Shown here one piece after another: positions 1-64,000 of a stretch of DNA of 64,000 nt. Position numbers and translations under genes: made by a program. Source of the stretch: Dermabacter hominis NBRC 106157 (GTDB lineage Bacteria > Actinomycetota > Actinomycetes > Actinomycetales > Dermabacteraceae); NCBI RefSeq assembly GCF_001570785.1, contig NZ_BCSI01000004.1, positions 1-64,000 of the forward strand, written 5' to 3'. How positions within the stretch are numbered: the first letter of the stretch is position 1; each line of letters begins with the position of its first letter. The notes below the pieces were generated by a model. It was not told where the DNA came from and did not search any database. It was given only the letters and a program-made list of their open reading frames with translations.

Positions 1-540
1 GCTCGGCCCAACAAACCCGGAAGCCAAAAAAGAGACGTTGACCGAGCCGCGGAAGAAACACTGACTGAAGGTCTTGATGAGCAGCGTTGTGCACGAGAGA
101 ATAGCTGCTTACGACAGATTCGCTCTGTCGTGAAAATGCCGTAGCGGTTGGGGCATAGGCACCGGCGAAGCACGTTCTTTGGTTAACGCGCTTTGCTGAG
201 TTTCTACACCCTGATTCTCATGGGTGCGGAATACCTCAATCAGCGCCTCTTGCGGTCAACTGATTCACTCCGCGTGTGGAAGGCGAGAGGGGCTGAAGAA
301 GAGGGGTGAGGTCGGGGTGCCCCTAGCTGAAGAGGCGAGTTTAGGTGAGGTTGGGAAATCCAAGAGGCGGAGCCAGCTGAACAGGTAGGGCGGAATGAGG
401 CCGAGGCTGCCGTCGGACCTGGGCAGCGAAGCCAGTGACCACCGGCCCTAGGCATACTCCCTTGAGCCGACTCGCAATGCGATCGAATCAGGCGAAGAAG
501 GGAGGGGCAAAGGCGCCGCTAACGGTGATCTCTAGGCATC
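1..540. other. Region without a supported gene
   Basis: No open frame here has recognisable protein content. Frame 1 is open from the window edge to a TAG near 144 and could be the tail of a gene that starts outside the window, but the 47 residues match nothing I know. Short antisense frames around 240-455 are low-complexity Pro/Ser/Arg translations typical of non-coding high-GC DNA. Apart from a hairpin at 111-131 and the C-rich repeat that begins near 542, I see nothing supportable. Confidence 0.5.
111..131. other. Perfect 8-bp hairpin
   Basis: ACGACAGA is followed by a TTCGC loop and the exact complement TCTGTCGT. There is no run of T after either side, so a classical intrinsic terminator is not shown. 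It could be the terminator-like end of an off-window gene or a protein-binding palindrome. Confidence 0.4.
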
Positions 541-541
541 C

Positions 542-610
542 CAAACCCCCACAACCCCTATGCAATCCGAGGAGGGCGGCATCAAACCCCCACAACCCCT
601 ATGGAATTCA
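542..610. repeat. Two tandem-like copies of a C-rich intergenic repeat
   Basis: A 21-bp core beginning caaacccccacaacccctat occurs at 542-562 and again at 583-603, a 41-bp spacing. The second copy is embedded in a 30-bp unit (581-610) that is identical to 19858-19887 and includes the pdxY stop codon (complement of tca at 608-610). On the minus strand the core is G-rich, with a four-G run and a five-G run. It has no obvious hairpin. It is visible here as an exact repeat; its function is unknown. Confidence 0.85.
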
Positions 611-1462
611 GTGAGGGAGGGGGTGGGCCTTGAATTTCGTGTCCGGATTGACGAAAGCCTCCTGGCATTCAACGATGAGAAGCTCGCGCGCCTTCGCCTC
701 GATCGTGCGGTCGATGAGCTCGAACACCGAAGCGGCCGTCTTCTCGAGTGCTTCGACAGGGCCGGCGCCACCGAGCAAATGCGCAGCGAAGAGAGCCGTC
801 GTCACATCGCCGCTGCCATGAACCTTCCGCTCAAGGCGGGGGGTTGCGAGAAGATACGCGCCCGACGAATCAGCGACGAGGAGCTCGAGCATGCCGTCGG
901 CGGTGTCTTTCGTGATCACGCTCGTCACCAGCACGGTCTCGGCACCCTCGGCACGCAGCTGCTCGACCGCTTGAAGCGTGCCCTCGAGCGTGGACACATC
1001 GGTCCCCGTGAGTACGCCAAGCTCGAAGTGATTGGGCGTGAGTACCTCGGCGGCAGGAACGACTTTGTTCGCCATGAGCGGCGGAATATCGGCATCGACG
1101 TAGAATCCCTCGCCGGCATTGCCCATGACCGGGTCGGCGATATACACGGCGTTCGGGTTATGAGCCTTCACGCGTTCCACGGCGTCGAGAATCACGTCGG
1201 TTACAGCCGCGGATCCCTGGTATCCGCTCAAGATAGCGTCGGCTTCGCCAAGAATGCCGAGCTCTTCGATTCCCAAAACAACCTCGTGAACGTCCTTCGC
1301 ATCGATGACGGGACCGCGGAACGTCGGGTGGCCCGTGTGGTTTGAGAAAAGGACGGTGTTGACGGGCCATACTTCGTGGCCGAGCCGCTGCAGCGGAAAA
1401 ACAGCGGCAGAATTACCCGCGTGTCCGTAGGCCACGGCGGACTGGATCGTCAAAATCTTCAT
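608..1462 (-). CDS. pdxY: Pyridoxal kinase PdxY
   Basis: This 284-residue protein is a ribokinase-superfamily kinase that phosphorylates pyridoxal with ATP in the vitamin B6 salvage pathway in the cytosol. The N-terminus MKILTIQSAVAYGHAGNSA is diagnostic of PdxY/PdxK, with the substrate-contacting GHAGNSA at residues 13-19. The C-terminal catalytic GSGD motif places the likely base at Asp219. The start at 1462 is chosen because AAGGAG precedes it at good spacing and the family begins here; the frame continues 33 residues further upstream without homology. It lies 41 nt downstream of tdk on the same strand and could be co-transcribed. Its stop codon lies inside the C-rich repeat. Confidence 0.93.
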   Translation of the reverse strand: MKILTIQSAVAYGHAGNSAAVFPLQRLGHEVWPVNTVLFSNHTGHPTFRGPVIDAKDVHEVVLGIEELGILGEADAILSGYQGSAAVTDVILDAVERVKAHNPNAVYIADPVMGNAGEGFYVDADIPPLMANKVVPAAEVLTPNHFELGVLTGTDVSTLEGTLQAVEQLRAEGAETVLVTSVITKDTADGMLELLVADSSGAYLLATPRLERKVHGSGDVTTALFAAHLLGGAGPVEALEKTAASVFELIDRTIEAKARELLIVECQEAFVNPDTKFKAHPLPH

Positions 1463-1503
1463 GCGTCTCTCCTTGACGGCAGTTGAAAGGGGCACATCGC
1501 TGT

Positions 1504-2115
1504 TTAGAAAAGGGAGGGGCCGAGCGCTTTGGCTTTTTCGTCCAGATAGCACGTGCCGCACAGGGACTCGTAAGTGACGCGGCCAGCGCCATCAATCGCC
1601 ACCTGATCTCCCTGGAATACGAACATGCCGTTTACGCTGCGGCAATTGAATTCGGCCTGAGAGCCGCATCGACACATGGTCGGTAGCTTCTCGAAGTTGT
1701 CGGCCAGCTCGAAAAGTCGCGAAGAGCCAGGGAATTGGCAGGCGAGGAAGTCCGTGCGAAGCCCATAGCAAATCACCGAAATCTGATCGTTTTTCGCGAC
1801 GAGAAAAAGTTGATCGATTTGGTCGCGGTCGAGGAACTGGCTCTCGTCAACGAGCACCACATGGAAGTCGCGGTCGGGGCGTGCGGCGATGAACGCTTTG
1901 ATTTCCTCTCGCAAGTCATGGCCAGACTCGATGAGAACGTCGACGCGTCGTTTTGCGCCTCCGCGGGCGAGCACCCAGTCCTCGCCCTTCGTATCGATAG
2001 CGGGCTTGACCGTGATCGTGCCGAGGCCTCGTTCCTCGTAGTTGTAGGCCGCCTTAATGAGGGTGTCGGATTTTCCCGAATTCATCGCGCCGTATTTGAA
2101 GTGGAGCTTAGCCAT
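1504..2115 (-). CDS. tdk: Thymidine kinase (type II)
   Basis: This 203-residue protein phosphorylates thymidine to dTMP in the salvage pathway. A Walker A motif GAMNSGKS lies at residues 9-16, a Walker B-like DESQF at 90-94, and the zinc-binding cysteines of the lasso domain at about 148/150 and 186/189. The length matches the TK1-like bacterial family. ATG follows an AGGAGGAACCG ribosome site. It starts opposite the TIM-barrel gene at 2198, so 2116-2197 should hold divergent promoters, and pdxY follows directly. Confidence 0.95.
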   Translation of the reverse strand: MAKLHFKYGAMNSGKSDTLIKAAYNYEERGLGTITVKPAIDTKGEDWVLARGGAKRRVDVLIESGHDLREEIKAFIAARPDRDFHVVLVDESQFLDRDQIDQLFLVAKNDQISVICYGLRTDFLACQFPGSSRLFELADNFEKLPTMCRCGSQAEFNCRSVNGMFVFQGDQVAIDGAGRVTYESLCGTCYLDEKAKALGPSLF

Positions 2116-2197
2116 CGGTTCCTCCTGAGCGTCCCTTCGCCGTGCGCGAATCTATCCTCCCCAACCTTAGTGCACCTGGCCTTGCTAGCGTGAAGGC

Positions 2198-3169
2198 GTG
2201 AGCACACGTGAGGATAGCGCCGGCGGCCGAAAAGTATTCACCCGCAAAAATCAGGCGAGGAAAAACTCGGAAGTTTGGCGCGAGAGGAGCCGGGCAGGCG
2301 TCGGAATCCGAGAACCCGCTCCTGGCAACGGAACGGGCCGTACCAACGAGGGTGGTGCCCAACCCGGGGGCTCCCACCCGAACCGCACGATTCCCGTGGG
2401 CCTGTCGACCTCTTCGCTTTTCCCGCTTGGCCTCGAGGACACCTTTAAAGCGGCGCGTGAAACCGGCTATGACGGCGTTGAGGTCATGTGTTCTCTCGAT
2501 CCCGCAACGCGTGACGCAATGCGTCTTCAGACCCTCACTCGCGTGTATGAGCTTCCAATCTTGTCGCTTCACGCACCAACTCTCTTCTTTCTGCAGTTCG
2601 CGGGCGGCCTTGACCCCAAGAAGAAGCTCGAGGACACGATGCGCCTCGCTGTGGATCTTGGGGTTCCGACGGTTGTCGCCCACCCGCCGTTTCGATGGCA
2701 GGGGCGTTACGCCAAGAATTTCGTGGAGATCGTTGCTGGACTCGAAGAGCGCTACGGAATCGCGCTTGCCGTCGAGAACATGTATCCGTGGCGCCTCGGC
2801 GTGCGCGAGGTGCTCCCGTATTACCCCGATCACGACCCCACGGATGAGGATTACGCGCATCTCACGATCGATCTCTCGCACGCGTCGACGGCTGGAGACG
2901 ATGCGCTCGCGATGATCGAACGCTTGGGGGATCGGCTCAGCCATCTCCACCTCACCGATGGGTCGGGGCACACCTTGCGCGATGAGCATCTGGTGCCGGG
3001 CGACGGTGACCAGCCGGTTGCCGAAATTCTGCAAAGGCTCGCGCGTCGAGGATGGGGCGGCTCTGTCATTGTGGAGATCGCGACGGGCACGAGCCGGAAC
3101 TTCGAGGCGAAGCTCGCCCCGATCAAACGCTCGCTCACGCTCGCCCGCAGAGAACTCAGTCACGTTTGA
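2198..3169 (+). CDS. Sugar phosphate isomerase/epimerase-like TIM-barrel protein
   Basis: From about residue 66 this is a xylose-isomerase-like/AP-endonuclease-2 TIM barrel: IPVGLSTSSLFP, YDGVEVM, a PTVVAHPP segment, ALAVENMYP and LTIDLSHAS supply the metal-ligand Glu, His and Asp pattern of the superfamily, ending with a VIVEIATG strand. The first 65 residues are Arg/Gly rich and unlike the family, so the true start may be internal; no clearly better start is visible, so the longest GTG frame is reported. The substrate cannot be told from sequence. It precedes the ole operon on the same strand but is separated by 111 nt. Confidence 0.75.
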   Translation: MSTREDSAGGRKVFTRKNQARKNSEVWRERSRAGVGIREPAPGNGTGRTNEGGAQPGGSHPNRTIPVGLSTSSLFPLGLEDTFKAARETGYDGVEVMCSLDPATRDAMRLQTLTRVYELPILSLHAPTLFFLQFAGGLDPKKKLEDTMRLAVDLGVPTVVAHPPFRWQGRYAKNFVEIVAGLEERYGIALAVENMYPWRLGVREVLPYYPDHDPTDEDYAHLTIDLSHASTAGDDALAMIERLGDRLSHLHLTDGSGHTLRDEHLVPGDGDQPVAEILQRLARRGWGGSVIVEIATGTSRNFEAKLAPIKRSLTLARRELSHV

Positions 3170-3280
3170 GCCTCGCTGCCCCCTGATCAGGTCAATTTTT
3201 CACCAAATCTCCAGTGCTTCGGTGGACAATAATGGGGCGCTTTGAGAGGCGCGAACCGAGACCGAAAGCGAATAGTAGTA

Positions 3281-4309
3281 GTGATCCCCAACACCGCGTT
3301 TGACCATAAAAACGCCGCCATTCTCTCCGTTTCCGCCGTGGAAGCTCAGGTTCCCGTCACTTCCGATTCGATCGACGAGATGCTTTCACCGGCCCGCAAG
3401 CGACTTCGCTTGCCGAAGGGCACGCTTCAACGCGTGGCCGGTGTGTACGAGCGGCGATGGTGGAAAGACCCGGAAAACGGTTGGAAACAGGGTGCCGTGA
3501 TTGCCGCTGAGCGTGCGATGGCGAGCGCGGGCATTACGCGCGAGGACGTCGGGGTCCTCATCAACGCTTCCGTTTCGCGTCAGCACCTCGAGCCGGCGAT
3601 GAGTGCCCACATTCACGCGGCGCTCGGTATGCCCGCCTCGTGCATGAACTTTGACATCACGAACGCGTGCCTCGGCTTTGTTAATGCGATGACCCTCGCC
3701 GCCGGTCTGATTGACGCCGGTCAAATCGACTACGCACTCATCGTGGGCGCGGAGGATGTCGAGGAAGTGCAGCGGCGCACCATTGCGCGCTTGAACGACA
3801 AGAACTCGACGCGCCAGGATTTCAATAACCAGTTTGCGTCGCTCACGCTCGGTTCGGGCGCTGCTGCGGCCGTTGTGGGGCGCTTCGATAAACACCCGGA
3901 TGGCCACCGGATCGTGCACACGCAAACGCGTGCGGGCACCGAGCACCACGAGCTGTGCATCGGCAACATGGACGATATGCGTACCGATACGGCCGGTCTC
4001 CTTGAAAACGGCCTCGAGCTCGTGACGCAAACGTGGCGCGCCGCCGAGGAAAGCGGTCGCAATTATTCGAATAAGCAGTGGTACATCACCCATCAGGTGT
4101 CGATGGTGTACACGCGTGCCTTCGCGAAGGCCATGGGGATCAACCCTGAGATCATTCCGGTGACGTTCCCCGAACTTGGCAACATTGCCGCGGAGGCCGT
4201 TCCGCTCACTCTCGCCCTCAACCAGGATCGCTTTGCGAAGGGCGATGAACTTCTGCTCCTCGGCGTCGGCTCGGGATTGAACACGGCGATGATGGAGGTC
4301 CAGTGGTGA
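3281..4309 (+). CDS. oleA: OleA, thiolase-like acyl-CoA head-to-head condensing enzyme
   Basis: This 342-residue thiolase-superfamily protein resembles OleA, which joins two fatty acyl-CoAs in a non-decarboxylative Claisen condensation to a 2-alkyl-3-ketoacyl-CoA product, the first step of long-chain olefin synthesis. The nucleophile Cys130 sits in DITNACLGFVNAM, the GVLINASVSRQ and LQRVAGVYERRWW segments are typical of OleA rather than FabH, and His appears in WYITHQVS. The frame is open back to a TTG at 3242, but the family begins near the GTG at 3281, which is used here; the ribosome site is weak. It overlaps oleBC by 4 nt, and the oleBC and oleD context makes the assignment strong. Confidence 0.9.
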   Translation: MIPNTAFDHKNAAILSVSAVEAQVPVTSDSIDEMLSPARKRLRLPKGTLQRVAGVYERRWWKDPENGWKQGAVIAAERAMASAGITREDVGVLINASVSRQHLEPAMSAHIHAALGMPASCMNFDITNACLGFVNAMTLAAGLIDAGQIDYALIVGAEDVEEVQRRTIARLNDKNSTRQDFNNQFASLTLGSGAAAAVVGRFDKHPDGHRIVHTQTRAGTEHHELCIGNMDDMRTDTAGLLENGLELVTQTWRAAEESGRNYSNKQWYITHQVSMVYTRAFAKAMGINPEIIPVTFPELGNIAAEAVPLTLALNQDRFAKGDELLLLGVGSGLNTAMMEVQW

Positions 4310-6966
4310 GCGCGAAGACCTTCCAGGACGTGCAGGATGTTCCCGATCTTCCCGGCGTTCAGCCTGAATTGCACCACACGCTGAAGGTGCGGGACTCGTT
4401 CGGTGATATGCGCCGCTGGCACTATCTCGATAACGAGCGTCAACTCGCCGAGCGGGGCATTGAGCCCCGCGGCACGCTTCTGTGCGTGCACGGCAACCCC
4501 ACCTACTCCTTCCTGTATCGCAGCCTGTTCAACGAGGAGATGCTCGAAGCGGGTTGGCGTGTCGTTGCCGTTGACCAGCTCGAGATGGGCTACTCGGAAC
4601 GCACGGGACGTGAGCGACGCTTGCAGGATCGCATTACCGATCTTTCGTTGTTCACGGATGCACTCGGCCTTTCCGGCAACGTCGTGACAGTGGGGCACGA
4701 TTGGGGCGGCATTGTGTCGATCGGCTGGGCACTCGACAACCGCCACGACGTGATCGGTATGGTGCTCACGAACACCGCAATTCATCAGGAACTTGGCGAG
4801 TCGCTCCCGGCTTCACTTCAGCTCGCAACGGCCCCCGGTTTCCTTCCGTTCTCGACGTCGCGCACGGACGCGTTCCTTCGCACGACCGTAAACCTCTCGA
4901 AGCCGCCGCTGCCGCGCGAGGTGCGGGAGGGCTACTACGCGCCGTATCGGTCGAGAGTGCGCCGTCGGGGCATCGAAACGTTCGTCGCCGATATTCCGGC
5001 GAGCGCGGAGCACCCCTCGCGCGCGACCCTTGAGCGCCTTGCGGAGGGCCTCAAGGGCATGGACGTTCCCACCCTCATGGTGTGGGGGCCGCGCGATGTT
5101 GTCTTTTCGGACCGATACCTTCGCGATCTTCTTGAACGTGTTCCGCATGCCGATGTGCATCGTTTCGAAGGCGCCTCGCACCTCGTGTGGGACGACGCGC
5201 CCGTCGCCCCGCTTGTGCGGCGCTGGCTCGAGGAACGGCTCATCAACGGTGCCGACCATCGCGAACGTTCGGTCTCGAGCTTTGCCGAACAGCCCGAGTA
5301 CCGACGTCTCGGCTCGCTCATTACTGAGCGCGCAAACGATCCGGCAACGATGTATGAGCCCGCTGTCGTCGAGATGCTCGCCGAGGGTCCTCGCACGATT
5401 ACGTGGGGCCTTCTTGAAAAGCGTGTGGCGCAGCTTGCGAGTGGAATGCGCGCGCATGGCATCAAGGCCGGTGATCGTGTGAGCGTTCTCGTGACGCCAG
5501 GCGCCGACCTCACGGCGGTGCTGTATGCGTGCCTCCGGATCGGCGCGATTGCCGTCGTTGCCGATGCAGGCCTGGGGGTTAAGGGCCTCACGCGCGCAAT
5601 TGTGGGCGCCCACATCGACTACGTCGTGGGGATCCCTACTGCTCTTGCGGGAGCCCGCGCACTCGGTTGGCCTGGTGAACGTATTTCCGTGCGCACACTG
5701 CCCACGATCGATCGCGCTGTGTTTGGTGTAAGCACGTCGATCGATGAGCTCATGCGCGAGGGCGAGCAGATTCACGCTCTTGGTGGCGGCGATGAGCGGT
5801 CCGACATTGATCCCGATGCGGATGCGCTCGTGCTGTTTACATCGGGGTCGACCGGCCCCGCGAAGGGGGCCGTGTACACGCATCGGCAGGCGAGCGCGAT
5901 GTTCGCGGCGGTGGGGGACACCCTTCAGCTGCGTCCTGAACGCGGGCTCGTTGCCGGATTCGCGCCGTTCGCACTGCTTGGCCCGGCCCTCGGTGCGCCG
6001 AGCATTGTGCCCGAGATGGACGTGACGCGCCCCGGCGAGCTCACCGCGAGCGCCCTCGCCGATGCCGTCGATGAGCTCGGTTCGCCGGCAGTCTTCACTG
6101 CTCCGGCTGCGCTCCAAAACATTATCGATACGGCCGGTGCGCTCGATGAGCGCCAGCGCGAGGCACTTTCGCGAGTGCCGAGCTTCTTTAGCGCGGGGGC
6201 ACCAATTCCCGCGCCGCTTCTTCGCGCACTACGCGATGTGCTCCCGAACGCGCACTCGTACTCGCCGTACGGCATGACCGAGTGCCTCGCGGTCGCCGCA
6301 ATTGACCTTGAAGGAATCGAAGCCGCGGGCGAGGGCAGCGGTGTGTGCGTGGGCGCGCCCGTCCCTCGCGTGGAGCTTGCGATTGCGCCGCTTGAGTCCG
6401 ACGGCCGCGCAGCCTCCACGGTCACCACTAAGCCCGGTGTTGTCGGCGAGATTATGGTCCGTGCCGCGCACGTTCGCGACCGCTACCTCATGCTGTGGGA
6501 TACGACGCGAGAGTCGATGCGCTGCGAGGGCTATCACGCGACGGGAGATGTCGGTCAGCTCGATGCCGAGGGCCGCCTGTGGGTTGAGGGGCGCCTTGCA
6601 CACGTGGTCACGACTGCGGCGGGCCCCGTGACTCCGGTGCAGATAGAGAAGGCCGCGGAAAGTCTCGACTTCGTGCGTCGCGCGGGTGTATGCGGGGTAG
6701 GCCCCGCGGGAACGCAGCAGGTCGTGGTGATCTACGAAGACCCGGCGACGTTCCGCCCGGGTAAGGGCCAAACGCCCAAGCCCGCGACTCCCGAGCGCCA
6801 GGCCGCGATTCGCGAAGCCGTTGAAGCGGCAACGGGTATTGCCGTGACGGCTGCTTTTGAAACGACGACGCTCCCGACCGACATCCGCCACAACTCGAAG
6901 ATCGAGCGCGCACGCCTTGGGGCGTGGGCCGCGCGCGAGCTGGCCGGTGAAAGGAGTGCGCTGTGA
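4306..6966 (+). CDS. oleBC: OleBC fusion: beta-lactone decarboxylase plus beta-lactone synthetase
   Basis: This protein of about 886 residues joins two enzymes. The first ~310 residues are an alpha/beta-hydrolase of the haloalkane-dehalogenase type with the nucleophile elbow GHDWGG (Asp near 133), the OleB decarboxylase that turns a beta-lactone into a cis-olefin and CO2. The remainder is an acyl-adenylate-forming enzyme with the P-loop LFTSGSTGPAKGA near 511-523 and a YGMTEC motif, the OleC beta-lactone synthetase. Such fusions are known in Actinobacteria including Micrococcus. The GTG at 4306 overlaps the oleA stop; a GTG 3 nt earlier is also possible. The oleD start overlaps its end by 4 nt. 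Confidence 0.92.
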   Translation: MSAKTFQDVQDVPDLPGVQPELHHTLKVRDSFGDMRRWHYLDNERQLAERGIEPRGTLLCVHGNPTYSFLYRSLFNEEMLEAGWRVVAVDQLEMGYSERTGRERRLQDRITDLSLFTDALGLSGNVVTVGHDWGGIVSIGWALDNRHDVIGMVLTNTAIHQELGESLPASLQLATAPGFLPFSTSRTDAFLRTTVNLSKPPLPREVREGYYAPYRSRVRRRGIETFVADIPASAEHPSRATLERLAEGLKGMDVPTLMVWGPRDVVFSDRYLRDLLERVPHADVHRFEGASHLVWDDAPVAPLVRRWLEERLINGADHRERSVSSFAEQPEYRRLGSLITERANDPATMYEPAVVEMLAEGPRTITWGLLEKRVAQLASGMRAHGIKAGDRVSVLVTPGADLTAVLYACLRIGAIAVVADAGLGVKGLTRAIVGAHIDYVVGIPTALAGARALGWPGERISVRTLPTIDRAVFGVSTSIDELMREGEQIHALGGGDERSDIDPDADALVLFTSGSTGPAKGAVYTHRQASAMFAAVGDTLQLRPERGLVAGFAPFALLGPALGAPSIVPEMDVTRPGELTASALADAVDELGSPAVFTAPAALQNIIDTAGALDERQREALSRVPSFFSAGAPIPAPLLRALRDVLPNAHSYSPYGMTECLAVAAIDLEGIEAAGEGSGVCVGAPVPRVELAIAPLESDGRAASTVTTKPGVVGEIMVRAAHVRDRYLMLWDTTRESMRCEGYHATGDVGQLDAEGRLWVEGRLAHVVTTAAGPVTPVQIEKAAESLDFVRRAGVCGVGPAGTQQVVVIYEDPATFRPGKGQTPKPATPERQAAIREAVEAATGIAVTAAFETTTLPTDIRHNSKIERARLGAWAARELAGERSAL

Positions 6967-7943
6967 AGGTTCTCGTGACCGGTGCGAGCGGGATGCTCGG
7001 CGGCGAGGTCGCAAAGAGGCTTCGCGATGAGGGACATGAGGTCAGCGCGTTCCAGCGCCGCCCCGCGGGAATCGAGGGCATCACCGACGTGTGCGGTTCG
7101 CTTACCGAGGCGGACCAGGTGCGCCGTGCCGTCGACGGCAACGACGCGGTCGTGCATCTCGCGGCGAAGGTGTCCATTTCAGGCCCCGAGGAGGAATATC
7201 GCGCCATCAACATCGAGGGCACCCGCAATGTGGTGAATGCGCTTCGCGCCCAGGGTGGCGGGAAGCTCGTGAACACGTCTTCGCCGTCGGTCGCCCACTT
7301 TGGCGAGGCTATCGTCGGGCTCGACGCGACTGCCCCTGAACCTACGCGCGCCCGCGGGCCCTACGCCCGCACGAAGGCCGCCGCTGAACTCGTGGCGATG
7401 GAGGCAGACGGCACGGACGGCATGCTCGTCACGACTTTGCGACCGCATATCGTGTGGGGCCCCGGTGACACCCAGCTCGTGGAACGCATCGTCGAGCGTG
7501 GCCGCAAGGGGACGATGCCCCTTCTCGATCGGGGCATGGCGCTCATCGACACGACGTACATCGATAACGCCGCCGAGGCATTCGTCGCGGCACTCGAGCG
7601 GATCGAAGACGTGCACGGAGAGAGCTTTGTGATTACGAATGGCGAGCCGCGCACCGTTCGCGACTTCGTGGTGGGGTTGTGCGATGCGGCCGGTGTCTCG
7701 CGCCCGCGAATCACGGTTCCCGGCCCGCTCGCACGCGTTGCGGGTCGCGTGATCGAGAAGGCGTGGGAGTTGCGGCCCGGCTACGATGAGCCACCTATGA
7801 CCGAGTTCCTCGCGGAGCAGCTGTCGACAGCGCATTGGTTTGATCAGCGACGCACGTGCGAGCGTTTGCAGTGGAAGCCGCGCGTAAGTATGGATGAAGG
7901 CTTCGCGAAGCTCAAAGCGTATTACGATAAGGCGCGTGACTGA
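6963..7943 (+). CDS. oleD: OleD, NAD(P)-dependent 2-alkyl-3-ketoacid reductase
   Basis: This 326-residue extended short-chain dehydrogenase has the Rossmann signature VTGASGMLGG at residues 5-14 and the catalytic YARTK pair (Tyr134, Lys138). In the olefin pathway OleD reduces the OleA product to a 2-alkyl-3-hydroxyacid, which OleC then closes to a beta-lactone. The GTG start overlaps the oleBC stop by 4 nt, so translation is coupled. Other extended SDRs (3-beta-HSD or epimerase type) share these motifs; the operon decides the call. Confidence 0.9.
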   Translation: MKVLVTGASGMLGGEVAKRLRDEGHEVSAFQRRPAGIEGITDVCGSLTEADQVRRAVDGNDAVVHLAAKVSISGPEEEYRAINIEGTRNVVNALRAQGGGKLVNTSSPSVAHFGEAIVGLDATAPEPTRARGPYARTKAAAELVAMEADGTDGMLVTTLRPHIVWGPGDTQLVERIVERGRKGTMPLLDRGMALIDTTYIDNAAEAFVAALERIEDVHGESFVITNGEPRTVRDFVVGLCDAAGVSRPRITVPGPLARVAGRVIEKAWELRPGYDEPPMTEFLAEQLSTAHWFDQRRTCERLQWKPRVSMDEGFAKLKAYYDKARD

Positions 7944-8604
7944 AGATTTAACGACTTCTCCTTACGGCGAGAAGGATTTTGCGGCCATTGATGCTCAGAT
8001 TCGCGCTGAGCAAGACGCGAAGCCTCGAGCTTCTCAGCGCACCGTTGGGCTCGTGCTGCTCATCGGGTCTGTCCTCGGGATCATCGCGTCATTCGCGCTT
8101 ATGCAAGATAAGCTCGCGATTCTCGCGGACACGAATGCGTCGCTAGCCTGCGATATCAACCCGTTCATCTCGTGCGGGACGTTTATCCAGACGTGGCAGG
8201 CTCAGACGTTCGGTTTTCCGAACATGTACCTCGGGTTCATGGGATTCTCGATCATGGGTGTCGTCGGCGCACTGCACCTTTCGGGCCTTGCGCTTCCGCG
8301 GTGGTTCCAGTGGGCAACGTTCGGAGGGCTCGCCTTCGCGTTTGCTTTCGTTGTGTGGCTCTCGAGCAACGCGCTATTCGCCATTCACGCCCTGTGCCCG
8401 TGGTGCCTCCTGGTGTGGGCGGTCGTGCCACCCATGTTTTGGTCCTTCGTGACCTTCCTTGTGGAGGAGGGCATCATCGAGGTGCGCGGGCTCGTGCGCA
8501 CCGTGCTGCGTTCCTGGATCGCGCTTTCGCTCGCGTGGTACGCCCTGGTTATCGTGGCTGCTTTCTTCATGTTTCTGCCCGAATGGCAGGCGATGTTTTT
8601 CTAG
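7936..8604 (+). CDS. Vitamin K epoxide reductase family membrane protein
   Basis: This protein of about 222 residues has four to five hydrophobic segments and the VKOR signature: a loop cysteine pair Cys72 and Cys80 (CDINPFISC) and the redox-active CPWC at 154-157. Bacterial VKOR homologues reoxidise DsbA-like oxidases using quinones and so support disulfide formation outside the membrane. The frame is open back to 7894, but the GTG at 7936 follows an AAGG site and overlaps the oleD stop by 8 nt, so it is co-transcribed with the ole genes, although no role in olefin synthesis is known. A strong terminator follows. Confidence 0.88.
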   Translation: MTEDLTTSPYGEKDFAAIDAQIRAEQDAKPRASQRTVGLVLLIGSVLGIIASFALMQDKLAILADTNASLACDINPFISCGTFIQTWQAQTFGFPNMYLGFMGFSIMGVVGALHLSGLALPRWFQWATFGGLAFAFAFVVWLSSNALFAIHALCPWCLLVWAVVPPMFWSFVTFLVEEGIIEVRGLVRTVLRSWIALSLAWYALVIVAAFFMFLPEWQAMFF

Positions 8605-8629
8605 GCCCTGTGGCGCTCCAGGCTCCACA

Positions 8630-8666
8630 AGCCCCGGTTGTCCCCAGTGGATCGCCGGGGCTTTTT
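8630..8666 (+). terminator. Intrinsic terminator after the ole/VKOR operon
   Basis: A stem AGCCCCGG / CCGGGGCT closes a loop of about 17 nt and is followed by TTTTC. It lies 26 nt after the VKOR stop and before comEA. Confidence 0.85.
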
Positions 8667-8698
8667 CGTGGGCGCTCCTCGTTCCTAGCGTGGAGGCT

Positions 8699-9535
8699 AT
8701 GAACAGTACGAAGGGGCGCGAGAGGCGACACCGCGCAGATGCACGAACGAGTGCGAACACACGCTCGTGGGACGACCTTGAGGAATGGTCACGCGAAGGA
8801 TCCGGCGTACGTCGGGGTCCTCGATGGTCAGCACTCAAGGACCCGCGCGTCATACTCGGGATCCTTACCGCGGGTGTGCTCGTGCTCGGTGGGGCACACA
8901 TGGCTACGTCGATGACGCCGCATGACGACACGGTCGCGGTCACCGCGCCAACTCCCCAGGGGACACCGGAAGCGACGACGGCTCTAGATGAGGGGGCGGC
9001 GCCGGATGGAACCTCACCCGCCTCGGTTCCACCGGCGCCCGGGGCCTCGAATCCTCCCGCTTCCGGAAAGCAGACGGTGGTGGTTCACGTCGTGGGGGCG
9101 GTCAAGCAACCGAAGCTCGTCGAACTTCCGTCAGAAGTGCGCGTCGGCGATGCACTCGAGGCAGCAGGCGGGCCCACCGAGGACGCCGATCTTGGCCGAA
9201 TTAACCTCGCGCGCGTCGTGAACGACGGCGAACAGGTTTACGTGCCGCGCCAAGGGGAGGAGACCCCCGCGGCAATCGCGAGCCCCGCGACCGGCGTTGA
9301 ACCTTCCCCCTCGGGCCCTGGAGCGGAGGCCGGCGGGGACGGCGCTCTCGTCAACATCAACACGGCTTCCGAAAGCGAGCTCGACGAGCTTCCCGGCGTG
9401 GGCCCCGCGATCGCCGCAAGAATCGTTGAGCATCGCACAACGAACGGCCCGTTCTCAAATATCGAGCAGCTCCAGGACGTCAAGGGGATCGGTCCTGCCA
9501 TCTTCGAGAAACTTCGTGAGCGCATCAGTATCTGA
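8699..9535 (+). CDS. comEA: ComEA-type DNA-binding competence protein
   Basis: This 278-residue protein has a basic cytoplasmic N-terminus, one transmembrane segment near 57-75 (LGILTAGVLVLGGAHMA), a Pro/Thr/Ala-rich linker, a SLBB domain around 125-185 (VHVVGAVKQPKLVELP) and a C-terminal helix-hairpin-helix pair (NINTASESELDELPGVG, then VKGIGPAIFEKLRERI). ComEA binds incoming double-stranded DNA at the cell surface. The ATG at 8699 has GGAGG just upstream; frames further up only overlap VKOR. comEC follows after 4 nt, as in most Gram-positive com loci. Confidence 0.92.
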   Translation: MNSTKGRERRHRADARTSANTRSWDDLEEWSREGSGVRRGPRWSALKDPRVILGILTAGVLVLGGAHMATSMTPHDDTVAVTAPTPQGTPEATTALDEGAAPDGTSPASVPPAPGASNPPASGKQTVVVHVVGAVKQPKLVELPSEVRVGDALEAAGGPTEDADLGRINLARVVNDGEQVYVPRQGEETPAAIASPATGVEPSPSGPGAEAGGDGALVNINTASESELDELPGVGPAIAARIVEHRTTNGPFSNIEQLQDVKGIGPAIFEKLRERISI

Positions 9536-9539
9536 GGGC

Positions 9540-11894
9540 ATGAACGGGTGTGGTGTGAGGCCCGTGAGGGGGCTGAGCCTCATTCCACACGCCGCTGTGC
9601 TCTGGCCGGCAACCATTGCGAGTGTGTCTCTCGGTCCTGTCGTAATTCTCGCCGTCGTCATCCCGGCGCTTCTCCTGGCCTTAGTGCGAGAGAAACGTTT
9701 GCGGGCACATGCGCTGCTTGCCGTTGTTCTTGGTGCAGCAGTCGCAGGGCCGGTTGCCCGCGTGCACAACGATCACTTGAGTCTCGATGAGGCTCTTCGC
9801 GAAAGAAACGTTGTGAGCGAGGTCGTGGTGACGCTTCGCGAGTCACCGTCACAGCCCGCGCGAGGTGCCGCGTGGGATACGACGGTTGCACGTGCATCGA
9901 GCCAGCCCGAACTCTCGAAGATCACGGTCGGTGCAGGAGACAAAGCGATTTCGAGGCAGACACGAATCGTGCTCACCTGGTCGAAACACACGCGTGGGGG
10001 CGATCCCTTCTCGCTTGGACGTGGGGACATGCTTCGGGCGCGGGGGTATGCCGATAAGGACGGCTCCACGCTCTTTCTTGAGATTGCCGAATGGGAGCAG
10101 GTGCCGCCACGACCTGCTGAGGATGAGGGGGTGATTGCCGCCGTAGGGCGTGTCCTTGACTCCTGGCGAGAAGAGCGAAAAGAGGTTGTACGGCTAGCCT
10201 CCTCGTTTTTGCCTGCCAATGAAGCATCGCTCGTCGTGGGCATGACCCTCGGAGACGCGGCGGGCCTTGCCAGAGAGGTGAAGGACGATATGGCGACCTC
10301 CGGGCTCACGCATCTCGTTGCTGCCTCGGGTGCAAATATTGCTTTGACCTATGCTTTTGTCACGCTGCCGCTGCTTGCCGTGGGCGTGCGCCGCAAAGCG
10401 CGGGTTCTGGCGGCGGCTGCGGGGATCGCCGTGTACGTGGCTGCGGTGGGCCCGGAGCCCAGCTTGCTGCGAGCCGCACTCATGGCCGTTCCTCTCATGA
10501 TTGGACGCTACGCAGGTTTTCGCACGCCGCCTCTCAACGCGCTTGCGCTCACCGTTCTCGCCTGGTGCCTCATGGATCCGGCGCTCGTGGGAGAGGTGGG
10601 CTTCGTGCTCAGCGTGGGCGCGACGGCGGCTATTCTCGCGCTCTCGGTTCCGCTTGCTGAGGTTATCCGGCAGGTCAGTCGCGAGAGAATTTCTCGCAAT
10701 CTCGCGCTTGTGGTTTCCGTTCCGACGGTTGCCCAGGCAGCATGCACGCCGGTCTTGCTCCTGCTTGCTCCCGAAACGTCAGTGTGGGCTGTGCCGGCGA
10801 ATATTGCCGCGGAACTCGTCGTGGCGCCCGCAACCGTGAGCGGTTTTGTCGGCATTATTGTCGCGCATGTGTGGGCGCCGCTCGGGGTACCATTCTTCGC
10901 CCTTGCGGGGGCAGGTGCGCACGTTCTCGTGCTCATTGCACAGGTGAGTGCCGCACTTCCGGGAGCGCACATTGCGTTGCCGGCCGGCGCGGGAGGTGCA
11001 CTGTCCACGGCAGGGGTACTCATCGTCGTAGGGCTCACGCTTTGGCTGCGCACGCGCCGCGAGGTGCGCTGGGCGCTCGCATTCCTCGTAGTGATCGCCC
11101 TCTTCGGGGGAGTCTCCACGCTGATTCCCGGGGACGTCGAAGACTGGGATGTCGTGATGTGCGATGTTGGGCAGGGCGATGCAATGCTCGTGCGTGCCGG
11201 GGGAAAAACCGTACTCATCGATACGGGACCAGACCCGAACATGCTCGCCCGATGTTTGGACCGTGCGGGAGTCGGAGCGATCGACCTCCTCGTCGTGACC
11301 CACCCTCACGCTGATCATGACGGCGGAATACCGGCGTTGACGGGAGAGCGTACGCCGCGGCGGGCGTGGGTGTGCCCGCTCGATACCACGACGAAAGCGA
11401 AGCTCCCTCGAACTGAAGTGGACACCGTGCTCGCGCCCCGCGCGGAAACCGTCGGAGGTGTTTCTCTCACGGTGCTGTGGCCGCGTTCAGCCGAGGAAGC
11501 GAGAGCCCTCGGGGCAGGCGAGGGCGGGGGTGAGGAGTCGGCGCTCAATGACTGTTCGATTTCGATGCGCGTGGAAGCACCGGAATGGAGCGCACTTACG
11601 CTAGGGGATCTAGAGCCGGATGCGCAAGCCAGGCTTGCGCACTCGGGGGCGGTGAAACCTGTTGAAGTGGTCAAGGTTGCGCATCACGGCTCCCGCCGGC
11701 AGGCACCGGAGCTTTACGAGGCAGCTCACGCCCCGCTTGCCATCGTTGGCGTTGGTGAGAACTCATTCGGACACCCGCACCCTAAGACGCTCGCGATGTT
11801 TGAGCGACAAGGAACAGTGCTTAGACGTACCGACGAGGAGGGGATGCTGGTGTTGACGAGAACGGACGCGGGCTGGACGGTGCGCACGAAATGA
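9540..11894 (+). CDS. comEC: ComEC/Rec2-type DNA uptake channel
   Basis: This protein of about 784 residues has many hydrophobic segments, a central Competence domain containing the conserved GLTHLVAASGANIAL stretch, and a C-terminal metallo-beta-lactamase-like domain with HPHADHDGG at about 588-596, DVGQGDAMLV and VAHHGSRR. ComEC forms the membrane channel for single-stranded DNA, and the C-terminal domain is thought to degrade the non-transported strand. The frame is open upstream through comEA, but the ATG at 9540 lies just after the comEA stop and is the sensible start. No type IV pilus genes are in the window, so competence itself is not shown. Confidence 0.92.
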   Translation: MNGCGVRPVRGLSLIPHAAVLWPATIASVSLGPVVILAVVIPALLLALVREKRLRAHALLAVVLGAAVAGPVARVHNDHLSLDEALRERNVVSEVVVTLRESPSQPARGAAWDTTVARASSQPELSKITVGAGDKAISRQTRIVLTWSKHTRGGDPFSLGRGDMLRARGYADKDGSTLFLEIAEWEQVPPRPAEDEGVIAAVGRVLDSWREERKEVVRLASSFLPANEASLVVGMTLGDAAGLAREVKDDMATSGLTHLVAASGANIALTYAFVTLPLLAVGVRRKARVLAAAAGIAVYVAAVGPEPSLLRAALMAVPLMIGRYAGFRTPPLNALALTVLAWCLMDPALVGEVGFVLSVGATAAILALSVPLAEVIRQVSRERISRNLALVVSVPTVAQAACTPVLLLLAPETSVWAVPANIAAELVVAPATVSGFVGIIVAHVWAPLGVPFFALAGAGAHVLVLIAQVSAALPGAHIALPAGAGGALSTAGVLIVVGLTLWLRTRREVRWALAFLVVIALFGGVSTLIPGDVEDWDVVMCDVGQGDAMLVRAGGKTVLIDTGPDPNMLARCLDRAGVGAIDLLVVTHPHADHDGGIPALTGERTPRRAWVCPLDTTTKAKLPRTEVDTVLAPRAETVGGVSLTVLWPRSAEEARALGAGEGGGEESALNDCSISMRVEAPEWSALTLGDLEPDAQARLAHSGAVKPVEVVKVAHHGSRRQAPELYEAAHAPLAIVGVGENSFGHPHPKTLAMFERQGTVLRRTDEEGMLVLTRTDAGWTVRTK

Positions 11895-11975
11895 CGCTCA
11901 ACAGGCCGATGTAGCATGGCCTGTGCTCATGCCTATGTAGCGGGATTCCGCTGTTGATCTTCGAAGGAGTTCTGC

Positions 11976-12674
11976 GTGTCTGATGCCGCGGCGAAGACCG
12001 TGACCGCCACCCTGCGCAAGCGAATTATCGCTGCCCAATACGAGGCCGGCACTCCGCTTCGTGAAGTTGCCTTGGCGAAGGAGTTTGAGCTGTCGCGCGT
12101 CCCCGTGCGTGAGGCATTGCGCATCCTCACGGCGGAGGGATTCGTTGATACGCGGGCAAACGTCGGATCCCGCGTGGCCCACCCGCCCTTTGACGATGCG
12201 CGCGAGCTTTTTGACCTCCGCATCACCCTCGAAACCTCACTCGTGCGGGACGCAGCCGCGCGATTTGCCGAGTTCTCCGCTCCCGGGGCCGCTCATGTCG
12301 AGCGTTCGCGCCGTCTGTGCACGGAAATTGAGGATGCCCTCGCGCAAGGCGACGAGGCGTTTGCGAATCGAGACGGTGCTGGAATCGCGGAGGCGAATCT
12401 CCGCGTGCACCAGGGACTTGCGGATCTAGCCATGCGCCCTGTGCTGAGTCACATCCTCCAGCAGATCGGCGGGCGCGTGGAGTGGCTTCATAGCGCGCAT
12501 CGTGGCTTCACGGTTACGCGCGACACGTCTGCCTGGGATCAGCACAAAGTGATTTACGATCTCGTGCGCGCAGGAGATGCGCACAACGCGCCCACGCATA
12601 TGCGCGCCCACCTGGAGGCGTCGCGCGATGCTTTCCTCGCGAGCCTCTCGAGCTTGGCCGACGAGGATCGGTAA
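11976..12674 (+). CDS. GntR/FadR-family transcriptional regulator
   Basis: This 232-residue protein has an N-terminal winged helix-turn-helix at about 8-72 (PLREVALAKEFELSRVPVREALRIL, then AEGFVDTRANVGSRVA) and a C-terminal FCD-type helical effector domain with the DLRITLETSLVRDAA metal/ligand helix. These regulators sense small carboxylic acids or acyl compounds. The start GTG is preceded by GAAGGAG. It stands alone; the convergent permease gene next door is a possible but unproven target. Confidence 0.85.
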   Translation: MSDAAAKTVTATLRKRIIAAQYEAGTPLREVALAKEFELSRVPVREALRILTAEGFVDTRANVGSRVAHPPFDDARELFDLRITLETSLVRDAAARFAEFSAPGAAHVERSRRLCTEIEDALAQGDEAFANRDGAGIAEANLRVHQGLADLAMRPVLSHILQQIGGRVEWLHSAHRGFTVTRDTSAWDQHKVIYDLVRAGDAHNAPTHMRAHLEASRDAFLASLSSLADEDR

Positions 12675-12692
12675 CTAGCGCCTTCACTTTTC

Positions 12693-13487
12693 CTATACAA
12701 ACTGTCGCACGAGCGCGACGAGGGCGACGACGACGATGGTCGCGCGCAGCACCGAGTTCGGTAGACGCTTCGCAACGTGCGAGCCAACATAGCCGCCGAT
12801 CATCCCGCCCGCGGCGAGAATGGCGACGCCAGCCCACCACACGTGCGCGTCGAAAAACACAAACGCCACGAGGTAGACAATCGCGGCCGTCGTATTGACG
12901 TAGAGCTGCATGAGGTTCTTGACCGGGTTGACGTCTTTCATGCTGCGGGATGTGGCGATGCCGAGGATGCCCATGTAGAGAACGCCCTGTGCAGCGGTGA
13001 AGTATCCGCCATAGACTGCGGCCGCCCCCATGGGGGCGACGAGCCACGGGCTTTCGTATGCCTCGCCGACGGGGCCGGTTTGCGTGCCAGGGTCGGCCTC
13101 GCGCCGTTTATTGAGCCACGCCGTCAGATAGGGCTGACCGATGACGAGGACGAGCGCAACGACGATGAGAATGGGTACGACGATGTCGAGAGCACTCGAG
13201 GGGGAGAGGAGGAGCATTATCGAGCCTGCGCTCGCGCACACGATCGTGGTGATCGAGAGGGGGACGAGGTGGCGCTTCTCCGCTGCGATTTCTTTGCGAA
13301 AGCCTAGGACGGAGGCGACTGTCGCGAAGGACATGCCGATCGTGTTGGTGCGCACGGCCACGCCGGGCGGGACGCCGAGTGCGAGGAGCACGGGAAGGGT
13401 GAGGAGAGAGCCGGATCCGACGGCTGCATTGACGATGCCCGCGAGTATGCCCATGACGAACAGCAGCAGCGCGCTCAAACCCAACAC
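12693..13487 (-). CDS. TauE/SafE (TSUP) family membrane permease
   Basis: This 264-residue polytopic membrane protein has the TSUP pattern: GILAGIVNAAVGSGSLLTLPVLL near 13-35, the NTIGMS segment around 48-53, and a second repeat with GGYFTAAQGVLYMG. The family moves sulfite, sulfonates or other organic anions across the membrane, and the substrate cannot be predicted. The GTG start at 13487 has GGAGG in front. It is convergent with the GntR gene, 18 nt apart. Confidence 0.85.
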   Translation of the reverse strand: MLGLSALLLFVMGILAGIVNAAVGSGSLLTLPVLLALGVPPGVAVRTNTIGMSFATVASVLGFRKEIAAEKRHLVPLSITTIVCASAGSIMLLLSPSSALDIVVPILIVVALVLVIGQPYLTAWLNKRREADPGTQTGPVGEAYESPWLVAPMGAAAVYGGYFTAAQGVLYMGILGIATSRSMKDVNPVKNLMQLYVNTTAAIVYLVAFVFFDAHVWWAGVAILAAGGMIGGYVGSHVAKRLPNSVLRATIVVVALVALVRQFV

Positions 13488-13595
13488 GGGTCACACCTCC
13501 AGTTTGTTGTATACATTCAGGCGCTCTAGGTCACCGTAGTCGCTGACCTCAAGCCAAGCGCACAGCGTGAGCCATGTGGTCGATAGACTCTCCCC

Positions 13596-14585
13596 ATGGC
13601 CGAAGTCCAGTGGCACAGTATCGAACCCGCGCCCGTTGTGCTCATCGCGGGCAAGGAAGCGCTCCTCGCCCAGCGCGCGCTCGAACGCATCGTCCACCTC
13701 AGTCGCGAACGCCACGCGGACCTTGAGGTCCACCGTTTCATCTCGACTGAGATCTCGAAGAGCGACTTGCTCCAATGCACGGCCCCCTCGCTGTTCGGCG
13801 AGCCCCGCCTCGTCATCATCGACGAGGTCACGCGCGGCGCGGAGCCTCTCATCAACGCTCTTATGGAATACGTGAAGAGTCCCGAGCAGGACGTCACGCT
13901 CGTGCTCATCAATCGCGGTGATCAGCGCGCCAAGAAGCTCCTCGACGCCGTGAAGAAATCGGGTGCCCCGTGGGTGAACGCAGCAGAGATCAAAACCGCG
14001 AAAGCGAAGATGACCTTCGCGATGAGCGAGTTTTCACGCGCGCGGCGCCGCGTCAACTCCGATGCGGTCAAAGCCCTCGTCGATGCCTTTGGGGCGGACC
14101 TCATGGAACTAGCGGCCGTGAGCACCCAACTCATGCGCGACACCGAGCCCGAGTCGGGGCAGCAGGCTGGTCCCATCACGCTGCGGCACGTCGAGGCTCT
14201 TACGGCAGGTCGCGCGGAGACAACGGGTTTTGCGATCGCCGACGCCTGCCTAGCCGGCAAAGAACGCGAAGCGCTCGTGCTGCTTCGCCAAGCCGAACTC
14301 TCGGGGCTGTCTCCCGTTGCTATCGTCGCGACGATTGTGCGCAAGGCCAGGCAGGTGGCGCAGGCAGCGATTCCCGGTGCGTCGGCAAAGAGCACAGGCA
14401 TGCAGGACTGGATGTTCCGCAACAACGCTCAGCTCGCCCGCCACTACTCGGAGCGAGCGCTCGCCTCGGTGTTCGAATCCCTCGCTGCAGCGGATGCCGC
14501 GGTCAAGGGTAATGATCGTGACCCAATGTGGGCGCTTCAACGCCTTATCGTTGAGATTTCGCGCGCGAGGAGGAGCCGGGCATGA
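13596..14585 (+). CDS. holA: DNA polymerase III subunit delta
   Basis: This 329-residue protein is a HolA-type clamp-loader subunit, which opens the beta sliding clamp. Visible features are VLIAGKEALLAQRALERIV at the N-terminus, LFGEPRLVIIDEVTR at about 66-81, TLVLINRGDQRAKKLLDAVKKSG and a C-terminal helical collar domain ending WALQRLIVEISRARR. In Actinobacteria holA commonly lies between comEC and rpsT, as here. A tiny membrane peptide gene overlaps its stop by 4 nt. Confidence 0.9.
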   Translation: MAEVQWHSIEPAPVVLIAGKEALLAQRALERIVHLSRERHADLEVHRFISTEISKSDLLQCTAPSLFGEPRLVIIDEVTRGAEPLINALMEYVKSPEQDVTLVLINRGDQRAKKLLDAVKKSGAPWVNAAEIKTAKAKMTFAMSEFSRARRRVNSDAVKALVDAFGADLMELAAVSTQLMRDTEPESGQQAGPITLRHVEALTAGRAETTGFAIADACLAGKEREALVLLRQAELSGLSPVAIVATIVRKARQVAQAAIPGASAKSTGMQDWMFRNNAQLARHYSERALASVFESLAAADAAVKGNDRDPMWALQRLIVEISRARRSRA

Positions 14586-14701
14586 ATCGTTTCGACTGGA
14601 GAACCGCTCTGTGGGTGGTGGGTGGTGCGCTTCTCACGCTTCTTCTCGTGCTGTCGTTCGCGAAGGACCTCGTCGCGCAGGTGCGGATCATCTTCGGCTA
14701 G
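14582..14701 (+). CDS. 39-residue single-pass membrane peptide
   Basis: ATG overlaps the holA stop in an ATGA junction. The product begins MNRFDWRTALWVVGGALL and has one hydrophobic segment from about residue 9 to 26 with a short charged tail ending QVRIIFG. AGGAGCCGGGC in the end of holA supplies a ribosome site. I do not recognise the family. The coupling and clear membrane-helix composition suggest a real gene, but it is too short to be sure. Confidence 0.5.
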   Translation: MNRFDWRTALWVVGGALLTLLLVLSFAKDLVAQVRIIFG

Positions 14702-14743
14702 GTAGGTCGACGCACGGGTCGATCCATTGCCGACAAGGCAACG

Positions 14744-14770
14744 AAAAAGGCCCCGCCGAAGCGGGGCCTT
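14744..14770 (-). terminator. Intrinsic terminator of rpsT
   Basis: A 10-bp perfect stem AAGGCCCCGC / GCGGGGCCTT with a four-base loop is followed on the minus strand by TTTTT. It lies 28 nt past the rpsT stop. Confidence 0.9.
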
Positions 14771-14798
14771 ACGTCAGGCTAAAACGCGAGAACTATGC

Positions 14799-15065
14799 TC
14801 ACTTCTCGAGCGTCGCTACAAGCTTTGCGAGACCCGACTTGCGGTTTGCAGCCTGGTTCTTGTGGATGACGCCCTTCGACACAGCCTTGTCGAGCTTGCG
14901 CGAAGCCTCACGAAGAGCCTTGGTCGATGCTTCCGCATCGCCGGCAGCGACCGCGGTGCGAACCTTGCGCACGTAGGTCTTGAGCTCGCTGCGGTACGCC
15001 TTGTTGCGTGCCTGAGCCTTCGCGTTGGTCTTGTTGCGCTTGATCTGGGACTTGATGTTTGCCAC
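14799..15065 (-). CDS. rpsT: 30S ribosomal protein S20
   Basis: This 88-residue basic protein starts [20 protein letters not shown] and ends [11 protein letters not shown], the canonical S20 sequence and length. S20 binds the 5' domain of 16S rRNA. The ATG is preceded by GAAAAGGCACCTCGTG. It is monocistronic, closed by a strong terminator, and faces the holA transcript. Confidence 0.97.
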
Positions 15066-15318
15066 GAGGTGCCTTTTCTAGATGTTGAGGTGAAACGCCG
15101 CTCATGAGAGGTGCTCGCGCTCGACGGGGACGGGCGGTGGGGTGTCGCCTGGAGACGTCAAACGTTCGCATCACGAACGGAAAAACTCACGCCGGCGCAT
15201 GCAGCACTCTGCCCCAGAGACACGAAAGGGGCGAAAGTGCGCCGCACGCAGCGCAGTATGTTCACACATACAGCCGTCAACTTTACCAGCGGCTGCGGCG
15301 AAAGCCCAGAGCTTCAGC

Positions 15319-15921
15319 TCACCAACCGTGCTCTTCGCGTGTGGCATTAGCCACCCGGTCGAAGCGGGCCTTGTCGAGCTTGCCGCCCTCTCGTCGCACT
15401 TTCGCTGCTTCGAGTCTAATGAGGCGATCGACTCGCACCTCCGAAGGGCGGTGCTTGGCATCCCACGAACCGGTGCCGATGTCCACCCAGCGGTTGCCGT
15501 ATTCATCAGTGTGATCGCCCTTGCCGCGGTCGCGTGAGGTGAGCATGAGTGCCACGATCACGCCGTTGCCTTCGTCGGCAAGCACGAGTACGGGGCGGTC
15601 TTTGCCCTTCGAGGGGTCTTCCTCGAACGGTACCCATGCCCACACGATTTCACCCGGATCCGGATTGCCATCAGCGGAGGGTGCGTACGTGATGGTCAGG
15701 GGAGCGTTGCCGGCACGGTCGGGGAGAGTGGTTCGGGCGTCGCTCGCGCGAGCATCGGCGTACGAATCTGGCCCGACGCTTGCCCGGCCACCGTCGGAAC
15801 CCCTCATTTTTCCTTCGAGGGTGCGCACCCCCTCCCGCGCAAGGCGGCGCGCGGCGCGTTGCACTTGACGGTTTCGGGCAAGGGAGCCCGCGATGGACCG
15901 GAGGGAGGAGAAAAGGCTCAT
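15319..15921 (-). CDS. PemK/MazF-like protein without an antitoxin gene
   Basis: This 200-residue protein has a long basic, Ala/Arg-rich N-terminus and, from about residue 88, a PemK/MazF-type SH3-like barrel (PGEIVWAWVPF, KDRPVLVLA, VALMLTSR, WDAKHRPSEVRVDRLIRL). True MazF/PemK toxins are about 110 residues and sit beside an antitoxin gene; none is present here. An orphan of this kind between rpsT and lepA recurs in Actinobacteria, so a conserved RNase or RNA-binding role is as likely as a toxin role. Confidence 0.75.
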   Translation of the reverse strand: MSLFSSLRSIAGSLARNRQVQRAARRLAREGVRTLEGKMRGSDGGRASVGPDSYADARASDARTTLPDRAGNAPLTITYAPSADGNPDPGEIVWAWVPFEEDPSKGKDRPVLVLADEGNGVIVALMLTSRDRGKGDHTDEYGNRWVDIGTGSWDAKHRPSEVRVDRLIRLEAAKVRREGGKLDKARFDRVANATREEHGW

Positions 15922-16021
15922 GATGTGACCGTATCAACCCGTGCGCGGGCCCGCGCGAACGGGCCAAAACTGTCCGTGCATGGGACAATGGAGTCATCTA
16001 TGCCCGTCGAAAGGATTCCCG

Positions 16022-17884
16022 TTGACTAGCGCCCCCGCGAACATGCGCGAGATTGAGCCAGCCGCGACCTCCATGGAGAGGATTCGCAACTTCTGCATTA
16101 TCGCGCATATCGATCACGGAAAATCGACCCTCGCTGACCGGATGCTCCAGCTCACCGGGGTCGTCGACGAGCGTGCGATGCGGGCCCAATACCTCGACCG
16201 CATGGATATCGAACGCGAGCGCGGCATCACGGTGAAGAGCCAGGCCGTGCGCATGCCGTGGGTCGTGGATGGCGAGGCCTATGCGCTCAACATGATCGAC
16301 ACGCCGGGTCACGTGGACTTCACCTACGAGGTCTCGCGCTCGCTCGCAGCATGTGAGGGCGCGATCTTGCTCGTTGATGCTGCGCAGGGCATCGAGGCGC
16401 AGACCCTCGCGAACCTGTACCTCGCGCTCGATAATGACCTTGAGATCATCCCCGTGCTCAATAAGATCGACCTGCCCGCCGCTGATCCCGAAAAGTACTC
16501 CGCGGAGATCGCCCAGCTCGTGGGCTGCGACCCGGAAGATGTGCTCAGGGTTTCCGGCAAGACCGGCGAGGGTGTGGAGGCACTTCTCGATCACGTTGTG
16601 CGCACGATCCCGAAGCCCCACGGGCAGATCGATGCGCCCTCGCGTGCGATGATTTTCGATTCCGTGTACGACACGTATCGGGGCGTTGTCACGTACGTGC
16701 GTGTGGTCGACGGGCAACTCGACCCGCGTGAGAAAATCCAGATGATGTCGACCGGTGCGACTCACGAACTGCTCGAGCTCGGCGTGATTTCACCCGAGCC
16801 GAAGCCCACGAAGGGGCTTGGTCCCGGCGAGGTCGGATACCTCATTACGGGCGTAAAGGATGTGCGCCAGTCGAAGGTCGGTGACACGGTGACCGCCGCG
16901 CTGCGCGGCGCCGAAGAACCGCTACCCGGCTACTCCGAACCGAAACCGATGGTGTTCTCGGGGCTCTTCCCGATCGACGGCTCCGACTACCCGGCGCTGC
17001 GCGACGCGCTCGACAAACTCAAACTCAACGACGCCGCGCTCAACTACGAGCCAGAAACCTCGACCGCGCTTGGCTTCGGCTTCCGCGTGGGCTTCCTTGG
17101 GCTGCTTCACCTTGAGATTGTGCGCGAGAGGCTCGAGCGCGAATTCAACTTGGACCTGATATCGACCGCGCCGAGCGTGATCTACCACGTGACTATGGAG
17201 GACGGCACCGAAGTCCAGGTGCTCAACCCTTCGGACTTTCCCGAGGGCAAGGTGCACGAGATTCGCGAACCCGTCGCGAAATCTACGATCCTCGTGCCCA
17301 AGGAATTTGTGGGCACCGTTATGGAACTGTGCCAGTCCAAGCGCGGAGCGATGAAGGGCATGGACTACCTGAGCGAAGACCGCGTGGAGCTTCGGTACAC
17401 CCTTCCCCTTGCCGAAATCGTGTTTGACTTCTTTGACCAGCTCAAAAGCCGAACGAAGGGCTACGCCTCTCTCGATTACGACGTGCAGGGTGAGGAAGCG
17501 GCAGACCTAGTCAAGGTTGACATGCTCCTTCAGGGCGAGACGGTGGACGCCTTCAGCGCGATTGTGCACCGCGATAAGGCCTACCACTACGGCGTCGAGA
17601 TGGCCGGAAAGCTCAAGAACCTCATTCCTCGCCAGCAGTTCGAGGTTCCGATCCAGGCGGCGATCGGCTCGCGCATCATTGCGCGCGAAAACATCCGCGC
17701 GATCCGCAAGGACGTGCTTTCCAAGTGCTACGGGGGCGACATCTCCCGTAAGCGCAAGCTGCTCGAGAAGCAGAAAGAAGGTAAGAAGCGCATGAAGTCG
17801 ATCGGCTCGGTCGACGTGCCGCAGGAGGCCTTCATCGCGGCGCTGCGCTCGGATGGCGGCTCGTCCGACGGCAAGAACAAGTAA
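16022..17884 (+). CDS. lepA: Elongation factor 4 (LepA GTPase)
   Basis: This protein of about 620 residues is the ribosome-associated back-translocase/biogenesis GTPase LepA. The P-loop AHIDHGKS lies at 28-35, followed by the [12 protein letters not shown] and NKIDLP GTPase motifs, EF-G-like domains and the LepA-specific C-terminal domain. The TTG at 16022 is preferred because AAGGA lies 6 nt upstream and relatives begin with a similar TSAPANM segment; the frame is open to 15941, and ATG codons at 16043 and 16073 are alternatives. Confidence 0.93.
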
Positions 17885-17894
17885 GGGGACGAAG

Positions 17895-18668
17895 ATGAAC
17901 GTCGAACCGCTTTCGGTCGCGATTGCCCAGGGCCCCGCGCGCGTGCTCTCGACGTGCACGGTGGACTCGCTCTTCCACGTCGAGGAGACGGGCATTCGCT
18001 CGGGAATCAGCAAAGTTCCGCGAGAAGAAGGCATCAAGCTGCTCACGCACGGCGTGCTCGGCGACGTGCAGGGCGATACCGAACACCACGGAGGCCTTTT
18101 CAAGGCCGTATACGCCTTTGCGCGCGAAACGCGGGAGGAACTTGCGCGCCGGGAAGGTTTGAGCGGATTGCCCGACGGTGCCTTCGGCGAAAATCTCGTC
18201 ACGGAGGGTATCGATACCGACGAGGTCATCATTGGCTCGCGCTGGCGCATCGGCGGGGCAGAGCTTGAGGCAAGCGTGCCGCGCCAGCCCTGCAAGACTT
18301 TCGCCGTGTGGATGGGGCGCTTCGCCAAGCAGGCGGGAATTGAGCCCCAAGGGCCATGGGGCCGCCGCTTCAATGCCTACGGAAAGTCGGGGGCGTACTT
18401 CCGCGTTGTACGCGAGGGCGTTGTGCGCCCGGGTGACGAAATCGAAGTGCTTTCGGTTCCCGAGCACGGCGTAAGCATAGGCGAGATCTTCCGCGGTCTC
18501 TCGAGCGAGATCGATCCGGCGAGCGCCAAGGCGCTCCTGAGCTGGGCGCGAGACACGGAAACGCCCGTGTACACGTCGATGGCGAGGGGATGCCTCGCGG
18601 CGCTTCAAAGCGCCAATATCGCGTTCGAGTTCCCCGCCTCGCTCATCACCGATGGCCGGGGAAACTAG
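17895..18668 (+). CDS. MOSC domain protein (YiiM-like)
   Basis: This 257-residue protein is a MOSC-domain member: GVLGDVQGDTEHHGG near the N-terminus, GAFGENLVTEGI, and the invariant cysteine in VPRQPCKTF with a helical C-terminal YiiM-type extension. MOSC proteins bind molybdenum cofactor or carry sulfur; YiiM-like members reduce N-hydroxylated compounds. The ATG follows AAGGGGA just after lepA. hemW overlaps its end by 17 nt. Confidence 0.85.
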   Translation: MNVEPLSVAIAQGPARVLSTCTVDSLFHVEETGIRSGISKVPREEGIKLLTHGVLGDVQGDTEHHGGLFKAVYAFARETREELARREGLSGLPDGAFGENLVTEGIDTDEVIIGSRWRIGGAELEASVPRQPCKTFAVWMGRFAKQAGIEPQGPWGRRFNAYGKSGAYFRVVREGVVRPGDEIEVLSVPEHGVSIGEIFRGLSSEIDPASAKALLSWARDTETPVYTSMARGCLAALQSANIAFEFPASLITDGRGN

Positions 18669-19839
18669 CGCGAACGACCGAGGACTCTCGGTTTACATTC
18701 ACGTGCCGTTTTGCGCGGTGCGTTGTGGGTATTGCGACTTCAACACCTACACCGCAAAAGAGCTTGGCGGGGGAGGTTCGCAAGCTGAGTATCCGGATAA
18801 CGCGATGCGCGAAATGGAGCGCACGCTCGCGGACGATCAAGCGTCGGGCTTCACTTACGACCGCGTTGACACCGTGTTCTTCGGAGGAGGTACCCCCACC
18901 CTCCTGCCCGCCGAGGAACAGGCGCGCATGCTCGCCCACCTCGACTCGCTTATTCCTCTCGCCCCGGGCGCCGAGGTGACAACCGAGGCGAACCCCGACT
19001 CCGTCACCCGAGACTCCCTCTTCCGCCTCGCCGATGCTGGGTTTACGCGCGTGAGCTTCGGCATGCAATCGGCCGTGCCGCGTGTGCTCGCGATCCTCGA
19101 CCGTACCCACAACCCCGAATCCGTCCCGAGGGCTGTCGCGTGGGCCCGGGAGGCGGGCCTTCAGGTGAGCCTCGACATGATTTATGGGACGCCGGGGGAG
19201 ACGCTCACGGACGTCGAGACCACCATCGGGGCGATAACCGAGATGCAGCCGGATCACGTGAGCGCCTACTCGCTCATCGTCGAGGGCAACACCAAAATGG
19301 CTCGCCAGCTGCGCCGCGGCGAACTCAGCGAGCCCGATCCGGACTTCATGGCCGATGCCTACGAGCTCATCGCCGACCGCACGCGAGCCGCGGGCTTCGA
19401 GTGGTATGAGGTCTCGAACTTCGCGCGCGGCGACGAGTTTCAGTGCCGCCACAACCTCGCCTACTGGCGGGGCCGCGACTGGTGGGGGATCGGCCCCGGC
19501 GCGCATCGACACCGCGACGGCTACCGCTCGTGGAACCTCAAGCACCCCTCACGCTATGCCGCGGCCCTCGCCGCCGGGCGTTTGCCCGTTGACGGGTTCG
19601 AGAACGTTTCGCTGGAGGATCGCGCGCTCGAGCGCCTCATGCTCGAGATGCGTATAAGGGAGGGTTTCGAGGCGGCGAGCAACCCGCTTACTTCACGTAG
19701 CGAGGCACGCGAGGTGCTCGTGCAGCACGTGGCAGAGGGGCGGTTGGATGCGAGTGCATGGGATAGCGGGATCGTGAGGCTTTCCGACGCCGGCCGGCTT
19801 GTCGCCGATGCCATTACGCGCGATATCGCAGCGCTCTAA
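18652..19839 (+). CDS. hemW: HemW-like radical SAM heme chaperone
   Basis: This 395-residue radical SAM protein has the HemW cluster signature HVPFCAVRCGYCDF (Cys21, Cys25, Cys28), the FFGGGTPTLLP glycine motif, and SFGMQSAVPRVLAILDRTH. HemW binds heme and helps insert it into membrane enzymes; it lacks the extra cysteine typical of true coproporphyrinogen dehydrogenase HemN. Annotations often call it oxygen-independent coproporphyrinogen III oxidase. It overlaps the MOSC gene, and the next gene on the other strand ends 45 nt away. Confidence 0.9.
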   Translation: MAGETSANDRGLSVYIHVPFCAVRCGYCDFNTYTAKELGGGGSQAEYPDNAMREMERTLADDQASGFTYDRVDTVFFGGGTPTLLPAEEQARMLAHLDSLIPLAPGAEVTTEANPDSVTRDSLFRLADAGFTRVSFGMQSAVPRVLAILDRTHNPESVPRAVAWAREAGLQVSLDMIYGTPGETLTDVETTIGAITEMQPDHVSAYSLIVEGNTKMARQLRRGELSEPDPDFMADAYELIADRTRAAGFEWYEVSNFARGDEFQCRHNLAYWRGRDWWGIGPGAHRHRDGYRSWNLKHPSRYAAALAAGRLPVDGFENVSLEDRALERLMLEMRIREGFEAASNPLTSRSEAREVLVQHVAEGRLDASAWDSGIVRLSDAGRLVADAITRDIAAL

Positions 19840-19857
19840 CGCGCGCCGCCGCCACCA

Positions 19858-19887
19858 ATCAAACCCCCACAACCCCTATGGAATTCA
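19858..19887. repeat. Third copy of the C-rich intergenic repeat
   Basis: This is a 30-bp exact match to 581-610, about 19 kb away, again overlapping the stop codon of a minus-strand gene (DUF3097, stop at 19885-19887). It fills most of the gap between the convergent hemW and DUF3097 genes. Confidence 0.85.
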
Positions 19888-20766
19888 GGGATTGGCGGTG
19901 ACGAAGTCGATCAGTTCCTCGATACGGCCGCTAAGGGTTGGCTCGACATCCGCGTACGAGCGCACCCGCCCGAGAATCTTCTGCCAGCCTTCGGCGATGT
20001 CCCCTTGCGACTCGGCGGGAAGTCCGAGCGCTCTGAGCGAGCCGACTTTGATGTCCGTTCCCTTGGGGATGTGGGGCCACTTCTCGAGCCCTACGCGCGC
20101 GGGTTTCACGGCTTGCCACACATCGACGTATGGGTGACCGAGGATGAGAACGTGCTCTCGCATCCCCGGCTCGCGCATGACGCTCTCGGCGATGCGGGTT
20201 TCCTTGGATCCCGCAACGAGGTGGTCCACGAGAACGCCGAGCTTGCGGTCCGGCCCCGGCCGGAAAGCCCGAACGCGCTCGAGAAGGTTATCGGCGCCAT
20301 CGAGCATTTCGACAGCTACGCCTTCGATGCGCAGGTCGTGCCCCCACACCTTCTCCACGAGTTCGGCGTCGTGCTTGCCTTCGACCCAAATCCGGGAGCC
20401 ACGCGCGACGCGGGCACGGGCTCCTTCGACATAGGTTGAGCCCGACGCGCTTCGTTTAGGGCCCGACGTTTGCCGAGCAGCCGTCGGACCGCCGCTCGTG
20501 GGCGGGGTCAAGCGAACGGGCCTTCCATCGATCAGAAAACCAGGGCCGAGGCGGAACGTGCGTAGGCGCCCGTGACGATCCTCGAGTTCGACGATGTGGA
20601 TACCGCCCGACTTCTCCACGCGCGTGACGGCGCCGACCCAGCCGGTTTGGACATCCTCGACAACGAGCCCGCGCTCGGCTGGGACATCCCTGCTCGCGGG
20701 GCGTTTCGGGTGAAAGGCATCCCCGGTACCGGAAAGGACGTCGTGGCCGTATCGATCGATATTCAC
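19885..20766 (-). CDS. DUF3097 family protein
   Basis: This 293-residue protein matches the actinobacterial DUF3097 family in its N-terminal MNIDRYGHDVLSG and PAERGLVVEDVQTGWVGAV segments and its central SRIWVEGKHDAELVEKVWGHDLR segment, which looks like a Toprim-type acidic motif. LGVLVDHLVAGSKE and HVLILGHPYVDVWQAVKP follow. A nucleic-acid role is suggested by the Toprim resemblance only. The start is GTG. It is divergent from hrcA. Confidence 0.8.
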   Translation of the reverse strand: MNIDRYGHDVLSGTGDAFHPKRPASRDVPAERGLVVEDVQTGWVGAVTRVEKSGGIHIVELEDRHGRLRTFRLGPGFLIDGRPVRLTPPTSGGPTAARQTSGPKRSASGSTYVEGARARVARGSRIWVEGKHDAELVEKVWGHDLRIEGVAVEMLDGADNLLERVRAFRPGPDRKLGVLVDHLVAGSKETRIAESVMREPGMREHVLILGHPYVDVWQAVKPARVGLEKWPHIPKGTDIKVGSLRALGLPAESQGDIAEGWQKILGRVRSYADVEPTLSGRIEELIDFVTANP

Positions 20767-20839
20767 GGCGCTTTACGCTACCAGGGGCGTGTTCGCTCAC
20801 AGGGGATCGCCACACCGTGCAAGGGTCGCGCGCTACGCG

Positions 20840-20871
20840 TAGTATTGGCACTCGAAGCCTGTGACTGCTAA
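20840..20871 (+). promoter_or_regulatory. CIRCE element and -10 box upstream of hrcA
   Basis: TTGGCACTC (20845-20853), nine bases, then GACTGCTAA (20863-20871) matches the CIRCE consensus TTAGCACTC-N9-GAGTGCTAA at 8 of 9 positions in each arm. A -10-like TAGTAT lies at 20840-20845. The hrcA start is 20 nt downstream. This is the known operator of HrcA, so autorepression relieved by heat is expected. Confidence 0.85.
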
Positions 20872-20891
20872 CGCGCGAAAGGATGAGAAGT

Positions 20892-21920
20892 ATGGATGAG
20901 CGCAAGCTCAGCATCCTCGGCGCAATCGTGGAAGATTACGTGGCGACTCGCGAACCGGTGGGCTCGAAGTCGTTGCTCGAGCGGCACGAACTCGGCGTCA
21001 GCGCGGCGACCGTACGCAACGACATGTCCGTGCTCGAAGAAGAGGGCCTCATTATGCAGCCCCACACGTCGGCAGGTCGCATTCCCACCGACAAGGGCTA
21101 TCGCGTTTTCGTCGACTACGTCGCGCAAGTCAAGCCCCTCTCGGCTCCTGAACGGCGCGCGATTCAGACGTTTTTCGACGGCGCCCACGACCTTGACGAC
21201 CTTCTTTCGCGCACGGTGCGCCTGCTGTCGCGTCTCACGAATCAAGTGGCGGTCGTGCAGTACCCGGCGCTGCGACAAGCACACGTGCGCCACGTTGAGC
21301 TCGTGAAGACATCCGAGACTCTCCTGCTCGTCGTGCTCATCACAGACGCGGGGCGCGTTGATCAGCAGACGATCTCGCTCACACACCCCCAAGAGGCCGC
21401 CTATTACGAGAGGCTTCGCGAGCGCATTAATCGGGTATGCACGTCAAGGCCCGTGACCTCCGTGGGAGGGGATCTAGACGCACTCCTCGACGCGGAATCC
21501 GAATCGACCCGCGCCGCGGCGACCGAGGTGCTCGACACGCTCGGAGAGCTGCTCGCCTCTCGCCGCGAGGATCGCATGATCGTCGGCGGAGTCTCGAACC
21601 TTGCGCGCGGCGAGCAATTCTCTCGCGAGGTCGGGCCGATGCTTGACCTGCTCGAGGAACAGCTCGTGCTCCTTCGACTCCTCGGCGAAATGCATTCGAA
21701 CTTCGGCGAGGTCGATGTGCTGATCGGCGAGGAACTCAGTAGCGTTTCGGGCGATGCCCTTCAGCGAGCGGCCCTTGTGGGGAGCGCCTATACCGAAACT
21801 GCGGGCGCCGCTTCCCCCTCCTCGCGCATCGCGATCCTCGGCCCCTCGAGCATGGACTACGTGACCTCGATTTCTTCCGTGCGCGCTGTCGCGCGGTACA
21901 TCTCCCGTTTCATCGGTTAA
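20892..21920 (+). CDS. hrcA: Heat-inducible transcription repressor HrcA
   Basis: This 342-residue protein has the HrcA winged-helix N-terminus (VEDYVATREPVGSKSLLER, then VSAATVRNDMSVLEEEGLI and HTSAGRIPTDKGYRVFVDYV) and the GAF-like dimerisation region. HrcA represses chaperone genes through CIRCE. The ATG at 20892 is preferred over the one at 20883 because the AAAGGA site would touch the earlier start. dnaJ follows after 33 nt, as in most actinobacteria. Confidence 0.95.
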   Translation: MDERKLSILGAIVEDYVATREPVGSKSLLERHELGVSAATVRNDMSVLEEEGLIMQPHTSAGRIPTDKGYRVFVDYVAQVKPLSAPERRAIQTFFDGAHDLDDLLSRTVRLLSRLTNQVAVVQYPALRQAHVRHVELVKTSETLLLVVLITDAGRVDQQTISLTHPQEAAYYERLRERINRVCTSRPVTSVGGDLDALLDAESESTRAAATEVLDTLGELLASRREDRMIVGGVSNLARGEQFSREVGPMLDLLEEQLVLLRLLGEMHSNFGEVDVLIGEELSSVSGDALQRAALVGSAYTETAGAASPSSRIAILGPSSMDYVTSISSVRAVARYISRFIG

Positions 21921-21953
21921 GAACTGAACCCAACTCTCAAGGAACCACACTTC

Positions 21954-23105
21954 GTGAACGACGACTTTTACGAGATCCTCGGCGTCTCAAAGGACGCAAG
22001 CGCGGACGAGATCAAGAAGGCCTACCGCAAGAAGGCCCGCAAGCTGCACCCCGATGTCAATCCCGATCCCGCCGCAGCCGATCAAATGAAGAAGGTCTCC
22101 CAGGCATACGAGACCCTCTCCAACCCCGAAAAGCGTCGAATGTACGACATGGGCGGTCAGAACCCATTCGGGGGCGGCGGCTTCGGTGGCTTCGGCGGGG
22201 GAGCGACGTTCGATTTCTCCGACCTCTTCGATGTATTCGCGGGTGCGTCAGGAATGAGTGGGCGCGGGCGTGGCCCGATCCCGCGCGAACGCCGCGGTAA
22301 CGACATCCTCCGACGCATGACACTCGAGCTTGATGACGTCGTCTTTGGCTCCGAAAAGGAGCTGACGTTCCCAACGGCTGTCACGTGTAATCGCTGCCAC
22401 GGTAATTGCTGTGAGCCCGGAACGGAGACGAAGAAATGCACCGTCTGTAGCGGAAGCGGCCACGTGCAGCGCACGGTGAACTCTCTGCTCGGTCAGATGG
22501 TGCAACTCGCGCCGTGTTCGGCCTGTCAGGGTCATGGCACGATCATCGAGAATCCTTGCAGCGAGTGCCAGGGGCACGGCCGTGTGCAGGACGAGCGCAC
22601 GATTACGCTGCGCGTTCCCGCGGGCATCGATACAGGTCGCCGCATCCAGCTTCGCGGGGAGGGCGAAGCGGGTGAGGCTGGCGGCCCCGCAGGTGACCTC
22701 TTCGTCGAGGTGCGCGTCAAGGAACACGAGATCTTCCATCGCGAAGGCAACGATCTGCTCGCGCGCCTCACAATTTCCATGGTTGCCGCGGCCCTCGGCA
22801 CGAAGGCCACCCTCACGACCTTCGACGGCGAGCGCGAGGTCGAGATCAAGGCCGGAACTCAACCCGGTGACGTGATTCGGCTCCGCGACCTCGGCGTCAC
22901 TGCGTTGCGCGGCGATTCTCGAGGCGACATCCTCATCGAAGTGGGCGTCGAGATCCCGAAGAAACTCTCGGGTGCCGAAAAAGATCTCCTCGCCAAGTTC
23001 GGCGAGATGCGTAACGAACCTGACCTGCGCTCGGCGGCGAAAAATGCTCAGCACAGCGACGGCGGCGTGTTCGCGAAACTCCGCGAGAAATTCCGCGATC
23101 TGTGA
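21954..23105 (+). CDS. dnaJ: Chaperone DnaJ
   Basis: This 383-residue co-chaperone has a J domain (residues 1-68, with the HPD motif in KLHPDVNPD), a Gly/Phe-rich linker, the zinc-binding region and the C-terminal substrate-binding domain. The first zinc repeat reads CNRCHGNC rather than CxxCxGxG; the other three repeats (CTVCSGSG, CSACQGHG, CSECQGHG) are normal. The GTG start is used. It stimulates DnaK ATPase. Being downstream of CIRCE-hrcA, it is probably heat regulated. It overlaps rsmE by 4 nt. Confidence 0.95.
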   Translation: MNDDFYEILGVSKDASADEIKKAYRKKARKLHPDVNPDPAAADQMKKVSQAYETLSNPEKRRMYDMGGQNPFGGGGFGGFGGGATFDFSDLFDVFAGASGMSGRGRGPIPRERRGNDILRRMTLELDDVVFGSEKELTFPTAVTCNRCHGNCCEPGTETKKCTVCSGSGHVQRTVNSLLGQMVQLAPCSACQGHGTIIENPCSECQGHGRVQDERTITLRVPAGIDTGRRIQLRGEGEAGEAGGPAGDLFVEVRVKEHEIFHREGNDLLARLTISMVAAALGTKATLTTFDGEREVEIKAGTQPGDVIRLRDLGVTALRGDSRGDILIEVGVEIPKKLSGAEKDLLAKFGEMRNEPDLRSAAKNAQHSDGGVFAKLREKFRDL

Positions 23106-23893
23106 GCCTCAAGAACTTCCTTCTCCTCGAGGGGACTCTCGAGGACGCCACCGCCGGAACCTCAATCGAGATTGGCGGGGACGAAGGCCACCACGGGGCG
23201 CGCGTCATGCGGCTTCGCCCGAGCGAGAGCATCCTCGTGACGGACACGGACGGTTACCAGGTGGAGGCTACCGTCACGAGCGTATCGAAGAGCAGCTTCG
23301 ACATTCAGCTGTGCAGCGCGCCCACGCACCAGCCAGCGCCGGAGACGACATTTGTGCTCGTCCAAGCGCTCGCTAAGGGCGGCCGCGACGAATCGGCGAT
23401 TGAAATGGCGACCGAACTTGGCGTTGACCGCATCGTTCCCTGGCAAGCTGATCGCAGCGTCGTCCAATGGAAAGGCACGAAAGAGGATAAGGGGCTTGAG
23501 AAGTGGCGTGCGCGTATCAACGCCGCAGTTAAACAGTCTCGTCGCGCACGCATCCCCGTGCTCGAGCCCGTCGTCACAAGTGACGATCTCGCTTCCCAAA
23601 TCGCGCGTGCAGTTGACAGCGGATCGACGGTTCTTGCCCTGCACGAGAGTGCAACCGTAGGACTCGGGGCACACCTACGCGATCTCAACCCCGCCGCGGG
23701 TACGCAAGAAGGCATTCCTCGCGACGTCTGGGTCATCGTCGGGCCCGAGGGCGGTATGAGCGACAGCGAGATCGACCGGTTTACTCGGGCTGGTGCCACG
23801 CAGACGCTTCTGGGCACGGAGATTCTTCGGGCCTCGAGCGCGGGCCCCGCGGCTCTTGCGGCCCTGTGCGCAGTAACCGGGCGGTGGCAGTAG
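23102..23893 (+). CDS. rsmE: 16S rRNA m3U1498 methyltransferase RsmE
   Basis: This 263-residue SPOUT-class methyltransferase has an N-terminal PUA-like domain (HHGARVMRLRPSESILVTD) and the C-terminal trefoil-knot SAM site (VIVGPEGGMSDSEIDRF, then LGTEILRASSAGPAAL). It methylates U1498 of 16S rRNA. The GTG start overlaps the dnaJ stop, and the hrcA-dnaJ-rsmE order is standard in Gram-positive bacteria. Confidence 0.94.
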   Translation: MSLKNFLLLEGTLEDATAGTSIEIGGDEGHHGARVMRLRPSESILVTDTDGYQVEATVTSVSKSSFDIQLCSAPTHQPAPETTFVLVQALAKGGRDESAIEMATELGVDRIVPWQADRSVVQWKGTKEDKGLEKWRARINAAVKQSRRARIPVLEPVVTSDDLASQIARAVDSGSTVLALHESATVGLGAHLRDLNPAAGTQEGIPRDVWVIVGPEGGMSDSEIDRFTRAGATQTLLGTEILRASSAGPAALAALCAVTGRWQ

Positions 23894-24054
23894 CCCCACC
23901 GCGATACTGACTGCCTTCACGGCTCGCGGCCGGCGAGCGTCGGAAGCACAAGCCGCGCGGGCACCCGACTACTAGACTGGTGGAACCAGCGCCCACACGA
24001 GCCGCCACGCGCCAGTTTCCGGCACCGTGCGGCGGCAGCCCTGAGGAGGAACCG

Positions 24055-24405
24055 ATGACCACGACCGCACCAGACTGTGTCTTTTGCAAAATCGTTGCCG
24101 GCGAGATCCCGTCGACCAAGGTTTACGAGGACGCCGACGTCGTGTGCTTCAAAGACCTTGAGCCGAAAGCTCCGGTTCACGTGCTCGCCGTGCCGAAGGA
24201 ACATTACGCCAACATCGTGGAGCTCTCGGCCAACAAGGACCTGCTCGCTGCGGTCGTCAAAGCAGCGGGCTCAGTCGCGAAAGAACATGCCCGAGGCGAG
24301 TTCCGCTTCCTCTTCAATACCGGTGAAAGCGCTGGCCAAAGCGTTTTCCACGTGCACGGGCACATTCTTGCCGGTAAAGCCCAATCCGAAGGAGACCTCT
24401 TCTAA
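24055..24405 (+). CDS. HIT family nucleotide-binding protein
   Basis: This 116-residue Hint-type protein has CVFCKIVAGEIPS at the N-terminus and the catalytic histidine triad HVHGH at 99-103. HIT proteins hydrolyse purine nucleoside phosphoramidates. The ATG at 24055 follows TGAGGAGGAACCG; the frame is open 25 codons further without homology. phoH begins 2 nt after its stop. Confidence 0.92.
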   Translation: MTTTAPDCVFCKIVAGEIPSTKVYEDADVVCFKDLEPKAPVHVLAVPKEHYANIVELSANKDLLAAVVKAAGSVAKEHARGEFRFLFNTGESAGQSVFHVHGHILAGKAQSEGDLF

Positions 24406-24407
24406 CC

Positions 24408-25415
24408 GTGCAGGAGACCACCGAAATCCTCGAACGCTACGTCGCAATCCCCGACCACTTGCGTCCCGTCGCCGTTCTCGGCGCGAACGATCAGGCACTC
24501 AACGTCATCGAGAAGATCATGCCCGACATCGACGTGTCGATGCGCGGCCACCAGATCACACTGCGCGGCCCCGAAGGCTCGCTCGATCGCGCTGCCGCCA
24601 TCATGAACTCTCTTATTGAGATCGCCGCAAGCGGCGAAACCGTGACGGGCGAAGCCGTCCACCGCGCCGCAGAACTCTACGGCGATGATCGGCGACGTGA
24701 CCAGCACGTGTCGGCGATCCTCAGTCAATCAGTTCTCTCCGCACGAGGGCGCACGATTAGGCCGAAGACGATCGGCCAGAAAGAGTACGTGGACGCAATC
24801 GATGAGAACACGATCGTGTTCGGCATCGGCCCCGCAGGCACCGGAAAAACGTACCTCGCGGTTGCGAAAGCCGTGCGTGCACTTCTCGATAAGCAGATCA
24901 ACCGGATCATCCTTACGCGCCCCGCGGTCGAAGCAGGCGAGCGCCTCGGATTTCTCCCGGGCACGCTCAACGAGAAGATCGATCCCTACTTGCGCCCCCT
25001 CTACGACGCGCTTCACGACATGCTCGACCCCGAGTCCATCCCGCGGCTCATGGGTGCGGGAACGATTGAAGTTGCGCCGCTTGCCTACATGCGCGGGCGT
25101 ACGCTTAACGATGCGTTCATCATCCTCGACGAGGCGCAAAACACGACACCCGAGCAGATGAAGATGTTCCTGACCCGCCTGGGTTTCAACTCGACCATGG
25201 TGATCACGGGCGATGCGACCCAGGTGGATCTTCCCGGAGGCACTAGCAGCGGCCTCAAAGTCGTCGAACGCATCCTCGGTAAGGTCGACGACATTGCCTT
25301 TTGCCACTTGAGCTCGAAGGACGTCGTGCGCCACCGACTCGTCAGCGACATCGTCGACGCCTATGCGCGTTGGGATCTTTCCGAGTTCTCACCGAAGAAG
25401 AAGGGGAAGCGATGA
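24408..25415 (+). CDS. phoH: PhoH family ATPase
   Basis: This 335-residue PhoH-type P-loop ATPase has a short N-terminal KH-like region, a Walker A GPAGTGKT near 141-148, and the Walker B-like [15 protein letters not shown]. PhoH sits with ybeY in most bacteria and is linked to RNA metabolism. The GTG start lies directly after the HIT gene. The ybeY start overlaps its stop by 4 nt. Confidence 0.93.
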
Positions 25416-25906
25416 GCATCGAAGTCAACAACGAAACGACCGCTCAGATCGATGCCCGCGAGTTCGTTGATCTAGCTCGCTACGTATTCGAAGCCATGTT
25501 CTTGCACCCGGCCACCGAACTGTCGATCACGTTTGTGGACGAGAAGGCAATGAGTGAACTCCACGAGGAGTGGATGGACCTCGAGGGGCCCACCGACGTC
25601 ATGAGCTTCCCCATGGACGAACTTCGCGAAGGACGCGAAGGGGAGCTCGCCCCCGAGGGCCTCCTCGGGGACATCGTCATCTGCCCCACCGTCGCCGCGC
25701 AGCAAGCCCGTATTGCCGGCCACAGCTCTGAAGAAGAAATGCTTCTTCTGCTCACTCACGGCATCCTTCACCTGCTCGGCTACGACCACGTCGAGCCCGA
25801 GGAAGAGCGTGTGATGTTCACGCTCCAGCGCAAGCTCCTGTTGACGTTTCTCGCTGGCCGTGGCTCTCGCGTGGGCATCTGCGATACCGGCGGCCCCGAC
25901 GCATGA
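25412..25906 (+). CDS. ybeY: Endoribonuclease YbeY
   Basis: This 164-residue metalloprotein carries the zinc motif [11 protein letters not shown] with ligands His116, His120 and His126. YbeY processes 16S rRNA 3' ends and takes part in ribosome quality control. The ATG overlaps the phoH stop (ATGA); the frame extends upstream inside phoH but only this start fits the family. The next gene overlaps by 4 nt. Confidence 0.93.
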
Positions 25907-27204
25907 GTGCCATCGCTTTTCTCGTTCCACTCGCTATCGTCGCGATCGTCCTCGCGGTGTGCTTCTCGGCCGCTGACGCCGCGCTCAGCACGCTTTCGCG
26001 CCACAGTATCGAGCGCTACTTCGAAGACGAAGAAAAGAAGCGGGACCGCATCCTCACGATGCACGACGACACCCACACGACGTTCGCCACGATCGCGCTT
26101 GGGCGCGTTCTTGCCGAAACGACCTACGCTGTTGTCATCACGGCATTCATGTTCGAACGGCTCGAGGGACTGTGGCTACCACTCCTCCTCGCGATTACGG
26201 TGACCTTCCTCGTGTCGTTCATGGGAGCCTCCGTGTCGCCCCGCACGCTAGGCAGGCGTGCCCCCGAGAAAACGATCTCGGCTCTTTCCCCGCTTGTCCG
26301 TTTCGCCCGGGTCGCCCTAGCCCTTCCTGCGAAGGTCCTCATCCACATTTCGAATGCCTTCACTCCCGGCGGGAAGGTCGCGGGTGGACCGTTCGCGACG
26401 GAGGAGGAGCTTCGCCACTTCGTGGATCGCGCGAGTGAAACGGAAGCGCTCGAGGACGACGAGCGCAACATGATCAAGGGCGTGTTTGATCTTGACGACA
26501 CGATGATCCGCGAGGTCATGGTGCCCCGAACCGATATGGTGACGATCGACGCGGACGCGACCGCGAACAAGGCCATGCGCCTGTTCGTCCGTTCGGGGTA
26601 CAGCCGAATTCCCGTCATCGGCGAAGAGGGCGTCGACGACCTGCTCGGCATGCTGTACTTCAAAGATGTGATGCGTGCGATCCATTCGCCGTGGGATCCC
26701 GGCGGCGATCGGCCCGTCACAGAGATCATGAGGCCCGTGAAGTTCTACCCGGAGTTCCTCACTGCCGATCGCGTCATGGAAGCCATGCGTACCTCTCGCG
26801 TGCACGTTGGTATCCCCGTCGATGAATACGGTGGTGTTGCCGGCATCGTCACGATTGAGGACATCCTCGAAGAGATCGTGGGGGAGATTGCCGACGAGCA
26901 CGACCGCCGCGAGCAAGAGGCCGAGAAGGTCGCCGAAGGCGAATACCGCGTTCCCGCGCGCATGACCATCGTCGAGGTCGGCGAGCTGTTCGATCTCGAG
27001 ATCGAAGACGACGACGTTGACACGATCGGTGGTCTCCTCGCGAAAACCATCGGAAGGGTGCCGATCGTGGGCGCCGAGGGTACTGCCCACGGTTTACACA
27101 TGGAAGCGGATCGCACGAGTGGCAGACGCAAGCAGGTCTCAGCAATTCTCGTCAGCCGCGCCCCGCGCGATACCGGTGACGAGTCGCACGAGAGCGACGA
27201 TTAG
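25903..27204 (+). CDS. Hemolysin C/CorC family CBS-domain membrane protein
   Basis: This 433-residue protein has an N-terminal DUF21 membrane domain (hydrophobic segments near 4-24, 68-90 and 96-115), paired CBS domains from about 200 to 330 ([22 protein letters not shown], then [20 protein letters not shown]) and a C-terminal CorC_HlyC transporter-associated domain. The family is linked to Mg2+ or Co2+ efflux; the old hemolysin name is misleading. The phoH-ybeY-corC-era order is classical. Confidence 0.9.
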
Positions 27205-27214
27205 GAGAGCAAAA

Positions 27215-28153
27215 GTGGAAACCGTGCATCGAAGTGGCTTCGTCGCTCTCGTCGGCAGGCCCAACGTCGGCAAATCGACGCTCACGAATGCGATGGTGGG
27301 GGACAAGGTCGCGATTACGAGCTCGAAACCTCAAACGACGAGGCGAGCCATTCGAGGGATCGTCAGCCGCGAACACGACCAGATCATCATCGTCGATACC
27401 CCGGGCGTCCATCGCCCCCGCACTCTTCTTGGCAAGCGCCTCAACGATCTCGTGCGCGAAACCCTAGCCGAGGTTGATGTCGTGGGCTTTTGCCTTCCGG
27501 CTGACCAGAAGATCGGGCCCGGCGATCGCTTTATCGCCGAGGACCTTCGACAGTTGCGTGGCAACCGTCGGAGCCCGGCGATCGTGGCGATCGTGACGAA
27601 GGTAGATCTCGTGAGCCGAGACGAGCTCGCCGCTCACCTCATGGAGGTTGAGCGTTTTGTCAAGGCTGAAGACATCGTTCCCATCTCCGCGCTCGAGGGT
27701 GAGCAGATCGACGTGCTCATGGATGTCATTGCCTCGCATCTTCCCGAGGGCCCAGCGCTTTACCCGGATGATCAACTCACGGAGGAGAGCGTGAGCGACC
27801 GTATCGCGGAGCTCGTGCGCGAGGCTGCGCTCGAGGGTGTGCGCGATGAACTCCCGCATTCCCTCGCCGTTGTGGTCGAGGAGATCGTGGAGGAGTCGCT
27901 CGATGGTGATCCGTTCGCGGAGGTGGCGCCCGGCGAAGGCAGGCTCGTGGTGCGCGTTTCACTCTTCGTTGAACGCGACTCCCAAAAGGGAATCGTGATC
28001 GGCAGGGGCGGTAAACGTCTGAAGCAGGTCGGTACGCGGGCGCGGCGTGGCATCAGGGATCTCATGGGTCGCCCGGTCCATCTCGATATTCGGGTGAAGG
28101 TCGCCAAGGATTGGCAGCGGGACCCCAAGCAGCTCGGTCGCCTGGGCTTCTAA
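27215..28153 (+). CDS. era: Ribosome biogenesis GTPase Era
   Basis: This 312-residue protein has the P-loop GRPNVGKS (14-21), the switch region TSSKPQTTRRAIRG, DTPGVH, TKVDLV, and a C-terminal KH domain with VIGRGGKRLKQVGTRAR. Era binds the 3' end of 16S rRNA during 30S assembly. The GTG at 27215 follows GGAGAGC; upstream frame content overlaps the previous gene in a different frame. Confidence 0.95.
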   Translation: METVHRSGFVALVGRPNVGKSTLTNAMVGDKVAITSSKPQTTRRAIRGIVSREHDQIIIVDTPGVHRPRTLLGKRLNDLVRETLAEVDVVGFCLPADQKIGPGDRFIAEDLRQLRGNRRSPAIVAIVTKVDLVSRDELAAHLMEVERFVKAEDIVPISALEGEQIDVLMDVIASHLPEGPALYPDDQLTEESVSDRIAELVREAALEGVRDELPHSLAVVVEEIVEESLDGDPFAEVAPGEGRLVVRVSLFVERDSQKGIVIGRGGKRLKQVGTRARRGIRDLMGRPVHLDIRVKVAKDWQRDPKQLGRLGF

Positions 28154-30043
<1,890 letters not shown>

Positions 30044-30055
30044 GGCCGCTCGCAG

Positions 30056-30826
30056 GTGGCATCGAGGCTGTACCGCGACGATGCGATCGTCCTTCGAACC
30101 CAAGACTTGGGGGAGGCCGATCGCATCGTTACGCTCTATTCGAAAAACCACGGGAAGATCCGCGCGGTCGCGAAGGGAGTGCGGAAAACCTCCTCCCGCT
30201 TTGGCGCGCGCCTCGAGCCTTTCCAGCGTGTCGACGTGCAGTGTCATCGTGGACGCTCCCTCGATACCGTTTCGCAGGTCGTGACGATCACCGCGTACGC
30301 CGAGCAGATCGCTGGCGACTACGCGCGCTACACGGCAGCGGCGGCTATGGGCGAGCTCGTGGAGAGACTCACGAACGAAGGATTCGACCCTACGAGCGCG
30401 CACTACATGATGCTCGTTGGGGCACTGCACGCGCTCGTGAATTCCGGGCGGCCGCCCGTGCTCGTCCTTGATGCCTTTTTGCTGAGGAGCATTGCGATGG
30501 CGGGTTGGCGCCCGGAGCTTCGCAACTGCGCTGTGTGCGGGGCAGAAGGGCCGCACCAGGCATTCGATGTGAGCCAAGGTGGCGTCGTGTGCCGAGAATG
30601 CCGGCGCCCCGGCGCCGTGGCAGCGCGACCGAGCGTGACCGAACACATGATCTTTTTACTCGCGGGAGACTGGGACGAGGCCCTCGCAACCGACCCTGCT
30701 GCGCAGGCAGAAGCGGGCCGTCTCATCGCGCGTATTCTTTCCTATCACCTTGAGCGGCCGCTTGCTGCCCTAGAATTGGTGGATCGATCCATCGAAAGCG
30801 CGCCGGCGCTAAAGGAGAACGCGTGA
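30056..30826 (+). CDS. recO: DNA repair protein RecO
   Basis: This 256-residue protein has the N-terminal OB fold ([23 protein letters not shown]) and a C-terminal zinc-binding module with CAVCG and CRECR pairs. RecO helps load RecA on single-stranded DNA in the RecFOR pathway. The start is GTG, 12 nt after leuA. It overlaps uppS by 4 nt, an arrangement common in Actinobacteria. Confidence 0.92.
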
Positions 30827-31623
30827 AAGCCAGCTACGTGAACCCGCCCGAACACCCCTCGGGGGAGAAGGCCCCGGTTCTCGAGGAACGCTTCATCCCG
30901 AAACACGTCGCTGTCGTCATGGACGGCAACGGACGCTGGGCTAATAAGCGGGGTTTGCCTCGCACAGAGGGCCATGCCGCCGGCGAGGCGGCGCTTCTTG
31001 ACGTTGTTGCCGGGGCGATTCAGGCGAACGTGACGCACCTGAGCGCCTACGCGTTTTCGACGGAAAACTGGTCGCGCTCCCCGAGCGAAGTCCGTTTTCT
31101 CATGGGCTTTTCGCGGAGCGTCTTGCGGCGACAGCGAGACACGCTCCATTCGTGGGGAGTGCGCATAAAGTGGATCGGCCAGGCAAAACGGCTGTGGCCT
31201 AGCGTGATCAAAGAGCTGCGTGAAGCGGAAGAACTCACGAAGCACAACACGGGGCTCACGCTGTATATGTGTGTCAATTATGGCGGTCAGGCGGAGCTCA
31301 CGGATGCGGTCCGTGAGATCGCGACAAAGGTCAAGAACGGCAAGCTTTCGCCGTCGCGCGTCAACGAGAAGACGATTCGCGCCCACCTCTACGACCCCGA
31401 CATGCCCGACGTCGATTTGTTCATTCGCACCTCGGGTGAGCAGCGCACCTCGAACTTCCTTTTGTGGGAGGCTGCCTACGCCGAGATGCTTTTCGTTCCC
31501 GAGCTGTGGCCGGACGTCGATAGGCGGACCCTCTGGCGCGCCATTCTCGACTATGCCAAACGTGACCGTCGATTTGGAGGGGCGATAGACAAAGTTGCGA
31601 CGTCCGAAGGCTTCGAAGAGTAG
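30823..31623 (+). CDS. uppS: Isoprenyl diphosphate synthase (UppS family)
   Basis: This 266-residue cis-prenyltransferase has the diphosphate-binding DGNGRW motif at 34-39, a [12 protein letters not shown] stretch and the C-terminal [19 protein letters not shown] signature. It makes polyprenyl diphosphate lipid carriers for cell wall synthesis. Chain length cannot be told from the sequence. The GTG start overlaps the recO stop. Confidence 0.94.
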
Positions 31624-31629
31624 GGTGCG

Positions 31630-32193
31630 CTAGCTGTCGCGCTCGGCTTTGCCGCTTTCCATTTCGGGGAGCAGCGGGGCGCGCTCGCCCGTCACGACAC
31701 GTTCGTGCGCGAGCTCTCTCGTGGCGCGGTTTCGCTCGGCGCGTTTGCGAAGGATGTAGTACGTCAGTAGTCCGACGGCTGCCACGGCTATAGCCACCGC
31801 CACGTAGGGATTGGTGAGGGCTACCCTCCACCACAGGGCAAATGCGGCAAGACCTACGGTCGCGTAGATAACGGCCCACGCAAACCCGCCGATCAGGAGG
31901 GCCGGGAGGTAACGAGCCAGTGGCATGCGTGTCACTCCCGCCGCGAGGTTGGCGGCCGTTTGGAAGCCGATCGTGAGGAAGCTGAGCGCGACGATCGGCG
32001 CGCCCCATTTGTTGACCTTTTCTGCGGCGTTTTCAACCCGCGGGCTCGTGAGGATCGCGTGGAAGCGGCCGCGGTCCGCGAGTGTATAGGCGAATCTTCC
32101 CAGAAGATACGTGCCCCCAGCGCGGCAGTAGATCACGACCATGAGGAAAGCGATCGCGGGAAGAAGGGGAAGGGAGTTGATCCAATCGAGCAT
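31630..32193 (-). CDS. DedA/VTT-type small membrane protein
   Basis: This 187-residue protein has four to five hydrophobic segments and a VTT/DedA-like core (YCRAGGTYLLGRFAY, then FLTIGFQTAANLAAGVTRMPLARYLPALLIGGFAWAVIY). DedA proteins act in phospholipid recycling or membrane energetics. The basic tail after about residue 145 is variable. It lies 15 nt after zur and may be the last gene of the zinc operon, but a zinc role is unsupported. Confidence 0.65.
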   Translation of the reverse strand: MLDWINSLPLLPAIAFLMVVIYCRAGGTYLLGRFAYTLADRGRFHAILTSPRVENAAEKVNKWGAPIVALSFLTIGFQTAANLAAGVTRMPLARYLPALLIGGFAWAVIYATVGLAAFALWWRVALTNPYVAVAIAVAAVGLLTYYILRKRAERNRATRELAHERVVTGERAPLLPEMESGKAERDS

Positions 32194-32208
32194 TCCAGCA
32201 GGAGACGC

Positions 32209-32625
32209 CTACTTCGCCGCGGACGACGCCGAGCAATCGGGGCAAAGACCAAAGATTTCGAGCGTGTGCTCGATCTGGGTGAAGCCATTCTCCTCAGCGA
32301 CCTTATTTGCCCACCCTTCAAGCTCGGGCGGAAGGAACTCGATGGTCTTGCCGCATGTGCGGCACACGAGGTGATGGTGGTGCGATTCGGTCGTGCACTG
32401 ACGATAGATCGCTTCGCCCGAATCGGTGATGATGACGTCCACGAGACCAGCGTCGACGAGCGGCTGCATGTTCCGGTACACGGTTGCGAGCCCCACCGAC
32501 TCTCCGTCGGCTCGCAAAAGGTCGTGTAGCTGCTGCGCCGTCATGAAATCCTGTGCTGATTCGAGCGCGCCCAAAATCGCGGTGCGCTGTTTAGTGGTGC
32601 GGAGTGGTTTTGCCACGACAATCAC
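32209..32625 (-). CDS. zur: Fur-family zinc uptake regulator Zur
   Basis: This 138-residue Fur-family repressor has the winged helix (TTKQRTAILGALESAQDFMTAQQ, then GLATVYRNMQPLVDAGLVD), the metal-site run SHHHHLVC, and structural zinc cysteine pairs CRTC and CPDC. Its place directly after znuB (4-nt overlap) makes it Zur rather than Fur. Zinc-loaded Zur would shut the znu promoter. GTG at 32625 is used; a second GTG 12 nt downstream is possible. Confidence 0.9.
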   Translation of the reverse strand: MIVVAKPLRTTKQRTAILGALESAQDFMTAQQLHDLLRADGESVGLATVYRNMQPLVDAGLVDVIITDSGEAIYRQCTTESHHHHLVCRTCGKTIEFLPPELEGWANKVAEENGFTQIEHTLEIFGLCPDCSASSAAK

Positions 32626-33491
32626 GTGCCCTTCGGTTCGTGCGAGATTCGCGCGCGGCCAATACCTGCCTGCGCGAGAACTCCCAGGATATAGAACCCA
32701 ATCGCAATCAGCACGATCACGCCACCAGGCGGAAGATCCACGTACACGGTCAGGAGGAGCCCGCTGACGGCACAGACGACGCCAAGGAGCATACTCACGC
32801 GCATCGTGCGCGTGAATCCGCGAACGACCTGTTGCGCTGCCGCGACCGGCACAATCATGAGAGCGGACACCATCAGGGCACCGACGATTCTCATCGCGAG
32901 GGTCACGGTGAGCGCAGCCATAATGGCGATCACCACGTTCACGGCACGTACGGGAAGACCGATCGCTCGCGCGTGCTCTTCATCGCTCGTGACGGCGAAC
33001 AGAAGTGGGCGCGCGCCGACGCCGACGAGAAGAATGACGAGTGCAAGAGCGAGCGCAACCCACAGATCGGAGTGCGTGACCGTCGCGAGTGACCCGAAGA
33101 GATATGCCATGAGGCTCTGCGACGTGCCCCCAGCAAGTTGAATGATCACGACTCCGCCAGCGATGCCGCCGTAAAAGAGTATCGCGAGGGCTGTGTCGCG
33201 GCTCGTATGGCCGACCTCGCGCACGTACTCGATGAGCACGGCACCTATGACACTCGCGGCAAGCGCTCCCGGGATCGCGAGCGCATCGCTACTGGAAAGC
33301 TGGAAGATCGAGCTAGCAAGCCACCCGATTGCCACACCCGTGAGCGCGACGTGGCCAAGCCCGTCGCCGAGAAGCGAAAGCCGCTTTTGCACGAGATAGG
33401 TGCCCACGACGGGCGCTGTAAGCCCCACTAGTACCGCGATGATGAGGGGGTAGCGGACGATCGGCGAGAGAAGAAGGTCGAGGGGGCTCAC
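32622..33491 (-). CDS. znuB: Zinc ABC transporter permease ZnuB
   Basis: This 289-residue polytopic protein is an ABC-3 family permease with about eight to nine hydrophobic helices, beginning with SPLDLLLSPIVRYPLIIAVLVG and including RLSLLGDGLGHVALTGVAIG. It forms the membrane channel for Zn2+ taken up with ZnuA and ZnuC. The GTG at 33491 overlaps the znuC stop by 4 nt; the frame extends eight codons further. Confidence 0.9.
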   Translation of the reverse strand: MSPLDLLLSPIVRYPLIIAVLVGLTAPVVGTYLVQKRLSLLGDGLGHVALTGVAIGWLASSIFQLSSSDALAIPGALAASVIGAVLIEYVREVGHTSRDTALAILFYGGIAGGVVIIQLAGGTSQSLMAYLFGSLATVTHSDLWVALALALVILLVGVGARPLLFAVTSDEEHARAIGLPVRAVNVVIAIMAALTVTLAMRIVGALMVSALMIVPVAAAQQVVRGFTRTMRVSMLLGVVCAVSGLLLTVYVDLPPGGVIVLIAIGFYILGVLAQAGIGRARISHEPKGT

Positions 33492-34266
33492 GGGTGAATC
33501 TCGTTCCCTAGGCACTGGTCGATGGTCTCGTTCACGTGGTGCTTTCCGTCCTCGCTCTCGCTTGCATCCGCATGCGGATCGTCGTGGGGGAGTGGGCCGT
33601 CGTGAACAATTCGACCTTCCTCCATCACGATTGCGCGCGTAATGAGGTCGCGCAGCGGGTCGAGATCATGGAGCACGACAACGACAGTCGTCCCGCGCTC
33701 GTGGAGCTTGCCGATGAGCTGAGAGATGTTCTCTTGAGTCGCGGCATCGACCCCGGTAAAGGGTTCGTCGAGGACAAGAATGCGTGGCTCCCGCACGAGA
33801 GCGCGAGCGATCATGACGCGCTGACGCTGACCACCGGACATCTCCGTGACGGCGCGGCTCGAAAGAGCACCGAGCCCCACGAATTCGAGGGCACGCTGGA
33901 CCTTGTGCTTCGGTGCCCGGGTGAACAGTCGCGTGCTCGTGAGTAGGCCGCTCGCGGTCGTCTCGTACGCGCTCGCCGCAATATTTCCGCTGAACGCGGC
34001 CATTTGTGGCACGTATCCGATCGCGTCGTGCACACCCCGCGTGGTCGAGGGGCGGCCGAGGATCTGGGCGCTTCCACCCGAAAGGGGCAGCACCCCGATC
34101 ATGGCCTTGAGAAGCGTCGACTTACCCGAGCCGTTCGGCCCGAGAATGGCGACGACTTCGCCCTCGTTAATGCGGGCTGTGACGTCCTTGAGGACGACGT
34201 TGCCGCCGCGTTTGAGGCTCACATGTCGAACCTCAAACGCGGCGGCGTCGTGAGTGGTGGCGCTAC

Positions 34267-34270
<4 letters not shown>
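33488..34270 (-). CDS. znuC: Zinc ABC transporter ATP-binding protein ZnuC
   Basis: This 260-residue ATPase has Walker A GPNGSGKS at 44-51, the signature MSGGQRQRVMIARAL, Walker B RILVLDEPF and the switch VVLHD. It energises zinc uptake through ZnuB. It overlaps znuA and znuB by 4 nt each, so the three are translationally coupled. Confidence 0.93.
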
Positions 34271-35390
<1,120 letters not shown>

Positions 35391-35391
<1 letters not shown>

Positions 35392-35428
35392 GAGAACTAT
35401 TATCAATGATTGTTGTGGTGTGCGGCAA
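35391..35428 (-). promoter_or_regulatory. znuA promoter with probable Zur box
   Basis: On the minus strand TTGCCG (35428-35423), an 18-nt spacer and GATAAT (35404-35399) form a sigma-70-like promoter whose start point would fall at the A of the znuA ATG. TGATAATAGTTCTCA (35405-35391) is an imperfect palindrome close to the actinobacterial Zur consensus TGAAAAT-type boxes and covers the -10 and the start codon, so bound Zur would block RNA polymerase. Confidence 0.7.
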
Positions 35429-35533
35429 ATCTTCGCCTACCTGCGTGCAAGAAGGATCAACCTTTCGGCGGTTTCTGGTTAGGGTGGAACAAAGCGCGCA
35501 AGCCATGCGTGCCCATCGTTCCAAGGAGATCTC

Positions 35534-36922
35534 GTGGCGAAGCCCCAACCGTCGAAGCTCGATAACGTCATCGCCCTCGCGAAGAAGCGCGGATTCGTGT
35601 TCCCCGCCGGCGATATTTACGGCGGCACGCGTTCGGCGTGGGACTACGGCCCCCTCGGTGTTGAGCTCAAGGAGAACATTAAACGCCAGTGGTGGCGCAC
35701 GTTCGTGACTTCGCGCGCCGACATGGTGGGCCTCGACTCCTCAATCATCCTGCCTACTCGCGTATGGGAGGCCTCGGGGCACGTCAAGACCTTCACGGAC
35801 CCGCTCATCGAATGCCGCAGCTGCCACAACCGCTTCCGCGAGGATCACCTCGTGGAGGAGTTCGAGGAACGCAAGGGGCGTAAAGCCGAGGGCATGAGCG
35901 AAATCCCATGCCCGAACTGTGGCACCAAGGGCGAGTACACCGAGCCCCAGCAGTTCTCGGGCCTCATGAAGACTTACCTCGGCGCGGTCGACAACGAGGA
36001 GGGCCTGCACTACCTTCGCCCCGAAACAGCGCAGGGCATTTTCGTCAACTTCCTCAACGTCGTCACCGCTGCGCGCGTGAAGCCGCCTTTCGGCATCGGC
36101 CAGGTCGGCAAGTCCTTCCGCAACGAGATCACTCCGGGCAACTTCATTTTCCGCACCCGCGAATTTGAACAGATGGAGATCGAGTTCTTTACCCCGCCGG
36201 AGCAAGCCGGCGCATTTTTCGACGAGTGGGTCGAGGCGTGCGAGAAATGGTTTTTCGATCTCGGTATCAAACCGGAAAACATTCGCCGCTTTGACGTTCC
36301 GGAAGGGGAGCGTGCCCACTACTCGGATGCCACCATCGACCTCGAGTACCGCTTTGGTTTCCAGGGCAGCGAATGGGGCGAACTCATGGGCGTCGCTAAC
36401 CGCACTGACTTTGACCTCGCAAGCCACACGGAAGCTTCGTGCACGAAGATGCAGTACTTCGACCAGGCAAGCGGCGAACGCTACACTCCCTACGTCATCG
36501 AGCCGTCGTTTGGCCTTACGCGTTCGATGATGGCGTTCCTTATTGACGCCTACGAAGAAGACGAGGCTCCCAACACCAAGGGCGGAGTCGATAAGCGCAC
36601 CGTTCTCAAACTCGATCCGCGCATCGCGCCTGTCAAGGTCGCCGTGCTTCCGCTATCCAAGAGTGAGGATCTTCAACCCACCGCGCACAACCTCGCCTCG
36701 GAGCTGCGCGGGCTGTGGAACATCGAGATGGACCTCTCTGGTGCGATCGGTCGACGCTATCGTCGCCAGGATGAAATTGGCACGCCTTACTGCGTTACGG
36801 TCGACTTCGACACACTCGACGATCAGGCCGTGACCGTGCGCGATCGAGACACCATGGCTCAAGAGCGCGTAGCCCTCTCCCAGATCAAGGGCTACCTCGC
36901 CGAGCGTCTTGCAGGATGCTAG
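35534..36922 (+). CDS. glyS: Glycine--tRNA ligase
   Basis: This 462-residue class II synthetase is the single-chain (alpha2) GlyRS. Motifs include [21 protein letters not shown] at the N-terminus, the [10 protein letters not shown]-like substrate region, the [12 protein letters not shown] motif 2 area, EMEIEFF, and a C-terminal anticodon-binding domain ending [11 protein letters not shown] CxxC...CxxC pair near 98-124 (CRSCHN, CPNCG) may bind zinc. The GTG start follows AAGGAGATCTC. It is divergent from znuA. Confidence 0.96.
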
Positions 36923-36938
36923 GGAGCTCCTTTCACGC

Positions 36939-38096
36939 ATGAGTCGTTCCCTCACGATTGGTCCTCACACGAGCGACACTCCCGTGGTTCTCGCCCCGAT
37001 GGCGGGCGTGACGAACATGCCGTTTCGTCTCCTCTGCCGCGAGTTCGGCGCGCTTCACTCGGAAAACGACGGTGGGTTTTTCGTCTCCGAAATGGTGACG
37101 AGCCGCGCGATCGTCGAACGCCACCCGGAAACAATGCGTCTCGTGACGATGGGGGAGCGGGAGACGCCTCGCTCCATTCAGCTATACGGCGTTGATCCCG
37201 CGACCATCGCAGCTTCGATTCGCGTGCTGCGCGAGCTTGATCTCGTTGATCACGTGGACCTCAATTTCGGTTGCCCCGTTCCTAAGGTCACCCGCAAGGG
37301 CGGCGGTGCGGTGCTTCCGTGGAAGACTGAGCTGTTCACCCGCATCGTGACCGAGGCCGTGAAGGCCGCCGAGGACGTCCCCGTGACGGTCAAGACCCGG
37401 ATGGGCGTCGATGACTCGCACCTCACCTATCTCGACGCGGGACGCATCGCGGAAGAGGCCGGTGCCGCGGCGATCGCGCTCCACGGGCGCACGGCCAATC
37501 AGCATTATTCGGGGCATGCTAGGTGGGACGCGATCGCGGAGCTGAAGCAAGTGGTCACGAGCATTCCGGTGCTCGGAAACGGGGATATCTGGAGCGCCGA
37601 GGACGCTTTGCGCATGGTCGAGCAGACGGGGTGTGACGGCGTGGTCGTCGGCCGAGGCTGCCAGGGGCGGCCGTGGCTCTTCGCCGATCTTGCCGCGGGA
37701 TTCGCCGGCAAACCTGATCGAGTGAAACCGACACTCGGGGAGGTTGCCCAGGTGCTCATTCGCCACGCCGAGCTTCTGATCGAGTTCTTTGAGGACGAAG
37801 GACGAGGCGTGCGTGATCTGCGCAAGCATGTCGGCTGGTACTTCAAGGGGTACCCGGTGGGTGGCAAAGCACGGCACGCCCTTGCGACCATGGAATCGCT
37901 CGAGGACCTCAAGGAGAAGCTTGCTGGTCTCGACTGGGACGCACCGTACCCGGGTGAGCCGGTTGAAGGCCCCCGCGGGCGAGCAGGGCACCCGAAGCGC
38001 ACCCACATGCCCGACGGCTGGCTCGATTCGCGCGAAATCTCAGAAGAACACCGCGCCCGTTTGCACGAGGCGGAACTTTCCGTCTCGGGAGGTTGA
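36939..38096 (+). CDS. dusB: tRNA-dihydrouridine synthase (DusB type)
   Basis: This 385-residue FMN enzyme reduces uridines in tRNA D-loops. It shows VVLAPMAGVTNMPFRLLC at the N-terminus, QLYGVDP, the catalytic cysteine in NFGCPVPKVTRKGGG, KTRMGVDD, HGRTANQHYSG and the phosphate-binding GNGDIWS and GCDGVVVGRGCQG. The ATG at 36939 follows AGGGAGC; dgt follows after 3 nt. Confidence 0.93.
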   Translation: MSRSLTIGPHTSDTPVVLAPMAGVTNMPFRLLCREFGALHSENDGGFFVSEMVTSRAIVERHPETMRLVTMGERETPRSIQLYGVDPATIAASIRVLRELDLVDHVDLNFGCPVPKVTRKGGGAVLPWKTELFTRIVTEAVKAAEDVPVTVKTRMGVDDSHLTYLDAGRIAEEAGAAAIALHGRTANQHYSGHARWDAIAELKQVVTSIPVLGNGDIWSAEDALRMVEQTGCDGVVVGRGCQGRPWLFADLAAGFAGKPDRVKPTLGEVAQVLIRHAELLIEFFEDEGRGVRDLRKHVGWYFKGYPVGGKARHALATMESLEDLKEKLAGLDWDAPYPGEPVEGPRGRAGHPKRTHMPDGWLDSREISEEHRARLHEAELSVSGG

Positions 38097-38099
38097 GAC

Positions 38100-39413
38100 G
38101 TGCCACCACACATTCCTGCCCCGTACCACTCGCGCGACATCGAGCGTTTCTTCGCGGAACTACCGAAGTCCCAGGCGCGCACGCCGTTTCAACGCGATCG
38201 CGCGCGAGTGCTGCACTCGTCGGCGCTCAGGCGCCTCGGTGCCAAGACCCAGGTGCTCGGGGCTGGCTCGAACGATTTTTCCCGCACCCGGCTCACTCAC
38301 TCGCTCGAGGTCGCACAAGTGGGCCGCGATATCGCCCATGAACTTGGCTGCGACCCCGATATCGTGGACGCCGCATGCCTCTCACATGACCTCGGGCACC
38401 CGCCGTTTGGGCACAACGGCGAGCGGGTGCTCAATGAACTCGCGCGCGACATCGGCGGATTTGAGGGAAACGCTCAAACACTGCGCCTGCTCGCGAGGCT
38501 CGAACCGAAGGTCCTTGGCGGTGAAAGGAGCTACGGCCTCAATCTGACGCGGGCGGCGCTCGATGCAGCGATCAAATACCCGTGGCGGCGCGGTGAAGGC
38601 CCGAATCCCAACTCGCCTAAGTTCGGGGTTTATGAGGATGATCTGCCCGTGTATGAGTGGGCGCGCGAGGGCGCGCCCGAGCACCGTAAGTGCCTCGAGG
38701 CACAGGTCATGGATATTGCTGACGATATCGCCTATTCGGTGCACGATATCGAGGATGCGATAACGGGCGGAACGATCACGCTGCGGGCACTGAAAGATCC
38801 GCAAGAGCGCGAGGCCGCGCTCTATGTTGTCCAGGACTGGTACACCCCCCATCTCGAGATTAGTGACCTTGATGTCGCCCTTACGCGCCTCGAAAATGAA
38901 ACGGTGTGGCAGTGGGAGCATTCGGGGGATCCGTTCTCCGCTGCGGCCCTGAAGGACATGTGCTCTCAGCTCATCGGCCGCTTCGTGGGATCGGTTGTCG
39001 AGGCGACTCGTCAGGCACACGGGCAGCACGCACTGGCACGCTTCGAAGGAAGCGTCGTGATTCCCGAGGACACCGAGCGAGAGATCTGCGTTCTCAAAGG
39101 GCTCGCGGCCGCATACGTCATGTCGAGCAGGGCTCAGCAGGGCGTGTATGCCCTCCAGGAGCAGATCCTTACGGATCTCTTTACGCTCTTTCGCCGCACG
39201 GGAGCGGCGCACCTGGATCCCATCTTTACCGTGCTGTACGAGCGGGCGAACACGCTTCAGGAGCGTGAGCGAGTTATCGTGGATCAGATCGCGTCGCTCA
39301 CCGATGTCTCCGCAGTGCGGCTGCACTCCGAGTTCTTCTCTGGCGCCTACTCGGATGCGTTGGCGGGCGATGTGCCACTTCCCGGGTTCGGCCCGGAAAT
39401 CCCGTTTAACTGA
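38100..39413 (+). CDS. dgt: Deoxyguanosinetriphosphate triphosphohydrolase-like protein
   Basis: This 437-residue HD-domain protein has the metal-binding HSLEVAQVGRDIA, the HD pair in CLSHDLGHPPFGHNGE and the later DIADDIAYSVHDIEDA motif. Dgt-type enzymes hydrolyse dNTPs to deoxynucleosides and triphosphate. The GTG start comes just after dusB, and dnaG follows, the conserved actinobacterial order dusB-dgt-dnaG. Confidence 0.93.
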   Translation: MPPHIPAPYHSRDIERFFAELPKSQARTPFQRDRARVLHSSALRRLGAKTQVLGAGSNDFSRTRLTHSLEVAQVGRDIAHELGCDPDIVDAACLSHDLGHPPFGHNGERVLNELARDIGGFEGNAQTLRLLARLEPKVLGGERSYGLNLTRAALDAAIKYPWRRGEGPNPNSPKFGVYEDDLPVYEWAREGAPEHRKCLEAQVMDIADDIAYSVHDIEDAITGGTITLRALKDPQEREAALYVVQDWYTPHLEISDLDVALTRLENETVWQWEHSGDPFSAAALKDMCSQLIGRFVGSVVEATRQAHGQHALARFEGSVVIPEDTEREICVLKGLAAAYVMSSRAQQGVYALQEQILTDLFTLFRRTGAAHLDPIFTVLYERANTLQERERVIVDQIASLTDVSAVRLHSEFFSGAYSDALAGDVPLPGFGPEIPFN

Positions 39414-39428
39414 GCGAGGAAGGTGCGC

Positions 39429-41432
39429 GTGAAAGGCCTCATCAAACGCGAGGACATCGTGGCCGTGCGCGAGCGCGCGAACCTCGAAGAGATCGTCTCC
39501 GAGCACGTCTCCCTCAGGAGCGCGGGCCTAGGTTCGATGAAGGGCCTGTGCCCTTTCCACGACGAAAAGACTCCCTCGTTCAATATTCGCCCCGCGATCG
39601 GCCGCTACCACTGCTTCGGCTGCGGCGAAGGCGGAGACGTGATCGAGTTCGTCCAGAAGATCAACCACATGAGCTTCACCGAAGCCGTCGAATACTTGGC
39701 CTCTCGCTACGGCATCCAGTTGCGGTACGAAGATTCCTTCTCGCGCGGTGATCGCGATGGGGGTCCACGAACCGACTTTGGTACCCGCCAGCGGCTGCTC
39801 GCGGCCCACGAGGTAGCGGAGGAATTCTTCCGCGAACACCTCACGAGCCCCGAAGCTGAGATCGGGCGTCGATTTCTGGCGGAACGCGATTTTGGGCCGC
39901 GCGCGGCCGCCCACTTCGGGATCGGCTTCGCGCCGCAGGGGTGGGACAACCTCACGAGGCACTTGCGCTCGCGCGGCTTCACGGAGAAAGAGCTGACTCT
40001 CAGCGGGCTCGTCTCTGAAGGCCAGCGCGGTGTCTACGATCGTTTTCGTGGGCGCCTCGTGTGGCCTATTCGCGATGTCACGGGCAAAACGATCGGCTTC
40101 GGCGCGCGCCGGCTCTTTGAGGACGATAAAGGCCCGAAATACCTCAACACGCCCGAGACCCCCATCTACAAGAAATCGCAGGTACTTTACGGTCTCGACC
40201 TCGCGCGCAAGCACATTTCCGCAAAACGCCAGGTCGTCGTCATGGAGGGGTATACCGACGTCATGGCAGCCCACGCAGCCGGTATTGACACCGCCGTCGC
40301 TTCGTGCGGAACCGCCTTCGGCTCCGAGCACGTCACCCTCGTGCGCCGCATTATGGGCGACACTTCCGCGCTCAGCTCGCTGAGCCTTGCCAGCGGTGGC
40401 GGATCGTTCGCGGGAGCTGGGGGAGAAGTCATCTTCACGTTCGATGGCGACGAAGCGGGGCAAAACGCGGCTCTCAAAGCCTTCCGCGAAGACCAACGCT
40501 TCGTTGCCCAAACGTATGTCGCCGTCGACCCCCAGGGGATGGACCCGTGCGACATTCGCGTCAAGCGCGGTGAGGAAGCGCTCAAAGACGTCATCGCTGC
40601 CCGCATTCCCATGTTCGAGTTTGCTATTCGAGCAGCGCTGCGTTCCGTCGACCTCGACACCGCCGAAGGCCAGATCGCCGGCCTGCGAATGGCCGCCCCT
40701 GTCGTTGCACAGATCAGAGATCACGCGCTTCGCCCCGAGTACGCGCGCAGGCTCTCCGGGTGGCTTGGCCTCGATGAACGAACCGTTCAACGAGCGGTTC
40801 AGGACGCCGGAAAGGCGGTATACGAGCAGCGCAGGATCGCGCAGCAAGCGTCGGAATATGTGCCGGAGAGCCCCGGCGCGGGCAGTTCCGACGCCACGCA
40901 CGCACCCGCCGATGCCGAACCCCTCCTGTCGCCCATTCGCCTGCGAGATATAGCGCAGACGCACGACCCGATCGAGACGGCCGAAGTGCAGGCACTGTCC
41001 CTCCTGCTTCAGGCGCCCTCATGCGTCAGTATCGAGGATGTGCATGCGCTGCCCGACGAGCCATTTCGCACGGTGACCCTTCAGAGCGTGTGGGACTGCG
41101 TGATCGCGACCGGCCTCTTCGAGGAAGCGGCGCACAAGAACGTCAGCGTGCGCGCGTTTGTCGAAGCGGTCATGGAAATTGCGGGTGATTCCTTGCGCCC
41201 GCTCATCGGCGACCTTGCCTCCTACCCGCTTCCCGCACGCGATGAGCAGCAACTGAGCCGTCTGGGCCCCGCGCTCATACGCCGTCTACAGCAGTTGAGC
41301 TTCACGCACGACATTTCCGAGCTGCGTCGCAAACTCGGAAGGCTCACCCCCGAGCGCGACGCCGAGGAGTACCGGGCGACCATGAATGCCCTTCAAGAGG
41401 CGCAGCATAAACTCCGCGCCCTCAAAGACTAG
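39429..41432 (+). CDS. dnaG: DNA primase DnaG
   Basis: This 667-residue primase has the CHC2 zinc finger (CPFHDEKTPSFN, then YHCFGCGEGGD), the Toprim core (VVVMEGYTDVMAAHAAG, and FTFDGDEAGQNAA) and a C-terminal DnaB-interacting domain. It makes RNA primers at the replication fork. A Ser/Gly/Ala-rich stretch (about 40367-40425) between RRIMGD and the GEVIFTFDGD Toprim strand looks like an insertion. The GTG at 39429 has GAGGAAG at good spacing; one at 39423 is too close. A terminator overlaps its 3' end. Confidence 0.94.
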   Translation: MKGLIKREDIVAVRERANLEEIVSEHVSLRSAGLGSMKGLCPFHDEKTPSFNIRPAIGRYHCFGCGEGGDVIEFVQKINHMSFTEAVEYLASRYGIQLRYEDSFSRGDRDGGPRTDFGTRQRLLAAHEVAEEFFREHLTSPEAEIGRRFLAERDFGPRAAAHFGIGFAPQGWDNLTRHLRSRGFTEKELTLSGLVSEGQRGVYDRFRGRLVWPIRDVTGKTIGFGARRLFEDDKGPKYLNTPETPIYKKSQVLYGLDLARKHISAKRQVVVMEGYTDVMAAHAAGIDTAVASCGTAFGSEHVTLVRRIMGDTSALSSLSLASGGGSFAGAGGEVIFTFDGDEAGQNAALKAFREDQRFVAQTYVAVDPQGMDPCDIRVKRGEEALKDVIAARIPMFEFAIRAALRSVDLDTAEGQIAGLRMAAPVVAQIRDHALRPEYARRLSGWLGLDERTVQRAVQDAGKAVYEQRRIAQQASEYVPESPGAGSSDATHAPADAEPLLSPIRLRDIAQTHDPIETAEVQALSLLLQAPSCVSIEDVHALPDEPFRTVTLQSVWDCVIATGLFEEAAHKNVSVRAFVEAVMEIAGDSLRPLIGDLASYPLPARDEQQLSRLGPALIRRLQQLSFTHDISELRRKLGRLTPERDAEEYRATMNALQEAQHKLRALKD

Positions 41433-41449
41433 AGGCACGCGGAGTTTTT
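41409..41449 (+). terminator. Intrinsic terminator overlapping the dnaG stop
   Basis: AAACTCCGCG pairs perfectly with CGCGGAGTTT, an inner CCTC/GAGG pair extends the stem, and TTTTT ends it. The left arm is dnaG coding sequence and the stop lies in the loop side of the stem. The gene on the other strand ends 12 nt away. Confidence 0.85.
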
Positions 41450-41461
41450 GGAAACGGTCGG

Positions 41462-41953
41462 TCAGCCGACGAGGTGAAGGCGGCGCGGCTCCTCACCGCT
41501 CGCGGCTACGCGGAATACCTCGAGCTCGCGATCCCACGCCTCGCCAAGAGCCTTGCCGATCTCCTGTTCGATGCGCGCGGCGTCGCCAGCACCAGCGGCA
41601 ATGCAAAAACGAATACGGTCTTCGGTGAGCGTGACGTTGCCCGCCGCGTCGATCGCGGCGTGATGGATGCCGAGCGAGGGCGTGTACATCCACCGTGCCC
41701 CCTCTTCGCCGCCTCCCGGCTCTTGCGTGACTTCGAAGCGCACGCTGTCCCAGCCACGAAGCGCAGTCGCGAGGCGTGCACCAAGGCCTTCGGGGCCGGT
41801 CCAGTTGATCGCCATGCGTAGCTGCGAGGGATCACTTTCGTGGCGATGCCACTTTACGCGTACGGGCACACCAAGAACTCCGCTGACGGCCCATTCAAGA
41901 TGAGGTGCGAGGGCACGCGGCACGGAGTGGATTGTGAGGGTTCCACGAGCCAT
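41462..41953 (-). CDS. DUF3145 family protein
   Basis: This 163-residue protein matches DUF3145, a family of unknown function restricted to Actinobacteria: MARGTLTIHSVPRALAPHLEWAVSG at the N-terminus, LRMAINWTGPEGLGARLATALRGWDSVRFEVTQEP, and ARIEQEIGKALGEAWDRELEVFR at the C-terminus. The ATG at 41953 follows AAAGGTAAG; the frame is open 22 codons further without homology. Confidence 0.85.
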   Translation of the reverse strand: MARGTLTIHSVPRALAPHLEWAVSGVLGVPVRVKWHRHESDPSQLRMAINWTGPEGLGARLATALRGWDSVRFEVTQEPGGGEEGARWMYTPSLGIHHAAIDAAGNVTLTEDRIRFCIAAGAGDAARIEQEIGKALGEAWDRELEVFRVAASGEEPRRLHLVG

Positions 41954-42038
41954 GGGCTTACCTTTCGTATCAATCGAAACGTCTTCCCCACGATTCGCGT
42001 TGATACTTGCGGTGGCCAAGCTCGGGCCTTACGACAGT

Positions 42039-42524
42039 CTAGAGGTTTGCGCGGATAGCCCGCAATGCCTTCTTTTTCTCGCTCTTCTCGAGACCGTCGA
42101 TATAAAGCGCACCGTCGAGATGACCCACCTCGTGCTGGATCAAGCGCGCGACAATTCCATCGCCCTCGAGCACGACTTTGTTTCCGTCAAGGTCAAGGCC
42201 CTCGCACGCCGCCTTCGCGGCGCGTTCGCGCGGAAACCACAGGTCCGGAACTGAAAGACAGCCTTCGTCACCGCCTTGCTTTTCCTCAGAAAGGTAGGTG
42301 ATGACCGGATTCAGGATGTAGCCGAGCTCACCGTCGATGTTCCAGGAAAACGCGCGCAAGCTCACCCCGATTTGATTCGCGGCAAGACCGGCGCGCCCCT
42401 CCTCGTTGACGTTCTCCAGGAGATCCTCGACAAGGGCACGAACGCCAGGGGTGATGTCCTTGATCGGATCGCACTCGGTGCGCAGAACCGGGTCGCCAAC
42501 AATGCGAATGTCGCGCTTGGCCAT
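42039..42524 (-). CDS. def: Peptide deformylase
   Basis: This 161-residue metalloenzyme removes the N-formyl group from new proteins. Motif 1 AGLAANQIG, motif 2 EGCLSVP (metal Cys) and motif 3 QHEVGHLDG (two metal His and the catalytic Glu) are all present; the Gly in HEVGH replaces the usual Asp of HEXDH. The ATG overlaps the osmC stop by one base (TAATG). Confidence 0.92.
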
Positions 42525-43012
42525 TACTTCTCCTCCTCGTGCGATGCAGCCGCGCCAGCGGAATGTGCATCGGTAATCGTGTGGCGCACTTCGGCCCCAG
42601 GAACGACAGTGCGCTGAATCGTGCACGCCGCATCAATGACGCGATCGATGACGGCGGCGAGCTTCTCCCGCTCTCGCTCATCAAGACCGGAGAGATCCAG
42701 CTGAATCGTCTCGTCAATCTCATGGTAGCGGTCGTCCTTTTCGTCGGACGTACCGTGCGCGTAAAGCCGCGCCGCAAAGTCCTCGCCGAGGCGCCGTGCA
42801 ACCGAATGATCCATCGACATTCCCGCGCACCCAATGAGAGCGAGCTTCAAAAGCTCCCCGGGGCTGACGCGCCCTTCCTCGAGACCAATGGGGATCTCCA
42901 CACCCGACTGAGTGTGACCCACGTACTGGCGAGTGGCGACTCGATCGACCCACACGCTGCCCGGTCCGAAATCCTCGGGCCGCTCAAATGACTCGGGCGA
43001 GTGAACACTCAT
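42524..43012 (-). CDS. OsmC family protein
   Basis: This 162-residue protein has the OsmC/Ohr fold: [41 protein letters not shown] contains the first conserved cysteine, and AACTIQRTV the second. The family reduces organic hydroperoxides, though this subgroup is not characterised. It is coupled to def. Confidence 0.85.
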
Positions 43013-43059
43013 GGGTACCTTCTTCCAGGCCTCGGGGCTTAACGCTACCGCGAAAAGTG

Positions 43060-43085
43060 AAGGCCCCGGGTTTCCCCGGGGCCTT
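43060..43085 (-). terminator. Hairpin terminator downstream of tRNA-Asn
   Basis: An 11-bp stem AAGGCCCCGGG / CCCGGGGCCTT with a four-base loop lies 6 nt past the tRNA-Asn 3' end. Only a weak T-rich run (TTTT) follows on the minus strand. Confidence 0.65.
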
Positions 43086-43091
43086 CTGTTG

Positions 43092-43164
43092 CTCCCCCAA
43101 TTGGACTTGAACCAATAACCCTTCGATTAACAGTCGAATGCTCTGCCGATTGAGCTATGGGGGA
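43092..43164 (-). tRNA. tRNA-Asn (GTT)
   Basis: A 73-nt cloverleaf is read on the minus strand: acceptor TCCCCCA pairing with TGGGGGA-like end, D arm GCTCAATCGGCAGAGC, anticodon loop TGTTAA giving GTT, T arm TTGGTTCAAGTCCAA, discriminator G. The 3' CCA is not encoded. Confidence 0.93.
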
Positions 43165-43315
43165 TCGACTCGAAATACATTAGCAGCGCCCCGGCCTATC
43201 TCGCCAATTCAGAGGCTCAATCTGGCGCAGATGTGCCAAAGGCCACGCTCATGGCGCTCGGGCCGCGTCAACTTTTCTTCCGGGGCGCGAACCAGCGATA
43301 ATGGTGCGCATACGC

Positions 43316-43389
43316 GGGCCCGTAGCTCAGTTGGTTAGAGCACCGGACTCATAATCCGTCGGTCGCGGGTTCAAGCCCCGCCGGGCCTA
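43316..43389 (+). tRNA. tRNA with CAT anticodon (Met, or Ile2)
   Basis: A 74-nt cloverleaf: acceptor GGGCCCG with CGGGCCT (a G1-U72 wobble), D arm GCTCAGTTGGTTAGAGC, anticodon stem-loop GGACTCATAATCC, variable loop, T arm GCGGGTTCAAGCCCCGC, discriminator A. CAT can be elongator Met or lysidine-modified Ile2; the GGTCGC variable-loop region resembles Ile2, so the identity is open. It lacks the initiator's three G-C pairs. Confidence 0.9.
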
Positions 43390-43413
43390 CTCGCAACGCT
43401 CAGGAGTAGAGCA

Positions 43414-43451
43414 AACGGGGGCCGACAACCGTCGGACCCCGTTGCTTTTTT
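43414..43451 (+). terminator. Intrinsic terminator after the CAT tRNA
   Basis: AACGGGG, then CCGAC/GTCGG around an AACC loop, then CCCCGTT, followed by GCTTTTTT. It also lies 13 nt from the fabF stop on the other strand, so it may serve both directions. Confidence 0.88.
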
Positions 43452-43463
43452 GGTGAGTTTTCG

Positions 43464-44702
43464 TTAGGCGCTCGCAAACACGACCGACATGTCGTGGCCG
43501 CCAAAGCCGAAGGCGTTGTTGATAGCGGCGATGTCTCCACTTGGGAGTTCGCGCGGCTGGCCGTTGGCGATGTCCATCGTGACGCCTTCATCGAGATTTT
43601 CGATGTTGATGGTCGGCGGAGCCAGGCGGTTGTGGAGGGCAAGGATCGTGAAGATTGATTCGACAGCGCCCGCGCCGCCGAGGAGGTGACCGGTCATCGA
43701 CTTCGTCGAGGTGACGACGACCTGATCGGTCTCGCCCTCGAGGGCGATCGAGATGGACTCGAGTTCGTTGAGGTCGCCAAGCGGAGTCGAGGTGCCGTGC
43801 GCGTTGACGTGAACGACGTCGCGTGCGGCTAGGCCAGCGTCGGTGAGCGATTCACGGATTGCGCGCGCCTGACCTTCGGTGCTCGGTGCCGAGATATGGT
43901 GGGCATCGGATGCCATGCCGCGGCCGGCAAGGTAGGCGTAGATGTGGGCGCCGCGTGCCTTTGCGTGCTCCTCGGTCTCGATCACCATGATGCCTGCGCC
44001 CTCGCCTAGAACGAAACCGTCTCGATCGCGGTCGTAGGGGCGGGAGGCTGTCTCCGGGGAGTCTGTGCGGGTCGAGAGCGCACGGATGTTGGCGAAGCCG
44101 GCAAGGGGGAGCGGGTGCACGCAGCCCTCGGTGCCGCCGACGATTGCGATGTCTGCGCGGCCACTGCGAATGAAGTCAAGGCCGTGCGCGAGTGCTTCAG
44201 CGCCCGAGGCGCACGCCGAGACAGGAGTGTGGGCACCAGCCTTCGCCCCGAACTCGATCTCGATATGCGCGGCCGCGGAATTCGCCATGAGCATGGGGAC
44301 GGTGAACGGATTCACGCGGCGCGCGCCGCGCTCTTTCACGGTGTCCCACTGGTCGAGGATCGTCCACACGCCACCGATTCCGGTACCGACCACAACGCCA
44401 AGGCGCAGAGGATCGATCTCGGGGCTGCCCGCGTCCTTCCAGGCCTCACGTGCGGCAATTATCGCGTACTGGCCGTTGGGGTCGAGCTTTTTAGCTTCAG
44501 GCTTCGACAGATAGTCGAGGGGATCGCCCGCAACCGTGCACGCGAAGTCGACGGCGAGTCCGTAGCGCTCGGCCCAATCGTTCTCGAGCGTGTGGGAGGT
44601 CGATTGTCCCGCAAGGGCGGCGTTCCAGGAGCTTTCAATGTCGACTCCAAGCGGGTTGAACGTGCCTAGGCCGGTAACAACTACGCGAGGGCTCTCGCTC
44701 AT
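43464..44702 (-). CDS. fabF: Beta-ketoacyl-ACP synthase II FabF
   Basis: This 412-residue thiolase-fold enzyme elongates acyl-ACP with malonyl-ACP. The nucleophile is Cys164 in VSACASGAEA; catalytic histidines lie in VNAHGTSTPLGD and TKSMTGHLLGGAGA. It is the last gene of the fab cluster and is followed by a shared terminator. Confidence 0.95.
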   Translation of the reverse strand: MSESPRVVVTGLGTFNPLGVDIESSWNAALAGQSTSHTLENDWAERYGLAVDFACTVAGDPLDYLSKPEAKKLDPNGQYAIIAAREAWKDAGSPEIDPLRLGVVVGTGIGGVWTILDQWDTVKERGARRVNPFTVPMLMANSAAAHIEIEFGAKAGAHTPVSACASGAEALAHGLDFIRSGRADIAIVGGTEGCVHPLPLAGFANIRALSTRTDSPETASRPYDRDRDGFVLGEGAGIMVIETEEHAKARGAHIYAYLAGRGMASDAHHISAPSTEGQARAIRESLTDAGLAARDVVHVNAHGTSTPLGDLNELESISIALEGETDQVVVTSTKSMTGHLLGGAGAVESIFTILALHNRLAPPTINIENLDEGVTMDIANGQPRELPSGDIAAINNAFGFGGHDMSVVFASA

Positions 44703-44788
44703 GGGTTCTCCTTGCGGGCGTGATGGAAAAGGGCGAAAAGATTAAAGTGCGCGCCCGCCGCTAACGGGCGAGCGCGCACCGGCAAAAA

Positions 44789-45037
44789 TCAGGCCTGAGC
44801 GTTCTGGATGAACTTGACGGCGTCGCCAACGGTCACGAGGTTCTTGACCTCTTCGTCGGGGATGCGCACGTCGAACTTCTCCTCAGCGTTCACGACGATG
44901 GTCATCATCGAGATCGAGTCGATGTCGAGGTCGTCGGTGAAGGACTTGTCGAGCTGAACGTCAGCGGTCTCAACACCGGTTTCCTCGTTCACGATCTCGG
45001 CGAGGCCAGCGAGGATGTCTTCTTCGGTGTGTGCCAT
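44789..45037 (-). CDS. acpP: Acyl carrier protein
   Basis: This 82-residue acidic four-helix protein carries growing acyl chains on phosphopantetheine attached to Ser41 in LDIDSISMMTIV. The usual DSL motif is DSI here. The ATG follows AGGAGAG. It lies between fabH and fabF, the normal position. Confidence 0.96.
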   Translation of the reverse strand: MAHTEEDILAGLAEIVNEETGVETADVQLDKSFTDDLDIDSISMMTIVVNAEEKFDVRIPDEEVKNLVTVGDAVKFIQNAQA

Positions 45038-45225
45038 GAGGCTCTCCTTTGTGCTTTACGAATTAAATCAGCGGCATTAGCCTACAGGCATAAACCTGAA
45101 GGTTCTGGTTCCGACGGTTGCAAGTTTGACGTGTGTCTCGCTCTGCTCGATCGCGGCTTGTCCTGCGCTCGTGTGCGTGAGACCGTCCCGCGGGTTAGGT
45201 CCGGACCGGGCAAGCGAGGCACAAC

Positions 45226-46227
45226 CTACGGCAAGACGACGATCTGGCAAGCGTAGGCGAGGCCGGCACCGAAACCGATCTGCACGCACACGTCGCCAGA
45301 TTTCGCTTGGCCTTCTTCGAGGAGCCGGTGCACGGCGAGCGGAACCGATGCCGCCGACGTATTACCCGTGTCGGCAATGTCGCGGCCGATCACTACGCTT
45401 TCCGGAAGCTTCAGCTGCTTTGCGAGCTCGTCAATGATGCGCATGTTCGCCTGGTGGGGAACGAACACGTCAATGTCGTCGACGGTGAGCCCCGCCTCGT
45501 CGAGCGCTGAGCGAACGATCTCGGCGGTGTGCCATACCGCCCAGCGGAAGACGGTGCGCCCGTCTTGTTCGAGGGTCGGGAAACCGAGTTCGGGGTTGTC
45601 CCGGTACTCGAGCAGCGAGTGGGTCATGCGGATCGTGTCCCAGTTCTCGCCGTCGCTGCCCCAAATGGTGGGGCCGATCTTTGGTTCGTCGCTCGCGGAT
45701 ACGATCGCGGCGCCCGCCCCATCTCCGAGGAGGAACGAGATTGAACGGTCGGTGGGGGAGATGAGGTCTGAGAGCTTCTCTGCACCCACGATGAGCACGT
45801 TCGTTGCGGCGCTCGAGCGCACGAGAGCGTCGGCTTGTCCCACCGCGTAGCAGAAGCCTGCACACGCCGCCGAAATGTCGTAGGCGACTGCATCCTCAAT
45901 CCCGAGTCGGGCCGCGAGGAGGGTTGCGGCCGAAGGCGTTTGATATTCAAACGAAATCGTCGAGACGATAACCGCGTCAATGGCCGAAGCGTCGAGACCC
46001 GACTTTTCGATTGCTTCCCGCGAGGCCTCTTCGGCGAGGTCGATGACGTGAATGCCTTCGCTCGCACGCTTGCGGGTCACGATGCCCGTGCGGCGGCGGA
46101 TCCATTCGTCGGACGAGTCGATCGGGCCTGCGATGTCATCGTTCTTGACAACGAGGTCGCCGCGTGCGGCGCCGTAGGCGAGAATCTGCGAGCCCGCAAC
46201 GGGCTTCGAGGGGCGAAGAGTGACCAC
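45226..46227 (-). CDS. fabH: Beta-ketoacyl-ACP synthase III FabH
   Basis: This 333-residue enzyme starts fatty acid synthesis by condensing acyl-CoA with malonyl-ACP. The triad is Cys122 in DISAACAGFCYAVG, His in VPHQANMRIID and Asn in DTGNTSAASVPLA. The GTG start is 5 nt after fabD, with GGAGG inside the fabD end. A 188-nt gap follows before acpP. Confidence 0.95.
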   Translation of the reverse strand: MVTLRPSKPVAGSQILAYGAARGDLVVKNDDIAGPIDSSDEWIRRRTGIVTRKRASEGIHVIDLAEEASREAIEKSGLDASAIDAVIVSTISFEYQTPSAATLLAARLGIEDAVAYDISAACAGFCYAVGQADALVRSSAATNVLIVGAEKLSDLISPTDRSISFLLGDGAGAAIVSASDEPKIGPTIWGSDGENWDTIRMTHSLLEYRDNPELGFPTLEQDGRTVFRWAVWHTAEIVRSALDEAGLTVDDIDVFVPHQANMRIIDELAKQLKLPESVVIGRDIADTGNTSAASVPLAVHRLLEEGQAKSGDVCVQIGFGAGLAYACQIVVLP

Positions 46228-46232
46228 CGAAC

Positions 46233-47174
46233 CTATGCCTCCTTCGGGGTCTGGCCGGCATGCTCGCGCACGAAATCGCGCGCGGCATCGAGCTGATCGG
46301 GAGTATTGAGATCGAACCGAGCGATCGACTTTGCGTCCCGCTTGACGAGCCCGGTGAGGGTGCCTGCAGGTGCAAGTTCGAGGATGCCGGTGACACCCTC
46401 CGCCTCAAACGTGCGCATGCATGCAAGCCAATCGACGGTATGGGCGACTTGCGTGACGAGCGACTCAAGGAACGCCTGGCCGTCGTGGACGACGGCGCCA
46501 TCGGCGTTTGAGACCACGGGAATCTGGGGGGTGCGCACCGAGTAGTCGCTTACTCGAGCGGCGAGCGCTTCTCGCGCGCTTTCCATGAACGGGGAGTGGA
46601 ACGCGCCGGCCACCTGCAGCGGGATTACGCGAGCCTTTGCCGGCGGATTTTCCTTGAGGGTCTCGAGCTGGGCGAGCGAGCCGGCTGCGACGACCTGAGC
46701 CGCTCCGTTGATGTTTGCGGCAACGGCACCGGCGGCTTCGATCTTCGCGAGAACGTCCTCGCGCACACCGCCCACGACTGCCGCCATCCCGGTTTCTTCT
46801 GCCGCGGCGGCTTCTGCCATGGCCCGAGAGCGATCACGGACGAACTCCATCGCGTCCGTCTCCGTGAGGGTCCCGCTCAGACCAGCCGCGGCAACCTCAC
46901 CGACCGAGTGCCCCGCGTAAAAATCGGGGCGCGGCATGTCGAGCGCGCCGAAAAGTACGCTGTGCACGATCAGGCTCGAGGCAACGAGAAGCGGCTGGGC
47001 AATCGCCGTGTCACGAATCGTGTCGGCATCCGACACGGTCCCGTGCTTCACAATGTCGACGCCAGCGGCTTCGCCGAGGGAGCCCGCATATTCCGCGACG
47101 CTATCGAGGTCCAGCCACGGGGCGAGAAACCCCGGTTTCTGAGCGCCCTGCCCGGGCGATGCAATGACGAGCAC
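46233..47174 (-). CDS. fabD: Malonyl-CoA:ACP transacylase FabD
   Basis: This 313-residue acyltransferase loads malonate on ACP. The nucleophile Ser90 sits in AGHSVGEVAAAGL, with PGQGAQKPGFL at the N-terminus and the catalytic His in VAGAFHSPFM. The GTG start at 47174 lies 12 nt after the small GntR gene. Confidence 0.94.
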   Translation of the reverse strand: MLVIASPGQGAQKPGFLAPWLDLDSVAEYAGSLGEAAGVDIVKHGTVSDADTIRDTAIAQPLLVASSLIVHSVLFGALDMPRPDFYAGHSVGEVAAAGLSGTLTETDAMEFVRDRSRAMAEAAAAEETGMAAVVGGVREDVLAKIEAAGAVAANINGAAQVVAAGSLAQLETLKENPPAKARVIPLQVAGAFHSPFMESAREALAARVSDYSVRTPQIPVVSNADGAVVHDGQAFLESLVTQVAHTVDWLACMRTFEAEGVTGILELAPAGTLTGLVKRDAKSIARFDLNTPDQLDAARDFVREHAGQTPKEA

Positions 47175-47186
47175 GCCACTGTCCTT

Positions 47187-47579
47187 TCACACTGTCGAAC
47201 GAGAGGAGGCCGCTTCCGTGCGGAGCGCGGCCTCGAACATCGCGAGGGAGGCGTCGGCCCCCACCCCCGATGAAACTGCCAGGCGCGCGGCATGCGCAAG
47301 AGCCTCTTGAAGCGAGCGTTCTACCTCGCCCCAGGGTTTTATGCGCGTGCCCCGACGCCCATCGGTTTCCACAATACCTGCCGCCGCAAGTGACTTAATG
47401 GCCTTCGCCGCAGTGTTCGGTGCGACGTGGCAGGCTTCCGCGAGTGCACGGACGGAGGGCAACTTCTCACCCGGGGCGAGAGTGCCCTCCGCCGCGGCAT
47501 TCGCGATTGAATCATGTAGCTGCGCTGCGGCGTTCGGCGCGGACGCGTCGACTCTAAGCCACGGCAGTTCAGCGGCCAT
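47187..47579 (-). CDS. Small GntR-family regulator heading the fab cluster
   Basis: This 130-residue protein has a GntR winged helix at about 20-82 (AAQLHDSIANAAAEGTLAPGEKLPSVRALAE, then VAPNTAAKAIKSLAAAGIV and a DGRRGTRI wing) with only a short helical tail, as in the YtrA subfamily. It is co-directional with and directly upstream of fabD, so regulation of fatty acid synthesis is a reasonable inference. No operator is recognised. Confidence 0.8.
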   Translation of the reverse strand: MAAELPWLRVDASAPNAAAQLHDSIANAAAEGTLAPGEKLPSVRALAEACHVAPNTAAKAIKSLAAAGIVETDGRRGTRIKPWGEVERSLQEALAHAARLAVSSGVGADASLAMFEAALRTEAASSRSTV

Positions 47580-47584
47580 GATGC

Positions 47585-50353
47585 TCAGGCGTCCCCGCCT
47601 GCGCCACCGGACGAACCGGCGTTGACGTTCAGCAGATCGTACTTGTCGATGGCCTGCTTGACGATCGACCGGTCAATCGTGCCTTGATCCGCGAGCGACT
47701 TGAGAGCGCGCACGACGAGCGACTCGCGGTCAATGTGCAGGTAGCGGCGGCCCGCAGCACGCGTGTCTGAGAACCCCCAGCCTTCGGCGCCGAGAACGGC
47801 ATAGTCGTTCGGCATCCAGGGGCGGATCATGTCGGGAACGAGGTAGTCGAAGTCCGTGGTCGCCACGAACGGGCCTTCGGCGCCCTTGAGCTTCTCGACC
47901 ATCCACGGCGTCCTGGGTTCCTCTTCGGGGTGGAGGAAGTTGTGCTTGTCCGCGGCGAGTGCGTCGTTGCGCATCTCGCTCCACGAGGTCACCGACCATA
48001 CAGCCGAGCGAACGCCCCAGTCCCTGTAGAGAAGATCGCGTGCTTCGCGAGTCCACGGGACTGCAACGCCCGAGGCCATGAGCTGGGCAACGGGGCCGTC
48101 GCCCTCTTGAACGTCATCGACCTTGTACATGCCCTTGATGATGCCCTCGACATCGACATTCTCGGGTTCGACGGGCTGGTGGATCGGCTCGTTGTACACG
48201 GTCAGGTAGTAGAAGACTTCCTGGAGGCGCTCTTCGTTTTCCCCGTACATGCGTTGCAGGCCATCGCGCACGATGTGCCCGATCTCGTAACCGTAGGCGG
48301 GGTCGTAAATAACCGCACCGGGGTTCGTGTACGCGAGCAGCGGGGAGTGGCCATCCATGTGCTGGAGACCTTCACCCGCGAGGGTCGTCTTGCCGGCCGT
48401 TGCGCCGATCACGAAGCCCTTGGCCATCTGGTCGCCGGCGGCGTAGAAGAAGTCGCCGGTGCGCTGGAAGCCAAACATCGAGTAGAAGATGTAGAACGGC
48501 ACGAGGGGTACTTCGTGCGTCGAGTAGGCCGTACCCGCAGCCGTGAAGGCGCTCGTCGAGCTGATCTCGTTAATGCCCATGTGCTTGATCTGACCCTGCG
48601 AGGATTCCTTGTACGCCAGGAGGAGATCGCGGTCCACCGAAAGGTAATTCTGGCCCTTCGGGTTGTAGATCTTCGCGGTCGGGAACATCGCGTCGAGGCC
48701 GAACGTGCGGGCCTCATCGGGAATGATCGGAACCCAGTATTTGCCGGTTTCCTTATCGCGCATGAGGTCCTTGAGAAGGCGCACGAGTGCCATCGTCGTG
48801 GCGACCTCCTGCTTACCGGAGCCGCGCTTCGCGACGGCCCAAGTCTTCTCGCCGGGAACCGTGAACGTCGCCTTCTTGTGGCGGTTATCGGGAACAACAC
48901 CACCCAGTTCTGCGCGGCGCTCGCGCATGTACTGCATTTCGGGCGAGTCTTCGGCCGGCATGTAATACGGCTGGTTGTAAAGATCAGCCTCGAGTTGCTG
49001 ATCAGTGAACGGAATGTGCAGCGTGTCGCGCAGCTGCTTGAGGTCATCGATCGTGAACTTCTTCATCTGGTGGGTCGCGTTACGGCCCGCGAAGTTCTTG
49101 CCGAGCACGTACCCCTTAATGGTGTGCACGAGGATGACGGTCGGCTTGCCGTTCTTGACTGTCGTGGCATGCTTGAACGCCGCATAGATCTTCTTGGGGT
49201 CGTGGCCGCCGCGCTTGAGACCCCACCAAATGTCGGCATCGCTCATGTCTTCGACGAGGGCCTTCGTGCGCGGGTCGCGGCCGAAGAAGTTATCGCGGAT
49301 GAAGCCGCCCGATTCGGCGCGGAACGTTTGGAAGTCGCCGTCGGGGGTTGTGTTCATGAGGTCCACGAGGGCGCCGTCGGTGTCTGCGGCGAAGAGCTTG
49401 TCCCAGCCCTCGCCCCACACGACCTTCACGACATTCCAGCCCGCGCCGCGGAACTGGGCTTCAAGCTCCTGAATGATCTTGCCGTTGCCACGCACGGGGC
49501 CGTCGAGGCGCTGGAGGTTGCAGTTGACGACGAACGTGAGGTTGTCGAGTTGCTCGTTAGCGGCGATGTGGAGGGCGCCTCGCGATTCGACCTCGTCCAT
49601 TTCGCCGTCGCCCAGGAACGCCCACACGTGCTGCTCGCTCGTGTCCTTCAGGCCACGGTTGTGGAGGTAGCGGTTAATGGATGCTTGCTCAATTGCGTTG
49701 ACGGGGCCGATGCCCATCGAAACGGTGGGGAACTGCCAGAACTCCGGCATCGCGCGCGGGTGCGGGTAGCTGGGGATTCCGTGCGGGTTCGACTTTTCCT
49801 GGCGGAAACCGTCGAGATCCTTTTCACTCAGGCGCCCCATGAGGAAGGCTCGCGAGTAGATACCGGGGGAGGCGTGGCCCTGGAAGAACACCTGGTCGCC
49901 ACCGCCGCGGTGTTCGCGACCGCGGAAGAAGTGGTTGAAGCCAACCTCGTAGACGGTGGAAATGGAGGCGTAGCTCGAGAGGTGGCCACCGACGCCGATT
50001 TCGGGGCGCTGTGCGCGATGAACCTGCATTGCTGCGTTCCAGCGCACGGCCCGTCGGATCGACTTCTCGATGTCGAGATCGCCCGGGTACTCGGGCTCGT
50101 CCTTCGCGGCGATGGTGTTGACGTAGTCGGTGTTTTCCACGCTTGGAACGTCAACATTCTTTTCGCGTGCGCGCGTGAGGAGGTTGCCGACGATGTGGGA
50201 GGCACGCTCCGCGCCGCTGTTCGCTACGACCGCGTCGAGCGAGTCGATCCACTCCCTCGTTTCTTCGGGATCCACGTCGTTCGCGTGGCTGGGAAGACCG
50301 ATCCCTTGACGCCCGGTGATGTCGTTCGAGTTCACGCTGTTGTTCTCCCTCAT
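47585..50353 (-). CDS. aceE: Pyruvate dehydrogenase E1 component AceE
   Basis: This 922-residue homodimeric E1 uses thiamine diphosphate to decarboxylate pyruvate and feed acetyl groups to E2. Features are DPEETREWIDSLDAVV near the N-terminus, GGHLSSYASISTVYEVGFNHFFRG, the ThDP motif around FLGDGEMDEVESRGAL, and GEGLQHMDGHSPLLA in the transketolase-like second half. The ATG within MRENNSVNSNDI is chosen; the frame is open 44 codons further without homology. DUF3052 is divergent from it, as elsewhere in Actinobacteria. Confidence 0.95.
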   Translation of the reverse strand: MRENNSVNSNDITGRQGIGLPSHANDVDPEETREWIDSLDAVVANSGAERASHIVGNLLTRAREKNVDVPSVENTDYVNTIAAKDEPEYPGDLDIEKSIRRAVRWNAAMQVHRAQRPEIGVGGHLSSYASISTVYEVGFNHFFRGREHRGGGDQVFFQGHASPGIYSRAFLMGRLSEKDLDGFRQEKSNPHGIPSYPHPRAMPEFWQFPTVSMGIGPVNAIEQASINRYLHNRGLKDTSEQHVWAFLGDGEMDEVESRGALHIAANEQLDNLTFVVNCNLQRLDGPVRGNGKIIQELEAQFRGAGWNVVKVVWGEGWDKLFAADTDGALVDLMNTTPDGDFQTFRAESGGFIRDNFFGRDPRTKALVEDMSDADIWWGLKRGGHDPKKIYAAFKHATTVKNGKPTVILVHTIKGYVLGKNFAGRNATHQMKKFTIDDLKQLRDTLHIPFTDQQLEADLYNQPYYMPAEDSPEMQYMRERRAELGGVVPDNRHKKATFTVPGEKTWAVAKRGSGKQEVATTMALVRLLKDLMRDKETGKYWVPIIPDEARTFGLDAMFPTAKIYNPKGQNYLSVDRDLLLAYKESSQGQIKHMGINEISSTSAFTAAGTAYSTHEVPLVPFYIFYSMFGFQRTGDFFYAAGDQMAKGFVIGATAGKTTLAGEGLQHMDGHSPLLAYTNPGAVIYDPAYGYEIGHIVRDGLQRMYGENEERLQEVFYYLTVYNEPIHQPVEPENVDVEGIIKGMYKVDDVQEGDGPVAQLMASGVAVPWTREARDLLYRDWGVRSAVWSVTSWSEMRNDALAADKHNFLHPEEEPRTPWMVEKLKGAEGPFVATTDFDYLVPDMIRPWMPNDYAVLGAEGWGFSDTRAAGRRYLHIDRESLVVRALKSLADQGTIDRSIVKQAIDKYDLLNVNAGSSGGAGGDA

Positions 50354-50582
50354 GGTGTGAGTGAAAAGGGCTGTGCCTAAAGGCCCGCCATTGTGCCGTC
50401 CTAGCGTATAGCGTGCGCCCGAACGAGAGGTGAGCGCGGGGCGGTTAAAGGTGCCGCGGGTCTCATACTTCGGGCGTGGTTTCACGTCGTGTTTTTGTGA
50501 GTGACACCGCCGGAGTCCTTAGGTACAGTTGGAGCGTCCCGAGATCCTCCATCTCATTTCCGACCTCCGAAGGAGTCGCCCC

Positions 50583-50993
50583 TTGTCACCGGTTGCAGCT
50601 TCGAGCGACAACCTTGCCGAAGTTTTTGAGTTCCACGAAGGCCAGCTCGTGCAGGAATTCGGGTATGACGACGATGTAGATCTCGACCTTCGCGATGCCA
50701 TCGAGGACCTTATCGACGCCGACCTCGAAGATGAGTACTCCCGCGAGATCGTGGACGGTGTCATTATGTGGTGGCGCGATGGTGACGGTGATCTCACCGA
50801 TGCGCTCGTCGATTGCCTGTCGAGCCTCGTCGCCGGAGGGCCCGTATGGCTGCTCACGCCGAAACCCGGCCGCCCGGGTCACGTGGATCCCGCGGATATC
50901 CAGGAAGCGGCGAACACCGCCGGCTTGCGCGGAATGAATGCGGTTTCGCTTGCGCCGGATTGGTCTGGCACGCGGTTGGCCTCGCGGTCGTAG
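50583..50993 (+). CDS. DUF3052 family protein
   Basis: This 136-residue acidic protein matches DUF3052: LAEVFEFHEGQLVQEFGYDDDVDLDLRDAIEDL, VIMWWRDGDGDLTDALVD and a VWLLTPKPGRPGHVDPADIQEAA ending. The function is unknown. The TTG at 50583 has AAGGAG 7 nt upstream and is preferred to the TTG at 50529. It is divergent from aceE across about 230 nt. Confidence 0.85.
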   Translation: MSPVAASSDNLAEVFEFHEGQLVQEFGYDDDVDLDLRDAIEDLIDADLEDEYSREIVDGVIMWWRDGDGDLTDALVDCLSSLVAGGPVWLLTPKPGRPGHVDPADIQEAANTAGLRGMNAVSLAPDWSGTRLASRS

Positions 50994-51072
50994 TTTTCGC
51001 GGAAGAGTTTTCCGACGCCTTTCCGCTTCCCGTTTTGCCGAATCCGGCCGCTCGTGCGACGATAGTCCGCGC

Positions 51073-51146
51073 GGGTCTTTAGCTCAGTTGGTTAGAGCGC
51101 CACGTTTACACCGTGGATGTCGGGGGTTCGAGTCCCTCAAGACCCA
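51073..51146 (+). tRNA. tRNA-Val (TAC)
   Basis: A 74-nt cloverleaf: acceptor GGGTCTT/AAGACCC, D arm GCTCAGTTGGTTAGAGC, anticodon stem CCACG/CGTGG with loop TTTACAC giving TAC, T arm GGGGGTTCGAGTCCCTC, discriminator A. No encoded CCA. It marks the left edge of the decayed accessory island. Confidence 0.95.
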
Positions 51147-51750
51147 CGTAAGATGAGAAAATCGAAACTTGCCCCGCCTGATGGCGGGGCAGTTTTGTTT
51201 CTGCGGTGACGTGCACCGGGGCGCCGATGCTGGTGTGGGCAAGGACGGTGGGGGTGGTCTGCTCGGGTGTGCAGGTGGCGTTTTCTTCATCGTCGATGGT
51301 GATGCGGGTGAACAAGGCGCGGTTGAGGATGCGTCGTTCGGCTGGGGCGCACTTGTTGTAGAGGTTGTCGAGGAGTTTGGTGAGCCGGTCCAAGCCTGTT
51401 CGGGCCTCGGCGTAGGTGTCGGTGAGGTTGTCGAGCCGTGTGCTGATCTGGTCGAGGCTGGCGCGGATGCGGTCTTGCTCGCTCTTGAGGAGGTCGAGGG
51501 GGATCGCGTCGGCGTAGTGGGCCTGGACGAGCTTGAGGCGTTCGGCTTCGAGCTTGTCGCGCTGGGCGGTCAGGAGCATGCGTTCGTCCTCGCTGGATCC
51601 TTCGAGCTGGTCGAACACGTCGTTGAGGACCTTCCGGACGTGCTCAGCCTGGGTTGGGCTCAGGGAGTTGCGCTGGTAGGTGCTTTCGATCTCAGCTTCG
51701 GCGCGTTCGGCGAGGATCGCGGAGCGGGTGCATGACACTGCGGTGCATGT
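51106..51750 (-). pseudogene. C-terminal remnant of a large serine recombinase
   Basis: From about 51735 downward this frame encodes a recombinase-like charged coiled-coil region (AERAEAEIESTYQRNSLSPTQ, then LEAERLKLVQAHYADAIPLDLL and RIRASLDQISTRLDNLTD), as in the C-terminal part of large serine integrases after the zinc ribbon. The catalytic resolvase domain, the recombinase domain and the zinc cysteines are missing. The frame continues to 52011 without homology, and at the other end runs into tRNA-Val, stopping in its anticodon loop. This is the typical relation of an integrase gene to its attachment site, here decayed. Confidence 0.7.
51168..51197 (+). terminator. Intrinsic terminator of tRNA-Val
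   Basis: A stem TGCCCCGCC / GGCGGGGCA with a TGAT loop is followed by GTTTTG, 22 nt past the tRNA 3' end. It lies inside the recombinase remnant. Confidence 0.8.
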
Positions 51751-51890
51751 CGTAGATAGTCGCAGAAGATGATGCACAACACGCTCGCCTGAGAAGCCCG
51801 TCGGTCTCGCGCTAGACAGTGGGAAGCAAGAAACTTGTCCGGCGGTGCCATCGTGCCCGGGGCAATCCGCTGATTCCCCTTGGGTTGCGG

Positions 51891-52421
51891 TTAGAGCTTG
51901 GTAGCGATCTTCATGAGCGTGTTCCAATTTCGAGCGGTCGCCGTCCCCCCGAAGCGCTTCTCCAAGGCAGTATGTGAGACCTTCATCGCCTTGACGCCAC
52001 CAGGGGTCCACACGAACGCGGTGCGCCCGATGAGCCGTACTACTTCAGGACTGACATCTTCTGACTCTAGGGCCGCAACTTCCGCCATAGCGGGCGTTGC
52101 AGACAGGAAGATAGCCAAGTACTTGGAATAGTCGGTAGCGACGTCTGCTAAAGGATTGCTCGCCAAGACCTCGCGTACTTCGTCGGCTTGCCGCACCACC
52201 ATGGGGACCGTAACTCCAAAGGCATCAGCCATTACCGACTGCACCTCAATGATAACTTGATCCTCACTCCCTGACCGAGAGGCAATAATGTTCCCACTTT
52301 GACCAATCGTGACGACAGCCTCGAACCCCGCGTCAGTGAGCGCGGAACGCAGTTCAGACATTGGTACCCGGTTGTTGTTGCCTACGTTGATGCCACGCGG
52401 CATGACAAGCCAGCGAGTCAT
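51891..52421 (-). CDS. DUF1697 family protein
   Basis: This 176-residue protein resembles DUF1697: RGINVGNNNRVPMSELRSALTDAGFEAVVTIGQSGN at the N-terminus and a C-terminal GTATARNWNTLMKIATKL signature. The function is unknown. It overlaps the DUF3224 gene by 4 nt, so the two are probably one transcription unit inside the island. Confidence 0.85.
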   Translation of the reverse strand: MTRWLVMPRGINVGNNNRVPMSELRSALTDAGFEAVVTIGQSGNIIASRSGSEDQVIIEVQSVMADAFGVTVPMVVRQADEVREVLASNPLADVATDYSKYLAIFLSATPAMAEVAALESEDVSPEVVRLIGRTAFVWTPGGVKAMKVSHTALEKRFGGTATARNWNTLMKIATKL

Positions 52422-52810
52422 GCGAGTTTGTAGTCAAACGTATAGGAGTGGTCACCGTCAACGTCGTCGATGGTCAAGGTGCCACTGATCCCGGTCAGCT
52501 CACCAGTACCCGTCCCAGGAACGATAACCACGGACAACTCCGGTTCCCCATGAGCGACGATTCCATGGTGTTGCAAGACGAAGGTGCCTTCCTTGCCATT
52601 AAGGGTGCCGGTGAAGTGTTCGATCGCGACATAACCAGCCGAACCGGGATCCGGGGTGCGCGCTGCGATCATATGCGCTTCGGAGGTGCCGGTGACCGCA
52701 CCTGTGAAGGTCTTACGCACCACATTGCGGTTGATTGTGACCCCGTCCTGCTCATAGAAAGGGGGCTCACTGTCAGTGGTGACCTCGAATGGTCCGCGAA
52801 GGATGGTCAT
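52418..52810 (-). CDS. DUF3224 family protein
   Basis: This 130-residue beta-rich protein resembles DUF3224: FTGAVTGTSEAHMI, GYVAIEHFTGTLNGKEGTFVLQHHG and a final GTLTIDDVDGDHSYTFDYKL. The fold is allene-oxide-cyclase-like and its function is unknown. ATG at 52810 follows AGGGGAAAA; five further codons are open upstream. Confidence 0.85.
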   Translation of the reverse strand: MTILRGPFEVTTDSEPPFYEQDGVTINRNVVRKTFTGAVTGTSEAHMIAARTPDPGSAGYVAIEHFTGTLNGKEGTFVLQHHGIVAHGEPELSVVIVPGTGTGELTGISGTLTIDDVDGDHSYTFDYKLA

Positions 52811-52825
52811 TTTTCCCCTCTTCAA

Positions 52826-53110
52826 TTGAGGCGGCGAATCGCCGGCGATAAGTTGGCATCTGCCTGCGGTCTCGGGGGGGCCGAGGTCTCCTCAGACGCG
52901 CTCTCCCCGGGCACCGTAACACACCTCTTGGGGTTCGGTCATGTTGACGTGGCCCTGCTACGACGACCGCCCCTAGAAGGTATGGACCATCAGCATCAAC
53001 CAATTCAACCGCGGTGAAGTCGACTCTTGGATGATCGGTCAAAGTGCCTCGAGTCAACGTTCGCTCGATGTCCCGAGATTTTTGTGTTCTGGAGCGTTAA
53101 GGTGTGACTT
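52826..53110. other. Intergenic stretch in the island
   Basis: I see no supportable gene, RNA or repeat here. A short minus-strand frame gives Arg/Pro-rich translation without homology. It may hold the promoter for the DUF3224-DUF1697 pair. Confidence 0.4.
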
Positions 53111-53305
53111 ATGGTCAACGGTTCATCGCGCACAGCCAAACGGGGGGCGTAGGCGCACCGCGTACATTGTTGTCGCAATTGTTGCTGTCGTTGCGTTTCT
53201 TGCGATGGTAGGAGTTGCCCAGTTCACCTCGGGAAATACCAACGCTTCCAGTGACGGGTTAGCTCAGAGGAGTTCATCATCCTCGAATGAGAACACAAAC
53301 GACGG
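53111..53305 (+). pseudogene. Frameshifted N-terminus of a single-pass membrane protein
   Basis: ATG at 53111 opens MVNGSSRTAKRGA and then stops. Skipping one base in the six-G run at 53142-53147 continues into RRRTAYIVVAIVAVVAFLAMVGVAQFT, a basic flank plus one transmembrane helix, then a Ser/Asn-rich outer linker. The frame then meets sequence antisense to the MFS remnant. This suggests a frameshift plus truncation at a recombination junction near 53305. A sequencing error in the G run cannot be excluded. Confidence 0.45.
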
Positions 53306-53306
53306 G

Positions 53307-53741
53307 TCATCGTCCGGTCACGAAGGCAATGCCACCGATCGAGACACTCGACCAAGCAGCGATGGCGACGTTGCGCTCATCCTCGTCCTCGAACGTGAAC
53401 CGGATGATCGCGAGTGTCGCGGGCAGCATCAGTGCTGCACCCACCGCGAGTAGTGCCCGCGCGACGATCAGCACCCACACGTTTGGAGAAAAGGCTGCGA
53501 GTAGGGAAGCTATCCCGAACGCGCTGATGCCAATCTGGAACACCAGCTTGTGTCCGAACCTATCCCCGAGCGTCCCGGTGCCCAGCAGTAGGCCAGTCAT
53601 GACGAGGGGGTACATGTTGATGATCCACAGTGACTCACTTACGCTCGCCGACAACTCGTCCGTCAGAAGAGGCACGACCACGTAGAGAATCGAAGTGTCG
53701 ACCGTTGCAAGCAGCAAACCGAGAGAAACGGCGGTGAGCAC
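53307..53741 (-). pseudogene. Truncated MFS drug transporter (DHA2 type)
   Basis: This 144-codon frame encodes about the first four helices of a 14-helix MFS transporter: LGLLLATVDTSILYVVVPLLTDEL, LWIINMYPLVMTGLLLGTGTLGDRFGHK (motif A) and ARALLAVGAALMLPATLAI. The remaining two thirds are absent. An ATG at 53788 in another frame begins MTQDPLRRPRS, a plausible original N-terminus now out of frame by one base. It is probably non-functional. Confidence 0.7.
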
Positions 53742-53873
53742 GAACCGCCGTGTGCGCTGCGAGGCCGGCGCAGGGGATCTTGAGTCATCTCAGCCTTGCA
53801 ATATTCCGATACGTCGTCAGAGCGCGGTAGATTTGGGGGTCGTATACAGGGAGCCTGAAAGTCAGACTCCTGA

Positions 53874-54953
53874 TCATTGGCGCATGTGCTCGGAGGCAAG
53901 TCGCGCGAAGATGAGGGTGTCGGTCCATTCGCCCTTGCTGAACCAGTCCTGGACGTGACGTGCTTCGAGCCGGAGCCCGACACGACGAGCCAGTGCTGCC
54001 GAGGCGCTGTTGCGGGCATCCACCTGCGCGGTGATGCGGTGGAGCCGGTAGTGGTCAAACCCGAGGGCGAGTACTGCTCGGACGGCTTCGCTGGCGAAAC
54101 CTTGCCCACCGTGCGCTGGGTCGAGAACCCACCCGATCTCGCCTTGACGGTGCTCGTGATCGGTGAGCCACAACGCGACGTCTCCGATTGGGACGCCGTC
54201 ATGCTCGATGACCAGCGCAAGCGCGCCACTCTCGCCATCGATGTCAGTCTTCGCTAGACGTTCGGTGAGCTTGTCGTGGGTGACTTCCGCGGTCCATGGC
54301 TCGTCCAGCAGGTAGCGGGCAACGTCGGGTCGCGAGTACAGCTCGTGAAGCCATTCGGTATCGTCGGCGTTATGCGGACGGAGCCGAAGCCGCTCCGTCG
54401 CCAACGGCCACTGGGCGGTGGGCTTGAGATCGCGCCGGTAATGGAAAAGTTCCTCGCGCTGTCCTGCGGGCGTGGTCCCGACGGCTCGCTCGACCTCATG
54501 GAACCCTGCGTTCGTCAAGCACCGCTGGGAGGCCCTGTTCTCCAGGAGCGTGCGTGCTGTCAAGGTTCGCAGTCCACTGTTGCGTGCGAAGCGCGATGCC
54601 AACTCCAGGCCCCGACGAGCGTGCCCTGCTCCCCGCGCATCCGGATGAATCCAGAACCCGACCTCGGCAGCCTCGGAGCTGACGTCGAAGAGCACCAAGG
54701 AGCCCACAAACCGGTCCGTCTCGGCGTCGGCAAGTGCGAGAACTGCCAGCGTGCCGGACGACAGACCCTCAGCAACCTCGTCACGGATCATCCGTCGCAC
54801 GGACTCGGGGGTGTAGTCGGACTCGGGCAGGTGGCCGAAGCGCCGCACAGCTTCATCCTTGGTGCCGGCTGCATACGCGCCTGCGTCCAGCTCAAAGAGG
54901 GGGCGTAGGCGAGTGTTCTCAAAGGTGATCGGGAGGGTGGTGGCATCCAGCAT
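53874..54953 (-). CDS. Tandem GNAT acetyltransferase (RimJ/RimL-like)
   Basis: This 359-residue protein contains two GNAT domains. The first, about 10-172, has EVGFWIHPDARGAGHARRGLELA; the second, about 180-355, has EIGWVLDPAHGGQGFASEAVRAVL; both are acetyl-CoA-binding signatures. RimJ/RimL relatives acetylate N-termini or small molecules. Tandem GNATs are common antibiotic or metabolite modifiers, but the substrate is unknown. It is divergent from the TetR gene, 59 nt apart, which suggests control by that regulator. Confidence 0.88.
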   Translation of the reverse strand: MLDATTLPITFENTRLRPLFELDAGAYAAGTKDEAVRRFGHLPESDYTPESVRRMIRDEVAEGLSSGTLAVLALADAETDRFVGSLVLFDVSSEAAEVGFWIHPDARGAGHARRGLELASRFARNSGLRTLTARTLLENRASQRCLTNAGFHEVERAVGTTPAGQREELFHYRRDLKPTAQWPLATERLRLRPHNADDTEWLHELYSRPDVARYLLDEPWTAEVTHDKLTERLAKTDIDGESGALALVIEHDGVPIGDVALWLTDHEHRQGEIGWVLDPAHGGQGFASEAVRAVLALGFDHYRLHRITAQVDARNSASAALARRVGLRLEARHVQDWFSKGEWTDTLIFARLASEHMRQ

Positions 54954-55012
54954 GCTCGAAACCTAACATAGAATGGATAGCTAACGGAAGCGTGTTTGGT
55001 TAGGCTGGTGGG

Positions 55013-55609
55013 GTGAGCTACTGGGAACATCGCAAACCTGTGCGACGCCTTCGCGCAGTGGACATCGGGGAGGTTGCGAGGGCATCGGTGAGGCTGCTGG
55101 ACGAAGGCGGGTTGAGGGCCCTCACCCTGCGATCTGTGGCACAACAGGTGGGTGTCGCTCCAGCCAGCTTGTACTCCCGCGTCGAATCCGTCGACGACCT
55201 GTTCGACCTCGCCCTCGACACAGCGCTTGCAGACGATCCTGTGATGTCCGAGTCGATCCGCAACGCCGACCTGTCTGCCCTGATGCACGCCTTCTTCGCA
55301 CACCTCACGACCCACCGGTGGGCCGGTCAGGTCATCGGTATGCGCGCTCCCAGGGGCCCGGCGTACCTGGCCCTTTCCGAGCGGATGTGCGTCCTGGTCG
55401 AACAAGCGGGTACCCCGGATCCGCTGGGAACTGCCTACCTATTGTCCAACCTGGTGATTGGCGCTTCGCTGACCGCACCCATGGCGTCTGACGAGAAGCG
55501 CGTCGCCATTGACCCTGACCAAGCTCCTACCTATGCGCGGCTCCACGCGACGCACCACGTCAGCCCACGCGAGATTCTCTCCGACGGCCTCACGGCACTC
55601 CTGTCGTGA
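55013..55609 (+). CDS. TetR-family transcriptional regulator
   Basis: This 198-residue regulator has a TetR HTH at about 18-62 (VARASVRLLDEGGLRALTLRSVAQQVGVAPASLYSRVES) and a C-terminal TetR_C-like ligand domain. The GTG start lacks a strong ribosome site. The shared 59-nt gap with the acetyltransferase holds two CTAAC repeats and a GGTTAGG, which might be operator parts. Confidence 0.88.
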   Translation: MSYWEHRKPVRRLRAVDIGEVARASVRLLDEGGLRALTLRSVAQQVGVAPASLYSRVESVDDLFDLALDTALADDPVMSESIRNADLSALMHAFFAHLTTHRWAGQVIGMRAPRGPAYLALSERMCVLVEQAGTPDPLGTAYLLSNLVIGASLTAPMASDEKRVAIDPDQAPTYARLHATHHVSPREILSDGLTALLS

Positions 55610-55619
55610 GGGGGCCTTT

Positions 55620-57935
<2,316 letters not shown>

Positions 57936-57969
57936 CTCTCGTTCACCGACAACCGCTGAGGTACAACCC

Positions 57970-58797
57970 ATGACGACCATCGACCGCGTGACCGCGCTGC
58001 TCGAGAGCCTCTACCCGCTCCAATGGGCGGAAGAGTGGGACCGCGTGGGCCTCGTGCTCGGGGACCCCTCCTGGGAGGTTCAGCGGATACGCCTCGCGGT
58101 GGATCCGACGGTTGCCGAGGCTCGCGAGGCTGCGAAGCGTGAAGGAACGCTCCTCATCACGCACCACCCGTTGCTGCTACGAGGCGCGAACTTTCTGCCG
58201 GCAACGACGGGTAAGGGGGCGGTGGCGACCGAGATCCTCCGCTCACGCGGAGGGCTGTGGTGCGGTCACACCAACAGCGACCGTTCGCGAAACGGCACCG
58301 TCGGGGCATGGCTCGAGCTGCTGGGCCTTTCCGACGCCAGGGCGCTTGAGCCGGGTAGGCCCGTGGACGATGAGTCCTTCTTCGGCCTTGGTGCCGTGGG
58401 AGAGTGTGCGCAGCCGTCGACCGTCGGTGACGTGGCCCGGCTTATCGCGAAGAGCGTGCCCGCCACTGCTCAAGGGGTCCTGTATACCGGCGAAGCGGAT
58501 CGCGAGGTGCGCAGTATTGCGGTGTGCCCGGGCGCCGGGGACTCTTTTCTTGAGGCTGCAACGGACGCGGGGGTGGATCTTTACATCACGTCGGATCTTC
58601 GCCACCACCCGGCGCTCGAGCACCTCGAATCGCGTGCGGATCACTCTCGCGTGCCCGCGCTCATCGACCTTCCGCACTACGCGAGCGAGTACCTCTACCT
58701 GCCGCATCTCGCGGAAACTCTCCGGGCAGAGTTCCCCGACCTCGAGGTCGAGGTATCCGAAATCTCGAGCGACCCGTTCACGGGAGCAGCGCGATGA
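57970..58797 (+). CDS. Nif3-like dinuclear metal center protein
   Basis: This 275-residue YqfO/NIF3-family protein has EEWDRVGLVLGDPS, the metal-binding ITHHPLLLRG, GLWCGHTNSDRS and a second metal site in YITSDLRHHPALEH. The biochemical role is uncertain; some members are GTP cyclohydrolase I type 2-like by annotation only. It overlaps the S66 peptidase gene by 4 nt. Confidence 0.88.
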   Translation: MTTIDRVTALLESLYPLQWAEEWDRVGLVLGDPSWEVQRIRLAVDPTVAEAREAAKREGTLLITHHPLLLRGANFLPATTGKGAVATEILRSRGGLWCGHTNSDRSRNGTVGAWLELLGLSDARALEPGRPVDDESFFGLGAVGECAQPSTVGDVARLIAKSVPATAQGVLYTGEADREVRSIAVCPGAGDSFLEAATDAGVDLYITSDLRHHPALEHLESRADHSRVPALIDLPHYASEYLYLPHLAETLRAEFPDLEVEVSEISSDPFTGAAR

Positions 58798-59840
58798 AGC
58801 CTCTCGTCAAGCCGGCGTCCGTGCGCGAGGGTGACAAGGTTGCCGTGCTCTCGCCCGCGTGGGCCGCACCGGCGTATTTCCCGGCCATCCACGAGCAGGC
58901 GATGAGACGGCTCGAGGAGATCTTCGGGCTCGAGGTCGTCGAATACCCCACGACCCGTGCACTTGGCGCGAGCCCCGAGGAGCGTGCCCGCGACGTGAAC
59001 GCCGCTTTTGCCGATTCCGAGATCCGCGCGGTGGTCTCAACCATCGGCGGGGACGATCAAATACGGATTCTTCGTCACCTTGACCCGACGCTTCCCCTCG
59101 CCGACCCAAAACCGTTCTTCGGCTACAGCGATAACACGAACCTGAGTAACTGGCTTTATGCACAGGGCCTTTCGAGCTACTACGGCGGCTCGACCCAGGT
59201 GCACCTCGGTAGCGGCCCGACGGTTGATAGCGAACACGTCGCCTCCCTTCGCGCGGCGCTCACGGGCACGGGGGATATCGCCTATACACTTCCGGCCGAT
59301 AGCCAAGACTACGGATACGACTGGAGCGAGGAGCGCGCCCTCACCGAGGCCTCTCCCCGCGAAGCCTCGGCACCGTACGAGTTCTACGGCGCGAAAACAC
59401 GTGTACGCGGGCGAACGTGGGGAGGCTGCCTCGAGGTGCTCGACCAACTCGCGTGGGCGGACCGTCTGCCCGACCCGGCCGAACTCGAGGGCGCAATACT
59501 CGTGTGTGAAACATCGGAAATGCTCCCGAGCCCCGACCTCGTGGGCCGCTGGATCCGTGGAATGGGAGAGCGCGGCTACCTCGAAGTCGCCGCCGGGATG
59601 CTCGTCGCGCGGCCCGTCGTCGACGACCGGGACCAACCCGCTCCCGAGAATGTGCGCGCGGCTCGCCGTGCGGCGCAGCGTGATTACGTGCTCGCCGAAC
59701 TTTCGCGATACGCGCCGGGTCTTCCCGTGTGTTTCGGTGTTCCTTTCGGACACACGCGCCCGCAGTACGTCATCCCTTACGGTGGGGACGTCACCATCGA
59801 TACGGGCCGGAAAGAGGTCGTGGGCCACTACGGGCAGTGA
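58794..59840 (+). CDS. S66 family peptidase (MccF/LD-carboxypeptidase-like)
   Basis: This 348-residue serine peptidase has the nucleophile in FFGYSDNTNLSNWL, Glu in the LVCETSEML region and His in FGVPFGHTRPQYVIPYG, the S66 catalytic triad. GRTWGGCLEVLDQL and the length are closer to MccF, which cleaves microcin C-like aminoacyl adenylates, than to the ~300-residue LdcA that trims murein tetrapeptides. No signal peptide is seen, so it acts in the cytosol. It is convergent with yaaA, 3 nt apart. Confidence 0.85.
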   Translation: MKPLVKPASVREGDKVAVLSPAWAAPAYFPAIHEQAMRRLEEIFGLEVVEYPTTRALGASPEERARDVNAAFADSEIRAVVSTIGGDDQIRILRHLDPTLPLADPKPFFGYSDNTNLSNWLYAQGLSSYYGGSTQVHLGSGPTVDSEHVASLRAALTGTGDIAYTLPADSQDYGYDWSEERALTEASPREASAPYEFYGAKTRVRGRTWGGCLEVLDQLAWADRLPDPAELEGAILVCETSEMLPSPDLVGRWIRGMGERGYLEVAAGMLVARPVVDDRDQPAPENVRAARRAAQRDYVLAELSRYAPGLPVCFGVPFGHTRPQYVIPYGGDVTIDTGRKEVVGHYGQ

Positions 59841-59843
59841 ACG

Positions 59844-60614
59844 TCAGCGGCGCTCCCAATCGTCGATCACGGTGAGCGTCCGTCGAGTTTTGCCATCGGT
59901 GATCTCGAAATCTAATGCATCGCCGAGGGCGGAGGTGAGCACGTCGAGGACGCCCTCAGCTGTTGTCGCAGCCTCTGGCGCCGCGCAAAGAGCACGCGCA
60001 ACGAGGCCTCGGTAACGCTTAGCGTCGTGGCTGATCACCTGACGTGTGCCATCGCGCACCGCTACCGGGGACACCTCGAGAACCTGTGCGCCCTTAAGTG
60101 GCATCATCGAGCGATACGCACCAGAGCGGCAATCGATCACGATCTCGCCGCTTTCCTCGATTGCTGCGCCAATGTCTTTGAGATGCTGCTTCCACCACGT
60201 CGAGACTTTTCCGAGTCCCAACACTTCGCTTGCCGCTGAAAGACGATAGGCAGGGATGAGGTCCTCGGTGCAGTCGACCACCCCAAAGAGTGCGGACTGG
60301 ACGAGAAGCCGGCAGCCGTCGGACACGGAGACCGTGCCGAGGGCATCGTAGAGAACTCCCGAATACACCTCGAGTGGCGGCGCGACCGGTTCCCGCTCGA
60401 GGTGGGCCATGCGCTCGCGCAGCTCCGGTTGAGTAGTCGGGATTTTGAGTGCGCTCATCGCGGTGTCGCTCTCGGCAGTGAGCTTTGCCGCGCCCAGCAT
60501 GTCCTCACGTGCTTCACGTAGTTCACCCCACGACATCGAGGCGAGATCGAGACTCGGTGCTTCGAGGGCGGTGGGGCGAGTTTTCGTTTCCGAGGGTGGT
60601 AAGAGAATTAACAT
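59844..60614 (-). CDS. yaaA: YaaA family peroxide stress protein
   Basis: This 256-residue DUF328 protein begins MLILLPPSETKTRPT, the family signature, and contains VYSGVLYDALG, RLLVQSALFGVV and a VISHDAKRYRG ending. In E. coli YaaA lowers free iron during hydrogen peroxide stress. The open frame extends far upstream through rnpB, but the ATG at 60614 matches the family. Confidence 0.88.
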   Translation of the reverse strand: MLILLPPSETKTRPTALEAPSLDLASMSWGELREAREDMLGAAKLTAESDTAMSALKIPTTQPELRERMAHLEREPVAPPLEVYSGVLYDALGTVSVSDGCRLLVQSALFGVVDCTEDLIPAYRLSAASEVLGLGKVSTWWKQHLKDIGAAIEESGEIVIDCRSGAYRSMMPLKGAQVLEVSPVAVRDGTRQVISHDAKRYRGLVARALCAAPEAATTAEGVLDVLTSALGDALDFEITDGKTRRTLTVIDDWERR

Positions 60615-60660
60615 CTCGCGCGTGCTCCTGTTGGGCGGGCGTGGAGTAAAGTTGAGGACT

Positions 60661-60997
60661 GGACCAGTCAGCTGGACAGTCGCGAGGTATTGCCTCGAGG
60701 AAAGTCCGGGCTCCCCCTGGCACGGTGGTGGGTAACACCCACCCGGAGTGATCCGCGGGCCAGTGCCACAGAAAGCAAACCGCCTGCTACGCAGGTAAGG
60801 GTGAAAGGGTGGTGTAAGAGACCACCGCGGCGCCAGCGATGGTGCCGGCACGGTAAACCCCACCGGGAGCAAGGTCATGCAGGAGGCGCCAAGGCTGCCA
60901 GGCCGAGTCTCCGGGTAGGCCGCTCGAGGTCGTCGGTAACGGCGATCCTAGATAGATGACTGTTGAAACAGAACCCGGCTTATAGGCTGGCTGGTCC
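60661..60997 (+). ncRNA. rnpB: RNase P RNA (bacterial type A)
   Basis: The 337-nt region has the catalytic core landmarks: GAGGAAAGTCCGGGCTCC near 60698, CACAGAAAGCAAACCGCC with GGTAAGGGTGAAAGGGTG after it, and ACAGAACCCGGCTTATAGGC near the 3' end. The ends pair as P1 (GGACCAGTCAGC with GCTGGCTGGTCC). It is the ribozyme that matures tRNA 5' ends. A -10-like TAAAGT lies just upstream at 60646. Exact ends may differ by a few bases. Confidence 0.95.
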
Positions 60998-61027
60998 GCG
61001 CCTTAGGCGCCCCCGATACCCTTCGCC

Positions 61028-61879
61028 TCAGGCCTCTTCGACCGACTCAGCAGCGAGTTCCGCCGCCGATTCGTTCTTCTTGTCTTTTTTGGCCTTCTTC
61101 TCGCCCTTGTCTTTTTTCACTTCGAGCTTACGCTCGGCGTGCGCAAGTGCGGCCGCACCGATGATGCCTGCTTCGTTGCGGAGTTTCGCGGGCACGATCT
61201 CGGTTTTGAGATCGAGGAAGTGAAGGTACTTCTTCGCGTCTTTCGACACGCCACCGCCCACGATGAACAAATCGGGGGAGAAAAGGAACTCAACGTGGCC
61301 GTAGAACTTTTGCAGGCGCTCCTTGGCCCATTCCTCGTAGCTGATACCGGCCTTCTCGAAAACCGAGCTCGCGGCGAACTTCTCAAAGCTCTTTCCCTCG
61401 TACGTGAGGTGGCCGAGTTCCGAATTAGGAATGAGCTTGCCGTCCATAAACATTGCCGAGCCGATTCCGGTGCCGAGAGTCGTCATGATGACAAGGCCGG
61501 ACTTGTCCTTGCCTGCGCCAAACTCCATTTCGGCGATGCCGGCGGCGTCAGCATCGTTGACAACGAAGACCGAGTGGCCCGTGACCTCAGACAGGAGGGT
61601 ATCGACATCGGTGCCGATCCACGAATCGTCGACATTTGCCGCTGACTTCGCGACCCCGTGCTGAATGATCGCGGGGAAGGTCACGCCCACGGGCATGTCC
61701 GCGGGAACATCAAAGGAGTCGATGAGCTCCTTGACCGTTTTCGCGACCGCATCGGGGGTTGCCGGTTGAGGCGTGGGGATGCGCACGCGCTTGTGGGCGA
61801 GTTCCCCCTTCTTCAGATTAACGGGCGCACCTTTGATGCCGCTGCCGCCGATATCGATTCCGAATGCTTCCTTGGCCAT
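61028..61879 (-). CDS. ppgK: Polyphosphate glucokinase
   Basis: This 283-residue ROK-type kinase phosphorylates glucose with polyphosphate or ATP. It shows FGIDIGGSGIKGAPV at the N-terminus, the catalytic FVVNDADAAGIAE, TLGTGIGSAMF and NSELGHLTYEG. After about residue 250 comes a Lys-rich then Ala/Glu-rich tail (KKDKGEKKAKKDKKNES) beyond the enzyme core. The ATG at 61879 begins the family match. Confidence 0.93.
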   Translation of the reverse strand: MAKEAFGIDIGGSGIKGAPVNLKKGELAHKRVRIPTPQPATPDAVAKTVKELIDSFDVPADMPVGVTFPAIIQHGVAKSAANVDDSWIGTDVDTLLSEVTGHSVFVVNDADAAGIAEMEFGAGKDKSGLVIMTTLGTGIGSAMFMDGKLIPNSELGHLTYEGKSFEKFAASSVFEKAGISYEEWAKERLQKFYGHVEFLFSPDLFIVGGGVSKDAKKYLHFLDLKTEIVPAKLRNEAGIIGAAALAHAERKLEVKKDKGEKKAKKDKKNESAAELAAESVEEA

Positions 61880-61920
61880 GGTGAAAGGTTTCTCCTTGCG
61901 GGGTGACAATGTCCTTTAGT

Positions 61921-62826
61921 CTACGCGGAAATCTCAGCGTCCGGATCGGTCAGAACCTCGTAGCCGTCCTCGGTGATGAGGAAGGTGTGCTCAAACTGCG
62001 CCGTATAGCCCTTATCGCGTGTCGTGACCGTCCAGCCGTCGTCCCACTGATCCCACTCACGTGAGCCGAGCGTCACCATTGGCTCGACCGTGAAAATCAT
62101 GTTGGGTTCGATGACGTCGTCGTAATGAGGCGCGGAATCGTAGTGGGGGATGATCAGGCCGTTGTGGAAACCCTCGGCGACACCGTGCCCCGTGAACTCC
62201 CGGACCGATTCGTAGCCGAAGCGGCCCACGTACTTCTCGATCACGCGGCCCACGACATTGACCTCGCGGCCGATCTTCGCGGCTCGGATCCCGCGGAACA
62301 TCGCTTCCTCAGTGCGTTCGATGAGATCCGCTGCTTCCGGAGCGATCTCGCCGACGGGGAATGTCGCGTTCGTATCGCCGTGCACGCCATCGAGGTACGC
62401 GGTGACATCAACGTTGAGAATGTCGCCCTCTTCCATGACGGTGGAGTCGGGGATGCCGTGGCACACCACTTCGTTGAGGCTCGTGCAACACGACTTCGGG
62501 AAGCTCAAATATCCAAGCGTCGAGGGGTAGGCGCCGTGATCGAGGATGACCTCGTGGACGATGGCATCGATCTCGTCGGTCGTGATACCCGGTTGTGCCG
62601 CCTTGCCCGCTTCTCTCAGCGCGATTGCGGCAATGGCGGAGGCACGGCGCACGCGCTCGATGACCTCCGGGGTTTGCACGTAGGGGCCGCAATTATCGGA
62701 TTTGGCCTCGTCTTTGAACGCGTATTCAGGTCGCGCGATCGACGGGGGAACCTGTCGAAGGGGGCCGATGGTACCCGGTTCAAGCACGGAACGGTTTTCG
62801 GGGCGAAGCCAGTGGTCTACAGTCAT
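61921..62826 (-). CDS. map: Methionine aminopeptidase
   Basis: This 301-residue enzyme removes N-terminal Met. Metal ligands are visible in [19 protein letters not shown] (two Asp), [12 protein letters not shown] (His), TVEPMVTLG (Glu) and AQFEHTFLI (Glu). The N-terminal ~45 residues with [15 protein letters not shown] form the extension seen in actinobacterial type Ic proteins. The short acidic gene next to it is divergent. Confidence 0.94.
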
Positions 62827-62878
62827 GGTTACCAGTTTGGCAGGTTCATCTGGATAACGACTAACGAAAGGCCGTGTG

Positions 62879-63088
62879 ATGAGCGAGTTCTATTACAACA
62901 CCAAGACCTCTGAGATCGAAGAAGGTATGCAGAGCCCGGCGATTGAGCTCATGGGCCCGTACCCGACCCGCGAAGCGGCTCAGCACGCGCTTGAAAGCGC
63001 GGCTGAACACAACGAACAGTGGGAGGAAGAAACCGAGGAGTGGAACGAGTACTACCGCGACGACGATCAGGACGACGAAGACCGGTAG
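62879..63088 (+). CDS. Small acidic SPOR-like protein
   Basis: This 69-residue protein ([21 protein letters not shown], then [17 protein letters not shown] and a run of Glu/Asp/Trp/Tyr) resembles small actinobacterial proteins annotated as SPOR-domain that lie next to map. The function is unknown. ATG at 62879 is preferred over GTG at 62876 for spacing from AAAGG. It ends 13 nt from the convergent panB. Confidence 0.75.
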
Positions 63089-63101
63089 TGCATCGACCTC
63101 A

Positions 63102-63914
63102 CTATTGTTCGAAGGTGTGCTCGGGCGCGGGGAAGCTTTTCGCGCGCACAGCGTCGGCGTATTCTCGCGCCGCCCTTGACAGTTCGGAGCGCAGGTCGGC
63201 AAACGCCTTGACGAATCGAGGTTCGAAGCCGCTCAGCCCCGCCATGTCTTGCCACACGAGTACCTGACCATCGCATCCTGCCCCCGCGCCGATGCCGATC
63301 GTTGGTACTTCGAGCGTTTCGCTCACGCGTGTAGCGAGAGGAGCCGGCACGAGTTCGAGGACGACGGCGAAGGCGCCAGCCTCTTCGAGAGCAACCGCGT
63401 CGGCCAGGAGAGCGTCGGCCCCCTCCCCGCGGCCCTGCACCTTAAACCCACCGAGCTGATTGACCGACTGAGGCGTGAATCCCACGTGCCCGCACACGGG
63501 GATTCCCGCGTTGACGAGCGCCTCAACCTGGGGAAGGATTTCACGGCCGCCCTCGAGCTTGACCGCGTGTGCCCCCGCCTGCATGAGTTCGACACCGTGA
63601 CGCACCGCGTCCTCAACACTCGCTTGGTAAGTCCCAAAAGCGAGGTCGGCAAGAACTAGGGGCCGCGTGCACGAGCGAGCAACGGCCCCCGTAAAGCGCA
63701 CGATGTCCTCATGCTTGGTGTACACGGTCGAGTCGTACCCGAGCACGGTGTTTCCGGCAGAATCTCCCACGAGAAGAACATCGATACCGGCCTCATCGAA
63801 AATGCGGGCGCTGAACGTGTCGTAGCTCGTGAGCATCGTGATTGGCCGGCCCTCCCTCTTGAAATCGTGGAGGGTGTGGGTGCGGACCTTGCGCGGTGTG
63901 GCGCTCTCGCTCAC
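63102..63914 (-). CDS. panB: 3-methyl-2-oxobutanoate hydroxymethyltransferase
   Basis: This 270-residue TIM-barrel enzyme makes ketopantoate in pantothenate synthesis. Motifs are MLTSYDTFSARIFDEAGID, LLVGDSAGNTVLGYDST, AVKLEGG, PVCGHVGFTPQSVNQLGGFKVQG and PTIGIGAGAGCDGQVLVW. The start is GTG at 63914, with AAAGGAATTCCC upstream. Confidence 0.95.
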   Translation of the reverse strand: MSESATPRKVRTHTLHDFKREGRPITMLTSYDTFSARIFDEAGIDVLLVGDSAGNTVLGYDSTVYTKHEDIVRFTGAVARSCTRPLVLADLAFGTYQASVEDAVRHGVELMQAGAHAVKLEGGREILPQVEALVNAGIPVCGHVGFTPQSVNQLGGFKVQGRGEGADALLADAVALEEAGAFAVVLELVPAPLATRVSETLEVPTIGIGAGAGCDGQVLVWQDMAGLSGFEPRFVKAFADLRSELSRAAREYADAVRAKSFPAPEHTFEQ

Positions 63915-64000
63915 GGGAATTCCTTTCGTGCGTGTCCAATGCAGCGGGTGCGACCTCAGCGTAGTCGGCTCGGCGGGGGACTTCTGAGGCGCAGTGGGTG

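Follow-up and report, generated by a model that had tools for sequence, protein, structure and literature searches.

The window analysed here is a 64-kb stretch on contig C4 of a 2.155-Mb Dermabacter genome (G000), and it carries two minus-strand genes whose ends coincide with a repeat. The 30-mer ATCAAACCCCCACAACCCCTATGGAATTCA is found in identical form at positions 581-610 and 19858-19887, and its 21-mer core has exactly three occurrences in the window, the third at 542-562; the initial annotation had described these identities, and we recovered them in the sequence. The core did not occur in any of 100 dinucleotide shuffles of the window, even with up to three mismatches allowed. As had also been described, both 30-mers include the stop codon of a minus-strand gene: the TGA at 608-610 ends a pdxY-like kinase gene (608..1462; ORF, gene call and Pfam PF08543), and the TGA at 19885-19887 ends a DUF3097 gene (19885..20766; ORF and Pfam PF11296/PF22845).

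The pdxY-like gene is followed by two units in tandem. The first (584..611, minus strand; sense strand CTGAATTCCATAGGGGTTGTGGGGGTTT; weight-matrix score of 50 bits) carries the pdxY stop codon, and the C/U-rich tract ahead of it on the transcript (612..628, minus strand, identified from the sequence) is made of the last pdxY codons. The second, downstream unit (543..570, minus strand; sense strand TCGGATTGCATAGGGGTTGTGGGGGTTT; 49 bits, exact core) is the copy at 542-562, which is a complete unit ending in CAATCC and lies 41 bp from the next one. The unit after the DUF3097 gene (19861..19888, minus strand; 50 bits) carries the stop codon of that gene, and lies 21 bp from a convergent neighbour (18652..19839, plus strand; ORF) for which the weight-matrix scan gave no unit of its own. 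Orthologous units at equal offset were found in two related genomes, G001 and G003, for both 584..611 and 19861..19888; the unit at 543..570 is also present in G003, and is missing from G001.

Anatomy, lineage range and inheritance of the unit

The unit is asymmetric and about 26 bp long, with the sense strand TRATTSCATAGRGGTTGTGGGGGTTW, the G-rich strand being the sense one; the weight-matrix consensus on the transcript strand, derived from copies within 1.48 Mb of sequence from three genomes, is YTRATTSCATAGRGGTTGTGGGGGTTW. Units are generally preceded by a C-rich (C/U-rich) tract of about 15 nt. Scanning the 1.48 Mb identified 125 units, and none in the reversed control; this sample consists of stretches chosen mostly around known copies, and its statistics describe the copies rather than a random portion of the genomes, neighbouring copies and three related genomes being non-independent observations. 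Scores were nearly all-or-none: 108 of the 125 units reached at least 38 bits, and five fell below 32. With regard to the quadruplex-prone strand suggested initially, each unit has only two G-runs. No single unit has an internal palindrome, stems arising only through inverted pairs or downstream partners. The spacing of tandem units is most often 41-44 bp, approximately the length of the tract plus the unit; among 15 inverted pairs, 9 have an offset of exactly 40 bp. The unit had no match in Rfam, and our literature search returned neither its sequence in a relevant context nor any description of the repeat.

The unit family is peculiar to the Dermabacter lineage. Allowing up to three mismatches, we found 43 copies in G000, 46 in G001 and 38 in G003 (median protein identity among the three, 91-93%), and none in the reversed control. 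At the same threshold there were no copies in the congener G002 (75-77% protein identity in the two genes compared) or in 43 other Dermabacteraceae, nor were there any, with up to one mismatch, in 22 other Micrococcales. Among contigs from one genome per species, a set that may omit the window genome and those very near to it, the exact pattern returned a sole record, “Helcobacillus massiliensis genome assembly Dermabacter indicis”. A phage origin was rejected, as the exact pattern had no match in viral contigs.

Across the three unit-bearing genomes, the unit is kept in all three at 18 of the 21 three-species ortholog groups, mostly at nearly equal distance. In 58 ortholog pairs, units are 94% identical, with 68% identity in the upstream UTR, 75% and then 69% downstream, and 85% in nearby coding sequence; 3’ UTRs elsewhere are 75% identical. 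Orthologous units differ at 1.5 positions per unit, against 3.0 both for paralogs within a genome and for non-orthologs between genomes. Since orthologs are closer to each other than paralogs, there is no homogenisation or concerted evolution, and gene conversion was rejected. Judging from these comparisons, the units are inherited vertically under purifying sequence constraint. Chance was excluded by the shuffles, the empty reversed control and the copy number. The initial annotation had raised the possibilities that only the window copies exist, that their position is not conserved in relatives, or that the matches trace to an artefact. The search of the genome and its relatives gave a different picture, with about 43 copies in the genome, conserved positions, and three separate assemblies in agreement, one of them a single contig, which excludes an assembly artefact.

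Placement at gene ends and folding

The unit occupies the terminator slot of coding and non-coding transcription units, oriented with transcription. Sixty units are in sense orientation with respect to a called gene and fall between -13 and +20 nt of its 3’ end. This count is a lower bound, since the genes were called by a codon-score script of simple design, which overlooks certain real genes (e.g. galE in L133); the earlier suggestion of a dispersed element or 3’-UTR site at gene ends was thus borne out. Often the unit itself contributes the stop codon, either as an edge TGA (offset -4) or as an internal TAG (offset -13), and the exact junction seen at the two window genes was correctly judged not to be due to chance, given that stop codons occupy fixed positions within the unit. 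Five units lie 6-10 nt past tRNA-Gly(TCC) or tRNA-Gly(CCC) genes, so that the placement rule is independent of translation. Every cluster is inward-facing, with G-sense units before C-sense units, and at convergent genes two units stand face to face. The units are extragenic: just one of the 125 is inside a called gene, and that gene is low-scoring. In function the hosts form a mixed set (6-phosphogluconate dehydrogenase, phosphoglycerate mutase-like, clpB, leuS, polA, phosphoketolase, cytochrome b, DUF3117 and others), and therefore the family is not the regulon of one pathway.

As an exception to this placement, an enolase-like gene has one unit overlapping its start codon. Another unit lies directly upstream of a CIRCE-type element before groES, and its orientation in G003 is opposite to that in G000 and G001 (L131:9975-10002, L114:9019-9089, L156:9747-9774). 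Two minus-strand genes flank a further unit, found in G001 and G000 (L119:9645-9672 and L136:9831-9858), that is directed at no known gene end; the unit and the approximately 95 bp shown around it are identical in the two genomes, a strong U-tailed hairpin adjoins it, and the site is possibly an unrecognised RNA gene.

The content between facing units can vary. Between the convergent units of copC and an MT0933-like antitoxin gene we observed galE and a transporter gene, galE, or no gene, depending on the species (L133:8167-11919, L158:9764-11674, L116:9541-9747). A lipoprotein gene module with inverted units at both edges is found at two G001 loci in opposite orientation, along with a diverged third copy (L121:7671-12312, L124:8640-10855, L118:8612-10867). 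Cassette insertion at unit pairs was considered for the galE, transporter and lipoprotein genes that lie between convergent units in some species, and was rejected: convergent gene ends may be nothing other than safe places for insertion.

Regarding folding, the initial annotation had reported no hairpin. This holds for the two window sites, which lack a strong terminator hairpin, but not for the family, in which many inverted pairs form 26-bp stems. At convergent genes, for example gnd and the gene next to it, the inverted units share a palindrome with a stem of that length, and other sites have GUGGGGGUU/CCCCCAC hairpins, some of them followed by U-rich DNA. A GC-rich stem-loop is strong at many unit sites and weak at a sizeable minority, including 584 and 19861 in the window. 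Inverted mates differ by 2.8 mismatches versus 2.4 for random pairs, and paired arms do not covary. Inverted mates being no more complementary than random ones, it is the unit sequence itself that is kept, and not pairing alone; unit positions beyond the short stem are conserved to the same degree.

Hairpins followed by a T-tract within 110 nt were found at 16% of unit-bearing ends versus 17% of ends elsewhere. The units are thus not simple substitutes for U-tailed terminators, and the idea that they replaced them was rejected. Pairing of the C/U tract with the G-runs into a local hairpin was also discarded: its stability exceeds that obtained with random gene ends but not that obtained when the tract itself is shuffled, which indicates that only C-richness matters. 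Relatives without the unit frequently carry hairpins of the ordinary type at the corresponding gene ends: G002 has strong ones after gpm (-35 kcal/mol) and DUF3117 (-25 kcal/mol), and other genera have them after gnd (G007 and G005) and a purM-like gene (G007). These hairpins are not universal, clpB and leuS converging without a gap in G002.

Candidate functions and comparison with known systems

Bacterial terminators normally consist of a stem and a U-tract, or depend on Rho, and have no fixed sequence. We favour, with somewhat better than even confidence, the explanation that the approximately 40 copies are lineage-specific, cis-acting elements for transcription 3’ ends and insulation that are read by sequence, through a presumed effect on termination and a putative reading factor. 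The element would consist of the C/U-rich tract of about 15 nt and then the asymmetric unit of about 26 bp, placed at or just past the stop codon or the tRNA 3’ end. The unit would end transcription and insulate the neighbouring transcription unit, and its sequence would be read by a factor acting either as a DNA-bound polar roadblock or as an RNA-bound termination or 3’-end factor. A hairpin with GUGGGGGUU as its 5’ arm would assist at many sites, and the face-to-face units of convergent genes would share one palindrome. Several points speak against this explanation: U-tailed terminators are as frequent after units as elsewhere, some units (those at the groES CIRCE promoter and the enolase-like start) are directed at no known gene end, and a sequence so long and nearly fixed exceeds what a terminator should need. 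An oriented, near-invariant sequence at about 30 gene ends, where relatives lacking the unit often have hairpins, suggests that a sequence-read mode of transcript ending can become established in a lineage, and the 125 natural variants together with the relatives lacking the unit make the idea directly testable.

The best surviving alternative, which we consider unlikely, is a REP- or MITE-like family: a transposase that has since disappeared or goes unrecognised would have spread it in an ancestor, with insertion or survival favoured in 3’ intergenic space, and part of it would have been co-opted afterwards. The family is lineage-restricted and dispersed, it forms inverted and tandem clusters, and its copy number differs between species; moreover, the inversion of the groES unit in G003, the unit at the enolase-like start and the duplicated lipoprotein module bounded by units keep a REP-like mobile origin as a rival. 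However, almost no decayed copies exist, the sense orientation is strict, the distances are fixed, and the unit is more conserved than coding DNA. Our search for the REP-associated Y1 transposase (PF01797) was negative in all nine genomes examined, including the three unit-bearing ones, while control genomes were positive; we therefore rejected mobility of the RAYT/IS200 type. The mobile element targeting gene ends that was initially proposed also fits poorly with positions and distances conserved between species, with orthologs closer than paralogs and with the negative Y1/RAYT transposase search.

A 3’-UTR element in the RNA, recognised by a protein, by Rho or by a small RNA and acting on mRNA stability or processing rather than termination, would account for the fixed sense orientation in 3’ UTRs and for the C-rich tract ahead of the unit. 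We hold it to be quite unlikely: tRNA genes carry units too, which makes a purely mRNA-level role less likely, the host functions are mixed, and no further locus in the genome lies within three mismatches of the unit, which argues against a long complementary trans RNA. Improbable, and the weakest of the alternatives, are ordinary intrinsic, partly U-less hairpin terminators that inherited a common 5’ arm from duplicated copies: many units pair strongly with a downstream partner or an inverted unit, and mycobacteria are described as having U-less terminators close to stop codons (PMC12288462), but folding is weak at both window sites and at others, mates do not covary, and conservation is equal outside the short stem.

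Several known systems resemble the unit in part. REP sequences and REPINs are short, dispersed, extragenic and lineage-specific, and often occur as inverted doublets that form hairpins (PMC3116915). The Dermabacter unit is likewise repetitive, extragenic, dispersed and lineage-specific, and often found in inverted pairs with hairpins; unlike them, it is not palindromic and is fixed in orientation to the upstream gene, no Y1/RAYT transposase was found for it, and its single copies, rather than being defunct, are conserved from species to species. The DNA uptake sequences of Neisseria are also genus-specific repeats whose inverted pairs at gene ends form terminator hairpins (PMC2397512), and the unit shares with them the genus specificity and the inverted pairs at gene ends. 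However, uptake sequences are 10-12 bp long and occur once per 1-1.5 kb, whereas the unit is 26 bp long with about 40 copies, far from such density; it is essentially absent from coding sequence, and its single copies are oriented by the gene.

An independent 13-mer, TCCGACGSTTGCC, does resemble a DNA uptake sequence. Its exact copies number 105, 125 and 162 in the genomes that bear units, against 0-1 in the other relatives; those in the window are at 10721 (+), 27560 (-), 28187 (+) and 58104 (+). Allowing one mismatch, 295 copies were found in the 1.48 Mb, two thirds of them inside genes, versus six in the reversed control, and 14 neighbouring pairs are inverted and hairpin-capable. ComEC is present, yet relatives that lack the 13-mer have it as well.

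Mycobacteria have U-less (I-shaped) intrinsic terminators, located no more than 50 bp from the stop codon and in many cases lacking a U-tract (reviewed in PMC12288462). They are, like the unit, actinobacterial and close to the stop codon; they are, however, stems without a fixed sequence, while the unit is a fixed asymmetric sequence, kept even without a strong stem.

We know of no general bacterial system for ending transcription of the protein-roadblock kind. Roadblock terminators of rDNA (Reb1/TTF-I) and the polar Tus-Ter system use long asymmetric sites that act in one direction. By analogy, a dedicated sequence-specific factor might bind the Dermabacter sites and stop RNA polymerase one-way at about 30 transcription units, including tRNA genes, having evolved within one actinobacterial genus with a logic like that of eukaryotic rDNA terminators; in this specific form we regard the proposal as doubtful. 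If the roadblock reading is right, the unit would share with Reb1/TTF-I and Tus-Ter the long, asymmetric, one-way site.
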